A stretch of DNA of 64,000 bases, taken from contig JAFUXG010000005.1 in assembly GCA_017470935.1 (NCBI GenBank), forward strand, positions 1 to 64,000. Reading direction: 5' to 3'. Below the pieces are notes generated by a model. The model made no database searches. It was not told the origin of the DNA and saw only the letters and a program-made list of their open reading frames with translations. This document shows positions 1 through 64,000 of the stretch, in pieces (positions within the stretch are counted from its first letter, which is position 1; every line of letters starts with the position of its first letter). The position numbers and the translations under genes are program-made. The DNA is from Lachnospiraceae bacterium (GTDB lineage: Bacteria; Bacillota; Clostridia; Lachnospirales; Lachnospiraceae).

Positions 1-138
1 TAAGCACCTTGCCACGGACAGTACCAAAGTCTATCCGGGACATCTAGAAGTTCTTATCCCGTCCAATCCGCCACCTGACCTGAGGGTATCTGTGCAAGGC
101 AGACGGCGTACGGTTTCAAAATTTAACTAAACAGTAAT
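1..138. repeat. Partial copy of dispersed foldback element, right arm
   Basis: Positions 4-134 are identical over 131 bases to 62635-62765. The copy ends in the terminal motif CTAAACAGTAAT and touches the tyrS stop codon at 139-141. Only the right arm is inside the window; the rest lies to the left of base 1. The first bases (TAA before GCACCTTGCC) differ from the other copy and match that copy's centre read in reverse complement, so the central loop may be inverted here. No open reading frame is seen in it. It may work as an RNA hairpin behind tyrS or be a non-autonomous mobile element; neither is proven. Confidence 0.75.
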
Positions 139-1362
139 TTACTCAAAAATAATCTTACGGAAGTTCTTCTTGCCCCTCTTGATTATGAAATCAGAGGCGA
201 ATGCGTCCTTCTCATAGAAGGTAACCGGCTCTGTAACCTTCTCCTCATTGACGGTTACTCCGCCCTGCTGTACGTTACGTCTTCCCTCAGCCTTGGATGT
301 AACAAGCTCAGCCTTAACGAGAATGTCAAGAATACCGATCTTGCCCTCATCATTGAAATCTGCATCAGTCAAGGTCGTTGTTGGCATATTCTCAGCATTG
401 CCGCCTGAGAACAAGGCTCTTGCACTCTCCTGTGCCTTAGAAGCCTCCTCCTCACCGTGTACAAGCTTTGTAAGCTCAAATGCAAGGATTTCCTTAGCTT
501 CATTGAGCTGGCTGCCCTCCCATGAATCCATCTTTTCGATCTCCTCAAGAGGAAGAAATGTAAGCATACGGATACATTTAAGTACATCAGCATCATCAAC
601 ATTTCTCCAATACTGATAGAACTCAAAGGGACTGGTCTTGTCAGGGTCAAGCCATACTGCACCAGACTGGGTCTTTCCCATCTTCTTGCCCTCTGAATTA
701 AGAAGGAGGGTTATCGTCATGGCATAAGCATCCTTGCCAAGCTTTCTTCTAATAAGCTCAGTACCGCCAAGCATATTGCTCCACTGGTCATCTCCGCCAA
801 ACTGCATATTACAGCCATACTTCTGGTATAGGCAATAGAAATCATAGCTCTGCATTATCATATAGTTGAACTCAAGGAATGAAAGTCCCTTCTCCATTCT
901 CTGCTTGTAGCACTCTGCACGGAGCATGTTGTTAACAGAAAAGCATGCACCAACCTCGCGGAGCATCTCAATATAATTAAGGTTCATAAGCCAATCGGCA
1001 TTATTGACCATCAATGCCTTGTCATCAGAGAAATCAATGAACTTGCTCATCTGCTCCTTAAAGCAATCGCAGTTATGCTGAATGGTCTCAGGTGTAAGCA
1101 TCTGCCTCATATCAGTACGTCCTGAAGGATCACCGATCATTCCCGTACCACCGCCAATAAGAGCAATTGGCTTATTACCTGCCATCTGTAATCTCTTCAT
1201 AAGGCACAGCGCCATGAAATGTCCTACATGAAGACTGTCCGCCGTAGGATCAAAGCCTATATAAAATGTCGCCTTACCGTTATTAATTAATTCTTTTATC
1301 TCTTCCTCATCTGTAACCTGCGCTATAAGACCGCGCGCAACTAACTCGTCATAAACTGTCAT
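139..1362 (-). CDS. tyrS: Tyrosyl-tRNA synthetase
   Basis: Cytoplasmic class I aminoacyl-tRNA synthetase that charges tRNA-Tyr with tyrosine. The 407-residue length is normal for the bacterial TyrS family. The HIGH-type signature is HVGH at residues 45-48 and the KMSKS-type loop is KMGKT at 227-231. The tyrosine-pocket block [10 protein letters not shown] sits near 187-196, and an S4-like RNA-binding domain fills the last 65 residues. The start ATG is preceded by AGGAAAGG. It follows the AICAR transformylase gene by 71 bases. That gap holds no T-box leader, which is notable because many Firmicute tyrS genes have one. The stop codon abuts the repeat at 1-138. Confidence 0.97.
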
Positions 1363-1433
1363 GATATATTTCCTTTCCTATGTTGATAATCTGTTGCTTG
1401 TACATAACCTGATACAGGTGACTAAACAACAAA

Positions 1434-2612
1434 TTAATGATGGAACAATCTAATCTTTGTAAAGCACATAGCCATACCATACTTATTGCATGTCTCAATA
1501 ACATTATCATCCCTTATAGAGCCTCCCGGCTGGGCAATATACTTAACACCGCTTCTGTGGGCTCTCTCGATATTGTCTCCAAATGGGAAGAATGCATCTG
1601 ATCCAAGGGATACATCGGTAAGTGTATCAAGCCATGCACGCTTCTCTTCCCTTGTGAAAACCTCAGGCTTCTCAGTGAAGAAATTCTCCCATGTACCGTC
1701 AGCAAGAACATCCATATAATCATCACTCATATATACATCAATGGTGTTATCTCTGTCAGCACGTCCAATATTATCCTTAAATGGCAGGTTAAGCACCTTA
1801 GGATTCTGACGGAGATACCAGTTGTCAGCCTTGCCTCCTGCAAGTCTTGTACAATGGATTCTCGACTGCTGTCCTGCACCTATGCCTATTGCCTGTCCGC
1901 CCTTTGCATAGCATACTGAATTGGACTGGGTGTATTTGAGCGTTATCATAGCAATGGCAAGATCGATCTTGGCAGACTCTGGAATCTCCTTGCTGTCGGT
2001 AACAACGTCAGCAAATAACTCGTCATTGATAACAAGCTCATTTCTGCCCTGCTCAAAGGTCACACCGAATACATCCTTCTGCTCAATCTCAGTCGGAACA
2101 TAATTCTCGTCTATCTTGATAATACAATAATTACCCTTTTTCTTAGCCTTTAATATCTCAAGTGCCTCAGGCTCATACCCAGGCGCGATTATACCGTCTG
2201 ACACCTCGCGTTTTATAAGCTTTGCAGTAGACACATCACATACATCTGACAGGGAAATGAAGTCACCAAAGGATGACATTCTGTCAGCTCCTCTTGCCCT
2301 TGCATAAGCACTTGCAAGCGGTGTAAGCTCACCCATATCATCTACCCAGTATATTTTTCTCTCCACATCAGAAAGAGGAAGTCCAACAGCCGCACCTGCA
2401 GGGGATACATGCTTAAATGATGTTGCTGCAGGAAGACCGGTCGCCTTTTTAAGCTCCTTAACTAGCTGCCAGCCGTTAAATGCATCAAGCAGATTGATAT
2501 ATCCGGGCTTACCGCACAAAATCTCTATTGGAAGCTCCTTATCATCCTTCATAAAAACTCTTGATGGCTTCTGATTGGGATTACAGCCATACTTCAATAC
2601 AAATTCATTCAT
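1434..2612 (-). CDS. Stand-alone AICAR transformylase (C-terminal half of PurH)
   Basis: Transfers the formyl group of 10-formyl-THF to AICAR, giving FAICAR, the ninth step of purine synthesis. Residues from the N-terminus read as the AICARFT domain: a catalytic KH pair lies in FKHVSPAGAAVG, and GQQSRIHCTRLAGGKADNW resembles the substrate-binding block. The N-terminal MGS-like IMP cyclohydrolase domain of ordinary PurH is absent; the protein is 392 residues instead of about 510-530. The ATG at 2612 is chosen because AAGGAG lies six to seven bases upstream; a longer frame to 2648 lacks such a site. The neighbouring upstream gene encodes a PurO-type cyclohydrolase that can supply the missing step. 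Confidence 0.92.
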   Translation of the reverse strand: MNEFVLKYGCNPNQKPSRVFMKDDKELPIEILCGKPGYINLLDAFNGWQLVKELKKATGLPAATSFKHVSPAGAAVGLPLSDVERKIYWVDDMGELTPLASAYARARGADRMSSFGDFISLSDVCDVSTAKLIKREVSDGIIAPGYEPEALEILKAKKKGNYCIIKIDENYVPTEIEQKDVFGVTFEQGRNELVINDELFADVVTDSKEIPESAKIDLAIAMITLKYTQSNSVCYAKGGQAIGIGAGQQSRIHCTRLAGGKADNWYLRQNPKVLNLPFKDNIGRADRDNTIDVYMSDDYMDVLADGTWENFFTEKPEVFTREEKRAWLDTLTDVSLGSDAFFPFGDNIERAHRSGVKYIAQPGGSIRDDNVIETCNKYGMAMCFTKIRLFHH

Positions 2613-2764
2613 CGTTTTTCTCCTTTTTAATTCTATAAATTCCCTCATTTATAACAAATCCACTTATTGTTCCTAATATAATAATAACCTGTAGATAATC
2701 TTATTATTATCATCCATATAAATGAAACAGCAAACAAGAGAATCCAAATTATCAATACTATATT

Positions 2765-3478
2765 TTATATATTCTTATTAATTATTCTTGTTTCATACTT
2801 GCCTGTTTCAATATCGATATATCTTACAAACAATGAAACCTTATTATCCTCATTAAGATTATTCCATACAATATCCGCGAACTCGTTCATATCATTGGGA
2901 ATATCAATAAGTGTTGGCTCACCCTCGAAGCTTGGCAGGGGATTTCCGTCACCCATATATGTATGTATGAAATGTCCCTCGCCTGCAACCGGCTTCTCAT
3001 AAGCAAAGGTATAACGGTTGCATGCATCCGGATTACCGTTGTTGCTCTTAAGGATAGACATGGCATAATTATAATTGCCTGCTTCGATATGAAGAATGCC
3101 TGATATTCTAGGTGTATAGTTGGGAGCATCCGGCTCGAACTCTCTTGTGCGAAGTGCCTGCTCAAAGGTGAACTGCTTGTTCATAAGCTCATAAATGGTA
3201 TCTGTCTGATCTCCATTTGTGACGATTGTCTTATTGCCAAGAACTCTTACAGGCGCATATATTATAAGGCTTGGGTCTTCCAGCTTTGATGGATCATAAG
3301 CCTCGGTACGGATTCCCTCGCCTTCCTCTACAAAAATCCTGTTACGGCTGTTCTCACTTCTTCCCATAATAAAATAGGCAATAGCGGCATGTTTTCCATC
3401 CGGTGTCTTGCCTATTACGATTCCTCTACCTGGGTATGATGTAGAAGAAAGCTCCTTAGCTAATGATTGCATTTTCAT
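2765..3478 (-). CDS. purO: IMP cyclohydrolase, PurO-type
   Basis: Predicted to close the ring of FAICAR to give IMP, the last step of purine synthesis. The 237-residue sequence has the signature features I associate with the archaeal-type PurO family: YPGRGIVIG near the N-terminus and GRSENSRNR around residues 40-48. It shows no similarity to the MGS-like fold of bacterial PurH. GAGGAGG lies six bases before the ATG. It is followed after 116 bases by the transformylase that lacks a cyclohydrolase domain, which fits a split PurH pathway. Family assignment is from motif recognition and context. Confidence 0.85.
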   Translation of the reverse strand: MKMQSLAKELSSTSYPGRGIVIGKTPDGKHAAIAYFIMGRSENSRNRIFVEEGEGIRTEAYDPSKLEDPSLIIYAPVRVLGNKTIVTNGDQTDTIYELMNKQFTFEQALRTREFEPDAPNYTPRISGILHIEAGNYNYAMSILKSNNGNPDACNRYTFAYEKPVAGEGHFIHTYMGDGNPLPSFEGEPTLIDIPNDMNEFADIVWNNLNEDNKVSLFVRYIDIETGKYETRIINKNI

Positions 3479-3500
3479 AATACTCCTCCTCGTGTAATCT

Positions 3501-4145
3501 TTAATCCAAGGGATCTGATATCAACTCAGCAATTGTATGATAATCCATTCCCTTTGTCAACTTATGAGTACCGACACTAATTCTATTGGCATAACCATTT
3601 TCTATAAGATAATCATCAAATTTTGCTGCATCATCAATCAAGCCAAGTTTTTCCAGCTCCTGAGATACCGGATAAGAAGACATACCTCTTGTTATAGATA
3701 ATTCATAGGTTTTGTTGTCATCGGCAAATTTTGAAGAATTATTATCCTCTGTTGAAGCAGCCTCGGTAGTCTTTTCTATAGTTTCATTTTCTGTATTAGT
3801 ACCTGCATCAGTCTTTATATTTGCGCTATTCACTTCTGATGTGTTCTCAGTAGAATTCTCTGTGGAAGCTTCCGTATCATTTTTCTTTTCGGTAGTATTT
3901 TCAGATGTCATTGTAGACTCTGTTATATTATCACTTTTTTCAGCAGAAGTATTTTCTGTGGATTTATTGTCAATCAATTTATTAATTGGATCGTTAGCTT
4001 CCACCATTCCCAGTTCCTTTGCCCGTTCAATTATTTCATTGTCGGACAATCCGGAAGGTTTGCTATCATTATAAGCAACAAGAAAAATAATGGAAGCAAA
4101 AATAATCCCTATACCAATACCCCTCAAATAATATTTAAATTTCAT
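3501..4145 (-). CDS. Membrane-anchored MltG/YceG-like LysM domain protein without catalytic domain
   Basis: 214 residues. An N-terminal membrane segment spans about residues 8-25. A low-complexity Thr/Ser/Glu/Asn-rich linker follows from about 55 to 145. The last 65 residues resemble the LysM-like N-terminal domain of the endolytic transglycosylase MltG (pattern from SITRGMSSYPVSQELEKLGL to HKLTKGMDYHTIAELI). The transglycosylase domain, about 200 residues, is absent. It starts three bases after the swrB-like gene and ends the flagellar locus. A role at the cell wall, perhaps in peptidoglycan binding near the motor, is inference only. The linker composition suggests an extracytoplasmic spacer. 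Confidence 0.7.
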   Translation of the reverse strand: MKFKYYLRGIGIGIIFASIIFLVAYNDSKPSGLSDNEIIERAKELGMVEANDPINKLIDNKSTENTSAEKSDNITESTMTSENTTEKKNDTEASTENSTENTSEVNSANIKTDAGTNTENETIEKTTEAASTEDNNSSKFADDNKTYELSITRGMSSYPVSQELEKLGLIDDAAKFDDYLIENGYANRISVGTHKLTKGMDYHTIAELISDPLD

Positions 4146-4148
4146 ACT

Positions 4149-5009
4149 TTACGCTCCTTGGTATAAATCAATAACAAGCTTAACCTCACCTACACCTAAT
4201 CCAAGCTCTTTGGCAATATCAATTATTGAATGACCATTTTGATACATTTCAAGAATGATCTCATTAGCATTTGAATCATTTTTAAAATCATTCTCAAGCA
4301 CTTCGTCAAAATCAATGTCGGTCTTATCTATTTCATCAAAAATGTTATCTAATTCATCATCTAATGACTCTTCCCCAAAATCCTTCTCTTCAAGATTCTT
4401 TGAAGCATTTGCAGCATTCTGATCATTATCTGCAGGTATATTATTCATCTGTTCGTTGATCAACTGTTCATTATCAATATTATGATGAGCTTCAGCATTA
4501 ACGGTATGTCTGCTTGCATCCGCCATCTGGGTATTCCTGTCATTCGAAAGCTCAAAGGTACTTAGAAGCTTTTCATTCTCCATCCTGGCTTCAGATAATA
4601 TTTCCCTGGCCTCTTGCTTGGAAGCATCAACATCCTTAACAGTTTTCATAATCTCCTTCTGCTTATCATCAAGCATACTGTATAAAAACATTACCTCTTT
4701 GTGGTTTTTTTCAATATCCTCACATACAGCAACAGCATAATCGCCTAACGCCATTGTCTTCTCATTAGCCATATTAGATAAGGATTCATTAGTCTGATAT
4801 AGAATATCCTTAGCCTGATTAGCAATAACATCCTCTATTTTTCTTTTAATTATTTGTAATTCTCGCTCCGAAAATTCATAATTATCATCAACCGTCATAA
4901 GATCAAGCTTGACATTATCTTCATTTTTCGTAAGCTTTTCAGAAATGATAAAGCTTGCTATAACAAAAGCTATACCAAGCAAAATCATTACAACAACAGT
5001 AACTGTCAT
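4149..5009 (-). CDS. SwrB-like membrane protein (DUF6115 type) at end of fla/che operon
   Basis: 286 residues. One N-terminal membrane helix (about 3-21) is followed by a cytoplasmic coiled-coil region (about 45-150), an acidic Asn/Asp-rich stretch (about 160-245) and a C-terminal helix-turn-helix-like motif (about 248-285, with QNGHSIIDIAKELGLGVGEV). Membrane anchor plus C-terminal HTH-like motif, and position after sigD, match B. subtilis SwrB, which promotes flagellar export gate assembly. The long acidic middle makes it much larger than SwrB (about 167 residues). Orthology is inferred from layout and motif, not from alignment. ATG is preceded by AAGGAGAA. Confidence 0.7.
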   Translation of the reverse strand: MTVTVVVMILLGIAFVIASFIISEKLTKNEDNVKLDLMTVDDNYEFSERELQIIKRKIEDVIANQAKDILYQTNESLSNMANEKTMALGDYAVAVCEDIEKNHKEVMFLYSMLDDKQKEIMKTVKDVDASKQEAREILSEARMENEKLLSTFELSNDRNTQMADASRHTVNAEAHHNIDNEQLINEQMNNIPADNDQNAANASKNLEEKDFGEESLDDELDNIFDEIDKTDIDFDEVLENDFKNDSNANEIILEMYQNGHSIIDIAKELGLGVGEVKLVIDLYQGA

Positions 5010-5019
5010 GATATTCTCC

Positions 5020-5355
5020 TTATATCTGAAAATTTACTCTTGGGGGCTCCTTCTTCTTTTGAACAGCTTCTCCCTTTACATCAGATGCTTCATCCTGATT
5101 TTCATTCTGGTTCTTTTTTTTCTTCTTGGGGTTTCTATATGTTCCATTCCCCTCTTCCTTTGCATCATACTTATATTCAGTAAATGCATTGGCATCCTTC
5201 TGGACAACCGTTTCACTGTTATGCTGAATCTCCTTTGCAACCTCTGTTGCTGCATCTGTATTAGTATTAGCGATTTTCTGCTGCTCAACCTGCTTTTCAG
5301 TACCAACAGATTCAGTACGTGGCAAAATCATTTGCATGTCAATTGGACGAATCAT
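5020..5355 (-). CDS. Small conserved-looking flagellar-operon protein of unknown function
   Basis: 111 residues, soluble, no membrane segment. It begins MIRPIDMQMILPRTES, continues with a Gln/Asn/Glu-rich helical middle and has a Lys-rich stretch (residues about 77-84) before the C-terminus. I do not recognise a named domain. It lies between the fapA and swrB-like genes with short gaps (18 and 10 bases), a good ribosome site (GGAGGTGG) and the same strand, so it is very probably translated with the flagellar genes. A motor or export role is possible from context only. Confidence 0.7.
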   Translation of the reverse strand: MIRPIDMQMILPRTESVGTEKQVEQQKIANTNTDAATEVAKEIQHNSETVVQKDANAFTEYKYDAKEEGNGTYRNPKKKKKNQNENQDEASDVKGEAVQKKKEPPRVNFQI

Positions 5356-5373
5356 TCAACCACCTCCTACACA

Positions 5374-6975
5374 TTAAATAGGTGAGCTTACCACATCTGC
5401 GCCCTTAACCTTAAATTGACATCTGCTAAGGGGCTCCTTAATCGGATGTACCCTGTTAGAAATGAAAAGAGTTACTCCTGGAAATACTGTCTGGTTAACT
5501 ACAATCTTTCCATCCTTATTTTCTTCTATCTCCTGTTTAAGCTCCATGTATTCCTCAGACTCTGCATCCAGCTCCTCAGATAATATCTTAAGCTGCTCTC
5601 CAGCCTGCTTCGCCATAACCAGCTGATTAGGCAAAAGCTTAACACCGCTTGCCATTTTTTTCTTTAAGGTTTCAAGTGTCTGCTTGTTTTCTATCATAAG
5701 GTTTTGTTTTTCATTAATTGACTGGGTAAGCTCTTTGAATCTATCCATAACCTCAGGCTTAACCCCCACCTTAAGCTCTGTTACCGTGTTCATTTTATTA
5801 CCAAAAACGCTGGCCTCAATCTTCTTGCCAGCAGAAACACTTCCTCCAATTACAAAGCCCTTTCTGCCACTTACAATTACCGCTTCACCAGCTTCTATGT
5901 TTGAATGCAGACTAGAGCCTGTATTAACAATATTACCTGCTTTAACATTACTGCTTTCAATAAATTTGGTAACTATATCATTTCCTGCCTGGAGTACACC
6001 TTTACCCATTCCCTGTATTCCACGCTTAAGAACTATATTACCACCTGCAATAAGGGTAGCTCCCTCAACAACTCCCTGTACCTCTATATCACCAGAAGCC
6101 TCTACCTTAAAGCCTGAATGAACACTTCCGGCAATAACAACATTCCCATTATAACTTACATCTCCTGTGGATGGATTAACATCTGCCGGAACACTATAGG
6201 TATTAGATACAAATACCATATCTCCTTCCAGCTTTACATCACCATCAACCTCTGAGTAAATCTTTAATTTATCTTCTGAAAGCTTAATATTTTTGCCAAA
6301 TTTCAATACTGCTTTGTTGACATTAGAAGGAGCCAGCTTATTACCAAATATATCAAACCCTTCCTCTCCAGGCACCTCCGGTGTAAGCTCAGCAAGAAGC
6401 TCTCCCTGCTTTACAGAAACAAAAAGAGACAATTCATGGAAATCAACACTTCCATCCTCAAGAAGCTTAGGGGCAGCAGTTGGATTCGTATTGAAATGAT
6501 AAGTAATAAATGCATCCTTTCCCTGAACAACAGGCTTTCCCTTTGCTATAGGAATATCCCTGCAGAACTGCCTGCCCTTCATGTATGCTGCAATAATCTT
6601 CTCATTTATACCATAAGTAATATTAAATCTATCAAGCTCGCTGCGAATTTCTTTTTCTGACATAAACTGCCCATTTTTTGACGGTGGATAAAATCTTATT
6701 ATTGCTGTCATCTTATCCTCAGAAATTCTGACTGTGGCCTTCTCACCTACCTCACGAATAATATTCTTGGAAATCAGAATATCCGATTCCTTTTTATTAT
6801 TATTGATAGCATTATTAAGAGATACCTTATCATAATCCTTAATATCGCAGCTATCAAGGTAATCAGTAAGCTCCGAGAGAACAATCTGTTTACCATTATC
6901 CATAGGTGGATATAAATGCAGATAAACACCATCCTGTCGAATATCTAACTGAAAATATGCATTGGTATACTTCAT
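5374..6975 (-). CDS. fapA: FapA-family (DUF342) flagellar assembly protein A
   Basis: 533 residues from the ATG at 6975, chosen because AAGGGGGA lies just upstream; the frame extends to 7038 without a ribosome site. The middle (about 190-400) is a run of short beta-helix-like repeats with Gly/Val-rich turns typical of the DUF342/FapA family, followed by a coiled coil (about 415-490). FapA proteins affect flagellar assembly or polar targeting in other bacteria; the biochemical role is unclear. The gene follows sigD by 59 bases. Confidence 0.88.
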   Translation of the reverse strand: MKYTNAYFQLDIRQDGVYLHLYPPMDNGKQIVLSELTDYLDSCDIKDYDKVSLNNAINNNKKESDILISKNIIREVGEKATVRISEDKMTAIIRFYPPSKNGQFMSEKEIRSELDRFNITYGINEKIIAAYMKGRQFCRDIPIAKGKPVVQGKDAFITYHFNTNPTAAPKLLEDGSVDFHELSLFVSVKQGELLAELTPEVPGEEGFDIFGNKLAPSNVNKAVLKFGKNIKLSEDKLKIYSEVDGDVKLEGDMVFVSNTYSVPADVNPSTGDVSYNGNVVIAGSVHSGFKVEASGDIEVQGVVEGATLIAGGNIVLKRGIQGMGKGVLQAGNDIVTKFIESSNVKAGNIVNTGSSLHSNIEAGEAVIVSGRKGFVIGGSVSAGKKIEASVFGNKMNTVTELKVGVKPEVMDRFKELTQSINEKQNLMIENKQTLETLKKKMASGVKLLPNQLVMAKQAGEQLKILSEELDAESEEYMELKQEIEENKDGKIVVNQTVFPGVTLFISNRVHPIKEPLSRCQFKVKGADVVSSPI

Positions 6976-7034
6976 ATTATTCCCCCTTTTCGCAATTAAT
7001 TGAAAACTATCAAACATCCTTATATTAATCAAAA

Positions 7035-7799
7035 TCAACCCATTAGTAATTCGAAATAATTTCCTAAGTGCTTTTTCATCTTTTCAAGAGCCTTGGAGTG
7101 AAGCTGTGAAATTCGCGATTCGGAAACCTCTAAAACCTTGGCAACCTCTTTAAGTGTAAGGTCTTCATAGTAATATAGCAAAACAACCTTTTTCTCCTTC
7201 TCGGTTAAAAGCTCTAACGCATCCATTATCATTTTCTTAACTTCATCATTATCAATTGAAGCCTCCGGTTCAATATATGTAGTATTGCGAAATTCCTTAA
7301 CACTTCCATCTGTTCCCTGCTCCATAAATTCATCCAGTGAAGCGATATTGGATATATTGGTCTGGCCTTCCCAATTCCTGTATTCATCAACAGAAATACC
7401 TAATTTATCAGCTATATCCTGGTCAGTTATATTGACACCCTTCTCTTTCTCAAGAGAGACCATAGCAGCTTCGATCTGTTTCTGCTTCTGTCTCACTGAA
7501 CGGGGAATCCAGTCCATTTTCCTAATCTGATCAAGAATAGAACCTCTTATGCGTAAGCTGGCATAGGTTTCAAATTTAATATTTTTATCGAAATCAAATT
7601 TGTCAATAGCATCAATAAGCCCAAAAACTCCATAGCTTACAAGATCATCATATTCAACTGTATAACCCAGATACATATTAAGTCTTCCGGCAACAAGCTT
7701 AACTAAAGGAACATATTCAATAATAATCTGCTCCCGCAGCTTATCATCCTTGGTTCTATTATAATCCTCCCAAAGCTTAGCTCTTTTTGCTTCATCCAT
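7035..7799 (-). CDS. sigD: Flagellar sigma factor SigD/FliA (sigma-28)
   Basis: Sigma-70 family group 3 factor that directs RNA polymerase to late flagellar and chemotaxis promoters. 254 residues from ATG 7799, with TGGGGTG upstream. Region 2 includes YDDLVSYGVFGLIDAIDKFD; region 3 includes DWIPRSVRQKQKQI; region 4 at the C-terminus has DLTLKEVAKVLEVSESRISQ as its helix-turn-helix. The place after cheC-cheD matches B. subtilis. Its usual antagonist FlgM is not in this window. Confidence 0.96.
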   Translation of the reverse strand: MDEAKRAKLWEDYNRTKDDKLREQIIIEYVPLVKLVAGRLNMYLGYTVEYDDLVSYGVFGLIDAIDKFDFDKNIKFETYASLRIRGSILDQIRKMDWIPRSVRQKQKQIEAAMVSLEKEKGVNITDQDIADKLGISVDEYRNWEGQTNISNIASLDEFMEQGTDGSVKEFRNTTYIEPEASIDNDEVKKMIMDALELLTEKEKKVVLLYYYEDLTLKEVAKVLEVSESRISQLHSKALEKMKKHLGNYFELLMG

Positions 7800-7848
7800 T
7801 ATTACACCCCACATACAAAAGAATTAAAGTTATAATAACTTAATATTA

Positions 7849-8145
7849 TTAAAACTCCTCTTCAGCTACAGATTCAGGCTCATTCTCCACATCCACTTCA
7901 TCAACAGCCTCCTCTTCTTCAGTTTCATCCTTTTCATCATCAGAAGAACTATCATCTCTAGCTGCTTTTTCAATACCTCTTTGAAGAATTTCAACCATAA
8001 GCGTTCCAATAAAATAAAAAACAAGTATTACTACTAAAACAATTAGCAGGGAAACCGTAACCTCCCTGCCTGTTTTCATATTAATGATCAACGCAATCAG
8101 ACCGGCCAATAAAACTATAAATGATCTTAAATCCTGCAGTTTCAT
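7849..8145 (-). CDS. Small two-helix membrane protein with acidic tail, flagellar operon
   Basis: 98 residues from the ATG at 8145, preceded by AGGAG; the longer open frame to 8247 runs inside cheD and is rejected. Two hydrophobic segments (about residues 8-22 and 29-53) are followed by a strongly acidic tail rich in Glu, Asp and Ser. No named family recognised. It lies between cheD and sigD, where B. subtilis has no gene. A motor- or receptor-associated role is possible but unsupported beyond location. Confidence 0.7.
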   Translation of the reverse strand: MKLQDLRSFIVLLAGLIALIINMKTGREVTVSLLIVLVVILVFYFIGTLMVEILQRGIEKAARDDSSSDDEKDETEEEEAVDEVDVENEPESVAEEEF

Positions 8146-8155
8146 AAACCAACTC

Positions 8156-8641
8156 CTAAATTTGTTTATCAGGTTTTCCGGCACAACGTACCTGTAACAT
8201 CCTTGTGCTAAGATCAAAGCTAATTGTCCGCCCAAAATCAGCACCACAATCCTCAGATACTATTGGAATCTTATACTCCTTAAGCTTTTCCTTAACACAA
8301 TTAACATTCCTATCGCCCACTGTTCCAAGCTCAGACTTTCCGGAAAATTGAAACATCTTAGCTCCTCCAGCAATCTTTGCCTTCATGGATGCTCTGCGCA
8401 TTCCCTTTTTCTCCAAAGCCGCAACCATGTCCTCCACACCTGTGTCTGCGAACTTTGCACGATTCGAATTATTTTTTATCTCCTTGCTAGATGGCAACAT
8501 TATATGAAGCATTCCACAAAATGAATCATTTAATGTATAAATAACAACTCCTACACACGATCCCAACCCAATAGTAGTAATCGTATCAGGCGCATTGCAT
8601 AATTTCCAATCAGCAATACCAACCTTAATTATCTCAGCCAT
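8156..8641 (-). CDS. cheD: Chemoreceptor glutamine deamidase CheD
   Basis: Deamidates glutamines in chemoreceptors and binds CheC. The catalytic triad of the family is visible: Cys29 in GLGSCVG, His46 in GMLHIMLP and Thr67 in FADTG; KIAGGAKMF is the conserved block after it. 161 residues from ATG 8641; a GTG at 8653 overlapping cheC is an alternative, but AGGTG sits nine bases before the ATG. It is next to cheC, as expected for the CheC-CheD adaptation pair. Confidence 0.95.
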   Translation of the reverse strand: MAEIIKVGIADWKLCNAPDTITTIGLGSCVGVVIYTLNDSFCGMLHIMLPSSKEIKNNSNRAKFADTGVEDMVAALEKKGMRRASMKAKIAGGAKMFQFSGKSELGTVGDRNVNCVKEKLKEYKIPIVSEDCGADFGRTISFDLSTRMLQVRCAGKPDKQI

Positions 8642-8646
8642 TTCTA

Positions 8647-9264
8647 TTAACACCTGATCCCTAAAGCTTTAAAAATATGATCATATGATTCTTCGTCAGA
8701 TACAAACATCAAAAAGCCATCAATAGGCTCATCCTTGTCAAGAAACTTAGAATCAATGATCAGTGCATTATCTCCAATCTGCCCCAACTCGATCAACGGA
8801 AGATCCAGTACGGATCCCGCCATATCAACACAAATCGCCGGAGGCTCAGTATGAACCTCAAGATTTGTTAAAGTGCTGATTGATGATAAGTATGAACTCA
8901 TAAGAATATTACCCACTTCCTTAAGGGCAGACTTATCCATATCGTCAAAATGTGCAAGGCCTTCGTCAAAGGTTTTGTGCAGCATTGAGCCTACAAGATT
9001 TTTTGCTTCTTCTAATTCAAGAACAAATAAAATCATCCCTGTTACATCCCCAGTAAAATGAGTTAGCACAGCAGCAACAACTGTCTCTGCACCGCCAACC
9101 ATCTCAGGCACCTCATCAAAGCTCATAATCTTAACAATTGGCATCTCCATACGCAGATCATTGTGCAACAAAACGGAAAGCGAAGTAGTTGCATTACCCG
9201 CTCCAATATTACCAATTTCTCTGAGCACATCTAACTTTTCACTTGTAAAATCCTGGTAATTCAT
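8647..9264 (-). CDS. cheC: CheY-P phosphatase CheC
   Basis: Dephosphorylates CheY-P and takes part in adaptation with CheD. 205 residues. Both pseudo-symmetric active-site helices are retained: Glu16/Asn19 in REIGNIGAGNA and Glu116/Asn119 in LKEVGNILMSS, so phosphatase activity is expected. AAGGGGAG precedes the ATG. The cheD start follows the stop within a few bases, so the two are probably translationally coupled. Confidence 0.95.
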   Translation of the reverse strand: MNYQDFTSEKLDVLREIGNIGAGNATTSLSVLLHNDLRMEMPIVKIMSFDEVPEMVGGAETVVAAVLTHFTGDVTGMILFVLELEEAKNLVGSMLHKTFDEGLAHFDDMDKSALKEVGNILMSSYLSSISTLTNLEVHTEPPAICVDMAGSVLDLPLIELGQIGDNALIIDSKFLDKDEPIDGFLMFVSDEESYDHIFKALGIRC

Positions 9265-9297
9265 AATAAGTCTCCCCTTCGCATTTAATTGCTATGG

Positions 9298-9747
9298 TTA
9301 CGCATTATCAAGTTCCTGAATAATCTCCTGAATATTTAACAAAGATATAAGAGTATCCTTATACTTGCCTACGCCCAAAAGATTAACACCCTGTTCATCT
9401 CTTGTAGCCTTTTCAATACTGCTTTCCTCTAATGTAACAACCTCACGAACCTCATCAACAAGAATACCTATCTTTGCACCATTCTCTGGCTTAAGAATAA
9501 TCATTCTTGTTGCATTGGTATACTCCTTATCAGCTAAACCAAAACGGTTTCTAAGGCTCATAACAGGAATAATCTCACCACGGAGATTGATCACTCCGGG
9601 AAAGAAAGACTGTACCTTTGGAACTCTTGTAATTCTTTCCATACGAACAATATTATCAATAAATGAAATATCAATACCATATTGCTCCTGATCTAATTTA
9701 ACAACTATATACTGTTTTGGTTCTGTTAAGATTTCATTTTCATCCAT
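9298..9747 (-). CDS. cheW: Chemotaxis coupling protein CheW
   Basis: 149-residue CheW-domain adaptor that links CheA to chemoreceptors. The typical core reads PGVINLRGEIIPVMSLRNRF around residues 50-70, then KIGILVDEVREVV near 104. The ribosome site is GGGGGT. It lies 14 bases after cheA in the standard Bacillus order. Confidence 0.95.
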   Translation of the reverse strand: MDENEILTEPKQYIVVKLDQEQYGIDISFIDNIVRMERITRVPKVQSFFPGVINLRGEIIPVMSLRNRFGLADKEYTNATRMIILKPENGAKIGILVDEVREVVTLEESSIEKATRDEQGVNLLGVGKYKDTLISLLNIQEIIQELDNA

Positions 9748-9761
9748 GTTATCTTACCCCC

Positions 9762-11879
9762 TTAAATTAATGAATTAGAATCGATGATAAGAGCAACGCC
9801 ACCATCTCCTAATATTGTTGCGCCACTGATAATCTTAGGAATATTAATATATTTTCCAAGCGGCTTGATAACGATTTCCTGCTGTCCTAAAAGGTTATCG
9901 ATAACAAGACCCGTCTGCTTATCACCCTTCTTTACAATAACTACAACAAGATTTTCTGGTTCTTCCTCTCTTGGAGGGCAATCTAACACCTCATCAAGTC
10001 TTACAATAGGAATTACAGTACCACGAAGGTTGATAACCTCCTTCTGCTGTACAAACTTTATATCACTGACCAAAATATCTTCAATCGTAACAATTGAATT
10101 AAGAGGAATTGCATACTTCTCATCTCTGACTTCAACCATAAGAGCCTGAATAATAGCAAGTGTAAGAGGAAGACGAACAGTGAACTTTGTACCTTCACCA
10201 AGCTTTGTGCTAACCTCAACATCACCACCAAGACCCTCAATCTTATTCTTAACTACATCAAGACCAACTCCTCGCCCTGATACATCAGAAATCTTCTCTG
10301 CTGTTGAAAATGCAGGTCTAAACAGGAGGTCAATAGCTTCCTTTTCAGAAAGCTGTTCAGCCTGCTCCTCAGTAATATGTCCCTTCTTGATTGCAGAAGC
10401 CTTAACCTTCTCCACATCAATACCGGCACCATCATCAATAACTTCAATGGTTACATTATTACCATCCTGATATGCATTAAGCTGGATAGTACCAACCTGA
10501 GGCTTGCCAAGCTTAAGTCGGTCAATTGTTGACTCAAGACCATGATCGGCAGAATTTCGAAGCATATGCATAAGAGGATCGCCAATCTCATCAATAACTG
10601 TACGGTCAAGTTCTGTCTCTTCACCAGTCATGATAAGCTCCATTTCCTTGCCAAGCTTCTTTGAAAGATCCCTGATCATTCGAGGGAATCTGCTTACAAC
10701 ACTTTCAATAGGCACCATCCTAACCTTCATAACAGATTCATGCAGGTTAGTAGTTACTCTCTCCAAATATTCAATCTGCTCGTTAAAGCTTTGATTAGCA
10801 GCCTTACTTTCTGTTCCATCAGTCTGATTATTGCTAACAGAAACAAGACCATTCTTTGCAATAATAAGCTCACTTACAAGATTCATGAGAACATCAAGCT
10901 TCTCTATATCAACACGAACAGATCGTCCTGCCACCGGCTTTGCATTAGCCTTAGCTGCTGCTGCTGCAGTAGCCTTCTTCTTGTCATCCTTCTTATCCTC
11001 CTTCTGTTCAGCCTCCTGAACAGAACTAACAACCTCAACATCTGAGGGAATATCATAATTATCAATAATTACCTCTTTGATTTCTGATACATCTGATATG
11101 ATCTTCTTAACTTCATCTAAACTCTTCTCAGAAATGATCAGCATAGAAAAATCAAAGTCAAATTTCTCATCCTCAATATCCTGAACACCCGGAACTGACT
11201 TAATAACCTCACCGATTGCTTCAATTCCTTTGAAAACAAGAAATGCTCTAGCTGCTTTAAGAATACAATTCTCATCAATATATACTGTAGCACCATACAC
11301 ATTAAGATTCTTAGCCCTTGCCTCTGTAATGGCATTTTTCTCAAAATCAGCAATATCAATATGCAAATACTTACGCTTATCATCTGAAACATCTGCTGTT
11401 TGATTTCCGCCATCCTCTACAGAAGCCTCTGAAGCAGCTGCCGGAGCACTTTCATCATCAGATGAAGCTTCTGAAGCTGCAACATCTGCAAGACTTTCGC
11501 CTTCTAAGCATGCATTGAGCATTTTGATAATATCCTCATTATCATTCTCACCTTCATCTGAAGTATTAATAATACAATCAAGATACTCCTCAATAGCATC
11601 AAGACACTTAAATACAACATCAACGAGATCAGGTGTAACCCCCATCTTACCTTCACGAATCTTAGAGAAAACATTCTCCATATCGTGGGTTAATCGCTGC
11701 ATACGCTTGAATCCCATTGTTCCTGCCATTCCCTTTAAGGAATGTGCAGCTCGAAAAATTTCGTTGATCGTATCAATATTATCAGGCTCTGCCTCTAATA
11801 TTAACACTTGATCGTTAAGGTTTTGTAAATGCTCTTTCGTCTCATCAATAAACATTTCCAGATATTGACTCAAATCCAT
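9762..11879 (-). CDS. cheA: Chemotaxis sensor histidine kinase CheA
   Basis: 705 residues with the five CheA domains in order. HPt has the phosphorylated His46 in RAAHSLKGM. A CheY/CheB-binding P2-like region covers about 170-270, followed by an Ala/Lys-rich linker (about 295-315). The dimerisation helices start near 325. The kinase domain has N box LRNSADHGLE, G1 DDGAGID and G2 GRGVGLDVV. A CheW-like regulatory domain closes the protein. It autophosphorylates and passes phosphate to CheY. The ATG falls one base after the cheB stop; the ribosome site GGGGGTG lies inside the cheB end. Confidence 0.96.
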   Translation of the reverse strand: MDLSQYLEMFIDETKEHLQNLNDQVLILEAEPDNIDTINEIFRAAHSLKGMAGTMGFKRMQRLTHDMENVFSKIREGKMGVTPDLVDVVFKCLDAIEEYLDCIINTSDEGENDNEDIIKMLNACLEGESLADVAASEASSDDESAPAAASEASVEDGGNQTADVSDDKRKYLHIDIADFEKNAITEARAKNLNVYGATVYIDENCILKAARAFLVFKGIEAIGEVIKSVPGVQDIEDEKFDFDFSMLIISEKSLDEVKKIISDVSEIKEVIIDNYDIPSDVEVVSSVQEAEQKEDKKDDKKKATAAAAAKANAKPVAGRSVRVDIEKLDVLMNLVSELIIAKNGLVSVSNNQTDGTESKAANQSFNEQIEYLERVTTNLHESVMKVRMVPIESVVSRFPRMIRDLSKKLGKEMELIMTGEETELDRTVIDEIGDPLMHMLRNSADHGLESTIDRLKLGKPQVGTIQLNAYQDGNNVTIEVIDDGAGIDVEKVKASAIKKGHITEEQAEQLSEKEAIDLLFRPAFSTAEKISDVSGRGVGLDVVKNKIEGLGGDVEVSTKLGEGTKFTVRLPLTLAIIQALMVEVRDEKYAIPLNSIVTIEDILVSDIKFVQQKEVINLRGTVIPIVRLDEVLDCPPREEEPENLVVVIVKKGDKQTGLVIDNLLGQQEIVIKPLGKYINIPKIISGATILGDGGVALIIDSNSLI

Positions 11880-11880
11880 T

Positions 11881-12477
11881 CTAGTGCACCCCCATTTTTT
11901 TATTAATTTCTTTTCCTATGCTTTCTAAAGGTAATACTATATCAGCAATACCATGTTCAACAATAGCCCTCGGCATACCATAAACAACACATGTTTCCTT
12001 ACTCTGTGCAATTGTAAATAAGTTATGATTGTTTCGAAGCTCATTAATTCCTAAATATCCATCCGCTCCCATACCGGTAAGCACTACACAGACCAAATAA
12101 TCTAAGGATGCCTGCACAAGGCTTTGCAATGTGACATTAGCACAAGGTCTTAATCCACCCACTGGATCAGACATATTCTCTTTAAATTGAAGATGTCCTC
12201 TTTTGTCCTGCATGATTTCTAAGTGCTTGCCGCCTGCAGCAAGATAAACATGTCCATTTTCCAAATACTCACCATCAACAACCTCACTTACTGTTATCTC
12301 ACTCATATCATTCAACCGAGCTGCAAGTGTTGCTGTGAATCCCTTTGGCATATGCTGTACAATAACAACCGGAGCCGGAATATTTTTTGAGATAAACGGA
12401 ATGACACTTTGTAAAGCTTTGGGACCTCCTGTAGAGCTGGCTATCATAACTAGCTTAGTAATCTTGCTGTCAGCCAT
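11881..12477 (-). CDS. cheB: CheB methylesterase domain without receiver domain
   Basis: Chemoreceptor glutamate methylesterase (198 residues). The catalytic triad is present: Ser15 in ASSTGGP, His42 in VQHMPKG and Asp139 in TGMGADG. The usual N-terminal phospho-receiver domain and linker, about 150 residues, are absent. The start is firm (GAGGTGA five bases before the ATG), and no receiver-like frame lies upstream in the 89-base gap to the pilZ gene. Activity could not be controlled by CheA phosphorylation in the usual way. Confidence 0.92.
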   Translation of the reverse strand: MADSKITKLVMIASSTGGPKALQSVIPFISKNIPAPVVIVQHMPKGFTATLAARLNDMSEITVSEVVDGEYLENGHVYLAAGGKHLEIMQDKRGHLQFKENMSDPVGGLRPCANVTLQSLVQASLDYLVCVVLTGMGADGYLGINELRNNHNLFTIAQSKETCVVYGMPRAIVEHGIADIVLPLESIGKEINKKMGVH

Positions 12478-12507
12478 TTGTTCACCTCATGATATTTCAC
12501 TTTTTTC

Positions 12508-12516
12508 ATTATACCA
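12508..12516 (-). promoter_or_regulatory. Possible extended -10 promoter before cheB
   Basis: On the minus strand the gap between pilZ and cheB contains TGGTATAAT, an extended -10 with a perfect TATAAT. The -35 region at proper distance is poor. It would start transcription about 20 bases before cheB and could boost the che genes independently of the upstream flagellar operon. Confidence 0.35.
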
Positions 12517-12566
12517 AACTCCCTCTGCACATAAGTGCATAATAACACAATTTACATAATATATTT

Positions 12567-13298
12567 TTACTGCATGCCGCTTTCCTTTGAACGGAGCTTT
12601 CTCTGAGTCTCAAAAATATATCTGATCAATTCCTCTCTGAGATTTCTATCCATTCTGAAAAACTTTATTCTTTGATCGTATATACCCGTATTATTTTCAT
12701 TTCTCTCAGATCTTAACAGATTTGCATAAGCATACATAACTCTCGGATCATCCTCTAATATATATTCAAACCTCACTTGAATCATTGAATTAGGTTCTTC
12801 TCTGGAAGCTGATACAAAGCGAATACCGCCGCCGCTTAGATCGAGCATAATTCCATTCTTCCATGCATCATCCTCCACCTTTGCAGTAGATGGCCAGCCA
12901 TGTTCAACCTCTTCTCTCTCCTTATCATCTAAAATCCTATATGTAAGTGGATTTCTACAGCTTAGTCTGAAATATTCTCTTCTTTGGATTTTCTTTAGAT
13001 CTGTAAGCTGCTGTAATGCCAGAAGAAAAAGGGCATCCTTCTTATATCTTCCTCTTACTAAGGTACGGCAGTTAAGAAGTCCTGATTTAGTATAAAATGT
13101 TGTATCGTATTCATCATCCACATTAAGGGGAATCACTCTGCCCTCTGACACCGGCATTGCAACAAGAATATCCCCTTCAGCGGTTTCATCAAGCACCTGC
13201 GTTATATAAACAGGCACCTCTCTATCAGGATCAACAGAAAGACGTTTTTCAATTTTCTTAAGATCTAATTTATCACCAATATTAATTCGAAAATCCAT
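12567..13298 (-). CDS. PilZ-domain c-di-GMP effector, YcgR/YpfA-like flagellar brake
   Basis: 243 residues from ATG 13298, which has CGAGGTA upstream; the frame to 13325 is not used. The N-terminal half resembles the YcgR N-domain; the PilZ half carries QRREYFRLSC (the RxxxR c-di-GMP site) and LDLSGGGIRF (the D/NxSxxG site), so c-di-GMP binding is expected. Such proteins slow the motor at high c-di-GMP, through MotA or the switch. It is inserted between flhG and cheB, where the Bacillus operon has no gene. Confidence 0.9.
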   Translation of the reverse strand: MDFRINIGDKLDLKKIEKRLSVDPDREVPVYITQVLDETAEGDILVAMPVSEGRVIPLNVDDEYDTTFYTKSGLLNCRTLVRGRYKKDALFLLALQQLTDLKKIQRREYFRLSCRNPLTYRILDDKEREEVEHGWPSTAKVEDDAWKNGIMLDLSGGGIRFVSASREEPNSMIQVRFEYILEDDPRVMYAYANLLRSERNENNTGIYDQRIKFFRMDRNLREELIRYIFETQRKLRSKESGMQ

Positions 13299-13397
13299 AT
13301 AATACCTCGCCGAGCACAGAATCAATTATGAATTTGCTAAACTCATCAATAAACTATAAGTTATGTATCTTTTGTTTCACATCCGCCTATAGGATAT

Positions 13398-14279
13398 TCA
13401 TGATTTTTTCTTTTTATTTTTAATAAAATTAAGCAGAACCTTTGCAATACCCTGTGTTTTTTCTTCATCAACAGGAAGATTGAGCAGTCTGTTACATATA
13501 TTTCTCAGATGAATTGCCGGTTCGCTATCCGGAGCAGTCAGAGAGATCGGTTTCTGCTCAATAACAGCATTGACTACCCTTTTGTCATCCGGAATATAAC
13601 CCAGATAATCTAATTCAATATTTAAAAATTTTGAGACAACGATACTTATCTTGTCATATATCTCCTGTCCCTCCTCCTTGTCAGACACTCTGTTAGTGAC
13701 AACACTTATAGACTTCTGTTCCTTTACAAATTCTTTCTTTCTATTAACTGCTTTAAGAAGAGAATAAGAATCTGTAATGGAGGTGGGTTCCGGTGTTACA
13801 ACAAGTATTACCTCCGGGGAGCTTAATACAAATTCAATAACAGAATCAGCAATACCTGCACCTGTATCTATAATAACAATATCATATAGACTGTCAAGCT
13901 TAACCAGCTTTGCGATCAGCTTTTTTAACTTATCCTTATCAAGATTCACCAAATCCTGAACACCAGATCCTCCGGAAATAAACCCTACTCCCATGGGACC
14001 TTCTGTAATGATCTCTTCTATAGATTTGTTATTAAATATCAGATCCGCAAGATTATACTGTGGTCTTATGCCTAACATGACCTCAACATTAGCCAGGCCA
14101 AAATCAGCATCCAAAATAACAACCCTCTTTCCCTGCTCTCTGAATTGAAGAGCAAGATTAACAGAAAGATTGGTCTTTCCCACACCACCCTTGCCGCTAG
14201 TAATTGCAATTACCCTGGATGTAGGCGTCTGCTCTTTTAAAAGCTCCATTTTCTGTCTTAATTTATCTGCCTGATCCAT
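13398..14279 (-). CDS. flhG: MinD-like ATPase FlhG (YlxH)
   Basis: 293-residue P-loop ATPase of the MinD/ParA group. The deviant Walker A is SGKGGVGKTNLS near residues 27-38; the switch region contains DADFGLANVEV and the later VIIDTGAG block. FlhG controls flagellar number and placement and stimulates FlhF GTPase through its N-terminal DQAxxLR motif, visible here as MDQADKLRQKM. ATG 14279 is preferred over GTG 14291 because AGGAGG lies at working distance. The gene overlaps the flhF end by 17 bases. Confidence 0.94.
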   Translation of the reverse strand: MDQADKLRQKMELLKEQTPTSRVIAITSGKGGVGKTNLSVNLALQFREQGKRVVILDADFGLANVEVMLGIRPQYNLADLIFNNKSIEEIITEGPMGVGFISGGSGVQDLVNLDKDKLKKLIAKLVKLDSLYDIVIIDTGAGIADSVIEFVLSSPEVILVVTPEPTSITDSYSLLKAVNRKKEFVKEQKSISVVTNRVSDKEEGQEIYDKISIVVSKFLNIELDYLGYIPDDKRVVNAVIEQKPISLTAPDSEPAIHLRNICNRLLNLPVDEEKTQGIAKVLLNFIKNKKKKS

Positions 14280-15621
14280 AGCCGTCGCCACCTCCTAACA
14301 ATTGCTTGGCGATGATTTGTGGATTCATGACCTCAATATCATCAGGAACATTTTGCCCATAAGAAATATAAGACAATGCCATTCCGGTATCCAGCTTAAT
14401 ATTCAATATATTGCCAATAGCATCAGTTTCATCTAATTTTGTAAAAATCAAGCTGCAATTAGATATATCCTCGTATAATTCGGTAATTCTTTGCAAATCC
14501 TTGTACTTAGTAGTAGCGGACAATACAAGATATGATAGCAGACTATAATCCTTAAAGCTGTCAAATAACGCCCTAAGGTCATCAAGCTGAGCCTTATTCT
14601 TATGGGACCGTCCTGCCGTATCAACAAGAATATAATCATAATCACTATATTTAGGTATCAATCCATATATATCCTTTGCTTCATATATAACCTCTACCGG
14701 TATAGACAAAATGTTTGCATAAGTTTTAATCTGTTCAACCGCTGCAATCCTGTATGTATCAGATGTAAATATAGCAATCTTTTTCTTTTCCTCTAATATA
14801 AGCTTTGAAGAAAGCTTGGCAATGGTAGTTGTTTTCCCAACGCCTGTTGGTCCAATAAAGAAAATGACCTTAGGCTTCTTGTCATTCTTATCAAAGGCTA
14901 TTGGCTTCGTAGTTCCAAGCTTCAGGATTATTTTTTGGTATACACATGCCAGCATATCATCCAGAGTACGGATATTACCTGCATGCATAATTTCATCTAT
15001 TATCTGCTTTGCATATTTGTATGATACCTCATTGGAAGTTAACTGCTCGATAATAAGCTCTATAGATTTATCCTTAAAGCTGCTCTTCTCCTTAATTCCA
15101 TCATCAGAAGATGCTTCCTTATCATCAGCATTTTCTGTCTTTTCATTAATACTGTTATTCTTCTGCCTGTCAGATCCTGCATCCTTTTTGTCCACAGTTT
15201 TTTCACTCTTGCCGGCACTTTTAGTTTTTTGAACATTCTTATTATTTGATTTTTTATTTTTATCTTCATCCTTCTTGGAATTTTCAATCTGCTCCTCTAA
15301 AAGCATCGCAAGATTATTAAGCCTATCCTCTAACTCCTTATCATTATATGCAGCGGCGTCCTTTAATACGTTACCGGGATGTAATTTCTCGTCAATAGAT
15401 GCATGAATCTTGGAAGTAGTTTCACTTTCCCTGGTTTCTCCCTTATCAGACACCTCATCAACGGCAGCAGTAACCTCCACTAAGGTTTTCCTAAATGCTT
15501 TAAAAAGTCCCTTTGGTTTGATCGTCTTTATATTCATTACTATAGCATCTTTTCCAAGGTTATCCTTGGCAAGCATTATAGCCTCTGTCTCTGTATTTCC
15601 TTGAAATTTCTTAATTATCAT
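14263..15621 (-). CDS. flhF: SRP-family GTPase FlhF
   Basis: 452 residues. A basic N-terminal B domain (about 1-60) is followed by a long charged linker rich in Lys/Asp/Glu/Ser (about 70-190), an N domain and the GTPase G domain with P-loop GPTGVGKTTTIAKL near residue 255. FlhF marks the site of flagellar assembly together with FlhG. The start overlaps the flhA stop by 11 bases, so coupling is likely. Confidence 0.95.
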   Translation of the reverse strand: MIIKKFQGNTETEAIMLAKDNLGKDAIVMNIKTIKPKGLFKAFRKTLVEVTAAVDEVSDKGETRESETTSKIHASIDEKLHPGNVLKDAAAYNDKELEDRLNNLAMLLEEQIENSKKDEDKNKKSNNKNVQKTKSAGKSEKTVDKKDAGSDRQKNNSINEKTENADDKEASSDDGIKEKSSFKDKSIELIIEQLTSNEVSYKYAKQIIDEIMHAGNIRTLDDMLACVYQKIILKLGTTKPIAFDKNDKKPKVIFFIGPTGVGKTTTIAKLSSKLILEEKKKIAIFTSDTYRIAAVEQIKTYANILSIPVEVIYEAKDIYGLIPKYSDYDYILVDTAGRSHKNKAQLDDLRALFDSFKDYSLLSYLVLSATTKYKDLQRITELYEDISNCSLIFTKLDETDAIGNILNIKLDTGMALSYISYGQNVPDDIEVMNPQIIAKQLLGGGDGYGSGR

Positions 15622-17677
15622 TGTCTGTCACCACCCCAATGGATTGTAATTCTACATCCGATTCTATTTCATTATATGATATTACTATTAAATCCTTAAA
15701 ATAGTCTTTTGTCAACTTTTTAAAGTACATTCTCACGATCGGAGATGTTATTATTATCGGAGCCTTGCCCTGATCCTCTAATTTCTTTATCTCTTTTTCT
15801 GTAGAATTCAATATCCTCTTCGTAACAGCCGGATCAAGTGTTATAAAGGCTCCCTGCTCAGTCTGCTTGACAGAGTTCATAATATCCTGTTCAACATTAG
15901 GATCAAGAGTTACCACAGTAGTCATATCACCATCTGCAAAATAAGTGTTGGATATCGCCCTTTTGAGCCGCTGTCTTACATACTCCGTCAATATATCTGT
16001 ATCTCTAGTAGTAGCTGCATAATCTGCAAGTGTTTCAAATACAGTAACCAAATCCCTTATAGATACATTCTCAGCCAACAGATTCTGCAATACCTTTTGA
16101 ATATCACCCACTCCGAGCATCTTAGGAACAAGCTCATCCACAAGAGTTGCATTATTCTCCTTAACATTGTTGATAAGATTTTGAACATCCTGTCTGGTAA
16201 GCAGCTCATCTAAATGAGCCTTAATAACCTCAGTAAGATGTGTAGCAATAATAGAAGGAGGATCAACAACTGTGTACCCCATTGACTCCGCCCTTTCTCT
16301 CTGGGCCTCAGTTATCCAGATTGCAGGAAGATGAAATGAGGGCTCAAAGGTTGGTATTCCTGTAATCTCCTCCTCCACATACCCGGGATTCATTGCCATA
16401 TAATGATCAAACAAAATCTCACCCTCACTAATCTGAATGCCCTTGATCTTAATAATATATTGATTAGGATTAAGCTGAATATTATCCCTTAATCGAATAA
16501 TAGGAACAACTGCACCAAGCTCCAATGCAATCTGTCTTCTTATCATTACAACTCGGTCAAGCAAATCTCCGCCCTGGTTAACATCCGCAAGAGGAATTAT
16601 ACCATAACCAAATTCAAGCTCAATAGGGTCAACCTGCAATAGTGCATTTACATTCTCATGTCGTCTGATCTCATCGGCCGCAACCTCTTCCTCCTGTACC
16701 TCTTCTTCAATCGCCTCAACCTCCTGTGACTGGTTGATAAGTCTTCCTAGAACAATAAGTCCAAGTCCAAAGGCAAGGTAAACAAGAATTCTTCCCTCAG
16801 CTCTAAGAGGCGTAAAAATACCAAGAAAGCAAAGTGAACCGCCAACCATATACAGCACCTTAGGCAGTCTGAAAAGCTGGCTTATCATTATATCACCTAT
16901 ATTGGCAGCTTTAGAAGCCTTTGTAACAAGAATACCTGTGGCAATAGATATAAGCATTGAGGGTATCTGGGATACCAGGCCATCACCTATTGTAAGAATA
17001 GTATATGTCTGTAACGCCTCCTGAACAGTAAGTCCCTGCTGCATAACACCCATGGCCATACCACCCACAAGGTTGATGGCTGTAATGATCAAGCCTGCGG
17101 TGGCATCTCCCTTTACATACTTTGTAGCACCGTCCATGGAACCAAAAAAGGCTGATTCCTGTTGAATCTTATCTCTTCGTTCCATTGCCTCCTGATCAGT
17201 GATAGCTCCAGTATTAAGATCCGCATCAATAGCCATCTGCTTACCCGGCATAGCATCCAATGTAAAACGGGCTGTTACTTCTGATACACGTTCAGAACCT
17301 TTGTTGATAACCACCATCTGGACAATTACCAGCACAATGAAGATAATGGCACCAACTATCAGGTTACCTCCACCAACGAAATTTCCAAAGGTCTGTACCA
17401 CTACCCCCGGATTTCCGTAAAGAAGTATAAGCTTCGTTGAAGATATGTTTAATGCGATCCTAAATACAGTAGTAAACAATAGAATCGTTGGAAAGCTTGA
17501 CATTGATAGCGTTTCTTCTGCATAAAGACAGTTAAAAAGGATCGCTAATGCAATCATCATATTAAATGTAATAAGTACATCAAGCAACAATGAGGGAATT
17601 GGAATAATGAAAAGTATAATAGCAAACAACAGATAAAGACCGACAAAAAGATCTCCCTGAAATTTAATATTTCTCAT
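15611..17677 (-). CDS. flhA: Flagellar export gate protein FlhA
   Basis: Export-gate subunit with eight membrane helices in the N-terminal half and a large cytosolic substrate-docking domain. Length 688 residues from ATG 17677, preceded by GGAGGTG; the TTG at 17695 is the ribosome site itself. The conserved loop near RFTLDAMPGKQMAIDADLN (the FHIPEP region) is clear. Acidic residues near 320-335 form the linker between membrane and cytosolic parts. It follows flhB by 79 bases. Confidence 0.97.
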   Translation of the reverse strand: MRNIKFQGDLFVGLYLLFAIILFIIPIPSLLLDVLITFNMMIALAILFNCLYAEETLSMSSFPTILLFTTVFRIALNISSTKLILLYGNPGVVVQTFGNFVGGGNLIVGAIIFIVLVIVQMVVINKGSERVSEVTARFTLDAMPGKQMAIDADLNTGAITDQEAMERRDKIQQESAFFGSMDGATKYVKGDATAGLIITAINLVGGMAMGVMQQGLTVQEALQTYTILTIGDGLVSQIPSMLISIATGILVTKASKAANIGDIMISQLFRLPKVLYMVGGSLCFLGIFTPLRAEGRILVYLAFGLGLIVLGRLINQSQEVEAIEEEVQEEEVAADEIRRHENVNALLQVDPIELEFGYGIIPLADVNQGGDLLDRVVMIRRQIALELGAVVPIIRLRDNIQLNPNQYIIKIKGIQISEGEILFDHYMAMNPGYVEEEITGIPTFEPSFHLPAIWITEAQRERAESMGYTVVDPPSIIATHLTEVIKAHLDELLTRQDVQNLINNVKENNATLVDELVPKMLGVGDIQKVLQNLLAENVSIRDLVTVFETLADYAATTRDTDILTEYVRQRLKRAISNTYFADGDMTTVVTLDPNVEQDIMNSVKQTEQGAFITLDPAVTKRILNSTEKEIKKLEDQGKAPIIITSPIVRMYFKKLTKDYFKDLIVISYNEIESDVELQSIGVVTDNDN

Positions 17678-17756
17678 TACACTCTTCACCTCCAATCAGA
17701 AAAAATAATAAAAAATTTCAATGTAATTAATATAATCAATATTCAAGCAACATATG

Positions 17757-18881
17757 TCAACTAACCCTGTCTCTAAGCTGATAAACATATGCCAGAACCT
17801 CAGCCACCGCTTGATATAATTCAGGAGGTATCTCAGCATCAAGATCAACATTATAATATAGCATTCTGGCAAGCGGCTTATTCTCAACTATAGCCACATT
17901 ATTTTCCTTTGCAATGTCTTTAATCCTTGCAGCAATAAAATCAGAGCCCTTTGCAACAACAACAGGTGCCTGTCCCCTTCCAGACTCATAGGCTAACGCC
18001 ACAGCAAAATGGGTAGGATTAGTGATAACAACATCCGCCTCCGGAATAGCCGCCATCATACGCCTTTGTGATGCCTGCTGCATTCTCTGTTTCTGCTGAC
18101 CTTTTACATGAGGATCACCTTCTGAATTCTTGAACTCATCCTTAACCTCCTGCTTTGTCATCTTATTATCTTCTTTAAACTTCCAGCGCTGATAAAAAAG
18201 ATCTGCAGCTCCTAACAAGACAAATAAAACACAAATTTTAATTCCAAGCTCCATAATGATATCAAACATCATGTTAATACCCTGAATGATAGATACATCA
18301 TACAGAAGATATATATCCTTTGTATGCTCCACCAAAACACCATAAGCCAGATATGAGATCATTCCAATCTTTATAAGGGATTTCAACAGTTCAACCAATG
18401 TATTGGGTGAAAAAATACGTTTAAATCCACTAATAGGATTGATCTTATTAAACTTTGGCTGCAATGGTTTTGTTGTGACCTCAAATTTGAACTGCAACGC
18501 ATTCGAAAGAATTGCCATAATAAATCCCATTAGAAAGAACGGAGCAACTGATATGCCAAGCTCTATGGCAAATCGAACAAATAAATATCTAAAATCAGAC
18601 ACGTTAAGGCCTTGATCAACATATCTGGAAAAAAGCGGATAAAACCTATTAAATGAGGACAGCAATCTATTCCCAATAAATCCTATACCAATCTTTAAAC
18701 ACAAAAACAGAGTAAGCAGTGTTGCCGCAGTTACAACCTCTGTACTCTTTGCCACGTTACCCTCTTTTCTGACATCATCAAGCTTTTTAGAAGTAGCATC
18801 CTCAGTCTTCTCTCCACCGGGACCCTCCTTAGCAAAAAGCTGCAGATCTAATGGTAATAATATTTTATATTCATAAGTCAT
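17757..18881 (-). CDS. flhB: Flagellar export switch protein FlhB
   Basis: 374 residues with four membrane helices and a cytosolic domain. The self-cleaving NPTH sequence is at residues 288-291, so autocleavage and substrate switching from hook to filament are expected. The N-terminus has the usual LDLQLFAKEGPGGEKTE stretch with EKTEDAT. It follows fliR by 11 bases. Confidence 0.97.
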   Translation of the reverse strand: MTYEYKILLPLDLQLFAKEGPGGEKTEDATSKKLDDVRKEGNVAKSTEVVTAATLLTLFLCLKIGIGFIGNRLLSSFNRFYPLFSRYVDQGLNVSDFRYLFVRFAIELGISVAPFFLMGFIMAILSNALQFKFEVTTKPLQPKFNKINPISGFKRIFSPNTLVELLKSLIKIGMISYLAYGVLVEHTKDIYLLYDVSIIQGINMMFDIIMELGIKICVLFVLLGAADLFYQRWKFKEDNKMTKQEVKDEFKNSEGDPHVKGQQKQRMQQASQRRMMAAIPEADVVITNPTHFAVALAYESGRGQAPVVVAKGSDFIAARIKDIAKENNVAIVENKPLARMLYYNVDLDAEIPPELYQAVAEVLAYVYQLRDRVS

Positions 18882-18892
18882 TATTCATCATC

Positions 18893-19681
18893 CTAACTAA
18901 CGGGTATAAAAGCTTTTAATATGTTAGTAACAATCTCCTGCATACCACTATATAAAAATTCAGTAATATTAGGCAAAAATCCAATAGTAACTATTAATAC
19001 CGCAAAACCAATAAATATCTTCAACTGAATACCAATCACAAACATACTCATCTGGGGAGCAGTCTTTGCCAAAACACCTAAAACAACATTAAGCAGCATT
19101 ATTGAAATCTGAATAGGGAGACTTATCCGAACAGCAACCAAAAAGTAATTAGAAATATATTGAATCATAGTATCAAAGATAGCTCCTGTGTCAAGACCCA
19201 CATTACCAATAGGAATCATTTCAAATGAATCCGATAGTGCTGACAAAATAAAATAATGCATATTTGAACATAGCATAATTACTAGAAGTAACATATTATA
19301 AAACTCAGCAGTTATAGTTGTATCTGTATTGAAGGTTTGATCAAAATTAGAGACCATAGAAAAGCCCAACTCTCTATCAATAAACTGGCCTGCCATCTGA
19401 ATTATTGTCAAGGTAATATTTGCCATAAAACCCATGGACAAACCAACAACAAGCTCCTTAAGCAAAATAACAGTATACCCCCAAAAAGTCGTATACCGTA
19501 ATGGTGTATATGGATATAATGTAAAAACAGCAAAAGCAAAGGAGACCGCAATAAAAATCCTTACTCTTCTTGTAACTGGCTGATTACCGAAAATCGGTGC
19601 AAAAGCCATCACTCCAATAACACGAACAAATATGACCAAAAAATACTCTAAGTGATAAATGGAAAAATCCTTTTCAATCAT
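18893..19681 (-). CDS. fliR: Flagellar export protein FliR
   Basis: 262-residue multi-pass membrane protein of the type III export core. The family features are hydrophobic segments throughout and the conserved GELVVGLSMGF-like block, here KELVVGLSMGF near residue 80. GAGGTAA precedes the ATG, three bases after the fliQ stop region; fliP-fliQ-fliR-flhB are contiguous. Confidence 0.95.
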   Translation of the reverse strand: MIEKDFSIYHLEYFLVIFVRVIGVMAFAPIFGNQPVTRRVRIFIAVSFAFAVFTLYPYTPLRYTTFWGYTVILLKELVVGLSMGFMANITLTIIQMAGQFIDRELGFSMVSNFDQTFNTDTTITAEFYNMLLLVIMLCSNMHYFILSALSDSFEMIPIGNVGLDTGAIFDTMIQYISNYFLVAVRISLPIQISIMLLNVVLGVLAKTAPQMSMFVIGIQLKIFIGFAVLIVTIGFLPNITEFLYSGMQEIVTNILKAFIPVS

Positions 19682-19684
19682 GTG

Positions 19685-19954
19685 TTACCTCACATACGTT
19701 GAAAAATTCTCAAATAAATGCTCCATAAAGGTTATTATATTCTCCATAACCCAGCCACCACAAAGAATTACTGTAACAAATATACTTATTATCTTAGGAA
19801 CAAAGGTTAAAGTCTGCTCCTGAATAGAGGTTACTGTCTGAAAAATACTTATTGTCAAGCCAACAACCAACGATACTAATAGCATAGGTGCCGAACATTT
19901 AATTATAAGCCATAGCGCTTCTCTTGCAATATCAATAACAACACCTGTTGACAT
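19685..19954 (-). CDS. fliQ: Flagellar export protein FliQ
   Basis: 89-residue protein with two membrane helices, the usual FliQ size, with the typical loop SIFQTVTSIQEQTLTFVPK near 50-68. Component of the FliPQR export gate. AGGAGGTG is upstream of the ATG. Confidence 0.96.
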   Translation of the reverse strand: MSTGVVIDIAREALWLIIKCSAPMLLVSLVVGLTISIFQTVTSIQEQTLTFVPKIISIFVTVILCGGWVMENIITFMEHLFENFSTYVR

Positions 19955-19984
19955 ATCTATCTAACACCTCCTATGTCAATTAGT

Positions 19985-20881
19985 CTAATAATTAAAGCTC
20001 TTAACAAGCTCTCCGATTACTAGGTTCCATCCATCAGCCATAACAAATAGTAATATCTTAAATGGCATGGAAATAGTTGTAGGCGGAAGCATCATCATAC
20101 CCATTGCCATAAGAGTTGATGCAACAACCATATCTATAATAATAAAAGGAATATATATTAAAAATCCAATAATAAAGGATTTTCTAAGCTCTCCCATCAT
20201 AAAAGCCGGAATAAGTACAGAGCTTGGTACTTCAGATAACTCTGTCGCATCCTCCACCTTAGCAAGTTCTAAAAAGAAATTAACATCCTTTGCATCTACA
20301 TTATTAAACATAAAATCCCTTAAGGGCTCCATACATGCAGTAAGCCCCTCTTCCTGGGTTATCTCTCCACGAGACAACGGATCGATGCCTTCAGTTTTAA
20401 TTCTTTCCATTGTTGGAGACATAATAAATAAGGTTAAAAACAACGCAAGCCCTATCAAAACATTGTTAGGCGGCGCCGATTGGGTACCAAGAGCTGTTCT
20501 CAAAAAATGGAAAACAATGATTATCCTGGTAAATGACGTCATCATAACAACGATTGATGGAGCTATTGATATTACAGTGATAACTAACAACATCTGTAAT
20601 GTTCCAGCTAGCGTTCCCTCATCATTAGTTGTATCAACTGTTATTCCAAGATGATAGGGAATGTCACGCTCAATGTTGTTAAGATTCTCTGCGTCCTCAT
20701 TGCTTAATACATCAGCATCTGTACCTGTTGCATAAGCTCTAAAACCAACACAAAGCACAGAAAAAATGATAAAATATGCAATGATAAATTTCTTAATATG
20801 AATATGTTCTACAATCTGGTGTAGTCTATGATTTGTTTTTATTCTGTCTAAATTTTTTAAAAAATATGTTTTCTGATTCAT
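19985..20881 (-). CDS. fliP: Flagellar export protein FliP
   Basis: Export-gate subunit. After an N-terminal extension of about 30 residues comes a signal-like hydrophobic segment (IAYFIIFSVLCVGFRAYA), then the FliP core with MMTSFTRIIIVFHFLR and NVLIGLALFLTLFIM. 298 residues from ATG 20881. An ATG at 20911 in the same frame is an alternative; neither has a strong ribosome site, and both overlap the end of fliO, so translation may be coupled. The extension before the signal segment is longer than in most FliP proteins. Confidence 0.93.
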   Translation of the reverse strand: MNQKTYFLKNLDRIKTNHRLHQIVEHIHIKKFIIAYFIIFSVLCVGFRAYATGTDADVLSNEDAENLNNIERDIPYHLGITVDTTNDEGTLAGTLQMLLVITVISIAPSIVVMMTSFTRIIIVFHFLRTALGTQSAPPNNVLIGLALFLTLFIMSPTMERIKTEGIDPLSRGEITQEEGLTACMEPLRDFMFNNVDAKDVNFFLELAKVEDATELSEVPSSVLIPAFMMGELRKSFIIGFLIYIPFIIIDMVVASTLMAMGMMMLPPTTISMPFKILLFVMADGWNLVIGELVKSFNY

Positions 20882-21257
20882 TATCCGATTCGGGATTATT
20901 ACTTCTCCCATCCTTCATCTTTTCTAATATCTGCTTAAAATCAATAGGTTCCAAAGTCTTCTCCTGTTCATTAATTTCCGACGGATCCAACTCGGTCAAT
21001 AAGGAAACATTATCCTTACTCACGGATACTGCAACATAATGTTCACCTATCTTAATAATTTCGATGGTCTTATTAGGTGAAATACGAAATATCTCTATCA
21101 CTCTAATATTACTCTGCCTGTTAATTGTATTGGACTGGAAGCTGCCGGCAACCCTGGCAGCAATATACGCAAGAAACAACACAAAAACAAACAGTAATAG
21201 CAGGCAGATCAGCCGACCAATCATTTGTATATCAGAAGATGATACTAGAAAAACCAT
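20826..21257 (-). CDS. fliO: Flagellar export protein FliO (FliZ of Bacillus)
   Basis: 143 residues: one N-terminal membrane helix (about 12-32), then a small basic beta-rich domain with ISPNKTIEIIKIGEHYVAVSV, typical for FliO, and a variable polar tail. FliO helps assemble the FliP ring. The tail overlaps the fliP start region by at least 56 bases. Confidence 0.88.
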   Translation of the reverse strand: MVFLVSSSDIQMIGRLICLLLLFVFVLFLAYIAARVAGSFQSNTINRQSNIRVIEIFRISPNKTIEIIKIGEHYVAVSVSKDNVSLLTELDPSEINEQEKTLEPIDFKQILEKMKDGRSNNPESDNESENIFFKKFRQNKNKS

Positions 21258-21293
21258 ATAAAATCACAGCCTTTATTAATAATCAAAGTGCAA

Positions 21294-21656
21294 TTATTCT
21301 ACTGCCTTTTTAACAGCTTCTAACACTCTGTCAGGCTGGAACGGTTTAACAATAAAGTCTCTGGCTCCGGACTGAATACTCTCAATAACCATCGCCTGCT
21401 GACCCATAGCTGAACACATAACAACGCTGGCGTTAGGGTCAGACTCCTTAATCTTCTTAAGTGCCTGAATACCATCCATCTCTGGCATGGTAATATCCAT
21501 AAGCACAAGATCAGGCTGTGTCTCAGCATATTTTTCAACAGCCTTAAGACCGTTCTCTGCCTCCCCTGCAATGTTGTAACCATTCTTAACCAGAATGTCC
21601 TTGATCATCATTCTCATAAATGCTGCATCATCACAAATTAAAATACTCTTTGCCAT
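21294..21656 (-). CDS. cheY: Chemotaxis response regulator CheY
   Basis: 120-residue single receiver domain. Acidic pocket Asp9/Asp10, phospho-acceptor Asp54 in VLMDITMP, Ser82 and Lys104 in FIVKPFQ are all present. CheY-P binds FliM/FliY at the switch. It lies between fliY and fliO as in B. subtilis. GGAG precedes the ATG. Confidence 0.97.
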   Translation of the reverse strand: MAKSILICDDAAFMRMMIKDILVKNGYNIAGEAENGLKAVEKYAETQPDLVLMDITMPEMDGIQALKKIKESDPNASVVMCSAMGQQAMVIESIQSGARDFIVKPFQPDRVLEAVKKAVE

Positions 21657-21685
21657 TTTGTATTCTCCATTTCATATTTTTTGCT

Positions 21686-21715
21686 TTATTGTTTAATGAT
21701 ATCTGTTTGTGCAAA
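21686..21715 (-). pseudogene. Degenerate copy of the fliY 3-prime end (remnant B)
   Basis: Read on the minus strand, this stretch encodes TDIIKQ followed by a TAA stop, the same last six residues and stop position as fliY. Upstream residues IFAQ are only weakly like the FGIRV of fliY. It is a second, more decayed remnant behind fliY, 130 bases beyond the real fliY end and 30 bases before cheY. Confidence 0.5.
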
Positions 21716-21754
21716 TATCATAGTTAACTAAAAAATAATCATTGCTTTAATATA

Positions 21755-21802
21755 TTGCTTTATAATATCTGTTACTCAGATACCGAAGCTCTTGATTCTA
21801 TG
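21755..21802 (-). pseudogene. Degenerate copy of the fliY 3-prime end (remnant A)
   Basis: Minus-strand reading gives SFGI-stop-VTDIIKQ, matching the last codons of fliY (SFGIRVTDIIKQ) with one in-frame TGA in place of CGA. At the DNA level 36 bases align with the fliY end with only a handful of changes; similarity continues weakly towards 21802 with an indel. It lies 20-67 bases downstream of the intact fliY stop. Likely the scar of a duplicated or replaced fliY/fliN tail. Confidence 0.65.
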
Positions 21803-21821
21803 GTGTAATAAAGCCTTCAAG

Positions 21822-22997
21822 CTACTGTTTAATAATATCCGTCACTCGGATACCGAAGCTTTCCTCTATGACAACAACCTCACCCTTTGCAACAAGCTTT
21901 CCATTAACTAATACATCTATAGGCTCACCTGCAATCTTATCAAGCTCAATGATCGTACCCGGTGAAAACTCTAATATTTCTTTAATGGACTTACTTGTTC
22001 TTCCAAGCTCAACCGTAACCTCAAGGGGAACATCCATAATAAGATCAATGTTTTCCTGTTGGGTTATAGGGTTAATTCCCATATTAAATGGCTGGAACTG
22101 TACAGGCTGCGCGTTTACATCCTGTGGTGGCGGTGCATATGCATAGGCCATAGGCTGTCCCATCATCGGCTGTCCCATCATCGGCTGTCCCATTGGCGGA
22201 GATGCCATCTGCTGTGGTGCTGGCTGAGGAGTTGCCTCTGGTGCAGGTGTTGGTGGTGCTGCTGGCTCGGGCTCTGGTGCAGGCGTTGCTGCTTCCTCCT
22301 CTCCACCCTGTGAAGATATGAACTTGCCAAACAATTCTCTGGCTAAGTCAATAGGATAAAGCTGCATTATACTGCTGTCTACCAGGTCACCTATCTCCAT
22401 TTTGAAGAAAACCTTCACAAAATTACCGCTATGAAATGATCCAACCTTAGATTCATCTATCTCATCAATCAGATTGACAAGATCTGCTGTTGGCGGTGAA
22501 ATATCAATCATCGTACCAAGCATTGATGATAATGATGTTGCCGAAGATCCCATCATCTGATTCATGGCTTCACATATTGCGCTCATATGAATATCAGTAA
22601 GCTCATCAACCAGATTAGTTCCATCTCCACCCATCATTAAATCTGTTATTACTTTAACATCATCTTCGCGAAGAATCAAGACATTATTGCCTTCAATTCC
22701 CACTTTATATGAAATTGTAATAAAAACACATGGTTTTTCGTAATCAGAAACTAATTCATCCCACGTACTGATAGAAACCGAAGGTGTAGTAATAGTAACC
22801 TTTTGGTTAACCAGCGAATAAAGCGTAGTAGCCGCTGTACCCATACATATATTAGATATCTCACCAATAGCATCTATCTCTTCCGGTGTTAATGTATCAC
22901 CACCGGCGGAACTTTCGGAAGAATCAGCCGGAGCACTGTCATCACCCATATTACCCAGCAATGCATTGATTTCTTCCTGCGATAACATTCCATCCAT
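21822..22997 (-). CDS. fliY: Flagellar switch and CheY-P phosphatase protein FliY
   Basis: 391 residues. The N-terminal peptide MLSQEEINALLG resembles the CheY-P-binding peptide of FliM. A CheC-like phosphatase domain follows with its two active-site helices (GEISNICMG near 42-50 and CEAMNQMMGSS near 145-155). A Pro/Ala/Gln/Met-rich linker (about 235-305) contains three tandem copies of MMGQP-type units. A C-terminal FliN/SpoA domain ends in VTDIIKQ. It forms the C ring and removes CheY-P. It overlaps no neighbour and follows fliM by seven bases. Confidence 0.96.
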   Translation of the reverse strand: MDGMLSQEEINALLGNMGDDSAPADSSESSAGGDTLTPEEIDAIGEISNICMGTAATTLYSLVNQKVTITTPSVSISTWDELVSDYEKPCVFITISYKVGIEGNNVLILREDDVKVITDLMMGGDGTNLVDELTDIHMSAICEAMNQMMGSSATSLSSMLGTMIDISPPTADLVNLIDEIDESKVGSFHSGNFVKVFFKMEIGDLVDSSIMQLYPIDLARELFGKFISSQGGEEEAATPAPEPEPAAPPTPAPEATPQPAPQQMASPPMGQPMMGQPMMGQPMAYAYAPPPQDVNAQPVQFQPFNMGINPITQQENIDLIMDVPLEVTVELGRTSKSIKEILEFSPGTIIELDKIAGEPIDVLVNGKLVAKGEVVVIEESFGIRVTDIIKQ

Positions 22998-23004
22998 TAG
23001 CTGT

Positions 23005-23982
23005 CTATTCCTCCCTTATAATTTCAGTTACCTTCACAGCATAATTCTCTGCTCCGGAACCTGGTAATGCCTTAAATTTGACGATGTTTCCAACATAAAC
23101 ATCCAACTCATCATCCATATGAGAATCAAGTCTTATTATATCACCCACTTGAAGATTAATAAAGTCCATTACTGCGATAGAACTTCTACCCAGCAATGCC
23201 CGTATTGGAATCTGAGCTTTATTAATTGCAGTTTCGATGAATTCCACATAATTTTCAGAATCCTTACTCTGCATAGTAGAAAACCAATATTTAGTATTCA
23301 GCTTATCCATTATATCCTCTAATGTCATAAATGGCAAGCACACATTCATCAAACCTTCTACTGTACCAATAGACATATTGATTGTAATAATTGCAATCAT
23401 CTCACTAGGTGATATGATCTGGGCAAACTGGCTATTAGTTTCAATACGCTCCAGTCTCGGATGAATCTCAACAACATTTTCCCATGGTTCTCGCAACAGA
23501 TCAACCAAAACAGTAAAAATTCTTTCCAGAACAGATAGCTCTATCTCCGAAAAATCCCTCGGCTTATCAAGGGGATCTCCAAGCCCACCAAGCATTCTGT
23601 CTATTATTGTAAAGCCAAGATTAGAAGCCAGCTCTATTAGAATATTGCCATTAAGGGGTGCAAAATTAACAATTCCCAAAAGCACCGGATTAGATAAGGC
23701 ATTGGAAAATTCTGAATACGTTACCGCCTCAGAATTCATTACATCTATCTGCACATTTTTCCTGAGATATGCAGGAAGATTACTTGATACCAGCCTTCCG
23801 AAATTCTCAAAAATAATCTCCAATGTTCTTAAATGTTCCTTTGAAAACTTGGCAGGACGCGCAAAATCATAATCTTTAATTTTGACCGCCGGTTCATCGA
23901 CAATCTCATCAGCATCCAATTCACCGGTACTTAACTGCTTAAGCAACGCATCTATCTCACTTTGAGATAATACATCTGCCAT
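23005..23982 (-). CDS. fliM: Flagellar motor switch protein FliM
   Basis: 325 residues. The N-terminal CheY-binding peptide is LSQSEIDALL (residues 5-14). The middle CheC-like domain lacks the phosphatase residues, and the C-terminal SpoA domain includes LLGRSSIAVMDFINLQVGDI. It is part of the C ring. GGAGGTGA precedes the ATG. Confidence 0.97.
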   Translation of the reverse strand: MADVLSQSEIDALLKQLSTGELDADEIVDEPAVKIKDYDFARPAKFSKEHLRTLEIIFENFGRLVSSNLPAYLRKNVQIDVMNSEAVTYSEFSNALSNPVLLGIVNFAPLNGNILIELASNLGFTIIDRMLGGLGDPLDKPRDFSEIELSVLERIFTVLVDLLREPWENVVEIHPRLERIETNSQFAQIISPSEMIAIITINMSIGTVEGLMNVCLPFMTLEDIMDKLNTKYWFSTMQSKDSENYVEFIETAINKAQIPIRALLGRSSIAVMDFINLQVGDIIRLDSHMDDELDVYVGNIVKFKALPGSGAENYAVKVTEIIREE

Positions 23983-24037
23983 ATCTTCACCTCCATCAGC
24001 ATCTTCTCACAAGCCTTGACAAATCAAAGGTCAATAA

Positions 24038-24547
24038 TTACTGAGTTGTAAAGCTGCTAAAGGAAACATTATAAATACAACGGGTACCATATTTATTTTG
24101 AAGCTTTTCAAGAATCTGCTTCTTAACCTTCTCTTGAGTCTTCTGATCAGAAATCTCAGATATAGTGTAACCCTGTATAACATCTCTGGCTTCATCGAAA
24201 ACAGCACCGGTAGAATTAGTGAGCACGGTATTAAGATCAGCATAATCCTCTGCCGAGCTATCAAGCTCCAACGTAATACCCACCTGAACAAAATGACTCT
24301 TTCCACTGCCATCATCCTTAAGATTTACAACCTGCTTTTCTATATCAAAGGTTGCAATATTCTTAAGCTCAACAGAATTCTTCCCCTTATTGCTCTCTAA
24401 CTCAAGATTAAGAACACTGGCAATCTCTGTAATAAGATTATTGGTCTTTTTGGCTGATGGCATACATACAAAAACAAGTAAAATATTAAGTATAAGATTA
24501 ACCACACACAAAGCCAATATAATTACTGTAATCAAATTCTTCTTCAT
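24038..24547 (-). CDS. fliL: Flagellar basal-body protein FliL
   Basis: 169 residues with an N-terminal membrane helix (about 5-27) and a periplasmic-side domain; the family end KKQILEKLQNKYGT, leading to the beta strand VSFSSFTTQ, is visible. FliL associates with the stator and raises motor torque. Its location directly after motB fits that role. A 145-base gap with a small hairpin separates it from motB. Confidence 0.9.
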   Translation of the reverse strand: MKKNLITVIILALCVVNLILNILLVFVCMPSAKKTNNLITEIASVLNLELESNKGKNSVELKNIATFDIEKQVVNLKDDGSGKSHFVQVGITLELDSSAEDYADLNTVLTNSTGAVFDEARDVIQGYTISEISDQKTQEKVKKQILEKLQNKYGTRCIYNVSFSSFTTQ

Positions 24548-24634
24548 AACTCACTACCCGTCTCCTGTTAAAATGTTATTAACAAAATAATATTTATAAA
24601 AAGCCTGAATATTATTATATCAATTTTACCTCAC

Positions 24635-24659
24635 AATATCAATCTTATAAATTGATATT
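24635..24659. repeat. Short inverted repeat between motB and fliL
   Basis: AATATCAAT, a seven-base spacer and ATTGATATT form a perfect nine-base inverted repeat in the motB-fliL gap. It is AT-rich and not followed by a T run on the minus strand, so it is not a convincing terminator; it could be an operator or an RNA processing or stability hairpin. Confidence 0.4.
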
Positions 24660-24692
24660 ATGAAACAATTCTTAGAAAAGAATAAACAAAAA

Positions 24693-25652
24693 TCATTGAA
24701 CAGCTGAATTAAGCTGGTTATATATCTTAATAGATACACGCCTGTTCTTAGCCCTGCCCTCTTCCGTAGCATTGGATGCCACCGGACGGCTTTCTCCATA
24801 GCCTGCAGCCTTCATATTCTCATCAATAAGATCTGCATTGGCTTCCACAAATTCCAATACCTTATTAGCTCTTGCGGTAGAAAGATACCTATTACTCTCA
24901 TACTTGTCACTATGAATAGGAATATTATCAGTATGCCCTTCTATCTCAATAACACAGTCCTTATACTTGCCAAGAATTGCTGCAATACGCTGCATGAAAA
25001 CCCTTGCATCACTTCTTATATCCGCCTGCCCGGCATCAAACAATATGGCTCCGTTAAGGTCAAGGGAAACATATTGGGAATTGTAATCCATTACGATTCT
25101 GTCATCAATATCATAGGACTCCGCAATTTCTGTAATCTCATCATACATCTCCTCAGACTGCTCAAGTCCCTGTTCCTCCATCTGCTCCTTTAATTCCTTT
25201 TCGGAAATCTCAGCTGCCTCTGCCTGTTCAGATGACGCAGAAGCCTCATCTTCCTTCACATATGAAAATGGATTGGTTATATCCTCAGCCTCTTCAGAGG
25301 TTGTATCCTTCTTATCTTCACCATTATCAGTACCGGTTGCAGCAGCCTCATTATTATTACCCTTAGCCTCTGTTGCAACACCAATATATTCAAGCAGGGA
25401 TTCAATACCCGGGAGCTGTGTAACACCTCCTGATATGATCTGACCCTCCGCAAGAGAAACTGAGCCTGCCTCTAATATACTATAGCTTTCAGGATTAAAG
25501 GAATTAACGATCCTCATAATCTTCTCGGCATCAGTTGTTGAACTGGCAAACAAAAGCACGAAGAAGCAAAGAAGCAGATTCATCAGATCACTAAAGGTTG
25601 CCATCCATGCCGGTGAGCCTTCCTCAGCAGGCTGTTCTTTACGCTTTGCCAT
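24693..25652 (-). CDS. motB: Flagellar stator protein MotB
   Basis: 319 residues. One N-terminal membrane helix carries the ion-carrying Asp22 (WMATFSDLMN). A long Glu/Ser/Ala-rich spacer (about 80-170) leads to a C-terminal OmpA-like peptidoglycan-binding domain with EIEGHTDNIP and NRYLSTARANKVLEF. The spacer is longer than in typical MotB. The ion used cannot be told safely from sequence by eye. It begins next to the motA stop. Confidence 0.96.
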   Translation of the reverse strand: MAKRKEQPAEEGSPAWMATFSDLMNLLLCFFVLLFASSTTDAEKIMRIVNSFNPESYSILEAGSVSLAEGQIISGGVTQLPGIESLLEYIGVATEAKGNNNEAAATGTDNGEDKKDTTSEEAEDITNPFSYVKEDEASASSEQAEAAEISEKELKEQMEEQGLEQSEEMYDEITEIAESYDIDDRIVMDYNSQYVSLDLNGAILFDAGQADIRSDARVFMQRIAAILGKYKDCVIEIEGHTDNIPIHSDKYESNRYLSTARANKVLEFVEANADLIDENMKAAGYGESRPVASNATEEGRAKNRRVSIKIYNQLNSAVQ

Positions 25653-25654
25653 TA

Positions 25655-26437
25655 TTATTCACCACCCTCTGAAATGCCCTCACGCATGCTAGGTGCAAGG
25701 AATGACTTTAACTTCTCTTCAATAACACGAGGATTCTCTCCTGCCTGTATAGATAACAAGCCTTCTATCATAATCTCCTTGACCTGCACCTCTTCGTCAT
25801 TGAGAATTCCAAGCTTAAATGCAACAGGAGCACTGATCCAGTTGGCAAGAACGGAACCATAATATGTAGTGATAAGCGCAACCGCCATGTTAGGACCGAT
25901 CTTATCAGGATCCATGTTCTTAAGCATGAGCACCAGACCGATCAGTGTACCGATCATCCCCCACGCAGGTCCCATGGCACCTAACTGCTTCCAGAAACCA
26001 ATTCTGCCCTGATGTCTGGCATCGATATTAACAAGCTCTGCCTCAAGAATGCCTCTTACAAGCTCAGGGTCTGTACCATCCACAATAAGCATTATTCCTT
26101 TCTTCATAAAAGGCTCTTCAATACTGTTAGCTGATTCCTCAAGAGCAAGAAGTCCTTCCTTTCTGGCAACATTGGACAACTCTATAATTTGTTTGATAAT
26201 ACCTATCGTGTCCCAGTTAGGTGTCTTAAAAACAAGTCCTATGGCCTTAAGTCCTGCCACGAAATCAGGAATAGAAAAACTTGCAAACAAACATCCTAAA
26301 GCTCCACCAAAAGTAATAAGTGCCGAAGGCGCATCAAGAAAATATCCTATAGCAGGAAATCCCACCTCACCGGAAACCATTCCAAAGATCATTAATGCAA
26401 ATGATAAAACCAAACCTACAATTGTTGCTATATCCAC
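25655..26437 (-). CDS. motA: Flagellar stator protein MotA
   Basis: 260 residues with four membrane helices and the large cytoplasmic loop that touches FliG; conserved PAWGMIGTLIGLV and AVALITTYYGSVLAN are clear. The start is GTG at 26437 with GGAGATG about ten bases upstream. Ion-conducting stator unit with MotB, with which it is contiguous. motAB lie inside the fla/che operon here rather than elsewhere as in B. subtilis. Confidence 0.95.
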   Translation of the reverse strand: MDIATIVGLVLSFALMIFGMVSGEVGFPAIGYFLDAPSALITFGGALGCLFASFSIPDFVAGLKAIGLVFKTPNWDTIGIIKQIIELSNVARKEGLLALEESANSIEEPFMKKGIMLIVDGTDPELVRGILEAELVNIDARHQGRIGFWKQLGAMGPAWGMIGTLIGLVLMLKNMDPDKIGPNMAVALITTYYGSVLANWISAPVAFKLGILNDEEVQVKEIMIEGLLSIQAGENPRVIEEKLKSFLAPSMREGISEGGE

Positions 26438-26551
26438 GGCCTAAAGCATCTCCATTTCACTAGTAGTAAATTTGAAATTCATATCGTTGTATGTTACTAA
26501 AATACCTATTATTAAAAGACATAAAAGTACATTAAAACACAACACTAAAGG

Positions 26552-26560
26552 ATTATATCA
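26552..26560 (-). promoter_or_regulatory. Candidate extended -10 promoter before motA
   Basis: Minus-strand TGATATAAT fits an extended -10 (TGn plus TATAAT) in the 150-base gap between flbD and motA. The -35 at 17 bases is weak (TGGAAT). It may give motAB expression independent of the upstream operon. Confidence 0.4.
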
Positions 26561-26587
26561 CAAAAACAAAAATTATTCCACAAAAAA

Positions 26588-26779
26588 TTACAAATCTGAG
26601 TTATAAATCGCTCTTTTGTACGAAATTACCAAATCCGTAACCTCGTTTCTTGTCTCCTGAACAATCAGTTTTCTCCCTGTTGTAAGAGTCACAACAGTAT
26701 TCGGAGTCTCCTCAACCAATTCAATGATCTCTGCATTCACTGTAATTTTTGTATCGTTAAGCTTTGTTAATTCTATCAA
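26588..26779 (-). CDS. swrD: FlbD/SwrD-family small flagellar protein
   Basis: 63 residues of the FlbD family, to which B. subtilis SwrD (YlzI) belongs; the family pattern MIELTKLNDTKITVNAE at the start and the TLTTGRKLIVQET block are present. SwrD raises motor power for swarming. The start is TTG at 26779 with GGGG eight bases before. It lies between flgE and motAB, next to the genes whose output it is thought to affect. Confidence 0.88.
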   Translation of the reverse strand: MIELTKLNDTKITVNAEIIELVEETPNTVVTLTTGRKLIVQETRNEVTDLVISYKRAIYNSDL

Positions 26780-26863
26780 TTGTCATGCCCCATTTCATTA
26801 GATAAATGCCGTCTGCCGGCTTCATATTTTCATTCGAAAAACACCCACTTTTTATAATAACAC

Positions 26864-26911
26864 AAAAATGCTGTTTTGCGAAGGGAAATTATTCCCAACA
26901 CAAAACAGCAT
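26864..26911 (-). terminator. Factor-independent terminator behind flgE
   Basis: On the minus strand ATGCTGTTTTG (26911-26901) pairs perfectly with CAAAACAGCAT (26878-26868), with a smaller inner hairpin GGGAA/TTCCC between them, followed by TTTTTG. It begins 19 bases after the flgE stop. The U tract is short, so some read-through into flbD is possible. Confidence 0.75.
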
Positions 26912-26929
26912 ATATGTATTAAAGCAATA

Positions 26930-28300
26930 TTATCTCTTAAGATTAACTAATTCCTCAATAAGTGTATCCGATACAGTAATAATTCTTGAATTAGCCTGGA
27001 ATCCACGCTGTGTTACTATCATCTCAGTAAACTCGTTGGATAAGTCTACATTAGACATCTCAATAACACCCTGTGTCATTGTCTCTCCGGTGTTGGCAAT
27101 ATCAGTACCAATACCATCAAATGCACCTGACGCCTGTGTCTCCTTGTACAAACTGTCGCCGACTGCCTCAAGACCTGCAGGATTAACAAAATTAGCAACT
27201 GCTATCTGTCCAAGCAATTTGGTAATACCATTATCATATACACCAAATATCTTACCCTGGGTATCAATGCTGACATCTGTAAGAGCACCAACTCTACGGC
27301 CCTGTCCGGTCATATCAGTACCTCCCCGAACTGTCTGAACATTACATTCACCACCCTTTGTGGAATACATGGTCAAATTTGAAAAATCAACCTCTATAGA
27401 ATCAATCCATTCTGAAGTATTTGCAGATGAATGATCCTGGAATACATTTCCCTTAGTCGGATCAGAATTAGTAATAGTAAGTCCTGTTGTATTGATGCCA
27501 GCAACACCACCAACACCCACAAAGCTACCTGTGTTTTTATCAAACTGAATCATTTCAACGCCAAGAGATGCCTGATATCCATTCTGTAAAATATCAACAT
27601 TATTTGAATCCTTGATGGAATCAACAGCAATATAATATTTGCTTGTATCAGCTGTATCCTGTGTAATCTTAAACTTTACAGTATATGCATAGCCCAGATT
27701 ATCATAAATAGGAACAGTGGTAACAACACCATCTGCTGTCTGAAGCTTTGGGTCAACTGCCGCTATGTTACCTGTCATATACGTTTTTGAGGTCATCTCA
27801 GGCTCTGCGGTCTGATTCGCCTCCTGTTCAGGACGAAGTGCTGTAACTATATCCCGTCTGATAGACGTGGGATCATCAGGATCTACCTGCCAGCCCATTA
27901 CAAGATCACCATTTCCAGTAACAAGATTACCTGCATCATCTGTTTTAAAAGCACCTACCTTAGTAAAATAATTAGTTCCACCACGATTGACAACAAAGAA
28001 AGAACTGCCATTTATCATAAGGTCATACGGATTATTAGTAGACTGTGCTGAACCAGATGTCTGTGAAACAGAAACTGTTGCAACTCCAGTACCGAGACCT
28101 ATCTGCTTTGCATTAACACCACCACTGTTGTTAGTTGCACCTGTTGCACTCTGTGTGGTCTGATATAATACATCCTTAAACAAAACCTGGCTTGACTTAA
28201 AGCCTACTGTATTGACATTTGAAATATTATTACCTATTACATCCATTTTTGTCTGGTGAGTCTTAAGACCTGCAACACCAGAATAAAGTGATCTCATCAT
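26930..28300 (-). CDS. flgE: Flagellar hook protein FlgE
   Basis: 456 residues. The N-terminal rod/hook motif MRSLYSGVAGLKTHQTKMDV and the C-terminal motif EMIVTQRGFQANSRIITVSD frame a variable middle, as in all FlgE proteins. It polymerises into the hook outside the cell. The start is a double ATG with AGGAGG upstream. Its own promoter (28343-28371) and terminator (26864-26911) suggest separate, high expression of this major structural protein. Confidence 0.97.
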   Translation of the reverse strand: MMRSLYSGVAGLKTHQTKMDVIGNNISNVNTVGFKSSQVLFKDVLYQTTQSATGATNNSGGVNAKQIGLGTGVATVSVSQTSGSAQSTNNPYDLMINGSSFFVVNRGGTNYFTKVGAFKTDDAGNLVTGNGDLVMGWQVDPDDPTSIRRDIVTALRPEQEANQTAEPEMTSKTYMTGNIAAVDPKLQTADGVVTTVPIYDNLGYAYTVKFKITQDTADTSKYYIAVDSIKDSNNVDILQNGYQASLGVEMIQFDKNTGSFVGVGGVAGINTTGLTITNSDPTKGNVFQDHSSANTSEWIDSIEVDFSNLTMYSTKGGECNVQTVRGGTDMTGQGRRVGALTDVSIDTQGKIFGVYDNGITKLLGQIAVANFVNPAGLEAVGDSLYKETQASGAFDGIGTDIANTGETMTQGVIEMSNVDLSNEFTEMIVTQRGFQANSRIITVSDTLIEELVNLKR

Positions 28301-28342
28301 AGCTTTAGACCTCCTAATCTCTTTTCCGATGGTAATCCGTAT

Positions 28343-28371
28343 ATTATATATAATAATGACTTTTTAATCAA
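28343..28371 (-). promoter_or_regulatory. Sigma-A-type promoter before flgE
   Basis: Minus-strand TTGATT, 17 bases, TATAAT: four of six bases fit the -35 consensus and all six fit the -10. It would start transcription about 35-40 bases before flgE. The same gap also holds an unexplained GC-rich patch at 28395-28441. Confidence 0.6.
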
Positions 28372-28441
28372 AATGCAATAATAATTATTATTTAATAATC
28401 CCATCTGTCAGTCCGGGATCTACAGCCCCCTTACGGTCCGG

Positions 28442-28846
28442 CTATACAATTACGGCCCCATCAATATTGGTAAATACGTTACTATCTGTAGTTTGCTGCT
28501 CCATCGCTGTTATCACAGTGTTGTTGTTCACATTTACAATAAATGCTATATTATCCATCATAACAAGCGATTCATTAATACTTTTTTCCCTTGCCTGCAT
28601 TATTCCCCTATTAAGTCTTAACATCTGGTCATCAGACAAACTGATGTTACGGCTTTCAAGACGCTCATTAGCATGCTTGGAAAATGTTACATTGTTTACT
28701 GACTTCCCATCTTCTCTTGTGCGCTCGAGAATCTGTTTGAAATCAAGCTCTTCAGAAACATTTTTCTTAGTTGTTTCTCTGCTCTGATTGAAATAGGCAT
28801 CCTTCACCTGGTCAATCGTCATAAATGAGTTTTGCAAACGATCCAT
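28442..28846 (-). CDS. Flagellar operon protein, TIGR02530 type
   Basis: 134 residues. The middle reads FKQILERTREDGKSV, then FSKHANERLESRNISLS, which is the signature of the short 'flagellar operon protein' family found between flgD and flgE in Firmicutes. No membrane segment or enzymatic motif. The function is unknown; position suggests a hook-related assembly factor. It follows flgD by 23 bases. Confidence 0.85.
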   Translation of the reverse strand: MDRLQNSFMTIDQVKDAYFNQSRETTKKNVSEELDFKQILERTREDGKSVNNVTFSKHANERLESRNISLSDDQMLRLNRGIMQAREKSINESLVMMDNIAFIVNVNNNTVITAMEQQTTDSNVFTNIDGAVIV

Positions 28847-28869
28847 GTTATCGCCTCATTTCTCAAAAC

Positions 28870-29409
28870 CTACTCATTATCAACATTTTCTGCTGCATTA
28901 TCCATATCAGTTTTATCTTCTGTACCAGTCTGATTTGCAGCTGCATCTGCCTGTGATGTTGCTTTATCTGCTTTAGCCTGATCAGCTAAATGCTCAATAT
29001 AATCCATGCTTACAACAGAATCCAGATAGTCTGATGGATAATAATTCTCACCAATATGGAAATATGTCTTTCCATCCTGAACTGTAACATAATCTACCAG
29101 TCCGCTTACCTGGTCAATATTACCTGCCGCATCCGGTACATTTAATATAACATATTGTCCGGTAAGGCTCATTGACTGTCCTGATGTAATAGTAGATGTA
29201 AGATTCTGCATCTGCTCTACAGATGAAAACTGTGCCATCTGGGACATGTACTCAGTGTTGCTGGTAGGCTCCATAGGGTCCTGATACTGCATCTGAGTTA
29301 CCAAGAGCTTTAAGAATGCATCCTTGTCTAATGTATTCTTATTGTCGCTTGAATTGTTCTTAGCTGCCACATTACTTACACTGCTTGTGTCAATTCCTAA
29401 TCCTGCCAT
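28870..29409 (-). CDS. flgD: Hook-capping protein FlgD
   Basis: 179 residues. The conserved N-terminal block DKDAFLKLLVTQMQYQDPMEP followed by NTEYMSQMAQFSSVEQMQN is diagnostic. FlgD caps the growing hook. The Ala/Asp/Thr-rich tail is variable, and the protein lacks a full-size C-terminal Fn3-like region. GGAGGTAA precedes the ATG. Confidence 0.95.
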   Translation of the reverse strand: MAGLGIDTSSVSNVAAKNNSSDNKNTLDKDAFLKLLVTQMQYQDPMEPTSNTEYMSQMAQFSSVEQMQNLTSTITSGQSMSLTGQYVILNVPDAAGNIDQVSGLVDYVTVQDGKTYFHIGENYYPSDYLDSVVSMDYIEHLADQAKADKATSQADAAANQTGTEDKTDMDNAAENVDNE

Positions 29410-29453
29410 AGTAATTACCTCCTTTACTGATTCTTTAATAATATCGACAAAAT

Positions 29454-29482
29454 ATTATAATTACTTAACAACAAAAAGTCTA
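29454..29482 (-). promoter_or_regulatory. Possible promoter before flgD
   Basis: Minus-strand TAGACT, 17 bases, TATAAT lies in the 99-base gap between fliK and flgD. The -10 is perfect and the -35 matches four of six. Together with the flgE promoter it suggests extra transcription of the hook genes. Confidence 0.4.
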
Positions 29483-29508
29483 TATGTTGCGAATAGCAAA
29501 GGAAAGAT

Positions 29509-31005
29509 TTATGCGCGGTAGCTTACGCTGCTTCCCTCAGCCTGCATCTTTGCAGCATCATCCTCTTCATCCTCTTCATCCTCTCCAGAAAATCCAAGCC
29601 CGCTGCTGTTCTTACGGTTATTAGCCTCATTCTGGTACTGCTCCTTCTGCTCGTTGCTTTCAGCAAATCCCGTTGTGGAAACCATAACCTCAATAGCATC
29701 AACCTTAAGATTTTGATTCTGTAATGATTCCTTCAAATTGTTAAGTCCTGCTTCAATAGCCTGCTTTGCAGCTTCTGTCTCCGCAGAAATCCTGGCTGTC
29801 ATAACACCATCCTTAGAAACCACATGAATCTGTATTCTTCCAAGATGCTCAGGATATAACTGCATCTCCAATGATGTATTATCTTGATTAATATTAACCC
29901 TGATCTGCTCCACAATCTGTTCAACGATATCAGCAGCATGGGTGGTCTGTGCTTCAGAGACCTCAGCGATCTGTTCTACTGAAGCTACTGCTTCATTAAG
30001 GCTCTGGATAATTGTATTCTGCACCTCTTTGCTGCTTGTTGTGGTATTATGCATCTTTTTCTCAGGTATTTTCTCTTTTACATGGCTATTATTGCTGTTA
30101 TCTTCATCATATGAAGCCTTATCATCCACATTGACCTTTACAACAGGCTCCTGCTTATCGTCAGTCTTCACCACATCATTATCAGCAATCACATGATCAT
30201 TGCCATCCTCAGGCCTCAGTACAGGTCTGCCTGTCTCCTCTGTATTAGTTCGAACTATCTCTTTAACATCCTCATCAGAGATCATATTATTATCAGCCAC
30301 CTTGGATATAACCTCCGGATCCATCGGAACTTCCTCAGTAACGCCCTTGATATCTGATACAAAATCAGAGAATTCTGTTATTAACGCCTCATCAGTTAAT
30401 AGATCAGACACATCAGCTGATTCCATGTTAAGGAAGAATGTTTTCTCTCCTTCCTCTGTTAACAAGTCTGAAAAATCCATGCCCATGTCATTAAGGGCAG
30501 TCTCAACCTCGTTAACCGTCATGTCGAAATGATTCATTACTACCTGAACAACATCACCTAAGGCTTCTATAAGGGCTTCCATATCATCCAAATCAATCTC
30601 AATGTCATCTATTATTATAGGAGCCGGTGACACTGCGCTGCTGACATTATCTGTCTCCTTAACATTTAATGCTGCAGGAGCATTTTCTTTGTTAGAGGAT
30701 TCTGACAGATCAGCTTTCTTAGCTTTCACATCCTTATCAGCATCATCTGTCTTATTGTCAGCAGACTTAATATTTTTTCTATCATTATTCGTCTTTGACA
30801 GATCCACCTTATCACGAGTCTTTTTTTCGGGAAATAATTCCTTCTCAGCAGAGACACCGCTTACATTCTTATCATCTGATGCTTTGTCTGTTGTATTCAA
30901 AAAGCTGGCGAAATCAGAATCTGAAACATTAGCTGAATCCTTTGATGCAGCACCCATTCCAACAGATAAGAAATTAGCAGCATTAATAGTATCCTGTATC
31001 TGCAT
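29509..31005 (-). CDS. fliK: Hook-length control protein FliK
   Basis: 498 residues. A long, low-complexity Asp/Lys/Ser-rich N-terminal part (the secreted ruler) ends in the hook-length domain around residues 365-450 with LEMQLYPEHLGRIQIHVV. An acidic Glu/Asp-rich run lies near the end. It is secreted, measures hook length and signals FlhB to switch. GGAGGAAA is upstream of the ATG. Confidence 0.93.
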   Translation of the reverse strand: MQIQDTINAANFLSVGMGAASKDSANVSDSDFASFLNTTDKASDDKNVSGVSAEKELFPEKKTRDKVDLSKTNNDRKNIKSADNKTDDADKDVKAKKADLSESSNKENAPAALNVKETDNVSSAVSPAPIIIDDIEIDLDDMEALIEALGDVVQVVMNHFDMTVNEVETALNDMGMDFSDLLTEEGEKTFFLNMESADVSDLLTDEALITEFSDFVSDIKGVTEEVPMDPEVISKVADNNMISDEDVKEIVRTNTEETGRPVLRPEDGNDHVIADNDVVKTDDKQEPVVKVNVDDKASYDEDNSNNSHVKEKIPEKKMHNTTTSSKEVQNTIIQSLNEAVASVEQIAEVSEAQTTHAADIVEQIVEQIRVNINQDNTSLEMQLYPEHLGRIQIHVVSKDGVMTARISAETEAAKQAIEAGLNNLKESLQNQNLKVDAIEVMVSTTGFAESNEQKEQYQNEANNRKNSSGLGFSGEDEEDEEDDAAKMQAEGSSVSYRA

Positions 31006-31074
31006 ATATTTCCTCCTTTCATATTATTAACTAATATCTAATAACCAGCACTTACCGTTAATAGACAAAATGCT

Positions 31075-31092
31075 GAACCATGTGGTATCTAT
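31075..31092. repeat. 18-base exact repeat, copy 1
   Basis: The 18 bases here are identical to 54661-54678. This copy covers the stop codon of the ylxF-like gene and the following bases. Exact 18-mers are not expected often in 64 kb, but a chance match cannot be excluded. Confidence 0.35.
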
Positions 31093-31853
31093 GGCATAAG
31101 CTTCTTCGTAACATTTGCAGCCAGATCCGGATCCATCTGATCCATAATCTTCGCTCTGCTATCCGCACTCATAGCAGACATGATCCTTGCAACAGTATCA
31201 AGGTCATTTTTCATCTCAGCCAGCACCTTAGCAGCTTCGGCAGGCTTCATGCTTTGATACGTTTTCGCAAGATCCTTGATCTCCGAATCAGATTTCTGAT
31301 CTGTAATAAGCTGTCTATATATAGATTCAGCATACGCAGAATCAATGCTCTGATACCACTTAATATATGTATCGGCATCCGGAGCATTTTCTCCATAGAC
31401 TATTTGGTTATAAAAATCTTCTTTTTCTTTCTGAAATGCAGCCTGATTATCCTCAAACACCTGCAAACGCTCAACCTGCTTCTTAAGATCCTCATTTTCT
31501 TCCTTTAAGGATTTATTGCTTGCAGTTAGCTTTTCATTGGATTTCTCCAGTTCCTCAATCATTTCCTTAGCCTGGGAAAGTGTAGCTATCTTATTGTCGT
31601 CTTCACCGGCTTCTGCCTCTGCTTCAAGCTCTTCCTCACTGGGTTCCGGTAAGATCTTGTTGATCACAGGAACATCCTTTAACACCGGCCTAAGCACAGA
31701 GCTTCCAAAACCGCCAATATCAAGCTTTACAAGAGCACATAAAATAGCAAGCCATACAATAACAATCAATATCACAAAGAAAAATGAAAGTATCTTACTG
31801 CCTAGGCTTTCTCCGTCCGATTCTTTATTTTTATCCTTATCCTTTTTCGCCAT
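31089..31853 (-). CDS. YlxF/MotE-like protein with coiled coil and MgtE-N domain
   Basis: 254 residues. An N-terminal membrane helix (about 23-43) is followed by an acidic segment, a coiled coil (about 95-150) and a C-terminal MgtE intracellular N-like domain with YQSMKPAEAAKVLAEM and IMSAMSADSRAKIMDQM. This matches B. subtilis YlxF between fliJ and fliK; related MotE proteins chaperone the stator in alphaproteobacteria. Function here is inferred from position. Confidence 0.82.
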   Translation of the reverse strand: MAKKDKDKNKESDGESLGSKILSFFFVILIVIVWLAILCALVKLDIGGFGSSVLRPVLKDVPVINKILPEPSEEELEAEAEAGEDDNKIATLSQAKEMIEELEKSNEKLTASNKSLKEENEDLKKQVERLQVFEDNQAAFQKEKEDFYNQIVYGENAPDADTYIKWYQSIDSAYAESIYRQLITDQKSDSEIKDLAKTYQSMKPAEAAKVLAEMKNDLDTVARIMSAMSADSRAKIMDQMDPDLAANVTKKLMP

Positions 31854-31877
31854 TATAACTACTCCTTGAATATATTT

Positions 31878-32330
31878 TTATTCATCCTCAGATGTATTGT
31901 TGTACTGATAGCTTACAAGCTGATCAATCTCTTTCATTTCCTCCTGGTTTAATTCCTGAAGAAATATCTCAAACTGATTTTCCTTAAGCTTTTCATGAAT
32001 CTTTCTCTCCTGCATCGCCTCGTTCATCTTAGCAATGGCAGCCTCAAGCTCAAGCTCAATTCTTTTAATGACTTGATTCTGGGCATCAATATACTGATCC
32101 ATCAAAATAATGGCATCCTTACATTCCTCTATATCTAAAACATTCAGCCTTTCCGAAACCAGTTTTCTATATGTGTCAAAATAATCATTCTTACGAACTT
32201 GTAGAGCAGATAACTCTTCCTCAGCTTCATTAAGCCGCATTCTGACAGTCATGTATTCCTGCTTTGCCTGCTCCTCCATCTTATACTTTATATTAAGGAT
32301 GTTTTCCATACGGTAGATAAACTTGGCCAT
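31878..32330 (-). CDS. fliJ: Flagellar export chaperone FliJ
   Basis: 150-residue, almost entirely coiled-coil protein, starting MAKFIYRMENILNIKYKMEE. It is the central stalk of the export ATPase. ATG 32330 is used because AAGGAGTG is six bases upstream; an upstream GTG at 32339 is part of the overlap with fliI. Confidence 0.9.
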   Translation of the reverse strand: MAKFIYRMENILNIKYKMEEQAKQEYMTVRMRLNEAEEELSALQVRKNDYFDTYRKLVSERLNVLDIEECKDAIILMDQYIDAQNQVIKRIELELEAAIAKMNEAMQERKIHEKLKENQFEIFLQELNQEEMKEIDQLVSYQYNNTSEDE

Positions 32331-32335
32331 ATTAA

Positions 32336-33658
32336 TCACTCCTTAAAAATATCTTCTAAAAGCTCCATCTCCTCATCAAACTGATACTTTGTATCCACAT
32401 CCTGGGTAAGAAAACCATTTACCTGGTTAATCTTAGTAATTGCATAATCAATCTCAGGATTAGAGCCAGACTTGTAGGCTCCAATATTGATTAAATCCTC
32501 AGCCTCGTTATAGGCAGCCAATACTGTTCTTAGTTTTCCACTAAGGGTTTTGTGTTCTTTTGTAGCAATTCCACTCATACAACGTGATATACTCTGCAGT
32601 ACATCTATTGCAGGATAATGATTTTTATGGGCCATCTTTCTTGACAAAACTATATGGCCATCTAAAATACCTCTGGCAGTGTCCGATATCGGCTCATTGA
32701 AATCATCACCATCAACTAAAACAGCATAAAGCCCTGTAATTGATCCGTTAGATGCATTCCCGGCTCTTTCCAAAACCCTTGGAAGCTCAGCATATACCGA
32801 TGGCGGGTAACCTCTAGTAACAGGCGGCTCTCCGGACGCAAGACCAATCTCACGCTGCGCCATGCAAAAACGTGTCATATTATCCATCATCAGAAGAACA
32901 TCCTTGCCCTTGTCCCTAAAATATTCAGCTATTGCCGTAGCTGTCTTTGCCGCCTTATTACGTATAAGGGCTGGTTTATCTGAGGTTGCGATAACAACAA
33001 CTGAGCGTTTCATACCCTCTTCCCCAAGATCCCGCTCAATAAATTCCCTAACCTCTCTGCCACGCTCTCCGATAAGCGCAATAACATTAATATCCGCCCT
33101 GGTATTTCTTGCAAACATACCCATTAGAGTAGATTTACCAACTCCTGAGCCTGCAAAAATCCCAATACGCTGTCCCTTGCCAACAGTGATGGTTCCATCA
33201 ACCGCCTTAACACCAAGGGGAAGCACCTCGTCTATCATCTTTCTCTTTAGGGCATCTGGAGGATCAGCATCTATAGGATATGCATCCTTAAGATTAAGCT
33301 CCTTTCCATCCATAGGTCTGCCTAATCCATCTAAAGCTCTGCCAAGAAGCTCCTCACCCACCTGTACCTTTAATGGCTCTTTTGTATTTTCCACAGTAGC
33401 TCCTGGTCCAATGCCCTCAACACTATCAAAGGGCATAAGCAAAACACGGTTATCGCGAAAGCCAACGACCTCTGCCATAACCTCTTGATTTCCACTTCTT
33501 GATTGAATTCTGCACAAATCATTCAACTTGCAAGATGGACCTATCGATTCTATTGTAAGACCTACTATCTTTGCTACCTTGCCAAGCTCTTTGGCAAAGG
33601 AATTATCAAGCATCGAAAAGTAGGGATCAAAATCAATGCCTATTGCTCCATTATCCAA
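32336..33658 (-). CDS. fliI: Flagellar export ATPase FliI
   Basis: 440 residues. The F1-beta-like ATPase has Walker A GSGVGKST at 170-177 and the Walker B block VLLMMDNMTRF. Type III signatures such as PPSVYAELPRVLERAG are present. It energises loading of export substrates. The predicted start is TTG at 33658 with GGAGTG eight bases upstream, 18 bases after fliH; no ATG with a ribosome site is close. Confidence 0.96.
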   Translation of the reverse strand: MDNGAIGIDFDPYFSMLDNSFAKELGKVAKIVGLTIESIGPSCKLNDLCRIQSRSGNQEVMAEVVGFRDNRVLLMPFDSVEGIGPGATVENTKEPLKVQVGEELLGRALDGLGRPMDGKELNLKDAYPIDADPPDALKRKMIDEVLPLGVKAVDGTITVGKGQRIGIFAGSGVGKSTLMGMFARNTRADINVIALIGERGREVREFIERDLGEEGMKRSVVVIATSDKPALIRNKAAKTATAIAEYFRDKGKDVLLMMDNMTRFCMAQREIGLASGEPPVTRGYPPSVYAELPRVLERAGNASNGSITGLYAVLVDGDDFNEPISDTARGILDGHIVLSRKMAHKNHYPAIDVLQSISRCMSGIATKEHKTLSGKLRTVLAAYNEAEDLINIGAYKSGSNPEIDYAITKINQVNGFLTQDVDTKYQFDEEMELLEDIFKE

Positions 33659-33676
33659 TACAAAACCACTCCATTA

Positions 33677-34588
33677 TCAATCCGTTTTTAACAGCTTTAA
33701 TGCTTTGATAAGATTATCAAGCTGTGCATCCAAGCTGATATCTACGATTCCATTATCCGTTTCAATCATACATTGAAGCTTTGAAAGCTTTGAATCCTCA
33801 AATATTTCCATATCAATTCCCGGATTAAGAGCTCCATATATTTCATTCTTCTTCTCAAGAACATCATTATAGTCATCAGGAGACACCTTTATAATAAAAT
33901 GGCGGCTGTTATCTAGATCCCGCATTGCATTATTAATCATATAAAGCAATACATTGTGTGCTCCGTCAATGGAAACTCCAGTTATATGCGGAACCATCTG
34001 CATGAGCCAATCAGTCATGCGGTTTGTAGCTTCTTTAATAAGCTCTTCTTTTCCAGCCTCCATCTCATTTTCAAATTCTGAAATGCGGTTATCAAGCTCT
34101 TTATTTTTCTCCTCGTATTCCTGTGATGCAGCATTAGCTCCTTCGTTATAGCCCTCCTGATATCCTTCTTCCTTCGCCTGCTCTCTTATAGACCTTGCTT
34201 CCTCATAAGCTTCTCCTCTAAGCTTCTCAGCCTCATCATGGGCATTATTGATAATTTTCTGAGCTTCATTATTAGCTGAATTAATAATATCCTGTGCCGA
34301 GGCAGATGCATCCTCCTCCGATACACCCTCAGGCATAGGCAGCCCTGAAGTATCCATTGTCAGCATAGAACCAGCATCAGAAAGCTCTAATCCCTCAAGC
34401 TCCGCCTCATCTACCATTGCCTCTGCAATAGCCTCCTCTACCGAAGAGCCAATCACAGCTTCACTTTCTGCCCGTGCTTCTTCTATGGCACTGTCTATTC
34501 CCTTGATTATTTTATTCTCATTTGCGTCTATTTTGACAATATCTGAATCAGTAAATGATACAAAACCGGATTTAATAAGATTAGACAA
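33677..34588 (-). CDS. fliH: Flagellar assembly protein FliH
   Basis: 303 residues from the TTG at 34588, which follows GGAGGTGA and overlaps the fliG stop by eight bases. The open frame continues to 34621 inside fliG. An acidic Glu/Asp/Ala region is followed by a long coiled coil with AQKIINNAHDEAEKLRGEAY, then a C-terminal FliH/V-ATPase-E-like domain (VSIDGAHNVLLYM). It binds FliI and regulates the export ATPase. Confidence 0.9.
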   Translation of the reverse strand: MSNLIKSGFVSFTDSDIVKIDANENKIIKGIDSAIEEARAESEAVIGSSVEEAIAEAMVDEAELEGLELSDAGSMLTMDTSGLPMPEGVSEEDASASAQDIINSANNEAQKIINNAHDEAEKLRGEAYEEARSIREQAKEEGYQEGYNEGANAASQEYEEKNKELDNRISEFENEMEAGKEELIKEATNRMTDWLMQMVPHITGVSIDGAHNVLLYMINNAMRDLDNSRHFIIKVSPDDYNDVLEKKNEIYGALNPGIDMEIFEDSKLSKLQCMIETDNGIVDISLDAQLDNLIKALKLLKTD

Positions 34589-35591
34589 TGATGTCGTCAC
34601 CTCCACCACGGGAAATAACAATTTCTCCGGTATCCTCTAACCTTCGAATAATATTAACGATCTTCTGCTGAGCCTCCTCAACATCCTTCAACCGTACAGG
34701 TCCCATGTAATCCATATCTTCCTTGATCATAGCAGCAAGACGGGATGAAAGATTTGTAAAGATAATATTTTGCACATCTTCATTTGCATTCTTAAGAGCA
34801 ACAGCAAGCTCGTTATTATCCACATCACGAAGCACAGTCTGAATTGCACGGTTATCAAGCATAAGAATATCCTCAAATACGAACATCTTACGGCGGATCT
34901 CATCAGCAAGCTCCGGCTCTTCTATCTCCAAGGTCTCCATAATATGCTTCTCAGTGCTTCTATCTACAGTATTCAAAATAGATACAATAGCATCTACACC
35001 ACCCACAATGGTGTAATCCTGATTAACAAGAGATGAAAGCTTCTTCTCCAATACCTTCTCAACCTCCTTAATTACATCAGGACTTGTTCTGTCCATTAAA
35101 GCTATACGCTTCGCAACATCTGCCTGTTTCTCAAGGGGAAGCGACCCAACCACAGCAGCAGCCTGGCCTGCAGGAAGATATGCAAGAATAAGAGCAATAG
35201 TCTGTGGATGCTCCTCCTGTATAAAGTTAAGAAGCTGGGAAGGGTCAGCCTTTCTGACAAACTCAAAGGGCCTAACCTGCAGTGATGCAGTCAGGCGTCC
35301 GATAACATCCTTTGCCCTGTCCTCTCCAAGAGCCTTATCAAGCAGCTCTTTTGCATATCCAATACCACCCTCAGCAATATACTGCTGTGCAAGACATATC
35401 TCATAAAATTCTTCCAGTACCGCTTCCTTCAAGTCTGGCGGCACATTTCTTGTATTTGCAATCTCCAATGTAAGAGTTTCTATCTCATCCTCTTTTAAAT
35501 GTTTAAAAACATTAGCCGATTTCTCAGGTCCCAATGAAATCAAAAGTATTGCAGCCTTTTGTACTCCGGATAGTTCCTCATCATACGCCAC
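34581..35591 (-). CDS. fliG: Flagellar motor switch protein FliG
   Basis: 336 residues. The N-terminal domain, the middle domain with the EHPQT motif (EEHPQTIALILAYL) and the C-terminal torque domain with MFVFEDILMLDNRAIQTVLR are all present. It couples stator to rotor. The start is GTG at 35591 with GGGAGGAAC upstream. Confidence 0.97.
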   Translation of the reverse strand: MAYDEELSGVQKAAILLISLGPEKSANVFKHLKEDEIETLTLEIANTRNVPPDLKEAVLEEFYEICLAQQYIAEGGIGYAKELLDKALGEDRAKDVIGRLTASLQVRPFEFVRKADPSQLLNFIQEEHPQTIALILAYLPAGQAAAVVGSLPLEKQADVAKRIALMDRTSPDVIKEVEKVLEKKLSSLVNQDYTIVGGVDAIVSILNTVDRSTEKHIMETLEIEEPELADEIRRKMFVFEDILMLDNRAIQTVLRDVDNNELAVALKNANEDVQNIIFTNLSSRLAAMIKEDMDYMGPVRLKDVEEAQQKIVNIIRRLEDTGEIVISRGGGDDIIV

Positions 35592-35634
35592 TTAAAGTTC
35601 CTCCCAATCACATCAAATAAATTCTATGTAGAAA

Positions 35635-37251
35635 TCAATCCCACTCATCATTCAGCCAGTTCCTAAGGAGCAGTGCCACCTCTTCAGGATTCTGATCCAC
35701 AAAACGTTCAATCTGTACTCTTGTTGCAGATTTATCAGAAAATTCAATATCCTCTAAGCTCTGATTCTCCTTTGTCGTGGCTAGCAATGCCTCCACAGAT
35801 AATTCGGGCTCAAGCTCTGTAACCTCAACCGGTCTCATTCCTCTGACCACAACAAATACTAATAATATTACTATTAAGAGCGCAAGAATAAACTGCAGGT
35901 AATTAGCAATCAGCTGGGCAGGTGATGTTTCCTGTGGATAGAAAAGCGGAACCTCGTAAGCCTGCACAGTTATGCTTTCAGCACTGATACCTGTAGCGTT
36001 CTGAATAAGCGACAGAGTTCCTTCATCAACCTCAATAGGCTTTCTCTCGTCATTCTCAGCCTGAAAAGCCTCAAAATTAGTACCCTTTAGCTCTCCAGCC
36101 TTTTTCATCTTAGCCTCATCATAAATAACATACTTACTAAGCACAACAGCTAGTGAAGAATTAGCTGTATTTACTGTTCCCACCGCCTTCTTTGTAGTCG
36201 TTGTTGTAACGCTGTCGTTATATTCTTCCCTGATAACATTGGCATTGCTATTACCAAGATTACCATTTAGTATCTCATAATCATTAATATTATCATCATT
36301 AGAGTCTGTACCGGGTATACCCGTCGCCCCTTCCTGATTCTCCGCAGTGTAATAATAGTAGCTTGTCTTAGGACCTGTATCCTCTTCAGCATCATCAGTA
36401 TAATGATGAATATCTTCTATCTGCTGCTCATTAAGATCGATATCAAGGTTAGCAGTCACCTCTGCATCATTATAAACCCCTGAGTTCACCATAAGACCTC
36501 TTACTCTATCCTCAAGATTATCAGTAACCTGTGCCTTGATCTTGATAGCCATAGATGAATTGCCAAGGGCACTGTTAGTTCCACCCTCAGAACCGAAAAG
36601 CAGATTACCCGTCTGATCTATGATCCGTATATTATCTGTGTTTGAATTGCCAAGGGATGTGGCTACAAAATTAGCGATACCATCCACACTGCTTTCCTCA
36701 AACTTATCAGTGGTGGTAAGCAAAATACTGGCTGATGCTTCCTTTTCTTTAGAGAGAAGCGTATTAGTGGAATCAGGTATTGTAATCTGGACAGCAGCCT
36801 GCTTAACACCCTCTATGATCTCAAGCTCCTCAGCAATATTATTCTGCTTTACAAGTATCTGCTTCAATCTTCTTTCGCTGTCCGTTGTAGACATACTGTT
36901 ATCAAACAAAAGCTCCCAATCGTTACTCTTGTTAGCTGCAATATTATTCTCACCAAGCTTTAGTCTTGCAGTAGACTCCTGCTTCTCGTTGACCATAAAA
37001 GTAAGTCCATTGCTCGACACATTATAATCAATGGCCGCCTCATCAAGAACAGTTTTGGCAGTTGCAGCGTCCGCCGTATTATCAAAGGTAACAAGCTCCA
37101 CATACTTTGCGCGGTTAAGCATAAATATAAGTGCAACTAATGTAAATACCACTGCTGCAGTAATACACACAATAAGTGTCTTTTGTTTACTTGTAAATCG
37201 ATTCCAAAACTCGACAATTCTTGTCTGTATGGCTTTTAATCTATCTAACAT
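35635..37251 (-). CDS. fliF: Flagellar MS-ring protein FliF
   Basis: 538 residues. A membrane helix near 24-46 and another near 453-473 flank the periplasmic ring-building modules; the YscJ/FliF pattern LDEAAIDYNVSSNGLTFMV and RLKLGENNIA is present. The C-terminal cytoplasmic tail (about 480-538) should bind FliG. It nucleates basal-body assembly. Confidence 0.96.
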   Translation of the reverse strand: MLDRLKAIQTRIVEFWNRFTSKQKTLIVCITAAVVFTLVALIFMLNRAKYVELVTFDNTADAATAKTVLDEAAIDYNVSSNGLTFMVNEKQESTARLKLGENNIAANKSNDWELLFDNSMSTTDSERRLKQILVKQNNIAEELEIIEGVKQAAVQITIPDSTNTLLSKEKEASASILLTTTDKFEESSVDGIANFVATSLGNSNTDNIRIIDQTGNLLFGSEGGTNSALGNSSMAIKIKAQVTDNLEDRVRGLMVNSGVYNDAEVTANLDIDLNEQQIEDIHHYTDDAEEDTGPKTSYYYYTAENQEGATGIPGTDSNDDNINDYEILNGNLGNSNANVIREEYNDSVTTTTTKKAVGTVNTANSSLAVVLSKYVIYDEAKMKKAGELKGTNFEAFQAENDERKPIEVDEGTLSLIQNATGISAESITVQAYEVPLFYPQETSPAQLIANYLQFILALLIVILLVFVVVRGMRPVEVTELEPELSVEALLATTKENQSLEDIEFSDKSATRVQIERFVDQNPEEVALLLRNWLNDEWD

Positions 37252-37300
37252 GGTATATCAACCTTTCTTGAATAATCTGCAGCACCAAATACTTACAATA

Positions 37301-37615
37301 TCAAATCTGTATCTGCATAAGCTCCTTATAAGCTTCGATTGCTTTATTGGTTACTCTTGTTGTATATTGTAAAGAAATATTAGCCTTCTGCTGTGCAATA
37401 CCAAGGTCATGGGTACTTGTTGAATAACCCAGTGCAAAATTCATTTCTGATTCCTCCGCTGCATTTTGATAAGCATCTGCTTCTTTATACATCTGTATAG
37501 CAGAATTAAGAAGATTATCAAAGGCATTACCATTATCTGTATTAATCTTAGATGTACTAAGACTATTGTATAATTCATTAAGTGCATTTGTACTTTGTAT
37601 TGCTGTAACCGCCAT
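37301..37615 (-). CDS. fliE: Rod/MS-ring junction protein FliE
   Basis: 104 residues from ATG 37615, with AAGGAGTG upstream; the frame to 37660 is not used. The family C-terminus ISLQYTTRVTNKAIEAYKEL is clear. FliE links the MS ring to the rod. Confidence 0.93.
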   Translation of the reverse strand: MAVTAIQSTNALNELYNSLSTSKINTDNGNAFDNLLNSAIQMYKEADAYQNAAEESEMNFALGYSTSTHDLGIAQQKANISLQYTTRVTNKAIEAYKELMQIQI

Positions 37616-37697
37616 ATAATCACTCCTTAAATAATAAATTATGTAACCATCTACCAACATGAATTAGAATAATACAATATACATTATGTATAAATTA

Positions 37698-38141
37698 TTA
37701 TTGGAATAGCTCCAGCCCCTTAGACGCAATAGCCTTTGAAGCATTGAAGGCTGTTGCATTAGCTTCATATGACCTGCTGGCATCTATAAGGTTTGTCATC
37801 TCTGTAACTGTATTAACATTAGGCATATGAACATATCCATTCTCATCTGCATCAGGATGCTCAGGATTATACGCCATGGGTCCTTCTGTTGTCTCCTCCA
37901 CAATTGCTGAAATCTTTACACCCTTTGCATGATAAGTCTCTAGCTTATTACAGAGAACATGATCAAATGACGCATTAGAATTTTCCTGAAAAACAACAGT
38001 CTGACGTTTATATACCTCACCATTCTCATCCCTTGTAGTGTTAACATTAGCAATATTCTGGGAAATAATATCCATTCTTGTACGCTGTGCTGTCATTCCT
38101 GAAGCCGAAACATTCATTGAATTAAATATACCAGTACTCAT
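37698..38141 (-). CDS. flgC: Proximal rod protein FlgC
   Basis: 147 residues; begins with MSTGIFNSMNVSASGMTAQR and ANVNTTRDENG and ends with EMTNLIDASRSYEANATAFN, both rod signatures. GGAGGTTT precedes the ATG. Confidence 0.96.
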   Translation of the reverse strand: MSTGIFNSMNVSASGMTAQRTRMDIISQNIANVNTTRDENGEVYKRQTVVFQENSNASFDHVLCNKLETYHAKGVKISAIVEETTEGPMAYNPEHPDADENGYVHMPNVNTVTEMTNLIDASRSYEANATAFNASKAIASKGLELFQ

Positions 38142-38161
38142 ACGGAAAACCTCCTTTAAAA

Positions 38162-38557
38162 CTAATTACCTGAAAGAACTGTTTTGTACCTTCCAAACTC
38201 CTGTCCAATCTGTGAAATTAATGTATTATACCTTATCTGGTTCTCAGCAAGATATGCATTCTCTGTATCAATATCAACGTTGTTACCGTCAAGCCTGTAT
38301 GAAAGAACTGAATGATCGGTATATATCAATCCGCCAAAGTCAGACAAGTGAGTGTTAATCTCCGCAACCCTATCATCCAATGGATCCGAACCAATTAATG
38401 CCTGCTCAAGATATCTCTCAAAGGTTACATCCTTTCTTCTGTAATTGGGCGTATCAACATTGGCAATATTATTAGAAATAATCTCATTCCTGGAATTTGC
38501 TGCATCAGCGGCCTTATCAAGTACATTAATATAATTGTAAATGTTAGTATTGATCAT
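38162..38557 (-). CDS. flgB: Proximal rod protein FlgB
   Basis: 131 residues with the N-terminal rod motif SRNEIISNNIANVDTPNYRR. First gene of the fla/che locus. The start has GGGAGGTA upstream. There is no clear sigma-A or sigma-28 promoter in the 120-base gap to codY. Confidence 0.95.
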   Translation of the reverse strand: MINTNIYNYINVLDKAADAANSRNEIISNNIANVDTPNYRRKDVTFERYLEQALIGSDPLDDRVAEINTHLSDFGGLIYTDHSVLSYRLDGNNVDIDTENAYLAENQIRYNTLISQIGQEFGRYKTVLSGN

Positions 38558-38605
38558 AATAATATACCTCCCTTTTTACTATGGTATCTATAAAATTTCT
38601 TTATA

Positions 38606-38629
38606 AGTCCTTTCACGAAGCAAAGGACT
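38606..38629 (-). terminator. Hairpin between codY and flgB
   Basis: AGTCCTTT pairs perfectly with AAAGGACT around an eight-base loop. No T run follows on the minus strand, so it is at best a weak terminator; it may instead be an attenuator or mRNA 5-prime-end hairpin before flgB. Confidence 0.4.
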
Positions 38630-38677
38630 CATGAGCGAACTCACAAATCCTTTTGTTAACCTCGAAATCCATTCTCT

Positions 38678-39493
38678 TTAATTATGTAATTTGGAAACCT
38701 CTTCGTATACATATTCATTAATAACCTTGATACTGGTTCCCTTCATGCCGGCAGACCTAGTCTCTATAACCCCTGCACTTTCAAACTTTCTCAGCGCATT
38801 AACGATAACCGATCTGGTTATTCCAACTCTGTCAGCAATCTTAGATGTCACCAGCATGCCCTGCATCAGACCAGGCTCATTAGAAATACTATTACCGGCA
38901 TTTCCTAAAGTTTTACTAAGCTCATCAAAAACATGATAGATAGCCTCCTGTTCCGAGGCAGAAAGTGTATTAATTGCAGAGCGAACATCAGACATCTTCC
39001 TGTCTTCCTCTGCCGATTCCTCATTCTCACTGCGAAGCATCTCCAGACCCACAACAGTTGTTGCATACTCAGAAAGAATTATATCATCAATGCTGTATGG
39101 CTTGTCCACCTTATAAAGAAAGAGTGTTCCTAGCCTCTCCCCTGCAATATCAATAGGCGATATGATAGCCTGATATTGCTCAAGATTCTCAAGCTCAAAG
39201 CCAAGTGTGGCAAGATTAACATTCTCCTTGGTCGACAATACACCTAACAGCCTCTCATTAAGCATAGGATCAATAAAATCACCCACATGCGCAACTATCA
39301 TATCTGTAAGCTCACTAATATCAGAACGGTTCTCAATGCCAAGAACCTTTCCCTTTCTGCTTATTACCAGAATATCCGACTCCAAAATATCACTTAACAC
39401 TCTGCATATATCGTTAAAAACAACCTTATGTGTACTGTTATTATGTAATAGCTTATTGATCTTTCTGGTTTTATCCAATAACTGTACGCTCAT
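38678..39493 (-). CDS. codY: GTP- and branched-chain-amino-acid-sensing repressor CodY
   Basis: 271 residues (B. subtilis CodY has 259). An N-terminal GAF-type sensor domain (about 1-150) is joined by a helical linker to a C-terminal winged helix (about 217-250) with the recognition block ADRVGITRSVIVNALRKFES. It binds GTP and branched-chain amino acids and represses nutrient-limited genes, including motility in Bacillus. The place just before flgB is the same as in Bacillus. A CodY-box-like site lies in its own promoter. Confidence 0.96.
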   Translation of the reverse strand: MSVQLLDKTRKINKLLHNNSTHKVVFNDICRVLSDILESDILVISRKGKVLGIENRSDISELTDMIVAHVGDFIDPMLNERLLGVLSTKENVNLATLGFELENLEQYQAIISPIDIAGERLGTLFLYKVDKPYSIDDIILSEYATTVVGLEMLRSENEESAEEDRKMSDVRSAINTLSASEQEAIYHVFDELSKTLGNAGNSISNEPGLMQGMLVTSKIADRVGITRSVIVNALRKFESAGVIETRSAGMKGTSIKVINEYVYEEVSKLHN

Positions 39494-39535
39494 ATACTAT
39501 GACTCCACCTCTGTATTACTCAAAAACCTTGAATA

Positions 39536-39564
39536 ATTTTAACACAATTTTCAGTCAATAACAA
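39536..39564 (-). promoter_or_regulatory. codY promoter with overlapping CodY-box-like operator
   Basis: On the minus strand TTGTTA, 17 bases, TAAAAT. Between and overlapping these hexamers, the plus strand at 39546-39560 matches 12 of 15 positions of the CodY consensus AATTTTCWGAAAATT. Together this suggests that CodY represses its own gene. Confidence 0.55.
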
Positions 39565-39593
39565 GATTTTTCTGATTAAATGGAAGGCATTGC

Positions 39594-39667
39594 CACAACA
39601 GTATATAATTATATTAAAGTCCACTATCTATATCGACATGTTAAAAGTATAACTTTATACTGTTGTG
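39594..39667. repeat. 12-base inverted repeat between topA and codY
   Basis: CACAACAGTATA at 39594-39605 and TATACTGTTGTG at 39656-39667 are exact inverted copies 50 bases apart in an AT-rich gap. No coding potential. It may be a protein binding pair, a long RNA stem or a mobile-element trace. Confidence 0.45.
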
Positions 39668-39730
39668 TTTTTCTTCTCATAAAAATTATAATTAAAAACA
39701 AATCCTTTATATAAGTATTATATATTAATC

Positions 39731-39760
39731 TTATTATATCACTTCTTATTATATCACTTC
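39731..39760. repeat. 15-base tandem duplication at the topA stop codon
   Basis: TTATTATATCACTTC occurs twice in tandem. The right copy contains the topA stop codon and last codons; the left copy lies just beyond the stop. The last codons read NNKK before the TGA. Confidence 0.7.
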
Positions 39761-41853
39761 TTATTATTCTTATTGTCACACACAAATCCACAGGTTTCAT
39801 TGCTGCAGACTAACTTGTTCCCCTTTTCAAGCATTATACTTCCACATTTTTCACAACGGGTTGAGGAAGGCTTTTGCCATGACATAAAATCGCACTCAGG
39901 GTTATCTATACAGCCATAATATTTTCTTCCCTTTTTTGTCTTCTTAAGAACAATATCCTTTCCGCATTTAGGACAGGCAACCCCAATCTTTTCAAAATAC
40001 GGCATTGTATATCTGCATTCAGGAAATCCGGGACAGGCCAAAAACTTTCCATGTGGTCCATACTTTACAACCAGATTCCTTCCACATTCAGGACATATCT
40101 CCTCTGTCACCTCATCCTCTATCTTTATGTGCTCTAATTCCTCATTAGCGGCCTTAACAGCCTCATCAAGATCCGGGTAGAAATTACGTATTACTGTTTT
40201 CCAGTCGATAGTTCCCTCTTCAATATTGTCAAGCAAAGACTCCATATTAGCAGTAAATTCTGTGTCCACGATCACCGCGAATGCTTTTTTCATTATCTGG
40301 TTGACTGCTTCCCCCAGCTCAGTAACATATATGTTCTTCTTCTCCTTCACCACATAATGTCTTGCAAGTATTGTAGAAATTGTAGGGGCATAGGTACTTG
40401 GCCTTCCAATACCAAGCTCTTCAAGCTGTTTGACCAGGGAACCCTCTGTATAGTGAGGTGACGGCTGGGTAAAATGCTGCTGCTCCTCAAAGCTGTTAAC
40501 GGTGATCACTGTATTCTTATCTATATTTTTAAATAGATTCTTCTGCTCATCGCTTTCATCCTCAATAGCATATACAGCCATAAAGCCCTCAAAGGAAAGC
40601 TTGGTGGAAACAGCTCCAAATTCATATCCCTTTGCGGAAAGCTTAAGGGAATCACTCTCATATACTGCATCTGCCATCCTGCTTGCAATAAAACGATTAT
40701 ATATCATCTGATATAATCTAAACTGATCCTTAGAAAGCGCCTCCTTGATCACTACAGGAGATAGATTAACATCTGTTGGTCTTATAGCCTCATGTGCATC
40801 CTGGATTTTCTTTGTCTGCACAGTCTTAGCATTACCACCACCAACAAAGTCCTTGCCAAACTTATCCCCAATATAGTCCTTGGCTGCACTGTCAGCCTCG
40901 TCAGAAACCCTGACAGAATCTGTTCTAAGATACGTAATGAGACCTATTGTACCATGTCCCTTAACATCAACACCCTCATAAAGCTGCTGAGCTATACGCA
41001 TTGTCTTGCCGGTGGCAAAATTAAGCTTCTTTGCAGCCTCCTGCTGGAGTGTAGATGTCGTAAACGGAAGCGGAGCCTTTTTTATCCTTGTATTTTTCTT
41101 AATATCACTAACCTTTAAGTTCTCTCCCTTGAGCTCCTTTAACACCTTATCCATTTCTTCTTTTGTTGATATCTGGGCTTTTTTTGATGCACCCTTATCA
41201 TCAGGCATTTTTTGAAGCTTTGCAGAAAATGATTTCTTACTGCCTGCCGGCGTGACAACAGCATTCAAGGTCCAGTACTCCTCAGGTATGAAATTATTGA
41301 TCTCCTCTTCTCTGTCACATATAAGTCTTAATGCCACAGATTGAACTCTGCCGGCACTTAACCCACGCTTGATCTTCGCCCACAAAACAGGACTTATCTC
41401 ATAACCCACAAGTCTGTCTAATGCTCTCCTTGCCTGCTGAGCATCCACAAGCTTCATATCAATATCTCTTGCCTGCTTTATTGAGTTCTTCACAGCATTT
41501 TTGGTAATCTCATTAAAGGTGATTCTTTTATATTTTTTCCCGTTCAAATTATCAAGATTAAGAGCAATGGATAAATGCCATGATATAGCCTCACCCTCAC
41601 GGTCCGGGTCAGTTGCAAGATATACCTTATCAGCCTTTTTGGCCTCCTTGCGAAGGGCAGCCAACAGCTCTCCCTTGCCTCTAATGGTTATATACCTGGG
41701 TTCAAAATCATTTTCAACATCAATTCCCATCTGTGACTTGGGCAGATCCCTCACATGTCCGTTAGAAGCGATTACTTTATAATTGCTTCCCAGAAATTTT
41801 TGTATGGTCTTTGCTTTTGCAGGTGACTCTACGATAACCAAGTTCTTAGCCAT
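39754..41853 (-). CDS. topA: DNA topoisomerase I
   Basis: Relaxes negative supercoils. 699 residues: TOPRIM domain with DPDREGEA at 82-89, active-site Tyr308 in ITYLRTDS, then three C-terminal C4 zinc ribbons (CPEC, CPKC and CEKC starts). GAAGGGG precedes the ATG. Same order dprA-topA as in Bacillus; the trmFO, codV and clpQY genes that follow in Bacillus are missing. Confidence 0.97.
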   Translation of the reverse strand: MAKNLVIVESPAKAKTIQKFLGSNYKVIASNGHVRDLPKSQMGIDVENDFEPRYITIRGKGELLAALRKEAKKADKVYLATDPDREGEAISWHLSIALNLDNLNGKKYKRITFNEITKNAVKNSIKQARDIDMKLVDAQQARRALDRLVGYEISPVLWAKIKRGLSAGRVQSVALRLICDREEEINNFIPEEYWTLNAVVTPAGSKKSFSAKLQKMPDDKGASKKAQISTKEEMDKVLKELKGENLKVSDIKKNTRIKKAPLPFTTSTLQQEAAKKLNFATGKTMRIAQQLYEGVDVKGHGTIGLITYLRTDSVRVSDEADSAAKDYIGDKFGKDFVGGGNAKTVQTKKIQDAHEAIRPTDVNLSPVVIKEALSKDQFRLYQMIYNRFIASRMADAVYESDSLKLSAKGYEFGAVSTKLSFEGFMAVYAIEDESDEQKNLFKNIDKNTVITVNSFEEQQHFTQPSPHYTEGSLVKQLEELGIGRPSTYAPTISTILARHYVVKEKKNIYVTELGEAVNQIMKKAFAVIVDTEFTANMESLLDNIEEGTIDWKTVIRNFYPDLDEAVKAANEELEHIKIEDEVTEEICPECGRNLVVKYGPHGKFLACPGFPECRYTMPYFEKIGVACPKCGKDIVLKKTKKGRKYYGCIDNPECDFMSWQKPSSTRCEKCGSIMLEKGNKLVCSNETCGFVCDNKNNKK

Positions 41854-41944
41854 AATAATGAACCCCTTCCAAAATCTGTTTTAAATATAATATGCGCATC
41901 AGGTATATACATCTATACAATAAATGTGTATACACAACAATAAT

Positions 41945-43105
41945 TCAAAGTCTTACAGCATAATAATTACGAGCCGGCTCATCAACAATACCCATCATCT
42001 CCATTTTATTGAGATACATACATACCTCACCGGGGGCAAGCATTGTTTCATCAATGATATTATCAATATACTTTGGGTCGACACTCAGAACACTATACAC
42101 CATTTTTTCAGCAGGTGCAAGTAAGTTTTTTACATGTTCATTTTCAAATATTCTGCTTATCTTATCATTATTAATACCATTACCCGTTTCATTAACTGTG
42201 CAATCAGTAAAGCTTTGCTCATCTAAAACCTCCAAAACATCAGCAATATCACTTACAAAATGTGCTCCCATTTTAATAAGATTGTTACATCCCTTGCTGC
42301 TATCATCTATCAGACGTCCCGGCAGAGCAAATACCTCCTTCCCCTGTTCAAGCCCCTGATCCACAGTTATAAATGTTCCGCTTTTCTCCCTTGCCTCCAC
42401 CACTAATATTCCATCAGAAAGTCCCGATATGATCCTATTGCGCTGTGGAAAAAGTGCGGCATAAGGCTTTATTCCTATATTACTCTCAGATATGATGCCC
42501 CCATTTTTCTCCATTTCAATAAACAGATCATAGTTTTCCTGAGGATATACTACATCAATCCCACAACCAAGTACTCCCATAGTATAGCCTCCCCCTTCTA
42601 TAGCACCTCTATGGGCCATTCCATCAATTCCCCGGGCCAATCCACTGATAACTGCTATATTGTTCTTAGAAAGCTCCCTGCCAAATATCCTTGCCATCTG
42701 TCTTCCGTAATTAGTACTGTTTCTGGCGCCTATAATGGCTATGCTTTTTTTATCATCATTCGGCAGCCTTCCTTTATAATACAGACACAAGGGCGGGTCT
42801 GGAATATTTTTCAGCCTTAACGGATAATCCTCACTTCCCATATGAATAAATGTTACGCCCTTTGCAGAAAGCTTCTCATAGCTATATATGATACTATCCT
42901 TATTTTTAGAAGTCACATATTGGGAAACAGTGGTCTTGACCCTTTGGTTTCTATGCAGAAACTCCATTATAATATCATTATCCTCATAATAAATATTTCT
43001 TGGTGTCTCATATTCTTCCAACAATCTCCTGATCGTTGTTCTTCCCATTCCCTCTATATTACATAACCAGTACCATAGATAATTGATTTCCTCCTCATTA
43101 CTCAT
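41945..43105 (-). CDS. dprA: DNA processing protein DprA (Smf)
   Basis: 386 residues. The Rossmann-like core carries SIAIIGARNSTNYG and VISGLARGIDGMAHRGA; an N-terminal helix-hairpin-helix-like region precedes it, and a C-terminal winged helix (about 320-380) follows. DprA loads RecA on incoming single-stranded DNA in transformation. The start overlaps the comM stop as ATGA. Confidence 0.95.
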   Translation of the reverse strand: MSNEEEINYLWYWLCNIEGMGRTTIRRLLEEYETPRNIYYEDNDIIMEFLHRNQRVKTTVSQYVTSKNKDSIIYSYEKLSAKGVTFIHMGSEDYPLRLKNIPDPPLCLYYKGRLPNDDKKSIAIIGARNSTNYGRQMARIFGRELSKNNIAVISGLARGIDGMAHRGAIEGGGYTMGVLGCGIDVVYPQENYDLFIEMEKNGGIISESNIGIKPYAALFPQRNRIISGLSDGILVVEAREKSGTFITVDQGLEQGKEVFALPGRLIDDSSKGCNNLIKMGAHFVSDIADVLEVLDEQSFTDCTVNETGNGINNDKISRIFENEHVKNLLAPAEKMVYSVLSVDPKYIDNIIDETMLAPGEVCMYLNKMEMMGIVDEPARNYYAVRL

Positions 43106-44637
43106 AGCCCTTCCTCCCCTCTCATAAAATCATTTATTCGATAAGAAAGAGCCTCCAGGATATGATTTCTTGTAACCTCTTCTGAATCATCCAGATCTGC
43201 TATTGTTCTGGAAACCTTTAATATCTTGTTCATTCCCCTGGCAGTAAGCTCCAGTTTTTCAAACATTTCCTCTATAAGCTTAACCTCTTCCTCACCTAAC
43301 ATACATATGGAATTAAGCTCCTTAGGTGGAATCTGAGAGTTGCAATTAACACCTAATTTGATTAATCTTTTCCTTTGAATATCCTTGGCATGCACAATTC
43401 TTTTCTTTATGTCACCCGATGTTTCCTCCTTCTGTCTGCCACAAAGGTCTTTATACTCAATGCGTTTCACCTGCAGGCACATGTCCATTCTGTCAAGCAT
43501 TGGCTGGGATAATCTTCTTATATATCTCTCAATCTGCGGTATCGTGCAGTGACACTTTGACCTGTCAGGATAATATCCACAGGGACAGGGATTCATGGCA
43601 GCCACAAGCATGAAATTACATGGAAATGTATAGCTTCCCTGTATTCTTGATATGGTGACTCTTCCATCCTCAATAGGCTGTCTTAACATCTCAAGAGTAT
43701 TCTTGTTAAATTCAAGCATTTCATCTAAAAATAACACCCCATGATGGGACAAGCTTATCTCCCCAGGCTTTGGTATCATTCCTCCACCGATCAGCGACTG
43801 TGCAGTAATGGAATGGTGGGGTGTGCGAAATGGCCGGCTGCGTATCAGGCCCTGCTCCGGTGATAACATCCCTTTTGCACTATATATCTTAGTAAGTTCG
43901 ACACTCTCATCATGATCAAGCTCCGGCATTATAGTTGGAATACGCTTTGCAATCATCGACTTCCCGGCACCGGGAGGACCCACAAAAAGAAGATTATGCA
44001 TTCCGGCCACTGCAATCTCCGTAGCTCTCTTCATGCTGTTCTGACCCTTTACATCAGAAAAATCAATGGTATATTCAAAGCTTGAGGAATCATCAAAGCC
44101 GGTATGTTCCTCCTTAATCAATAGCTTATTGCCAATCAGATGTTCAACTGCCTCCTTTAAATTCCTTGCTCCATATACCTCTACATCAGGTATTATTGCC
44201 GCTTCCTTTCTGTTATCAAAGGGGAGTATTACCTTATAAATCCCCTGCTTCTTAGCATGATCCACAATTGAAAGAATTCCTCTGACACCCTTCAGATCTC
44301 CATTAAGGGATAACTCACCTATAAACAAAATATCCCGGACACAGTCTGCAGGAATATATCCATAAGCAGACAATAGCGCAATACTAATAGGAAGGTCAAA
44401 TGCTGAGCCCTCCTTACGTACATCTGCCGGTGACAGATTAATTGTTATCTTTTTAGGGGAAAAATGAAAATCCGAATTCTTAAGTGCCGTCCTGACCCGG
44501 TCACTAGCCTCCCGCACCTCCGAAGCAAGAAAGCCTACCATATTGAACATCGGCAGGCCATCGCTGACATCTGCTTCCACCACAATGAGACGTCCATCAA
44601 CTCCATGTAATGTACCGCTTATAACCTTATTAAACAT
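43102..44637 (-). CDS. comM: YifB/ComM Mg-chelatase-like AAA ATPase
   Basis: 511 residues from ATG 44637, after AGGAGG. An N-terminal Lon-protease-like fold domain (about 1-170) is followed by an AAA module with Walker A FVGPPGAGKSMIAKR and Walker B LFLDEMLEF, then the C-terminal Mg-chelatase domain. ComM proteins help branch migration during natural transformation. Paired with dprA, as in many bacteria. Confidence 0.93.
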   Translation of the reverse strand: MFNKVISGTLHGVDGRLIVVEADVSDGLPMFNMVGFLASEVREASDRVRTALKNSDFHFSPKKITINLSPADVRKEGSAFDLPISIALLSAYGYIPADCVRDILFIGELSLNGDLKGVRGILSIVDHAKKQGIYKVILPFDNRKEAAIIPDVEVYGARNLKEAVEHLIGNKLLIKEEHTGFDDSSSFEYTIDFSDVKGQNSMKRATEIAVAGMHNLLFVGPPGAGKSMIAKRIPTIMPELDHDESVELTKIYSAKGMLSPEQGLIRSRPFRTPHHSITAQSLIGGGMIPKPGEISLSHHGVLFLDEMLEFNKNTLEMLRQPIEDGRVTISRIQGSYTFPCNFMLVAAMNPCPCGYYPDRSKCHCTIPQIERYIRRLSQPMLDRMDMCLQVKRIEYKDLCGRQKEETSGDIKKRIVHAKDIQRKRLIKLGVNCNSQIPPKELNSICMLGEEEVKLIEEMFEKLELTARGMNKILKVSRTIADLDDSEEVTRNHILEALSYRINDFMRGEEGL

Positions 44638-44691
44638 TGAACCTCCTATCCGGCTGTCTGATAAAAGATTCAAATTCTCCCGACAAATTTC

Positions 44692-44720
44692 ATTCTATAT
44701 CAATAATATTCCATTGTCAA
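44692..44720 (-). promoter_or_regulatory. Strong sigma-A promoter before comM
   Basis: Minus-strand TTGACA, 17 bases, TAGAAT. The -35 is perfect and the -10 matches five of six. It lies directly after the nrdR terminator and drives comM-dprA and probably topA. Confidence 0.75.
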
Positions 44721-44730
44721 TATACTTTTA

Positions 44731-44770
44731 CATAGAAAAAACCGTCCAGAATGGGACGGTTTTTTCTATG
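44731..44770 (-). terminator. Strong factor-independent terminator behind nrdR
   Basis: A perfect 17-base stem with a six-base loop; its GC core is ACCGTCC/GGACGGT, with an A run on one side and a T run on the other, so it can stop transcription in both directions. It lies 24 bases after the nrdR stop. Confidence 0.92.
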
Positions 44771-44794
44771 TATCAGTATGCATAACTTAATACT

Positions 44795-45244
44795 TTAATT
44801 AAGCAGCTTCTTCAGCTCATCCATAAAGATGTTGACATCCTTGAACTCTCTGTATACAGAAGCAAATCTTACATAAGCCACCTCATCAAGAGTTTTAAGC
44901 TCATCCATAACAATCTCACCGATTACGGTACTGTCAACCTCCTTTTGTTCAAGATTGAACACCTTTGTCTCAATACGGTCGATACACTTTTCAATCTCCT
45001 CAACTGAAATAGGACGCTTATGGCATGACTTGAATACACCAGACTCAATCTTTGAACGGTCATAGGCCTCTCTGATCTTATCCTTCTTGATTACAATAAG
45101 GGGTATTGTCTCAACCTTTTCATAGGTTGTAAAACGCTTGCCACAATCATCACACTCTCTTCTTCTGCGGATCGAACTATTATCATCAGCAGGTCTCGAA
45201 TCAATTACTCTGGTGTTATCCTCACCACAAAACGGGCATTTCAT
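44795..45244 (-). CDS. nrdR: Ribonucleotide reductase repressor NrdR
   Basis: 149 residues from ATG 45244, with AGGAGG upstream; the frame to 45274 is not used. The zinc ribbon is formed by Cys3, Cys6, Cys31 and Cys34, and an ATP-cone domain (about 49-139) follows. It binds NrdR boxes in nrd promoters when dATP is high. Likely cotranscribed with ymxH. Confidence 0.96.
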
Positions 45245-45312
45245 ATGTTTTCCTCCTGGTTTTTTGCAAGGCATTATTCCATGCCTATTATCTTATACGC
45301 ACATAACATCAA

Positions 45313-45576
45313 TCAGCAATCCTCTTCCCGCATTACAGCTTTATCAAGGCATACATCCACAAGCATAATATCAGGACCGATCTTAACAACATCACAAAAT
45401 CTGATATAATATCGGATGCATTTACCAAAGCCTGAAAAAAAGCCTGAAGAAGCCGGAACAATAAATCCACATATCTGACCGTTTTCAGGATCAAAATCAA
45501 TATCTGCAACACAGCCTATACGCATACAGTCCTTGCAGTTAATTACTTCCTTTTGCTTTAATTCAACGAATTTCAT
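45313..45576 (-). CDS. YlmC/YmxH-family PRC-barrel protein
   Basis: 87 residues. It has the YlmC/YmxH pattern: ELKQKEVINCKDCMRIGCV at the start, then GFIVPASSGFFSGFG and YIRFCDVVKIGPDIMLVDV, a single PRC-barrel-like domain. Such genes are common in sporulating Firmicutes; the function is unknown. It precedes nrdR by 68 bases behind a good promoter. Confidence 0.88.
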   Translation of the reverse strand: MKFVELKQKEVINCKDCMRIGCVADIDFDPENGQICGFIVPASSGFFSGFGKCIRYYIRFCDVVKIGPDIMLVDVCLDKAVMREEDC

Positions 45577-45667
45577 AAAAGCTCCAGAGCCTTCTTAAGC
45601 ACAATATATGCTAAAAACACATTAAAAAGAAGTACAAATTGTGATTAACATAATGTAGACAATAGTT

Positions 45668-45696
45668 ATTATATATTAAAACATACAAAAAATCAA
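45668..45696 (-). promoter_or_regulatory. Sigma-A promoter before ymxH-nrdR
   Basis: Minus-strand TTGATT, 17 bases, TATAAT. The -10 is perfect. The -35 overlaps the end of rnfB. It would start transcription about 85 bases before ymxH. Confidence 0.6.
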
Positions 45697-46484
45697 TTAT
45701 AAATAACCTTAACAGGACATTTATCCTTACATGCCCCACACTGGACACATTTCTCCTGGTCAATATGGGCAAGATTATTTTCTACGGTTATTGCATCATT
45801 CGGGCAATTTCTTGCACACAGTCCACAGCCTATACATCCCGCCTGGCAAACCTTCTTAACCTCTACACCCTTATCCTTAGAGCTGCAGCTTACCTTATAG
45901 GAATTATCAGCCGGAATTAGTTCTATTAAATGCTTAGGGCATTCAGCAACGCACTTGCCACACGCCTTACATTTAGTCTTATCTACAACAGCAATCCCAT
46001 CTACAATATCTATGGCATCAAAGGGACACACATTCTTGCAGCTGCCAAAGCCGGTACAGCCATAGGCACAAGCCTTCGCTCCGCCCCCTGGATTGTTAGC
46101 TGCAAATTTACAGTCCCGCGGTCCCACATACTCATATTGATCCTTTGCCTTTTCACATGTACCAGAGCATTTTACAAAGGCCGTCAGCTTAACAGTCTCA
46201 CCTGCCGATACACCCATGATCTCACCTATGGCTTCTGCAACAGGCTCCCCTCCAACAGGACACGCACCTACCGGTGCCTCGCCCTTTGCAATGGCTGCCG
46301 CAAGTCCATCACAGCCAGGGAATCCACAGCCGCCGCAGTTGTTGCCAGGCAGGCACTCTCTAACCTTTGCCTCCCTTTCATCCACCGGAACCTCAAATTT
46401 CTCACCGGCAATTCCAAGCAGTATTCCAATTATTACACCGGTACCGCCAACAATTCCCATTGCTATCAAAATTGATGTAACCAT
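45693..46484 (-). CDS. rnfB: Rnf complex iron-sulfur subunit RnfB
   Basis: 263 residues. A membrane anchor is followed by the N-terminal [4Fe-4S] binding block CLPGNNCGGCGFPGC near 44-58, then four further cysteine-rich cluster motifs (CTGFGSCKNVCP, CKACGKCVAECP, CIGCGLCARNCP and CVQCGACKDKCP). It carries electrons from reduced ferredoxin into Rnf. Last gene of the rnfCDGEAB cluster. Confidence 0.96.
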   Translation of the reverse strand: MVTSILIAMGIVGGTGVIIGILLGIAGEKFEVPVDEREAKVRECLPGNNCGGCGFPGCDGLAAAIAKGEAPVGACPVGGEPVAEAIGEIMGVSAGETVKLTAFVKCSGTCEKAKDQYEYVGPRDCKFAANNPGGGAKACAYGCTGFGSCKNVCPFDAIDIVDGIAVVDKTKCKACGKCVAECPKHLIELIPADNSYKVSCSSKDKGVEVKKVCQAGCIGCGLCARNCPNDAITVENNLAHIDQEKCVQCGACKDKCPVKVIYN

Positions 46485-46495
46485 ACCGTCCCCTC

Positions 46496-47071
46496 CTATT
46501 TGATCAATCCAGAAAATCCGAAAAATGCCATTGCCATTAACCCCGCTGTAAGAAGTACGATAGGGGTACCCTTAAAGGATTCCGGAATGTCATTATACTC
46601 AATCTTTTCGCGTATTCCAGCCATTATAACAATAGCCACAGTAAAGCCTACAGCGGTTCCAAAGCCGTTCACTACAGCAGACACAAAGCCGTAGGACTTT
46701 TGAACATTCAAAAGTGCAACACCAAGCACTGCACAGTTCGTTGTTATAAGAGGAAGATATACTCCTAAGGCTCTATACAGCGAAGGTACCATTTTCTTTA
46801 AGAACATTTCCACAAACTGTACCAAGGCTGCGATCACAAGAATAAAAACTATGGTCTGAAGATATGTAATATCAAGCTTTTCCAATACAAAGGTATATAT
46901 CAGGTTAGTTATAGCAGACGCAATAGTTATAACGAAAATTACTGCCCCACCCATTCCTGCTGCAGTATCCACCTTCTTTGAAACACCAATAAATGGACAA
47001 AGACCAAGAAACTGGCTTAACACAACATTATTGACCAATGCTGCACCAACAGCTATCAAAAATAAATTCAT
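46496..47071 (-). CDS. rnfA: Rnf complex membrane subunit RnfA
   Basis: 191 residues with six membrane helices; NNVVLSQFLGLCPFIGVSKK near the N-terminus and TNCAVLGVALLN contain the cysteines that hold a membrane iron-sulfur cluster with RnfE. GGAGGTGT is upstream. Three bases after rnfE. Confidence 0.96.
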   Translation of the reverse strand: MNLFLIAVGAALVNNVVLSQFLGLCPFIGVSKKVDTAAGMGGAVIFVITIASAITNLIYTFVLEKLDITYLQTIVFILVIAALVQFVEMFLKKMVPSLYRALGVYLPLITTNCAVLGVALLNVQKSYGFVSAVVNGFGTAVGFTVAIVIMAGIREKIEYNDIPESFKGTPIVLLTAGLMAMAFFGFSGLIK

Positions 47072-47074
47072 CTG

Positions 47075-47926
47075 CTACACCTCCTTATCCTTCTTATCTG
47101 TATCCTTGTTCACATCATCCTTATTTTTTGCATCTTTATTATTCCCATCATTTTTACTTTCCATATTTTCTTTGTCTATAACATCCTTGATGGTCAGCTT
47201 CTTATCCAGCTTATCCTTCGTGCCCATCACACCTTCCACAGTAAATGCTTTTCCTCCGCAAAGAGTATTGGTACATGACGCACACCCATCCTCTCTCTCG
47301 CAGATTGAAATAGCCTCTCCCGCACGCTTTGCCTTACTTATACGCACCTTATTCTGAACTGCAATGAGAAAAGCCAGTACAAAAAATGCTCCGGGTGCCA
47401 GTATAAGAATTGAAATGGGCTGATAGCTTTCAGGCATTATATGTGCGCCAAATATGGAGCCATTGCCTAAAAGCTCTCTGAAAATACCAATTGAAGTCAG
47501 ACCGATAGTAAAACCAAGTCCCATGCCGATTCCATCAAACATTGAAAGCCATACATTATTCTTAGAGGCATAGCTTTCTGCACGTCCTAAGATAATACAG
47601 TTTACAACAATAAGAGGTATATATATTCCAAGACTGTCATAAAGGGACGGCACAAATCCCTCTAACAGGAACTGAACAATAGTAACAAATGAAGCAACCA
47701 CAACTATATAAGCGGGTATTCTCACCTTGTCCGGTATTACCTTTCTAAGAGCAGATATCATCATGTTAGAAAGCACGAGTATAACAGTTGTGGTAAGTCC
47801 CATACCGATTCCATTAATTGCAGAGGTTGTAACCGCCATTGTCGGACACATTCCAAGCATCTGTACAAAGGTAGGATTCTCGGTTATGATACCGCATTTT
47901 AAACGCTCAGCATATCCCTTCATCAT
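47075..47926 (-). CDS. rnfE: Rnf complex membrane subunit RnfE with C-terminal extension
   Basis: 283 residues. Six membrane helices with PTFVQMLGMCPTMAVTTS and VNCIILGRAES cover the first 200 residues, the usual RnfE length. The remaining 70 residues form a cytosolic tail with a Cys cluster (CEREDGCASCTNTLCGGKA) and a Lys/Asp/Asn-rich end. The start is an ATG-ATG pair overlapping the rnfG stop. The tail cysteines could bind a metal or cluster; this is inference. Confidence 0.94.
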   Translation of the reverse strand: MMKGYAERLKCGIITENPTFVQMLGMCPTMAVTTSAINGIGMGLTTTVILVLSNMMISALRKVIPDKVRIPAYIVVVASFVTIVQFLLEGFVPSLYDSLGIYIPLIVVNCIILGRAESYASKNNVWLSMFDGIGMGLGFTIGLTSIGIFRELLGNGSIFGAHIMPESYQPISILILAPGAFFVLAFLIAVQNKVRISKAKRAGEAISICEREDGCASCTNTLCGGKAFTVEGVMGTKDKLDKKLTIKDVIDKENMESKNDGNNKDAKNKDDVNKDTDKKDKEV

Positions 47927-48540
47927 CCCACCTCCTCATTAACTTCTTCTATCAAAGTATTAATAAAATAAAGACCTGCATTAACTCCATTGGTAACCGC
48001 ATTAGTAGTAATGGTGGCTCCCGACAAAGCATCTATCTCATCATCACCCGTAGAACCGTTCTTGGTATATGAAAACCTGGAAACCAGCTTATTCTTAAAC
48101 TGATCCTTGAACTTGTCTTCAGTCGCCTTCATTCCAAGACCTGCGGTTTCACCTATGGAAAGAAATGATATCCCATTCAAGGTTCCATCCATTCTGACTC
48201 CCATTGCAAACTGGATATCCCCGCCATAGCCTTCGTGATCGGTTACTGTTGCCACGTATCCAAGCATATTACCCGATGCATCCTTTGCGGCCATCAATTC
48301 CTCAATATCAGCATCATAATCAAAGCCTTTCTCTTCAACCAGCTCATACACATAATCTTTATCAGCCATATCAAAGGACTCGGCATCATTAAACACCAGC
48401 TTATAGGCCTCTTCCTTTGCCCGCTGCTTCTCCCTTGCAATAGGCTCCTTAGTGACCTCATACACAAGACCTAATAAAACTCCGGCAATAACTGTAATAA
48501 GCATCAAGGAAAGTGTGTTCTTAATACTTTCACGACTCAT
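47923..48540 (-). CDS. rnfG: Rnf complex FMN-binding subunit RnfG
   Basis: 205 residues: one membrane helix (about 9-29) and an extracytoplasmic FMN-binding domain. The flavinylation motif SGAT is at 173-176, so FMN should be attached to Thr176 by ApbE, whose gene is in the same cluster. It overlaps rnfD by 11 bases. Confidence 0.96.
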   Translation of the reverse strand: MSRESIKNTLSLMLITVIAGVLLGLVYEVTKEPIAREKQRAKEEAYKLVFNDAESFDMADKDYVYELVEEKGFDYDADIEELMAAKDASGNMLGYVATVTDHEGYGGDIQFAMGVRMDGTLNGISFLSIGETAGLGMKATEDKFKDQFKNKLVSRFSYTKNGSTGDDEIDALSGATITTNAVTNGVNAGLYFINTLIEEVNEEVG

Positions 48541-49477
48541 GCTTTACCGCCCCCTTTCCAAAGGATTTTGGAACTGTAACACGTTCAATAAGCGGCACAA
48601 GGAGATTACCAATTATAATGGCATAAGATACTCCTTCAGCAGATCCGCCAAATATTCTGAATAAAAATGTCAAAAAGCCCAAAAGCACTCCAAATATAAT
48701 CTTTCCAACAGGCGTTATGGGAGATGTAACATAATCCGTAGCCATAAAGAAAGCTCCCAGCATAAGACCGCCGCCGGATAAATGGGCAAGCAGATAATTC
48801 ACATCAAAACCCCTGCCGCTTGCCACGGCATATATCAGAATAAATACAGAAAATGAACCTATGTAAAAAACAGGAATCCTGTAATTGATAATACCCAAAA
48901 ATGCCAGAAAAACGCCACCAATGATCAATGCAAATGCACTGGTTTCACCAATAGTTCCCGGTATATTGCCAAAAAACATAGAAAGCACATCCACCGATTC
49001 TCCTGCCTTCAGCTCTGCAAGAGGTGTAGCCATAGTAACCGCATCATAGGAAAAGCTTGTCATTATTCCTGTAAATGATATTAACAGAAAGCACCTTGCA
49101 CCCAGTGCAGGATTCATAAAGTTCTGCCCAAGTCCACCAAACAGCTGCTTTACTATGATAATGGCAAAAAAGCTTCCGATAACCGGAATCCAATATGGCA
49201 CATTCGGAGGAAGATTCATTGCAAGCAGCAATCCGGTAAGGGCAGCAGATAAATCCCTGACTGTTATCCTCGCCCCTATAAGCTTTTGAAACAGCGCTTC
49301 AAAAGCAACACAGCTCAATATAGTAATGATATATATTATGAGTGCCCTTATTCCGAAATTGTAAATTCCAAAAATAGCAGCAGGACATAATGCCACAATG
49401 ACCTTGCCCATAATATTAGTGGTTGTTTCTTTATCTCTTATATGTGGAGAAGAAGAAATCTTCATATTCTGTTCCAA
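48530..49477 (-). CDS. rnfD: Rnf complex membrane subunit RnfD
   Basis: About 315 residues with many membrane helices; a second covalent FMN is expected at the Thr in DAVTMATPLAELK. The start is ambiguous: TTG at 49477 has GGGGGTGG five bases upstream; ATG at 49465 has only a weak site. The open frame to 49510 overlaps rnfC and is unlikely. It forms the ion-pumping core with RnfA, E and G. Confidence 0.93.
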   Translation of the reverse strand: MEQNMKISSSPHIRDKETTTNIMGKVIVALCPAAIFGIYNFGIRALIIYIITILSCVAFEALFQKLIGARITVRDLSAALTGLLLAMNLPPNVPYWIPVIGSFFAIIIVKQLFGGLGQNFMNPALGARCFLLISFTGIMTSFSYDAVTMATPLAELKAGESVDVLSMFFGNIPGTIGETSAFALIIGGVFLAFLGIINYRIPVFYIGSFSVFILIYAVASGRGFDVNYLLAHLSGGGLMLGAFFMATDYVTSPITPVGKIIFGVLLGFLTFLFRIFGGSAEGVSYAIIIGNLLVPLIERVTVPKSFGKGAVKHES

Positions 49478-49490
49478 ATGTCCCACCCCC

Positions 49491-50813
49491 CTATCTCTTT
49501 CTGTTTGCAAGAATCTGTTTTCTTGTACTTGATATCATCTGTGTGAGATGCCTTTTTGCCGGACACACATAAGAGCAGCATCCACACTCACAGCACTCCA
49601 TTCCGTCAGCTGCAAGAAAAGCATCAATATCTCCATGTTCTGCCATATCAGCAAGCCTGTTAGGCATTACCCTTCCCGGGCATACCTCAACACATCTTCC
49701 ACACCGTATACAGTTCGAGGGCTCAATATCCGCCACAACGTCCTCCCTAAAGCAAAGCAGCGCTGATGAGCCCTTAACAATAGGAGCATCCAATGTAAAT
49801 AGTGCCTTGCCCATCATAGGCCCGCCTGATATGATCTTACCAGGATCCTCAATATTAAAGCCTCCCACCTCATCAATAAGCTCCTTAATATTAGTACCTA
49901 TTCTCACACGAAAATTAGCCGTATCAGTAACTGCGTCACCTGTTACCGTTACAATCCTTTCATAGAGAGGCCGTCCCTCCACCAAAGCATTGTATATGGC
50001 AACAATGGTATCCACGTTATGCACGATACAGCCTGCATCTGCCGGAAGCATGGAAGAATTGATCTCTCTTCCCGTATTAGCATATATAAGCTGTCTCTCA
50101 GCTCCCTGGGGATACTTGGTCTTTACCGCATTGACTGTAATATTCTCAATACCCTCAGTAAGTTCCTTAAGAAGCTTGATTGCCTCCGGCTTATTATCTT
50201 CAATTGCAATAATTCCCTTTGCGTTATCAAACAGATTAACAACAATCTGAAGTCCCGCAATAACCTTATTGGGTGTCTCAAGCATTCTGCGGTAATCAGA
50301 TGTAAGATATGGCTCGCACTCAGCACCATTTACAATAATAGTATCTATATCATCCTCATTCTTAGGAGACAGCTTAACATGTGCAGGAAAGCCTGCTCCA
50401 CCCATACCAACAATTCCAGCCTCCTTAACAGCCTCCTTCACGTCTTCACGATACAGACCCTCTAAGGGCTTTATATTAGCAGAAAAATCCACCTCCTCAA
50501 ACAAGCCGTCATTATCAATAATAATAGAATTCACCTTAGTGCCTGCAACCGTCATTCTCGGCTCAATATTCTTCACAGTTCCGGATACACCGGAATGAAT
50601 ATTGGCAGATACAAAGCCTCCCGCTTCTGCTATCTTTTGTCCCACCAATACCTTGTCACCCTTTTTCACAACCGGCACTGCAGGCGCACCGATATGCTGT
50701 GAAAGCGGATACACGCATTCACCCTTAGGCAGATAATCCACAATGGCTTTATCCTTGGATATGTCCTTACCGTCATAAGGATGAATGCCCCCCATAAATG
50801 TCAGTAAACCCAT
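49491..50813 (-). CDS. rnfC: Rnf complex NADH-oxidising subunit RnfC
   Basis: 440 residues. The N-terminal GGIHPYDGKDISKDK region leads into the NADH/FMN-binding fold with VGMGGAGFPAHVKLSP. Two [4Fe-4S] motifs, CIRCGRCVEVCP and CCECGCCSYVCP, lie near the C-terminus. It transfers electrons between the complex and NAD. First gene of the rnf cluster, 55 bases after the Gx transporter gene. Confidence 0.96.
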   Translation of the reverse strand: MGLLTFMGGIHPYDGKDISKDKAIVDYLPKGECVYPLSQHIGAPAVPVVKKGDKVLVGQKIAEAGGFVSANIHSGVSGTVKNIEPRMTVAGTKVNSIIIDNDGLFEEVDFSANIKPLEGLYREDVKEAVKEAGIVGMGGAGFPAHVKLSPKNEDDIDTIIVNGAECEPYLTSDYRRMLETPNKVIAGLQIVVNLFDNAKGIIAIEDNKPEAIKLLKELTEGIENITVNAVKTKYPQGAERQLIYANTGREINSSMLPADAGCIVHNVDTIVAIYNALVEGRPLYERIVTVTGDAVTDTANFRVRIGTNIKELIDEVGGFNIEDPGKIISGGPMMGKALFTLDAPIVKGSSALLCFREDVVADIEPSNCIRCGRCVEVCPGRVMPNRLADMAEHGDIDAFLAADGMECCECGCCSYVCPAKRHLTQMISSTRKQILANRKR

Positions 50814-50868
50814 TCTCCTTTATCTCCTTGAATTTTTATTTTATTATAACTCTTTTAATGAAATTTGA

Positions 50869-51357
50869 CTAGATATTTTGAAATCTCTTTATAAGAAATG
50901 CACTTACATAACCGACCAAAAAACCTGAAACAGCACCTGCAATAGCCAGATATGGAAAATAATATATTATATTAGAATTTTGCATAACAATAAATGCAGC
51001 CACAAGCTGTCCTATATTATGAAAAAATGCACCTATAACACTTACTCCAATAACGGAAAAACAATTTAATTTCTTTCCCACAGACATAGCTGCGATACAG
51101 AAGGCTCCCCCAACAATTCCAAACAGTATTGTGTTAAGTCCAGTAAATATTAATCCTGAAAGCACCACTCTTAATAATAGAATAACCGATGAATCCTTTA
51201 CCCCGTAATTGTAAAGTACAAGCATTGTTACCATATTTGCCAGCCCGATTTTGATACCAGGCACTGAGAAATTAAGTGGCAGCATACTCTCAAGATAGGA
51301 CAAAATAAGTCCCAGTGAAAGCAGCATTGCCAGTCTTGTTATTTTTTTCGTAGTCAT
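50869..51357 (-). CDS. Gx transporter family membrane protein
   Basis: 162 residues, five to six membrane segments. The family features are LGLILSYLESMLP and GIKIGLANMVTM near the start and GAFFHNIGQLVAAF in the second half; the family was once called heptaprenyl diphosphate synthase component I, but it looks like an ECF-type membrane protein. It commonly accompanies the NusG-II protein and ApbE near Rnf or flavin-based electron transfer genes. The substrate is unknown. Confidence 0.88.
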   Translation of the reverse strand: MTTKKITRLAMLLSLGLILSYLESMLPLNFSVPGIKIGLANMVTMLVLYNYGVKDSSVILLLRVVLSGLIFTGLNTILFGIVGGAFCIAAMSVGKKLNCFSVIGVSVIGAFFHNIGQLVAAFIVMQNSNIIYYFPYLAIAGAVSGFLVGYVSAFLIKRFQNI

Positions 51358-51451
51358 AGGAAAGCTCCTTGTAATTAACCGAATATGCTAATTATATACA
51401 TAAGTTATTGTTATATGTATATTAAAATATATCATTTAGATATATCAAAAG

Positions 51452-51832
51452 TTAATTGTCAATATCATTATTCCTGCTGCTTTTAACATCAATAAACAGC
51501 TTATGAGGTATGCAGACAATACTTTCATGGTTTTTACTAACAGGCTTGTGGTTAACACATATCTGGTTTTTACAGTCAGCCTCTTCAACCCACACCATTC
51601 CATTACGTATAACAACTGTATTATACCCGCCTGACTCACAGGAAACTCTTATGGTTCTGCTTTCATTAAGTGAATATGTCTCTTTAGCTTCTCCAGAAGT
51701 TATAATGACCTGGTCGCCCCTTTTTTGCTGCATAATTAATAACGCAGCGATACCTGTAATACTAAGTATCACTGCGATTAAGATCAGATCACCCTTTTTC
51801 AAATTATAATCACTACTTTTTTGCAAGCTCAT
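51452..51832 (-). CDS. NusG domain II-containing membrane-anchored protein
   Basis: 126 residues from ATG 51832, which has AGGAATGA upstream and overlaps the apbE end. An N-terminal membrane helix (about 16-35) is followed by an extracytoplasmic NusG-domain-II-like barrel with CKNQICVNHKPVSKNHESIVCIPH, three or four cysteines included. These proteins accompany ApbE and Gx transporters; they may handle flavins or redox partners outside the cell. It is not the transcription factor NusG. Confidence 0.85.
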   Translation of the reverse strand: MSLQKSSDYNLKKGDLILIAVILSITGIAALLIMQQKRGDQVIITSGEAKETYSLNESRTIRVSCESGGYNTVVIRNGMVWVEEADCKNQICVNHKPVSKNHESIVCIPHKLFIDVKSSRNNDIDN

Positions 51833-52889
51833 ATTCGTCATTCCTGATATTAAATCTTCGTTTAAGACTTTTTGTAATATATACCTTTTTCTCAGCTGTA
51901 ACAAATATTGCATCAACACCCTTATCCTCTGCATATTGCAAGCCCTTGTCTAAACCCATTACAAAGCATGCCGTTGACAATGCATCAGACAAAAAACCAT
52001 CATTTGTACATATTGTAACAGAGATAAGTCCATTATCAGCAGGATATCCCGTCTTAGGATCAAATATATGGTGATACCTTTTCCCGCCTATCTCAAAATA
52101 TTTTTCATAATCCCCAGAGGTAGAAACAACATTTCCACCATCAACCTCTAATACTCCCAGCACCTTACCATCTTCGCCTCTTGGATCCTGGACGCCCACA
52201 TGCCAAGGTCTTCCCTTGCCCTTATCTCCATAAACAGCAATTGTACCGCCTATGGAGACTATAGCACCTGGAACCTTCTGCCTTGACAATTCATCCATCA
52301 CCTCATCCGCGGCAATACCTTTGCCAACTGCGCCAAGATCTATTTTCATACCATCATTATGGAAAATAACACCATCATCAACAATCTCTATATCCGATGG
52401 ATCAATATGCAAAAGCGTCTCGTCAATCTCAGCCTGTGAAGGCGGCTTTGAATATCCATCCTCTATTCCCCAAAGCATTGATAATGGTAAAATACAGGGC
52501 GAAAATGCTCCCTCTGTCTCATTACATATTTCTATTTCCCTGCTTAAATACTCTTTAATATCTGGAGAAAATGTAACAGTACCATCAACTGCATAAGCCT
52601 TATTAATGGATGCAATCTCAGAAGATGGATTACGATAGGATATCCTTTCATCCAAATCCTTTAATAATTCATCTATAGAATTACTTACTTCCTGTCTTGC
52701 AGAAGCACTATCCATGTAGATTGTCTTCTTGACAGATGTACCAAAAGCCAGACCTGAATAAGTATCATTATCATATTCGCTCATTCTCACATTCTTAGAT
52801 TGAATGGCAAGATATGTCAGTGCAGCAATCAATGCAATAATAATAATCGCCGTTGTCTGATGCCTATATTTTGCTAGAAATCGAATCAT
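51813..52889 (-). CDS. apbE: FAD:protein FMN transferase ApbE
   Basis: 358 residues. An N-terminal membrane helix (about 13-30, no lipobox cysteine) anchors the protein outside. The ApbE core includes KIDLGAVGKGIAADEV and YHHIFDPKTGYPADNG. It transfers FMN from FAD to threonine in SGAT-type motifs, here most likely of RnfG and RnfD encoded downstream. AGAGGATA precedes the ATG. Confidence 0.95.
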   Translation of the reverse strand: MIRFLAKYRHQTTAIIIIALIAALTYLAIQSKNVRMSEYDNDTYSGLAFGTSVKKTIYMDSASARQEVSNSIDELLKDLDERISYRNPSSEIASINKAYAVDGTVTFSPDIKEYLSREIEICNETEGAFSPCILPLSMLWGIEDGYSKPPSQAEIDETLLHIDPSDIEIVDDGVIFHNDGMKIDLGAVGKGIAADEVMDELSRQKVPGAIVSIGGTIAVYGDKGKGRPWHVGVQDPRGEDGKVLGVLEVDGGNVVSTSGDYEKYFEIGGKRYHHIFDPKTGYPADNGLISVTICTNDGFLSDALSTACFVMGLDKGLQYAEDKGVDAIFVTAEKKVYITKSLKRRFNIRNDEYELAKK

Positions 52890-52913
52890 TATTATATCCT
52901 CTAATCTAATAAC

Positions 52914-53339
52914 TTATCCAATCATAAATGATATCTCTGCCTTACATGCAAGCTTACCATTCACAGCTGCAGTAACTGACCCAACACCTACAGGCCCCTT
53001 GACCTTTATTATCTCACAGGACAGTTCAAGTCTGTCTCCAGGAACAACCTTCTGCTTAAACTTAGCTTCCTTTATTCCAGCAAAATAAGCAGTCTTTCCC
53101 TTATTCTCATCAAGGGAAAGTACACATACAGCTCCAAGCTGAGCCAGGGCTTCAATCTGTAAAACTCCCGGCATTACAGGTTCAGCAGGGAAATGACCTG
53201 CAAAAAAGGGCTCATTATAGGAAAGATTTTTATATCCTTTAATGCTTTGGCCCGGAACCATCTCCGTCACCCTGTCGATCAAAAGAAAGGGCTGACGGTG
53301 AGGTATTATTTCCATAATCTGCTTTATATCAAGCTCCAT
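52914..53339 (-). CDS. fabZ: 3-hydroxyacyl-ACP dehydratase FabZ
   Basis: 141 residues, hot-dog fold. The active-site His and Glu lie in GHFPAEPVMPGVLQIEALAQ. It dehydrates 3-hydroxyacyl-ACP in fatty acid elongation. GAGGAGGA lies before the ATG. 40 bases after fabF. Confidence 0.96.
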   Translation of the reverse strand: MELDIKQIMEIIPHRQPFLLIDRVTEMVPGQSIKGYKNLSYNEPFFAGHFPAEPVMPGVLQIEALAQLGAVCVLSLDENKGKTAYFAGIKEAKFKQKVVPGDRLELSCEIIKVKGPVGVGSVTAAVNGKLACKAEISFMIG

Positions 53340-53379
53340 ACTATCCTCCTCAAATACATTAAATTATAACAAACATAAT

Positions 53380-54621
53380 TTATTCTACATATTTACGTAC
53401 AGCAAGTGTTGCGTTATGACCTCCAAAACCAAGAGAGTTTGAAAGGCATACATTAACTTCAGTATGTAAGCCTTGATCCTTCACATAGTTAAGTGTGAAT
53501 TCCGGATCGACATCCACATTCTTAAGTCCGACATTTTCATGTATATAACCCTCTTCAATAGACTTTACACAGGTAATAAATTCAACACCGCCTGCTGCAC
53601 CCAAAAGATGCCCAACCATCGATTTTGTTGAGCTTACAGGAATATCATCTGCCACATCCCCAAGGGCAGCCTTGATAGCTCTTGTCTCAAAAAGATCATT
53701 ATGATGTGTAGATGTACCATGGGCATTAATATATGAAACCTCGGAAGGTGAGATATTTCCATCCTTCATAGCTGCCATCATCGCCTTAGCAGCTCCCATA
53801 CCATCCTCAGCAGGTGATGTTATATGATATGCATCAGATGTGGCACCGTAGCCCACGATCTCGGCCAGTATCCTTGCTCCTCTTGCCTTTGCATGTTCAA
53901 GCTCCTCCAATACCACAATACCTGCACCCTCACCGAGAACAAAGCCTGCCCTGTCTTTGTCAAAAGGAATAGAAGCCCTTGTAACATCCTCAGTTGTATT
54001 AAGAGCTGTCAGGGCTGCAAATCCACCTACTCCGATAGGTGTAACACAAGCCTCAGTACCACCGGCGACCATCACATCTGCATCTCCATATTGAATCGTA
54101 CGGAATGCCTCACCAATATTATGAGTTCCTGTTGCACAGGCTGTCACAACATTAATAGACTTGCCCTTAAGTCCATACATAATAGACACATTACCTGCTG
54201 CCATGTTAGAGATCATCATTGGAATCATTAAGGGTTCCATACGTGAAGGTCCTTTTGTAAGTATCCTCTCCTTGTTACGCTCCCCTGCCTGGAGGCTTCC
54301 TGTACCGGAACCAACTGCTGTTCCCACCATATAGGGATCTTCCTTATCCATATCAAGCCCTGACTGCTCTATGGCTTCCTTAGCAGCTGCAACAGCAAAC
54401 TGTGAGAATCTTTCCATTCTCTTACAAGCCTTTGGATCCATATAATCCTTCCCATTGAAATCCTTTACCTCAGCAGCAATCTTCGCCTTATATTCTGAAG
54501 CGTCAAACTGAGTGATAGGACCAATTCCCACCTTGCTTTCCTTTACACTCTTCCAAAATTCATCAACACTTAAGCCAATGGGGGTAATTGCACCCATACC
54601 TGTTACTACAACTCTTCTCAT
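53380..54621 (-). CDS. fabF: 3-oxoacyl-ACP synthase II FabF
   Basis: 413 residues. The thiolase-fold Cys-His-His active site is visible: Cys in VVTACATGTHNIGEA, His in NAHGTSTHHND, His in KSMVGHLLGAAGG. It elongates acyl-ACP with malonyl-ACP. Preceded by GGAAAGAG and a 101-base gap after fabG. Confidence 0.97.
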   Translation of the reverse strand: MRRVVVTGMGAITPIGLSVDEFWKSVKESKVGIGPITQFDASEYKAKIAAEVKDFNGKDYMDPKACKRMERFSQFAVAAAKEAIEQSGLDMDKEDPYMVGTAVGSGTGSLQAGERNKERILTKGPSRMEPLMIPMMISNMAAGNVSIMYGLKGKSINVVTACATGTHNIGEAFRTIQYGDADVMVAGGTEACVTPIGVGGFAALTALNTTEDVTRASIPFDKDRAGFVLGEGAGIVVLEELEHAKARGARILAEIVGYGATSDAYHITSPAEDGMGAAKAMMAAMKDGNISPSEVSYINAHGTSTHHNDLFETRAIKAALGDVADDIPVSSTKSMVGHLLGAAGGVEFITCVKSIEEGYIHENVGLKNVDVDPEFTLNYVKDQGLHTEVNVCLSNSLGFGGHNATLAVRKYVE

Positions 54622-54660
54622 GTATTTACTCTCTCTTTCCTATTAATATTATAAACATAA

Positions 54661-54678
54661 GAACCATGTGGTATCTAT
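54661..54678. repeat. 18-base exact repeat, copy 2
   Basis: Identical to 31075-31092. Here it lies in the fabG-fabF gap, exactly between a minus-strand TTGACA (54684-54679) and TTATGT (54660-54655), so it would be the spacer of a weak fabF promoter. Confidence 0.35.
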
Positions 54679-54722
54679 TGTCAAAATCCATAGCAAGTCT
54701 GTATATAAGAGACTTTTGACTA

Positions 54723-55463
54723 TTATACACTCATGCCTCCATCAACACAGATAACCTGTCCTGTAATATATGAAGCCTTATCTGACGCAAGAAATGCTAT
54801 AGTCTCAGCCACATCCTTTACATTGCCAAGACGCTTCATGGCAATCCTTTCAGCAACTTCTTTCTTAGCATCCTCTGGCATGGCATCTGTCATCTCTGTC
54901 ACTATAAATCCGGGAGCCACAGCATTGACCGTGATACCCCTTGATCCTAATTCCTTTGCAACAGACTTTGTTATACCTATAACTCCTGCCTTAGAGGCTG
55001 AATAATTAACCTGTCCGCCATTGCCATATACACCAACAACACTGGAAAGATTAATGATATGTCCTTCCTTTTGCTTTAACATCTGTCTTGATATATGCTT
55101 GATGCAGTTAAATGTCCCCTTAAGGTTCGTATCTAATACTGCATCATAATCCTCCTCAGACATCTTCATAAGAAGTCCGTCTTTGGTAATACCAGCATTA
55201 TTCACAAGGATATGTACACCGCCAAGCTCCTTAACAACATCCTTCATCATAGCTTCCACAGCACTGTAATCAGCAACATCACATTGGTATGCAATGGCAT
55301 TGCCGCCACCCTCTTTAATCTCCTCTACAACCTCATTTGCCTTTGCCTCATTACCGTTATAATTAACCACGACCGTTGCCCCATAGCCTGCAAGGGTAAC
55401 TGCGCACGCCCTTCCAATCCCACGGCTTGCCCCGGTCACAAGTGCAACCTTACCTTCTAACAT
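54723..55463 (-). CDS. fabG: 3-oxoacyl-ACP reductase FabG
   Basis: 246-residue short-chain dehydrogenase. The NADPH-binding motif TGASRGIG is at 11-18, the catalytic Ser-Tyr-Lys ends in YSASKAG near 150-156, and NNAG lies near 89. It reduces 3-oxoacyl-ACP. AGGAGG is upstream of the ATG. Confidence 0.97.
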
Positions 55464-55510
55464 AAAGCCTCCTATTACAGTTCCGTATCTTTGTTCCAGT
55501 TCCGTTTTTA

Positions 55511-57643
55511 TTAAAGTTCAGCATCCTTGAGTTTATCAAGGTCTTCATATTTGTCTATGTTAATGATCGTAACTTCCTTATCATGTTCCTTTGCAATCTT
55601 CTTAACAAATGACGATAATGTCTTTCCGGGACCTATCTCCACAAATGTATCCACTCCGTCATCAAGCATCGCCTCAACACACTGTATCCATTTCACTGAA
55701 TTAGATACCTGATCTGCAAGGAGCTTCTTAACATCATTCTTGTCATCAACAAAACCGCCTGTAACATTAGTCACATAAGGAACAGCAATATCATGGATCT
55801 CAATATCTGCAAGTTCAGCAGCCAGCTTATCTCCTGCCCCCTTAAGCATAGGTGAGTGGAACGGGCCGCTCACATTTAACGGTATACATCTCTTAGCTCC
55901 TGCTTCCTTAAGCAATTCACAGGCTTTTTCAACTGCCTCCTTCTCACCGGAAATGGCAATCTGTCCGGGACAGTTATAATTGGCTATGCCTACTATTCCA
56001 TCCACCTGATCACATACCTCTGTAATCTTATCTGCATCAAGGGCTATTATCGCAGCCATGCCGCCCTGGCCTACCGGGACCTCATCCTGCATATATATTC
56101 CACGTTTTCTGACAACCTTGGCACATTCTTCAAAATCCATTACATCAGAGGCAACAAGTGCAGAATACTCACCAAGGGAAAGACCTCCTGTTACATCCGG
56201 CCTGATCCCGAGATCAAGAACTGACTGGAGCATTGCTATCTCTGTTGTAAGCATTGCTATCTGTGTATATTCGGTAATATTGATGTTCTCATTCTCCTCA
56301 AAGCAGAGAGCTGCTATATCAAGTCCTGTTGCAGCTGAAGCCTTGTCGAATATCTCCTTTGCTTTTGGATTATTGTCATAGAACTCCTTGCCCATTCCTA
56401 TATACTGTGCTCCCTGGCCAGGGAACATAAATGCTGTCTTATGAGATTTCATTTCCTTGTTCTCCTCTTTATCAGCTTCGATACCAGCCTCTGCATTACC
56501 ATTCTTGCTTTCATCAGCACTGCTATCGTCCTTCTTATCCTCCTTCTTTTTTGAGAATAATCCGAACTTTTTATCTAAAGTCTTTGCAATTCCCTTATCG
56601 GCTACAGTATCATCATTTTCAACATCATCAATATCATTAGTATAATCTGTATCCTCTTCAATCACCTCCGGAGTATCCATACCCCACTCCATAAGCTGGG
56701 CACCCCATGTAAGTCCTCCTCCGAAACCGCAGAGTACAAGCTTCTGTCCCGGAGCTAACATTCCCTTTCTGTTCATCTCGTCAAGGAGAATAGGAATAGA
56801 CGCACCTGATGTGTTGCCGACATGATCTATATTCATAGGAAATTTCTCAATAGGAATCTCCATCTTTTTGGAAACAGAGGCTACAATTCTTGAATTAGCC
56901 TGGTGAAGTACAAAATAATCCACCTCATCCTTTGAAACTCCTGCACGCTGCAAGAGAACATCGATACAAGCAGGAACCTTACGGACAGCAAACTTAAAGA
57001 TATCAGGACCGATCATCTGAATATAATGCTTATCCTCCTTCTTTTTGTTAAGGAAATTCCTGGTGGATCTGTCCTTACACTTTAATGACATACCCATAGA
57101 ACCGTCACTTCTTGTTACACTGCTTAATATTCCATGCTCCTGATCCCTTACTATTGCAGCGCCAGCTCCGTCTGCAAACAGAATACAGGTTGATCTGTCC
57201 TTCCAGTCTACCATCTTAGATAAGGTCTCTGCACCGATAACAAGTGCTGTCTTTGCAAAGCCTGAACGGATATAAGCATCCACTGTCTGCAATGCATACA
57301 CAAAGCCTGAGCAGGCTGCATTAATATCAAAGCAGGTTGCATTAACAGCGCCAACCTTGTCCTGAACAATACACGACATTGAGGGTGTTGCCCGTTCCGG
57401 TGATACTGTTGCAAAAACAATGAGATCTATCTCCTTTGGATCTATACCGGCATTGTCAATTGCCTGTATTGCAGCCTGGGCTCCCATAAATGATGTCACC
57501 TCGTCAGTTGCAATATGACGGCTCACAATTCCGGTATGCTCACGAATCCATTCATCATCAGTCTTAACCATCTTAGCAAGCTCGTTGTTGTCAATAACTG
57601 TTGGTGGCAGAAATCTGCCTGTTCCAATAATTCCGGTTGCCAT
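55511..57643 (-). CDS. FabH-FabD fusion: ketoacyl-ACP synthase III plus malonyl-CoA:ACP transacylase
   Basis: 710 residues from ATG 57643, after AAGAGGT; the frame to 57661 has no ribosome site. Residues 1-326 are a full FabH with Cys111 in NAACSGF, His247 in HQAN and Asn277 in GNTSGAS. A hydrophilic Asp/Glu/Lys linker (about 327-399) follows, then a full FabD (about 401-710) with GQGAQ, catalytic Ser489 in GLSLGEYS and His596 in GPFHSPM. Both enzymes look active. FabH starts chains from acyl-CoA and malonyl-ACP; FabD makes malonyl-ACP, so fusion brings supply and use together. acpP and fabK, often located between these genes, are missing. Confidence 0.93.
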
Positions 57644-57684
57644 ATTTACCTCTTTTCTCATAATAAATGATACTGTTTGCCATA

Positions 57685-57714
57685 ATCATATACGGCAGGG
57701 TTTCATAGTTGCAA
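57685..57714 (-). promoter_or_regulatory. Candidate promoter before the fab cluster
   Basis: Minus-strand TTGCAA, 18 bases, TATGAT: four of six at -35 and five of six at -10. It lies 42 bases before the fabH-fabD start. No obvious FapR operator is seen. Confidence 0.45.
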
Positions 57715-57803
57715 TTCATATGATATCAAAGCTGTTGATACATGCTGATGCAGAATCAGGGAATCTATCATTAATCCCTCACATTATTATGTGTTCTATG
57801 CCA

Positions 57804-58199
57804 TCAATCAATATTGTTGTCATCATTGCTGCTTGAATCAGCCGTTTCGTCACTATCTGTTTCTATCTCATCCTCTGATATATCTGAATCATATGATGAC
57901 GGCGAATCCGAAGTCTCTACCAGCTTAAGTCTCTCCTCCAGCTTCTTAATTCTTACATTCAAGGTATCAATCTTCTTCACAAATTCTGCTGTCTGCTCAC
58001 CGATATCCTCTCCCTTCTTCTCTGCAATATAGATATCCATTCCCATCTGCGTGAACAGCTTATTCTTATCATTGTTGTAACCCCTTATCTTGCTTTTCAG
58101 ATCATTGATGGTCGCAAGACGTTTCGCACCATCCTTAGCCTTGTCATAAGCACTGCTTGAGGTTGTCTTTACCTTGTCAAAAATGTCATTCCAATCCAT
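57804..58199 (-). CDS. Unknown coiled-coil protein with acidic serine tail
   Basis: 131 residues, soluble. It begins MDWNDIFDKVKTTSSSAYDK, has a helical coiled coil through about residue 95 and ends in a Ser/Asp/Glu-rich disordered tail. I recognise no family. AAAAGGAG is well placed before the ATG. The gap of 266 bases upstream contains a terminator for the preceding gene. It may be a bacterial zinc-ribbon-less relative of small helical stress proteins, but there is no firm evidence. Confidence 0.7.
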   Translation of the reverse strand: MDWNDIFDKVKTTSSSAYDKAKDGAKRLATINDLKSKIRGYNNDKNKLFTQMGMDIYIAEKKGEDIGEQTAEFVKKIDTLNVRIKKLEERLKLVETSDSPSSYDSDISEDEIETDSDETADSSSNDDNNID

Positions 58200-58395
58200 A
58201 CTGCCACTCCTTTTAATTTGTATTTTAATAAATGTGAAACATTATTACTCTCAAAACTTCTCTGTGCAATAATATAATTGTGATTATATCATTATCACGC
58301 AATAAAATATATTATATCTCATTTATAACTTAAAATCCACTTATTTTTATCGCAGTATCACTATATGTTTTTCACGCCGGTACATCATGCAATAT

Positions 58396-58439
58396 AAAAA
58401 ACTCCGACAACGCTGATAATGCATCAGCGGCTTGTCGGA
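58396..58439 (-). terminator. Factor-independent terminator behind the small gene at 58466
   Basis: TCCGACAA and CGCTGAT on one side pair with TTGTCGGA and ATCAGCG on the other, with a one- to two-base bulge, and the minus strand continues with TTTTTT. It separates the GTPase/small-gene transcript from the fab region. Confidence 0.85.
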
Positions 58440-58465
58440 ATAACACACCTAATGAGGCTATTGTA

Positions 58466-58768
58466 TTAGCAGCTCCTATTCACCTCACATCTGGCAATAC
58501 CCTGTAATATTACATATTTTCCTTTATAATTGTTTTGCTGAAAATAGTTCCTTAAATTAATATTATCTGCTTTATTTTCTGCATAAGCTATCACTCTTAC
58601 TTTTCCTGTCTCTTTCTCATTAGTTTTATCAACTATACAATCACAATCAAGATGATTAAATAGAAAATCCCACCTATCGATAACTAATGGTAGTTCTAAA
58701 ATCTTAATGATTATTTCCTCCTTCAATATAAGAATATATGTCTCAATTACAAACGTATCTATACACAA
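58466..58768 (-). CDS. Small unknown protein with uncertain start
   Basis: Up to 100 residues; no family recognised. The body (RWDFLFNHLDCDC and later YFQQNNYKGKYVILQGIARC) has protein-like composition and a terminator follows. Start is unclear: TTG at 58768 has GAAGG at nine bases; a much better ribosome site, AAGGAGG (58723-58717), is followed by in-frame ATC and ATT codons (58711, 58708) but no ATG, GTG or TTG. It could use a rare ATT start, be a decayed gene, or not be translated. Confidence 0.45.
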   Translation of the reverse strand: MCIDTFVIETYILILKEEIIIKILELPLVIDRWDFLFNHLDCDCIVDKTNEKETGKVRVIAYAENKADNINLRNYFQQNNYKGKYVILQGIARCEVNRSC

Positions 58769-58828
58769 AATTAAATACCTTCATATTGCAGAATACTCAT
58801 TCTGTTATATATGATCATACCGCTATAT

Positions 58829-59782
58829 TTAAAAATACACAACCTCATCATCAGGCTTTTCTGCCTTCTCAATCTTCTGTGCATACAGCACCGGTCCGTC
58901 ACCCTCAAATTCCGGATAATACTCACATTTAATCTTTGCTGTTACTGTCACCCAGTCCTTATCCTTGAGATTCGGCGTCTCCATAGTGACACATTTAAAT
59001 CCAAGAAATGTTATATCCTCAGCACAGCAGGTCATGGCAAACCTGCCAGGAACAAACGCTTTACCCTTATACTGGGGCGCTTTATAGACCTGACCCTTGA
59101 ACTTGACCACCTTATCAATATATTTCACAATATTGTCCGATGCATCAATATAAAAGATTCCGAAATCATCATCCTCAATCTCAACAATGTCAGCATCAAG
59201 GTCATAAGGAATCTCTATCTCACCGTTATCTACCTGTGCCTGTCCGTTAACATTCTCAAAAACGATCTGAGACCTTCGGTTCAATGTCTTAACTGCCATT
59301 CTTAGAGTGTTGATATCTGTATCATCGCTGCAGCGGTTGAATATTACCATATCCGCGTTCTGGATGTGCTCTGCCATCAATGATTTCATGTTATTGTTAT
59401 ATACAGTAAATGTTGTTGCATCCACCAATGTAATGACCTGAACAATGGTCCAGCCCTTCGGCACCCGAATATCAAAAAGCTTCTGAAGCTGCCACATTCC
59501 GTTATACTCAATGATGACCTGTTCAGGATTATATTCATCCTGCAGATCAAGAAGCTTTTCTGTGTTGATATCATCTTCCTCAAGATAGGCAATAGATATA
59601 TTTCTCTTCTTTAATTCTGCCTCGTCATACTCCTCAATACCCTCTTCGGTAGCAATTAAAAGTGTGGGCTCACCCTGGGTAAAATCCCTGTCCACAAGGG
59701 TTTCCCTGGCAAACCTGGTCTTGCCTGACTCCAAAAATCCCATAAAAACAAATACGGGAATTTCTTTTTGCTGCTGTTTCAT
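58829..59782 (-). CDS. CobW-family G3E GTPase fused to DUF1980 (YcgQ C-terminal) domain
   Basis: 317 residues. Residues 1-200 form a CobW-like GTPase with P-loop GFLESGKT at 15-22; the guanine-specific NKxD is replaced by NRCSD. From about 205 the sequence matches the pattern of the YcgQ/TIGR03943 (DUF1980) C-terminal domain: KFKGQVYKAP, FVPGRFAMTCCAEDITFLGF, then WVTVTAKI and VVYF at the end. In Bacillus this domain belongs to a membrane protein encoded beside a permease. A role in metal (perhaps zinc) or cofactor handling is inferred. It follows another CobW GTPase by 103 bases. Confidence 0.85.
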   Translation of the reverse strand: MKQQQKEIPVFVFMGFLESGKTRFARETLVDRDFTQGEPTLLIATEEGIEEYDEAELKKRNISIAYLEEDDINTEKLLDLQDEYNPEQVIIEYNGMWQLQKLFDIRVPKGWTIVQVITLVDATTFTVYNNNMKSLMAEHIQNADMVIFNRCSDDTDINTLRMAVKTLNRRSQIVFENVNGQAQVDNGEIEIPYDLDADIVEIEDDDFGIFYIDASDNIVKYIDKVVKFKGQVYKAPQYKGKAFVPGRFAMTCCAEDITFLGFKCVTMETPNLKDKDWVTVTAKIKCEYYPEFEGDGPVLYAQKIEKAEKPDDEVVYF

Positions 59783-59885
59783 ATCCTACATTCCTTTCAT
59801 ACCATATATCTTACATAGGTAATTGTGCAACTCATTCGCAACAAGAAAAATATATATATGAGTTTCTCAATTGCCTAAATACACC

Positions 59886-61178
59886 TTACACACGGAAAAG
59901 CTCTGCCACCTTATCTTCCTTCAGCTCACTTCCGATCACACAAAGCTTACCGGTAACATCCGGCTGGCCATCTCTAACCTCATACTCCTCCGGTGTAAGA
60001 TCAAAGTATATCCATCCGCCCTCAGAATTAGGAACCATACCCTTTGCACGAAGAATGATACCATACTCCTTGCTCTCCTCTGAATCCGCAAGCTTCTTAA
60101 GAATATCCTCGATCTCCTGCTTTGTATATTTATTCGGAGTCTCCTTGCCCCAGCTGGTAAACACATCATCTGCATGATGATGGTGGTGATGGTGGTCATG
60201 ATCGTGGTCATGATGGTGATGATGCTCATCGTGGTCGTGGTGATGCTCATGCTCGTCATGGTCGTGGTGGTGCTCATGCTCGTCATGGTCATGATGGTGA
60301 TGATGCTCATCGTGGTCGTGGTGGTGCTCATGCTCGTCATGGTCGTGGTGGTGCTCATGCTCGTCATGATCGTGGTCATGATGCTCATGCTCGTCATGGT
60401 CGTGGTGATGCTCATGCTCGTCATGATCGTGGTCATGATGCTCATGCTCGTCATGATCGTGGTGATGATGCTCATGCTCGTCATGGTCATGATGATGGTC
60501 GTGGTCACATTCCTCTCCATCCTCATGTACATGTCCACATTCAGGACATACCTTAGCCTCCTCCATAAGCTGCTCAACTAAGGACTTCTCACCCTCCATT
60601 GCCGATACGATCTGCTTACCGTCAATATCATCCCAAGGAGTAGTAATGATCGTTGCCTTATCATTATGCTCCTTAAGCATTGATACAACTGCATTTAACT
60701 TATCCTCATTAAGATTTTGACTGCGGCTAAGAATTATTGTTCCCGCACTCTCCACCTGATTGTTAAAGAACTCGCCAAAATTCTTCATATACATCTTGCA
60801 TTTACCTGCATCAACTACAGTGGATGCGGAATTAATCTCAATGTCTGCCTCATGAAGATCAGCAACCGCCTTCATTACATCAGAAAGCTTTCCCACACCT
60901 GATGGCTCAATGATAATTCTGTCAGGTGTATAATCATGAAGCACCTGCTCTAATGCCTTGCCGAAATCACCCACAAGGGAACAGCAGATACAGCCTGAAT
61001 TCATCTCATTTATCTGAACTCCTGCATCCTTTAAAAAACCTCCGTCTATTCCAATCTCTCCAAACTCATTCTCAATAAGCACAAGCTTCTCTCCAGAAAA
61101 GCCTTCTGCTATAAGCTTCTTAATAAGGGTTGTCTTTCCTGCACCCAAGAATCCTGAAATAATATCAATTTTTGTCAT
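59886..61178 (-). CDS. CobW-family G3E GTPase with long His-rich metal-binding region
   Basis: 430 residues. P-loop GFLGAGKT is at 9-16 and the CobW metal site GCICC at 62-66. A CPEC motif at 211-214 leads into a His/Asp/Glu tandem-repeat region (about 217-340). A CobW C-terminal domain closes the protein (about 345-430). The usual NKxD is replaced by SRSQN. CobW/ZNG1-type proteins insert metals such as zinc into clients, using GTP. The His region could store or buffer Zn, Ni or Co. A promoter with a palindrome (61229-61274) lies upstream. GGAGGAAT precedes the ATG. Confidence 0.93.
   Translation of the reverse strand: MTKIDIISGFLGAGKTTLIKKLIAEGFSGEKLVLIENEFGEIGIDGGFLKDAGVQINEMNSGCICCSLVGDFGKALEQVLHDYTPDRIIIEPSGVGKLSDVMKAVADLHEADIEINSASTVVDAGKCKMYMKNFGEFFNNQVESAGTIILSRSQNLNEDKLNAVVSMLKEHNDKATIITTPWDDIDGKQIVSAMEGEKSLVEQLMEEAKVCPECGHVHEDGEECDHDHHHDHDEHEHHHHDHDEHEHHDHDHDEHEHHHDHDEHEHHDHDHDEHEHHHDHDEHEHHHDHDEHHHHHDHDEHEHHHDHDEHEHHHDHDEHHHHHDHDHDHHHHHHHADDVFTSWGKETPNKYTKQEIEDILKKLADSEESKEYGIILRAKGMVPNSEGGWIYFDLTPEEYEVRDGQPDVTGKLCVIGSELKEDKVAELFRV
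60172..60530. repeat. Tandem repeats coding for the His-rich region
   Basis: About ten degenerate units of 27-30 bases, each coding for HDHDEHEHH-like peptides on the minus strand (DEH occurs ten times). Units differ mainly at synonymous positions and in length by one His codon, which indicates repeat expansion and contraction. Length may vary between strains or in assemblies. Confidence 0.9.
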
Positions 61179-61228
61179 GTTTGATTCCTCCTAAAATACA
61201 TATATTTAAACCCATATAAATGGATTCA

Positions 61229-61274
61229 GTTCAATGAACAAATGATATTTTACATCATTTTCAATATTTGTCAA
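61229..61274 (-). promoter_or_regulatory. Promoter and palindromic operator before the His-rich CobW gene
   Basis: Minus-strand TTGACA (61274-61269), 16 bases, TAAAAT (61252-61247). A perfect inverted repeat AAATGAT-seven bases-ATCATTT (61240-61260) covers the -10, and a second palindrome GTTCAATGAAC (61229-61239) follows. This layout fits repression by a dimeric, perhaps Fur/Zur-type, metal regulator; the identity of the regulator is inference. Confidence 0.6.
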
Positions 61275-61355
61275 AGATATTCAAATCTATTACATATTAT
61301 ATTCTTATACCTATATTAATTAATACGCATTTATGTTATCAATTAAACACACTGT

Positions 61356-62447
61356 CTATTGTGAATCCAGCACCTTGTCGATCGTCGCCCCTCCTGCAAC
61401 AGCATCTCCATCATAAAACACAATAGCCTGTCCCGGCGTTATTGCCCTTACGGGCTCATCAAATGTGCATTTAACCTCATCCTTACTGATCATTTCAACA
61501 GTGCATGGTGCGCCCTTATGAGAATAACGTATCTTCGCATTAACTCGTGTTGGTCTGTCAAATGCTTCTAAGGACATATAATTAACCCTTGATGCAGTCA
61601 GTTCTTTATGAAATGTTTCCTCATTATCTCCTATCACCACCTCATTAGTATCAGGCCGTATTGCCAGAACAAATACCGGTCTTCCCATAGGAAGATTAAG
61701 GCCCTTTCTTTGTCCTATTGTATAATGGATAATACCCTTATGCCTTCCAAGAATATTTCCATTAACATCAACAAAATTACCCTCTGGGAATTTCCTTCCC
61801 AATTCATTCTCAATATATTTTGCGTAATCATTATCAGGAATAAAGCATATCTCCTGACTGTCAGGCTTATGTGCAGTTATAAGACCTGCATTTTCTGCAA
61901 TACTGCGCACCTCATCCTTTTCATATTCCCCTACAGGCATCAGGGTTCTTGAAAGCTGCTCCTGTGTCAGATTGTATAGTGCATAGGTCTGATCCTTCTT
62001 ATCAGTCTTAGACTTACATACCGCATATCTGCCATTATCAAGCCTTACAACCCTTGCGTAGTGACCTGTGGCTATATGATCACAGCCTATGGCAACAGCC
62101 CTGTCAAGGAGTGCCTCCCATTTCACATATCGATTACATGCGATACATGGGTTTGGTGTCCGTGCATGCATATATTCATCCATGAAGTAATCTATAACAT
62201 TCTCCTTGAATTCCCTCCTGAAATTCATAACATAATGCGGTATCCCAATCACATCCGCAACACGCCTTGCATCATCCACGGCAGAAAGTCCACAGCACCC
62301 GCCATTTTCAGCTATATCCTCCGGTGCCTCATCCTGCCATATCTGCATGGTAACGCCTATTACATCATATCCCTGTTCCTTCAAAAGATAGGCTGCCACC
62401 GACGAATCCACTCCACCGGACATGCCTACCGCCACCTTCTTACTCAT
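61356..62447 (-). CDS. mnmA: tRNA-specific 2-thiouridylase MnmA
   Basis: 363 residues from ATG 62447, which has AAGGAG seven bases upstream; the ATG at 62453 is too close to it. PP-loop SGGVDSS at 10-16; catalytic cysteines in NPCIAC (Cys101) and SQEICF (about 197). It thiolates U34 of tRNA-Glu, -Gln and -Lys with sulfur from the cysteine desulfurase encoded upstream. The foldback repeat lies in the gap between the two genes. Confidence 0.97.
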   Translation of the reverse strand: MSKKVAVGMSGGVDSSVAAYLLKEQGYDVIGVTMQIWQDEAPEDIAENGGCCGLSAVDDARRVADVIGIPHYVMNFRREFKENVIDYFMDEYMHARTPNPCIACNRYVKWEALLDRAVAIGCDHIATGHYARVVRLDNGRYAVCKSKTDKKDQTYALYNLTQEQLSRTLMPVGEYEKDEVRSIAENAGLITAHKPDSQEICFIPDNDYAKYIENELGRKFPEGNFVDVNGNILGRHKGIIHYTIGQRKGLNLPMGRPVFVLAIRPDTNEVVIGDNEETFHKELTASRVNYMSLEAFDRPTRVNAKIRYSHKGAPCTVEMISKDEVKCTFDEPVRAITPGQAIVFYDGDAVAGGATIDKVLDSQ

Positions 62448-62469
62448 GTGCATTCTCCTTCTTCACTAT

Positions 62470-62769
62470 ATTACTGTTTAGTGAATTTTTGTTTTTGTAT
62501 CACGTACGCAGGTAAACTGACAGCATGGTGCGTTTTATATGACTTTCTGTACGGTGATAAGAGTTTCTAAGTATCCCGTATAAGCTTTGATTACGTACGC
62601 GGCAAGGTGCTTAGTCGCCATCCATGGCTCCGGCGCACCTTGCCACGGACAGTACCAAAGTCTATCCGGGACATCTAGAAGTTCTTATCCCGTCCAATCC
62701 GCCACCTGACCTGAGGGTATCTGTGCAAGGCAGACGGCGTACGGTTTCAAAATTTAACTAAACAGCAAT
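62470..62769. repeat. 300-bp imperfect palindrome (foldback, MITE-like element)
   Basis: The ends are inverted copies: ATTACTGTTTAG at 62470-62481 and CTAAACAGCAAT at 62758-62769; over 18 bases inward from CTG they match at 16. The arms (about 140 bases each) are related along most of their length, including GGCAAGGTGC (62602-62611) and GCACCTTGCC (62635-62644), with a small palindrome at the centre. No coding frame. The right end abuts the cysteine desulfurase stop; the left end is 22 bases from the mnmA start. 131 bases recur at 4-134. Nothing else is seen in this gap apart from the mnmA ribosome site. Confidence 0.85.
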
Positions 62770-63996
62770 CTACCTGCGTCCCACAAAGTCCTCATACTGA
62801 GGCGACATGGCGCGCAGCCTGCCCACATATTCCTTGATCTTTTCAACAACATAATCTATTTCTTCCATGGTGTTTTCATCCCCCAGGGTCATGCGCAGGG
62901 AGCCATGGGCAATATCCTCCGGAAGTCCTAAGGCTGTCAGCACATGAGAGGGGGATGTGGAGCCAGATGTGCAGGCAGATCCGGCAGAAGCACATATCCC
63001 AGCCATATCAAGCATTATGAGCATTGACTCACCCTCCACAAACTGAAAGCTGATATTAACATTGTTAGGAAGCCTTTTGGTGCGATGACCATTAAGGCGT
63101 GCATAAGGAACCTCAGAAAGTATTCTGTCAATAAGATGATCCCTCATCATTATTTCCTTCCTGCCTCTTTCCTTCATTGTATCAAATGCCATCTCACAAG
63201 CCTTGGAAAGACCAACAATGCCGGGAACATTCTCAGTTCCCGCCCGCCTTCCACGTTCCTGGGCTCCGCCGTGTATAAAGCTTCCTATCTTAAGATTATT
63301 ACGGATATATAAAAAACCTATTCCCTTAGGACCGTTTAACTTGTGGCCGCTGGCTGATAACAGGTCAATATGATATTCATCCACATCTATAGGTATCTGC
63401 CCATAGGCTTGAACTGCATCAGTGTGGAATATGATATTATTCTCATGTGCCAGCTCGCCGATCTCCTTAATGGGCTCAACGGTTCCAATCTCATTGTTGG
63501 CAAACATGACAGAAATAAGAATAGTATCAGGCCTTATTGCCTTCCTTAGAACATCAAGCTTAACGATTCCATTTTCATCAACATCAATATATGTAACGTC
63601 AAAGCCCATCCTCTCAAGATATTCACAGGTATGCAACACAGCGTGGTGCTCAATCCTTGTGGTAATAATATGCCTGCCTGTTCTATATTTATTTTTCACA
63701 TCCGATATATTTTCTTCAATATCGTGAATGTTATTATCACTATAATATGCATCACACACTGCCTTGATTGCCCAGTTATCAGCCTCCGAGCCACCGGCTG
63801 TGAAATATATCTCATTTGCTTCAGCATTTAATGTCTTAGCAATAGCTTCTCTGCACTGTGTCACCTTTGCCCTGTTTTTTTGTGAAATAGAATAAACACT
63901 TGATGGATTCCCAAATTCATTGGTGAAATACGGTAGCATTGCCTCCACCACCTCAGGCCTGGTGGCTGTGGTGGCTGCATGATCCATATAGATCAA
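62770..63996 (-). CDS. Cysteine desulfurase (IscS/NifS), start possibly beyond window
   Basis: At least 408 residues. PLP-dependent aminotransferase fold with DHAATT at the start, His117/118, PLP-binding Lys219 in SGHKLNGPKG and active-site Cys342 in SACTSGSTSPS. It releases sulfur from cysteine for Fe-S clusters and for MnmA, encoded next. The first codon in the window is TTG (63996) without a visible ribosome site, and the frame is open to base 64000, so the true start may be to the right. An extra segment (about 84-107) is inserted relative to short IscS proteins. Confidence 0.93.
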   Translation of the reverse strand: MIYMDHAATTATRPEVVEAMLPYFTNEFGNPSSVYSISQKNRAKVTQCREAIAKTLNAEANEIYFTAGGSEADNWAIKAVCDAYYSDNNIHDIEENISDVKNKYRTGRHIITTRIEHHAVLHTCEYLERMGFDVTYIDVDENGIVKLDVLRKAIRPDTILISVMFANNEIGTVEPIKEIGELAHENNIIFHTDAVQAYGQIPIDVDEYHIDLLSASGHKLNGPKGIGFLYIRNNLKIGSFIHGGAQERGRRAGTENVPGIVGLSKACEMAFDTMKERGRKEIMMRDHLIDRILSEVPYARLNGHRTKRLPNNVNISFQFVEGESMLIMLDMAGICASAGSACTSGSTSPSHVLTALGLPEDIAHGSLRMTLGDENTMEEIDYVVEKIKEYVGRLRAMSPQYEDFVGRR

Positions 63997-64000
63997 TGGT

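Follow-up and report, generated by a model that had tools for sequence, protein, structure and literature searches.

The 300-bp foldback sequence between the cysteine desulfurase and mnmA genes of the window (the whole stretch of 64,000 nucleotides analysed from this Lachnospiraceae bacterium) is, in our judgement, likely to be a shortened copy of a palindromic mobile repeat that is dispersed and non-autonomous and whose copies are probable ligands of CsrA. The best reading is that of a REPIN/MITE-like repeat with predicted transcripts that would display paired CsrA sites. The arms of the repeat are a catalogued RNA family, their pairing is DNA-like, and they show a strong statistical tie to csrA.

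A preliminary description of the locus had proposed a foldback palindrome with inverted ends, and such an element, with 13-bp terminal inverted repeats, is indeed present (Table 1). Its outer inverted arms (62467-62491/62748-62772) are 84% complementary, and imperfect inverted arms of 71% complementarity were confirmed further inside (62556-62621/62624-62689). The central stem also proved as described, with GGCAAGGTGC (62601-62610) pairing with GCACCTTGCC (62635-62644); its core is GCCATCCATGGC, and GCC-ATCCAT-GGC (62617-62628) forms a smaller palindrome within it. The arms are imperfect complements as had been claimed, but they turned out to represent the outer left and outer right halves of a longer parent. 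Since these outer halves are joined at the hairpin, the window copy is best read as an internal-deletion derivative. A second copy in the window exists as well, but only as a half broken off by the contig start. When folded as RNA, both strands of the element are far more stable than shuffled sequences, in line with the earlier expectation: the plus strand reaches -107 kcal/mol (z -5.7) and the minus strand -119 kcal/mol (z -9.2), and 0 of 200 shuffles folded as well on either strand. No ORF of at least 60 aa lies wholly inside the element, which agrees with the reported lack of a coding frame, and a coding function was set aside. The right edge adjoins the cysteine desulfurase stop codon as stated before, and about 7 nt separate the left edge from the presumed ribosome-binding site of mnmA, so that both neighbouring genes look intact. 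Elsewhere in the window, positions 59886-61178 of the minus strand encode a protein of the CobW family (PF02492) that contains a very long and possibly metal-binding stretch rich in His, Asp and Glu.

Table 1. Features of the window element and its surroundings (positions in the window).
Feature	Position	Strand	Remark
Whole element, 300 bp, probably derived from a longer parent by internal deletion	62470..62769	.	
Left terminal inverted repeat ATTACTGTTTAGT	62470..62482	+	common to 20 left and 13 right ends among those listed, some with single-base changes
Right terminal inverted repeat ACTAAACAGCAAT (ATTGCTGTTTAGT on the minus strand)	62757..62769	-	
Outer left half-arm	62470..62640	+	aligns to the left arm of other copies (positions 71-241 of the 421-base query)
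Outer right half-arm	62617..62769	+	aligns to the right arm of other copies (positions 218-370 of the 421-base query)
Central stem including inner hairpin	62601..62644	.	minus-strand loop is ATGGAT
Degenerate full-length match to Rfam RF01731 (TwoAYGGAY)	62546..62699	-	36.1 bits, gathering cut-off 43
Cysteine desulfurase TAG stop	62770..62772	-	directly adjoins the element
Presumed mnmA ribosome-binding site AGAAGGAG	62455..62462	-	outside the element, by reading of the sequence
Right half of second window copy	1..138	+	broken off by the contig start; BLAST piece G000:C69:4-142

The host genome (G000; 77.75% complete, 75 contigs) yielded 71 BLAST pieces for a 421-base query, of which several may belong to one copy. 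Many of these pieces lie at contig ends, which is what one would see if the assembly broke at the repeats. Counts of the end motif TTRCTGTTTARTK were 60 in G000, 58 in G002 and 62 in G010, compared with 3, 5 and 2 occurrences of the reversed pattern used as a control, while the motif was nearly absent from G016 (1), G006, G021 and G004 (0 each). The exact ends are therefore common to only some of the relatives that bear RF01731. Among named records, a 25-base left-end pattern matched one, which is a Lachnospiraceae MAG obtained from the abomasum of roe deer. The proposal of a dispersed element is thus borne out by dozens of copies in the host genome, and the case of only two copies, named beforehand as an argument for a local structure, did not arise.

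Longer copies measure about 440-830 bp and carry one or two matches to RF01731 (TwoAYGGAY). Those with both ends span 655-656 bp in G000 (C18 and C2) and 529-829 bp in G002, with lengths of 441 and 567 bp in G010; most of them contain RF01731, and some contain it twice. At 18 of the 19 listed places in the host genome the match exceeds the gathering cut-off (43 bits); the window copy itself, at 36.1 bits, falls below it. Among the matches listed, RF01731 neighbours less than 1 kb apart comprised, by eye, at least 23 divergent, at least 2 tandem and 0 convergent pairs, and paired arms within one copy point outward. Each arm of one G002 copy (L118) is self-complementary, and its arms were not detected as mutual complements; in a G000 copy (L014), mutual complementarity of the two arms was detected. 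G111 and G292 have arms that lack these terminal repeats. Mini-palindromes of 36-51 bp that extend hardly beyond the two terminal repeats were also seen (L149 457-492, L156 788-823, L145 771-821, L143 3626-3665), one of them at an identical place in G002 and G010. In G292, a long near-perfect inverted repeat (L171 1464-1684) adjoins a TwoAYGGAY copy and is strong enough to give sub-threshold scores with plant miRNA models that are unrelated to it.

RF01731 was found in 11 of 26 congeners, with up to 25 matches. In Lachnospiraceae it was present in 45 of 299 genomes, 43 of them over the cut-off, with scoring limited to 9 candidates per genome; in the Clostridia sample it was present in 36 of 391 genomes, 27 of them over the cut-off, with a limit of 7. 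Genomes that bear it usually have several copies. Thirty of the 36 Clostridia positives lie outside Lachnospiraceae, in 11 other families.

TwoAYGGAY was proposed in 2014 as a CsrA-binding RNA (PMC4333381, available in part). The CsrA consensus is given as RUACARGGAUGU for E. coli and, for loops in C. jejuni, as (C/A)A(A/U)GGA in the accessible part of PMC6692469. Counting by alignment columns, we found GGA in both loops of 28 of 38 arms and in at least one loop of 36; it was missing from both loops in 2 arms and from at least one loop in 10. CANGGA occurred in at least one loop of 31 of the 38 arms, and the two arm loops are 27-31 nt apart. The column counts replaced a strict hexaloop count of 40 arms (two loops in 14, one in 10, none in 16), which misses bulged and five-base loops. 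Judged by sequence, the loops match the CsrA consensus of E. coli and C. jejuni, as worded in these partly available sources.

The csrA gene (PF02599) was detected in 44 of the 45 RF01731-positive Lachnospiraceae genomes (positives matched by eye) versus 110 of the 254 negative ones (P=1.7e-13, kinship ignored), and in 154 of 299 overall; G193 is the only positive without it. In the Clostridia sample, csrA accompanied RF01731 in 31 of 36 positives, the exceptions being G496, G537, G576, G594 (one family) and G636. Outside Lachnospiraceae, 25 of 30 positives carried it (17 of 21 when only those over the cut-off are counted) versus 86 of 345 negatives (111 of 375 overall; P=2.7e-10, again with kinship ignored). 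At the level of families, csrA occurred somewhere in 12 of 12 RF01731-positive families versus 37 of 86 families, the total that the test assumed (P=1.2e-5). The host genome itself encodes a CsrA ORF of 75 aa. In Clostridia, csrA tends to travel with flagellar genes, and motility and phylogeny remain confounders of the association. The loop sequences and the co-occurrence with csrA suggest that the copies probably act as CsrA ligands. The window copy, with one CsrA-type loop and a sub-threshold RF01731 match, is probably a passenger.

The pairing of the arms was analysed in an alignment of 38 arms from 38 genomes (loci L063 and L070 of the 40 arms were left out). Here, 38 of 40 pairs changed on both sides, and 89.4% of the cells pair versus 58.5% in shuffles. 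G-U pairs, counted in both orientations, were not commoner than A-C mismatches (31 and 34 cells; 28 versus 32 in variable pairs), whereas RNase P RNA from 30 Lachnospiraceae genomes, run through the same script as a control, gave 125 versus 3. Since selection at the RNA level should strongly favour G-U, the lack of a G-U excess argues that complementarity is kept at the DNA level. The reverse strand of the arms folds at least as well (consensus -47 versus -39 kcal/mol), and when read on that strand the arms hold 37 G-U and 28 A-C cells, while RNase P flips to 11 versus 61. In 14 arms from other families, consensus pairs comprised 5 G-U versus 7 A-C, and single folds contained 25 G-U among 797 pairs on the RNA strand versus 14 among 764 on the reverse strand, a weak RNA-like lean. 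The simplest reading is that the complementarity is maintained as DNA; alternatively, selection may act on RNA of both strands.

The same data bear on the possibility that TwoAYGGAY is primarily a gene family of CsrA-sequestering small RNAs, the equivalent in Clostridia of CsrB/RsmZ, which later multiplied and whose repeat-like spread is secondary. The strong covariation of arm pairs would suit such a family but comes without the G-U excess over A-C that RNase P displays. Similarly, the fit of the loops to the CsrA consensus (PMC4333381 and PMC6692469, each in part) and the co-occurrence with csrA are what it would predict, but the places of the copies are not conserved. In addition, predicted promoters are near chance in the elements L118 (2 versus 2.3 expected) and L014 (2 versus 0.7), none being clearly above it, and at eight single-arm loci of G292 the intact arm runs with or against the neighbouring genes according to no rule. 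We therefore regard a primary small RNA family as rather unlikely.

Insertion was studied by searching the joined flanks of 17 sites against 24 congeners. For six sites (L119, L128, L129, L131, L137, L151), both sides of the junction were matched in one or more relatives, and a seventh comparison was provided by G010:C17 (filled) and G021:C270 (empty). Good alignment across the junction was obtained for L137, L128 and G010:C17, and the joined flanks there have about the length of the empty site, which argues against a target duplication of 3 bp or more; the remaining junctions are too diverged to be read for this feature. Similarly, in 21 elements no k-mer match between the two flanks stood clearly above shuffles. 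The outer bases of 42 flanks favour TAAA, with TAA one base out in 13 versus 0.91 expected. Five of eight chosen elements have a facing stop codon no more than 1 nt away, versus 0.47 expected; these eight were picked from 19 after the gaps were known, and elements without a facing stop, without intergenic room or with an ORF entering the element were dropped. According to a simple ORF rule, the 38 of 40 elements with both neighbours stand between 23 tandem, 10 convergent and 5 divergent gene pairs. G010 and G002 share insertion places, which indicates that movement there is not recent, and at some of these places the flanks are exchanged, which points to recombination between copies. The flanks of two G002 copies (L118, L120) are joined to a single G010 copy (L230), and in G021 they lie side by side without a copy. 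Chromosomal rearrangements thus seem to occur at the copies (L230, L118, L120).

The preliminary description had offered a MITE or foldback element or a family of structured RNAs. The repeat is dispersed, apparently non-autonomous and matches a catalogued RNA family, but two features typical of MITEs did not turn up: no target duplication was seen where it could be read, and no transposase sharing the terminal repeats at the unpaired end motifs inspected. No autonomous copy was present among ten unpaired end motifs in nine loci of drafts that are fragmented at these repeats: two led into known arms of the element where the contig ends, one had only 23 shared bases and seven showed no arm similarity, their number being near that of the reversed-pattern control. 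The sole wide divergent pair (G047:C2) encloses two ORFs, one of them GNAT-like by eye. One G000 copy had no blastn-level match in phage and plasmid collections. If the repeat were a giant REPIN/BIME whose mover is a Y1 tyrosine transposase (RAYT), this would explain the paired inverted hairpins, the lack of target duplication and the place downstream of genes, all as described for REPs in the available parts of PMC3733652 and PMC3116915. However, the Y1 transposase (PF01797), found in 6 of the 11 bearing genomes searched, had no match in the other five (G000, G002, G010, G021 and G111, with G002, G010 and G111 being 99-100% complete). It is thus not required, and we set a RAYT-driven REPIN aside as highly improbable; the mover would rather be an enzyme acting in trans.

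At the window site, the element is absent in all seven relatives compared (L221-L227), and none of the congener RF01731 matches listed lies on their contigs. L222 has a nifU-like ORF (552-989) between the cysteine desulfurase and mnmA genes, L223-L226 have one at this site by eye or from spacing, and L221 (G006) and L227 (G016) have a short spacer. In the window (61356-63999), G006 and G016, the nifU-like gene is absent between the two genes. The earlier idea of a local regulatory hairpin, an attenuator or mRNA stability element between these genes, fits the strong fold on both strands and the co-directed flanking genes, but it has very little chance of being correct and the attenuator was set aside, given that the place is not conserved in the seven relatives, that the same repeat stands between other genes elsewhere and that no terminator-like site was found in the two parent elements scanned, L118 and L014, which are distinct from the window copy.

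For the dispersed mobile repeat, we propose the following mechanism. The parent is an element of about 440-830 bp bounded by terminal inverted repeats; inside it are one or two TwoAYGGAY hairpins, each a long stem topped by two small hairpins, with pairs pointing outward. Copies insert into AT-rich TAAA sites, often just behind a stop codon and with no target duplication where this is readable, and the enzyme that moves them would act in trans. The Watson-Crick stems may be kept at the DNA level by a hairpin-recognising enzyme or by palindrome correction during replication, and an arm, if transcribed, would display two CA(N)GGA loops at the 27-31 nt spacing, the form that the CsrA dimer binds. 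More speculatively, this selfish DNA palindrome could be a mobile CsrA decoy that persists in hosts with csrA by way of transcripts with paired CsrA sites, an extension that we offer only tentatively. If it were true, dozens of dispersed copies would tap into or buffer the CsrA network of the host, and what is catalogued as the 'RNA' family RF01731 would turn out to be one arm of a transposable element.

The analysis recasts a candidate RNA, listed in 2010 without an assigned function, as one arm of a repeat that is dispersed and that the Clostridia sample shows in 12 families, and it provides a genome-scale test of the 2014 proposal that TwoAYGGAY serves CsrA. In titles and abstracts, with few subscription journals, we found no description of TwoAYGGAY as a mobile repeat and no test of a link to csrA. 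If CsrA binding holds, a mobile element would be tied to a global post-transcriptional regulator. The comparison of G-U with A-C, together with an RNA control from the same genomes, can separate DNA palindromes from structured RNAs in RNA databases.

As in TwoAYGGAY (RF01731; Weinberg et al. 2010, PMC2864571, available in part), the arms of longer copies match the family over its full length above the gathering cut-off. Unlike TwoAYGGAY as catalogued in that part of the source, the arms belong to a dispersed repeat with its own ends and, unlike a structured RNA, they pair without a G-U excess, and the window copy falls below the cut-off. Inverted hairpin dimers (at least 23 divergent pairs among the matches listed), high copy number, a place mostly beside gene ends and the lack of target duplication are shared with REP, BIME and REPIN sequences as portrayed in the accessible parts of PMC3733652 and PMC3116915. 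In contrast to REPs, which measure 20-40 bp according to the same sources, the element is an order of magnitude longer, has terminal inverted repeats in this genus and occurs in five of 11 bearing genomes without a Y1 transposase; CGTC-type REPs likewise have no known transposase (PMC3733652, in part). Like a MITE, the element is short, non-coding and dispersed, with terminal inverted repeats and deletion derivatives down to 36-51 bp, but neither a target duplication nor a parent transposase was found here. The repeat thus resembles both REPINs and MITEs and departs from each in a defining feature. With CsrA-sequestering RNAs of the CsrB/RsmZ type it shares pairs of hairpins with A(N)GGA loops and hosts that carry csrA (44 of 45 and 31 of 36 positives); those RNAs are single genes, whereas the copies described here are dispersed repeats and, from their loop sequences, putative CsrA ligands.
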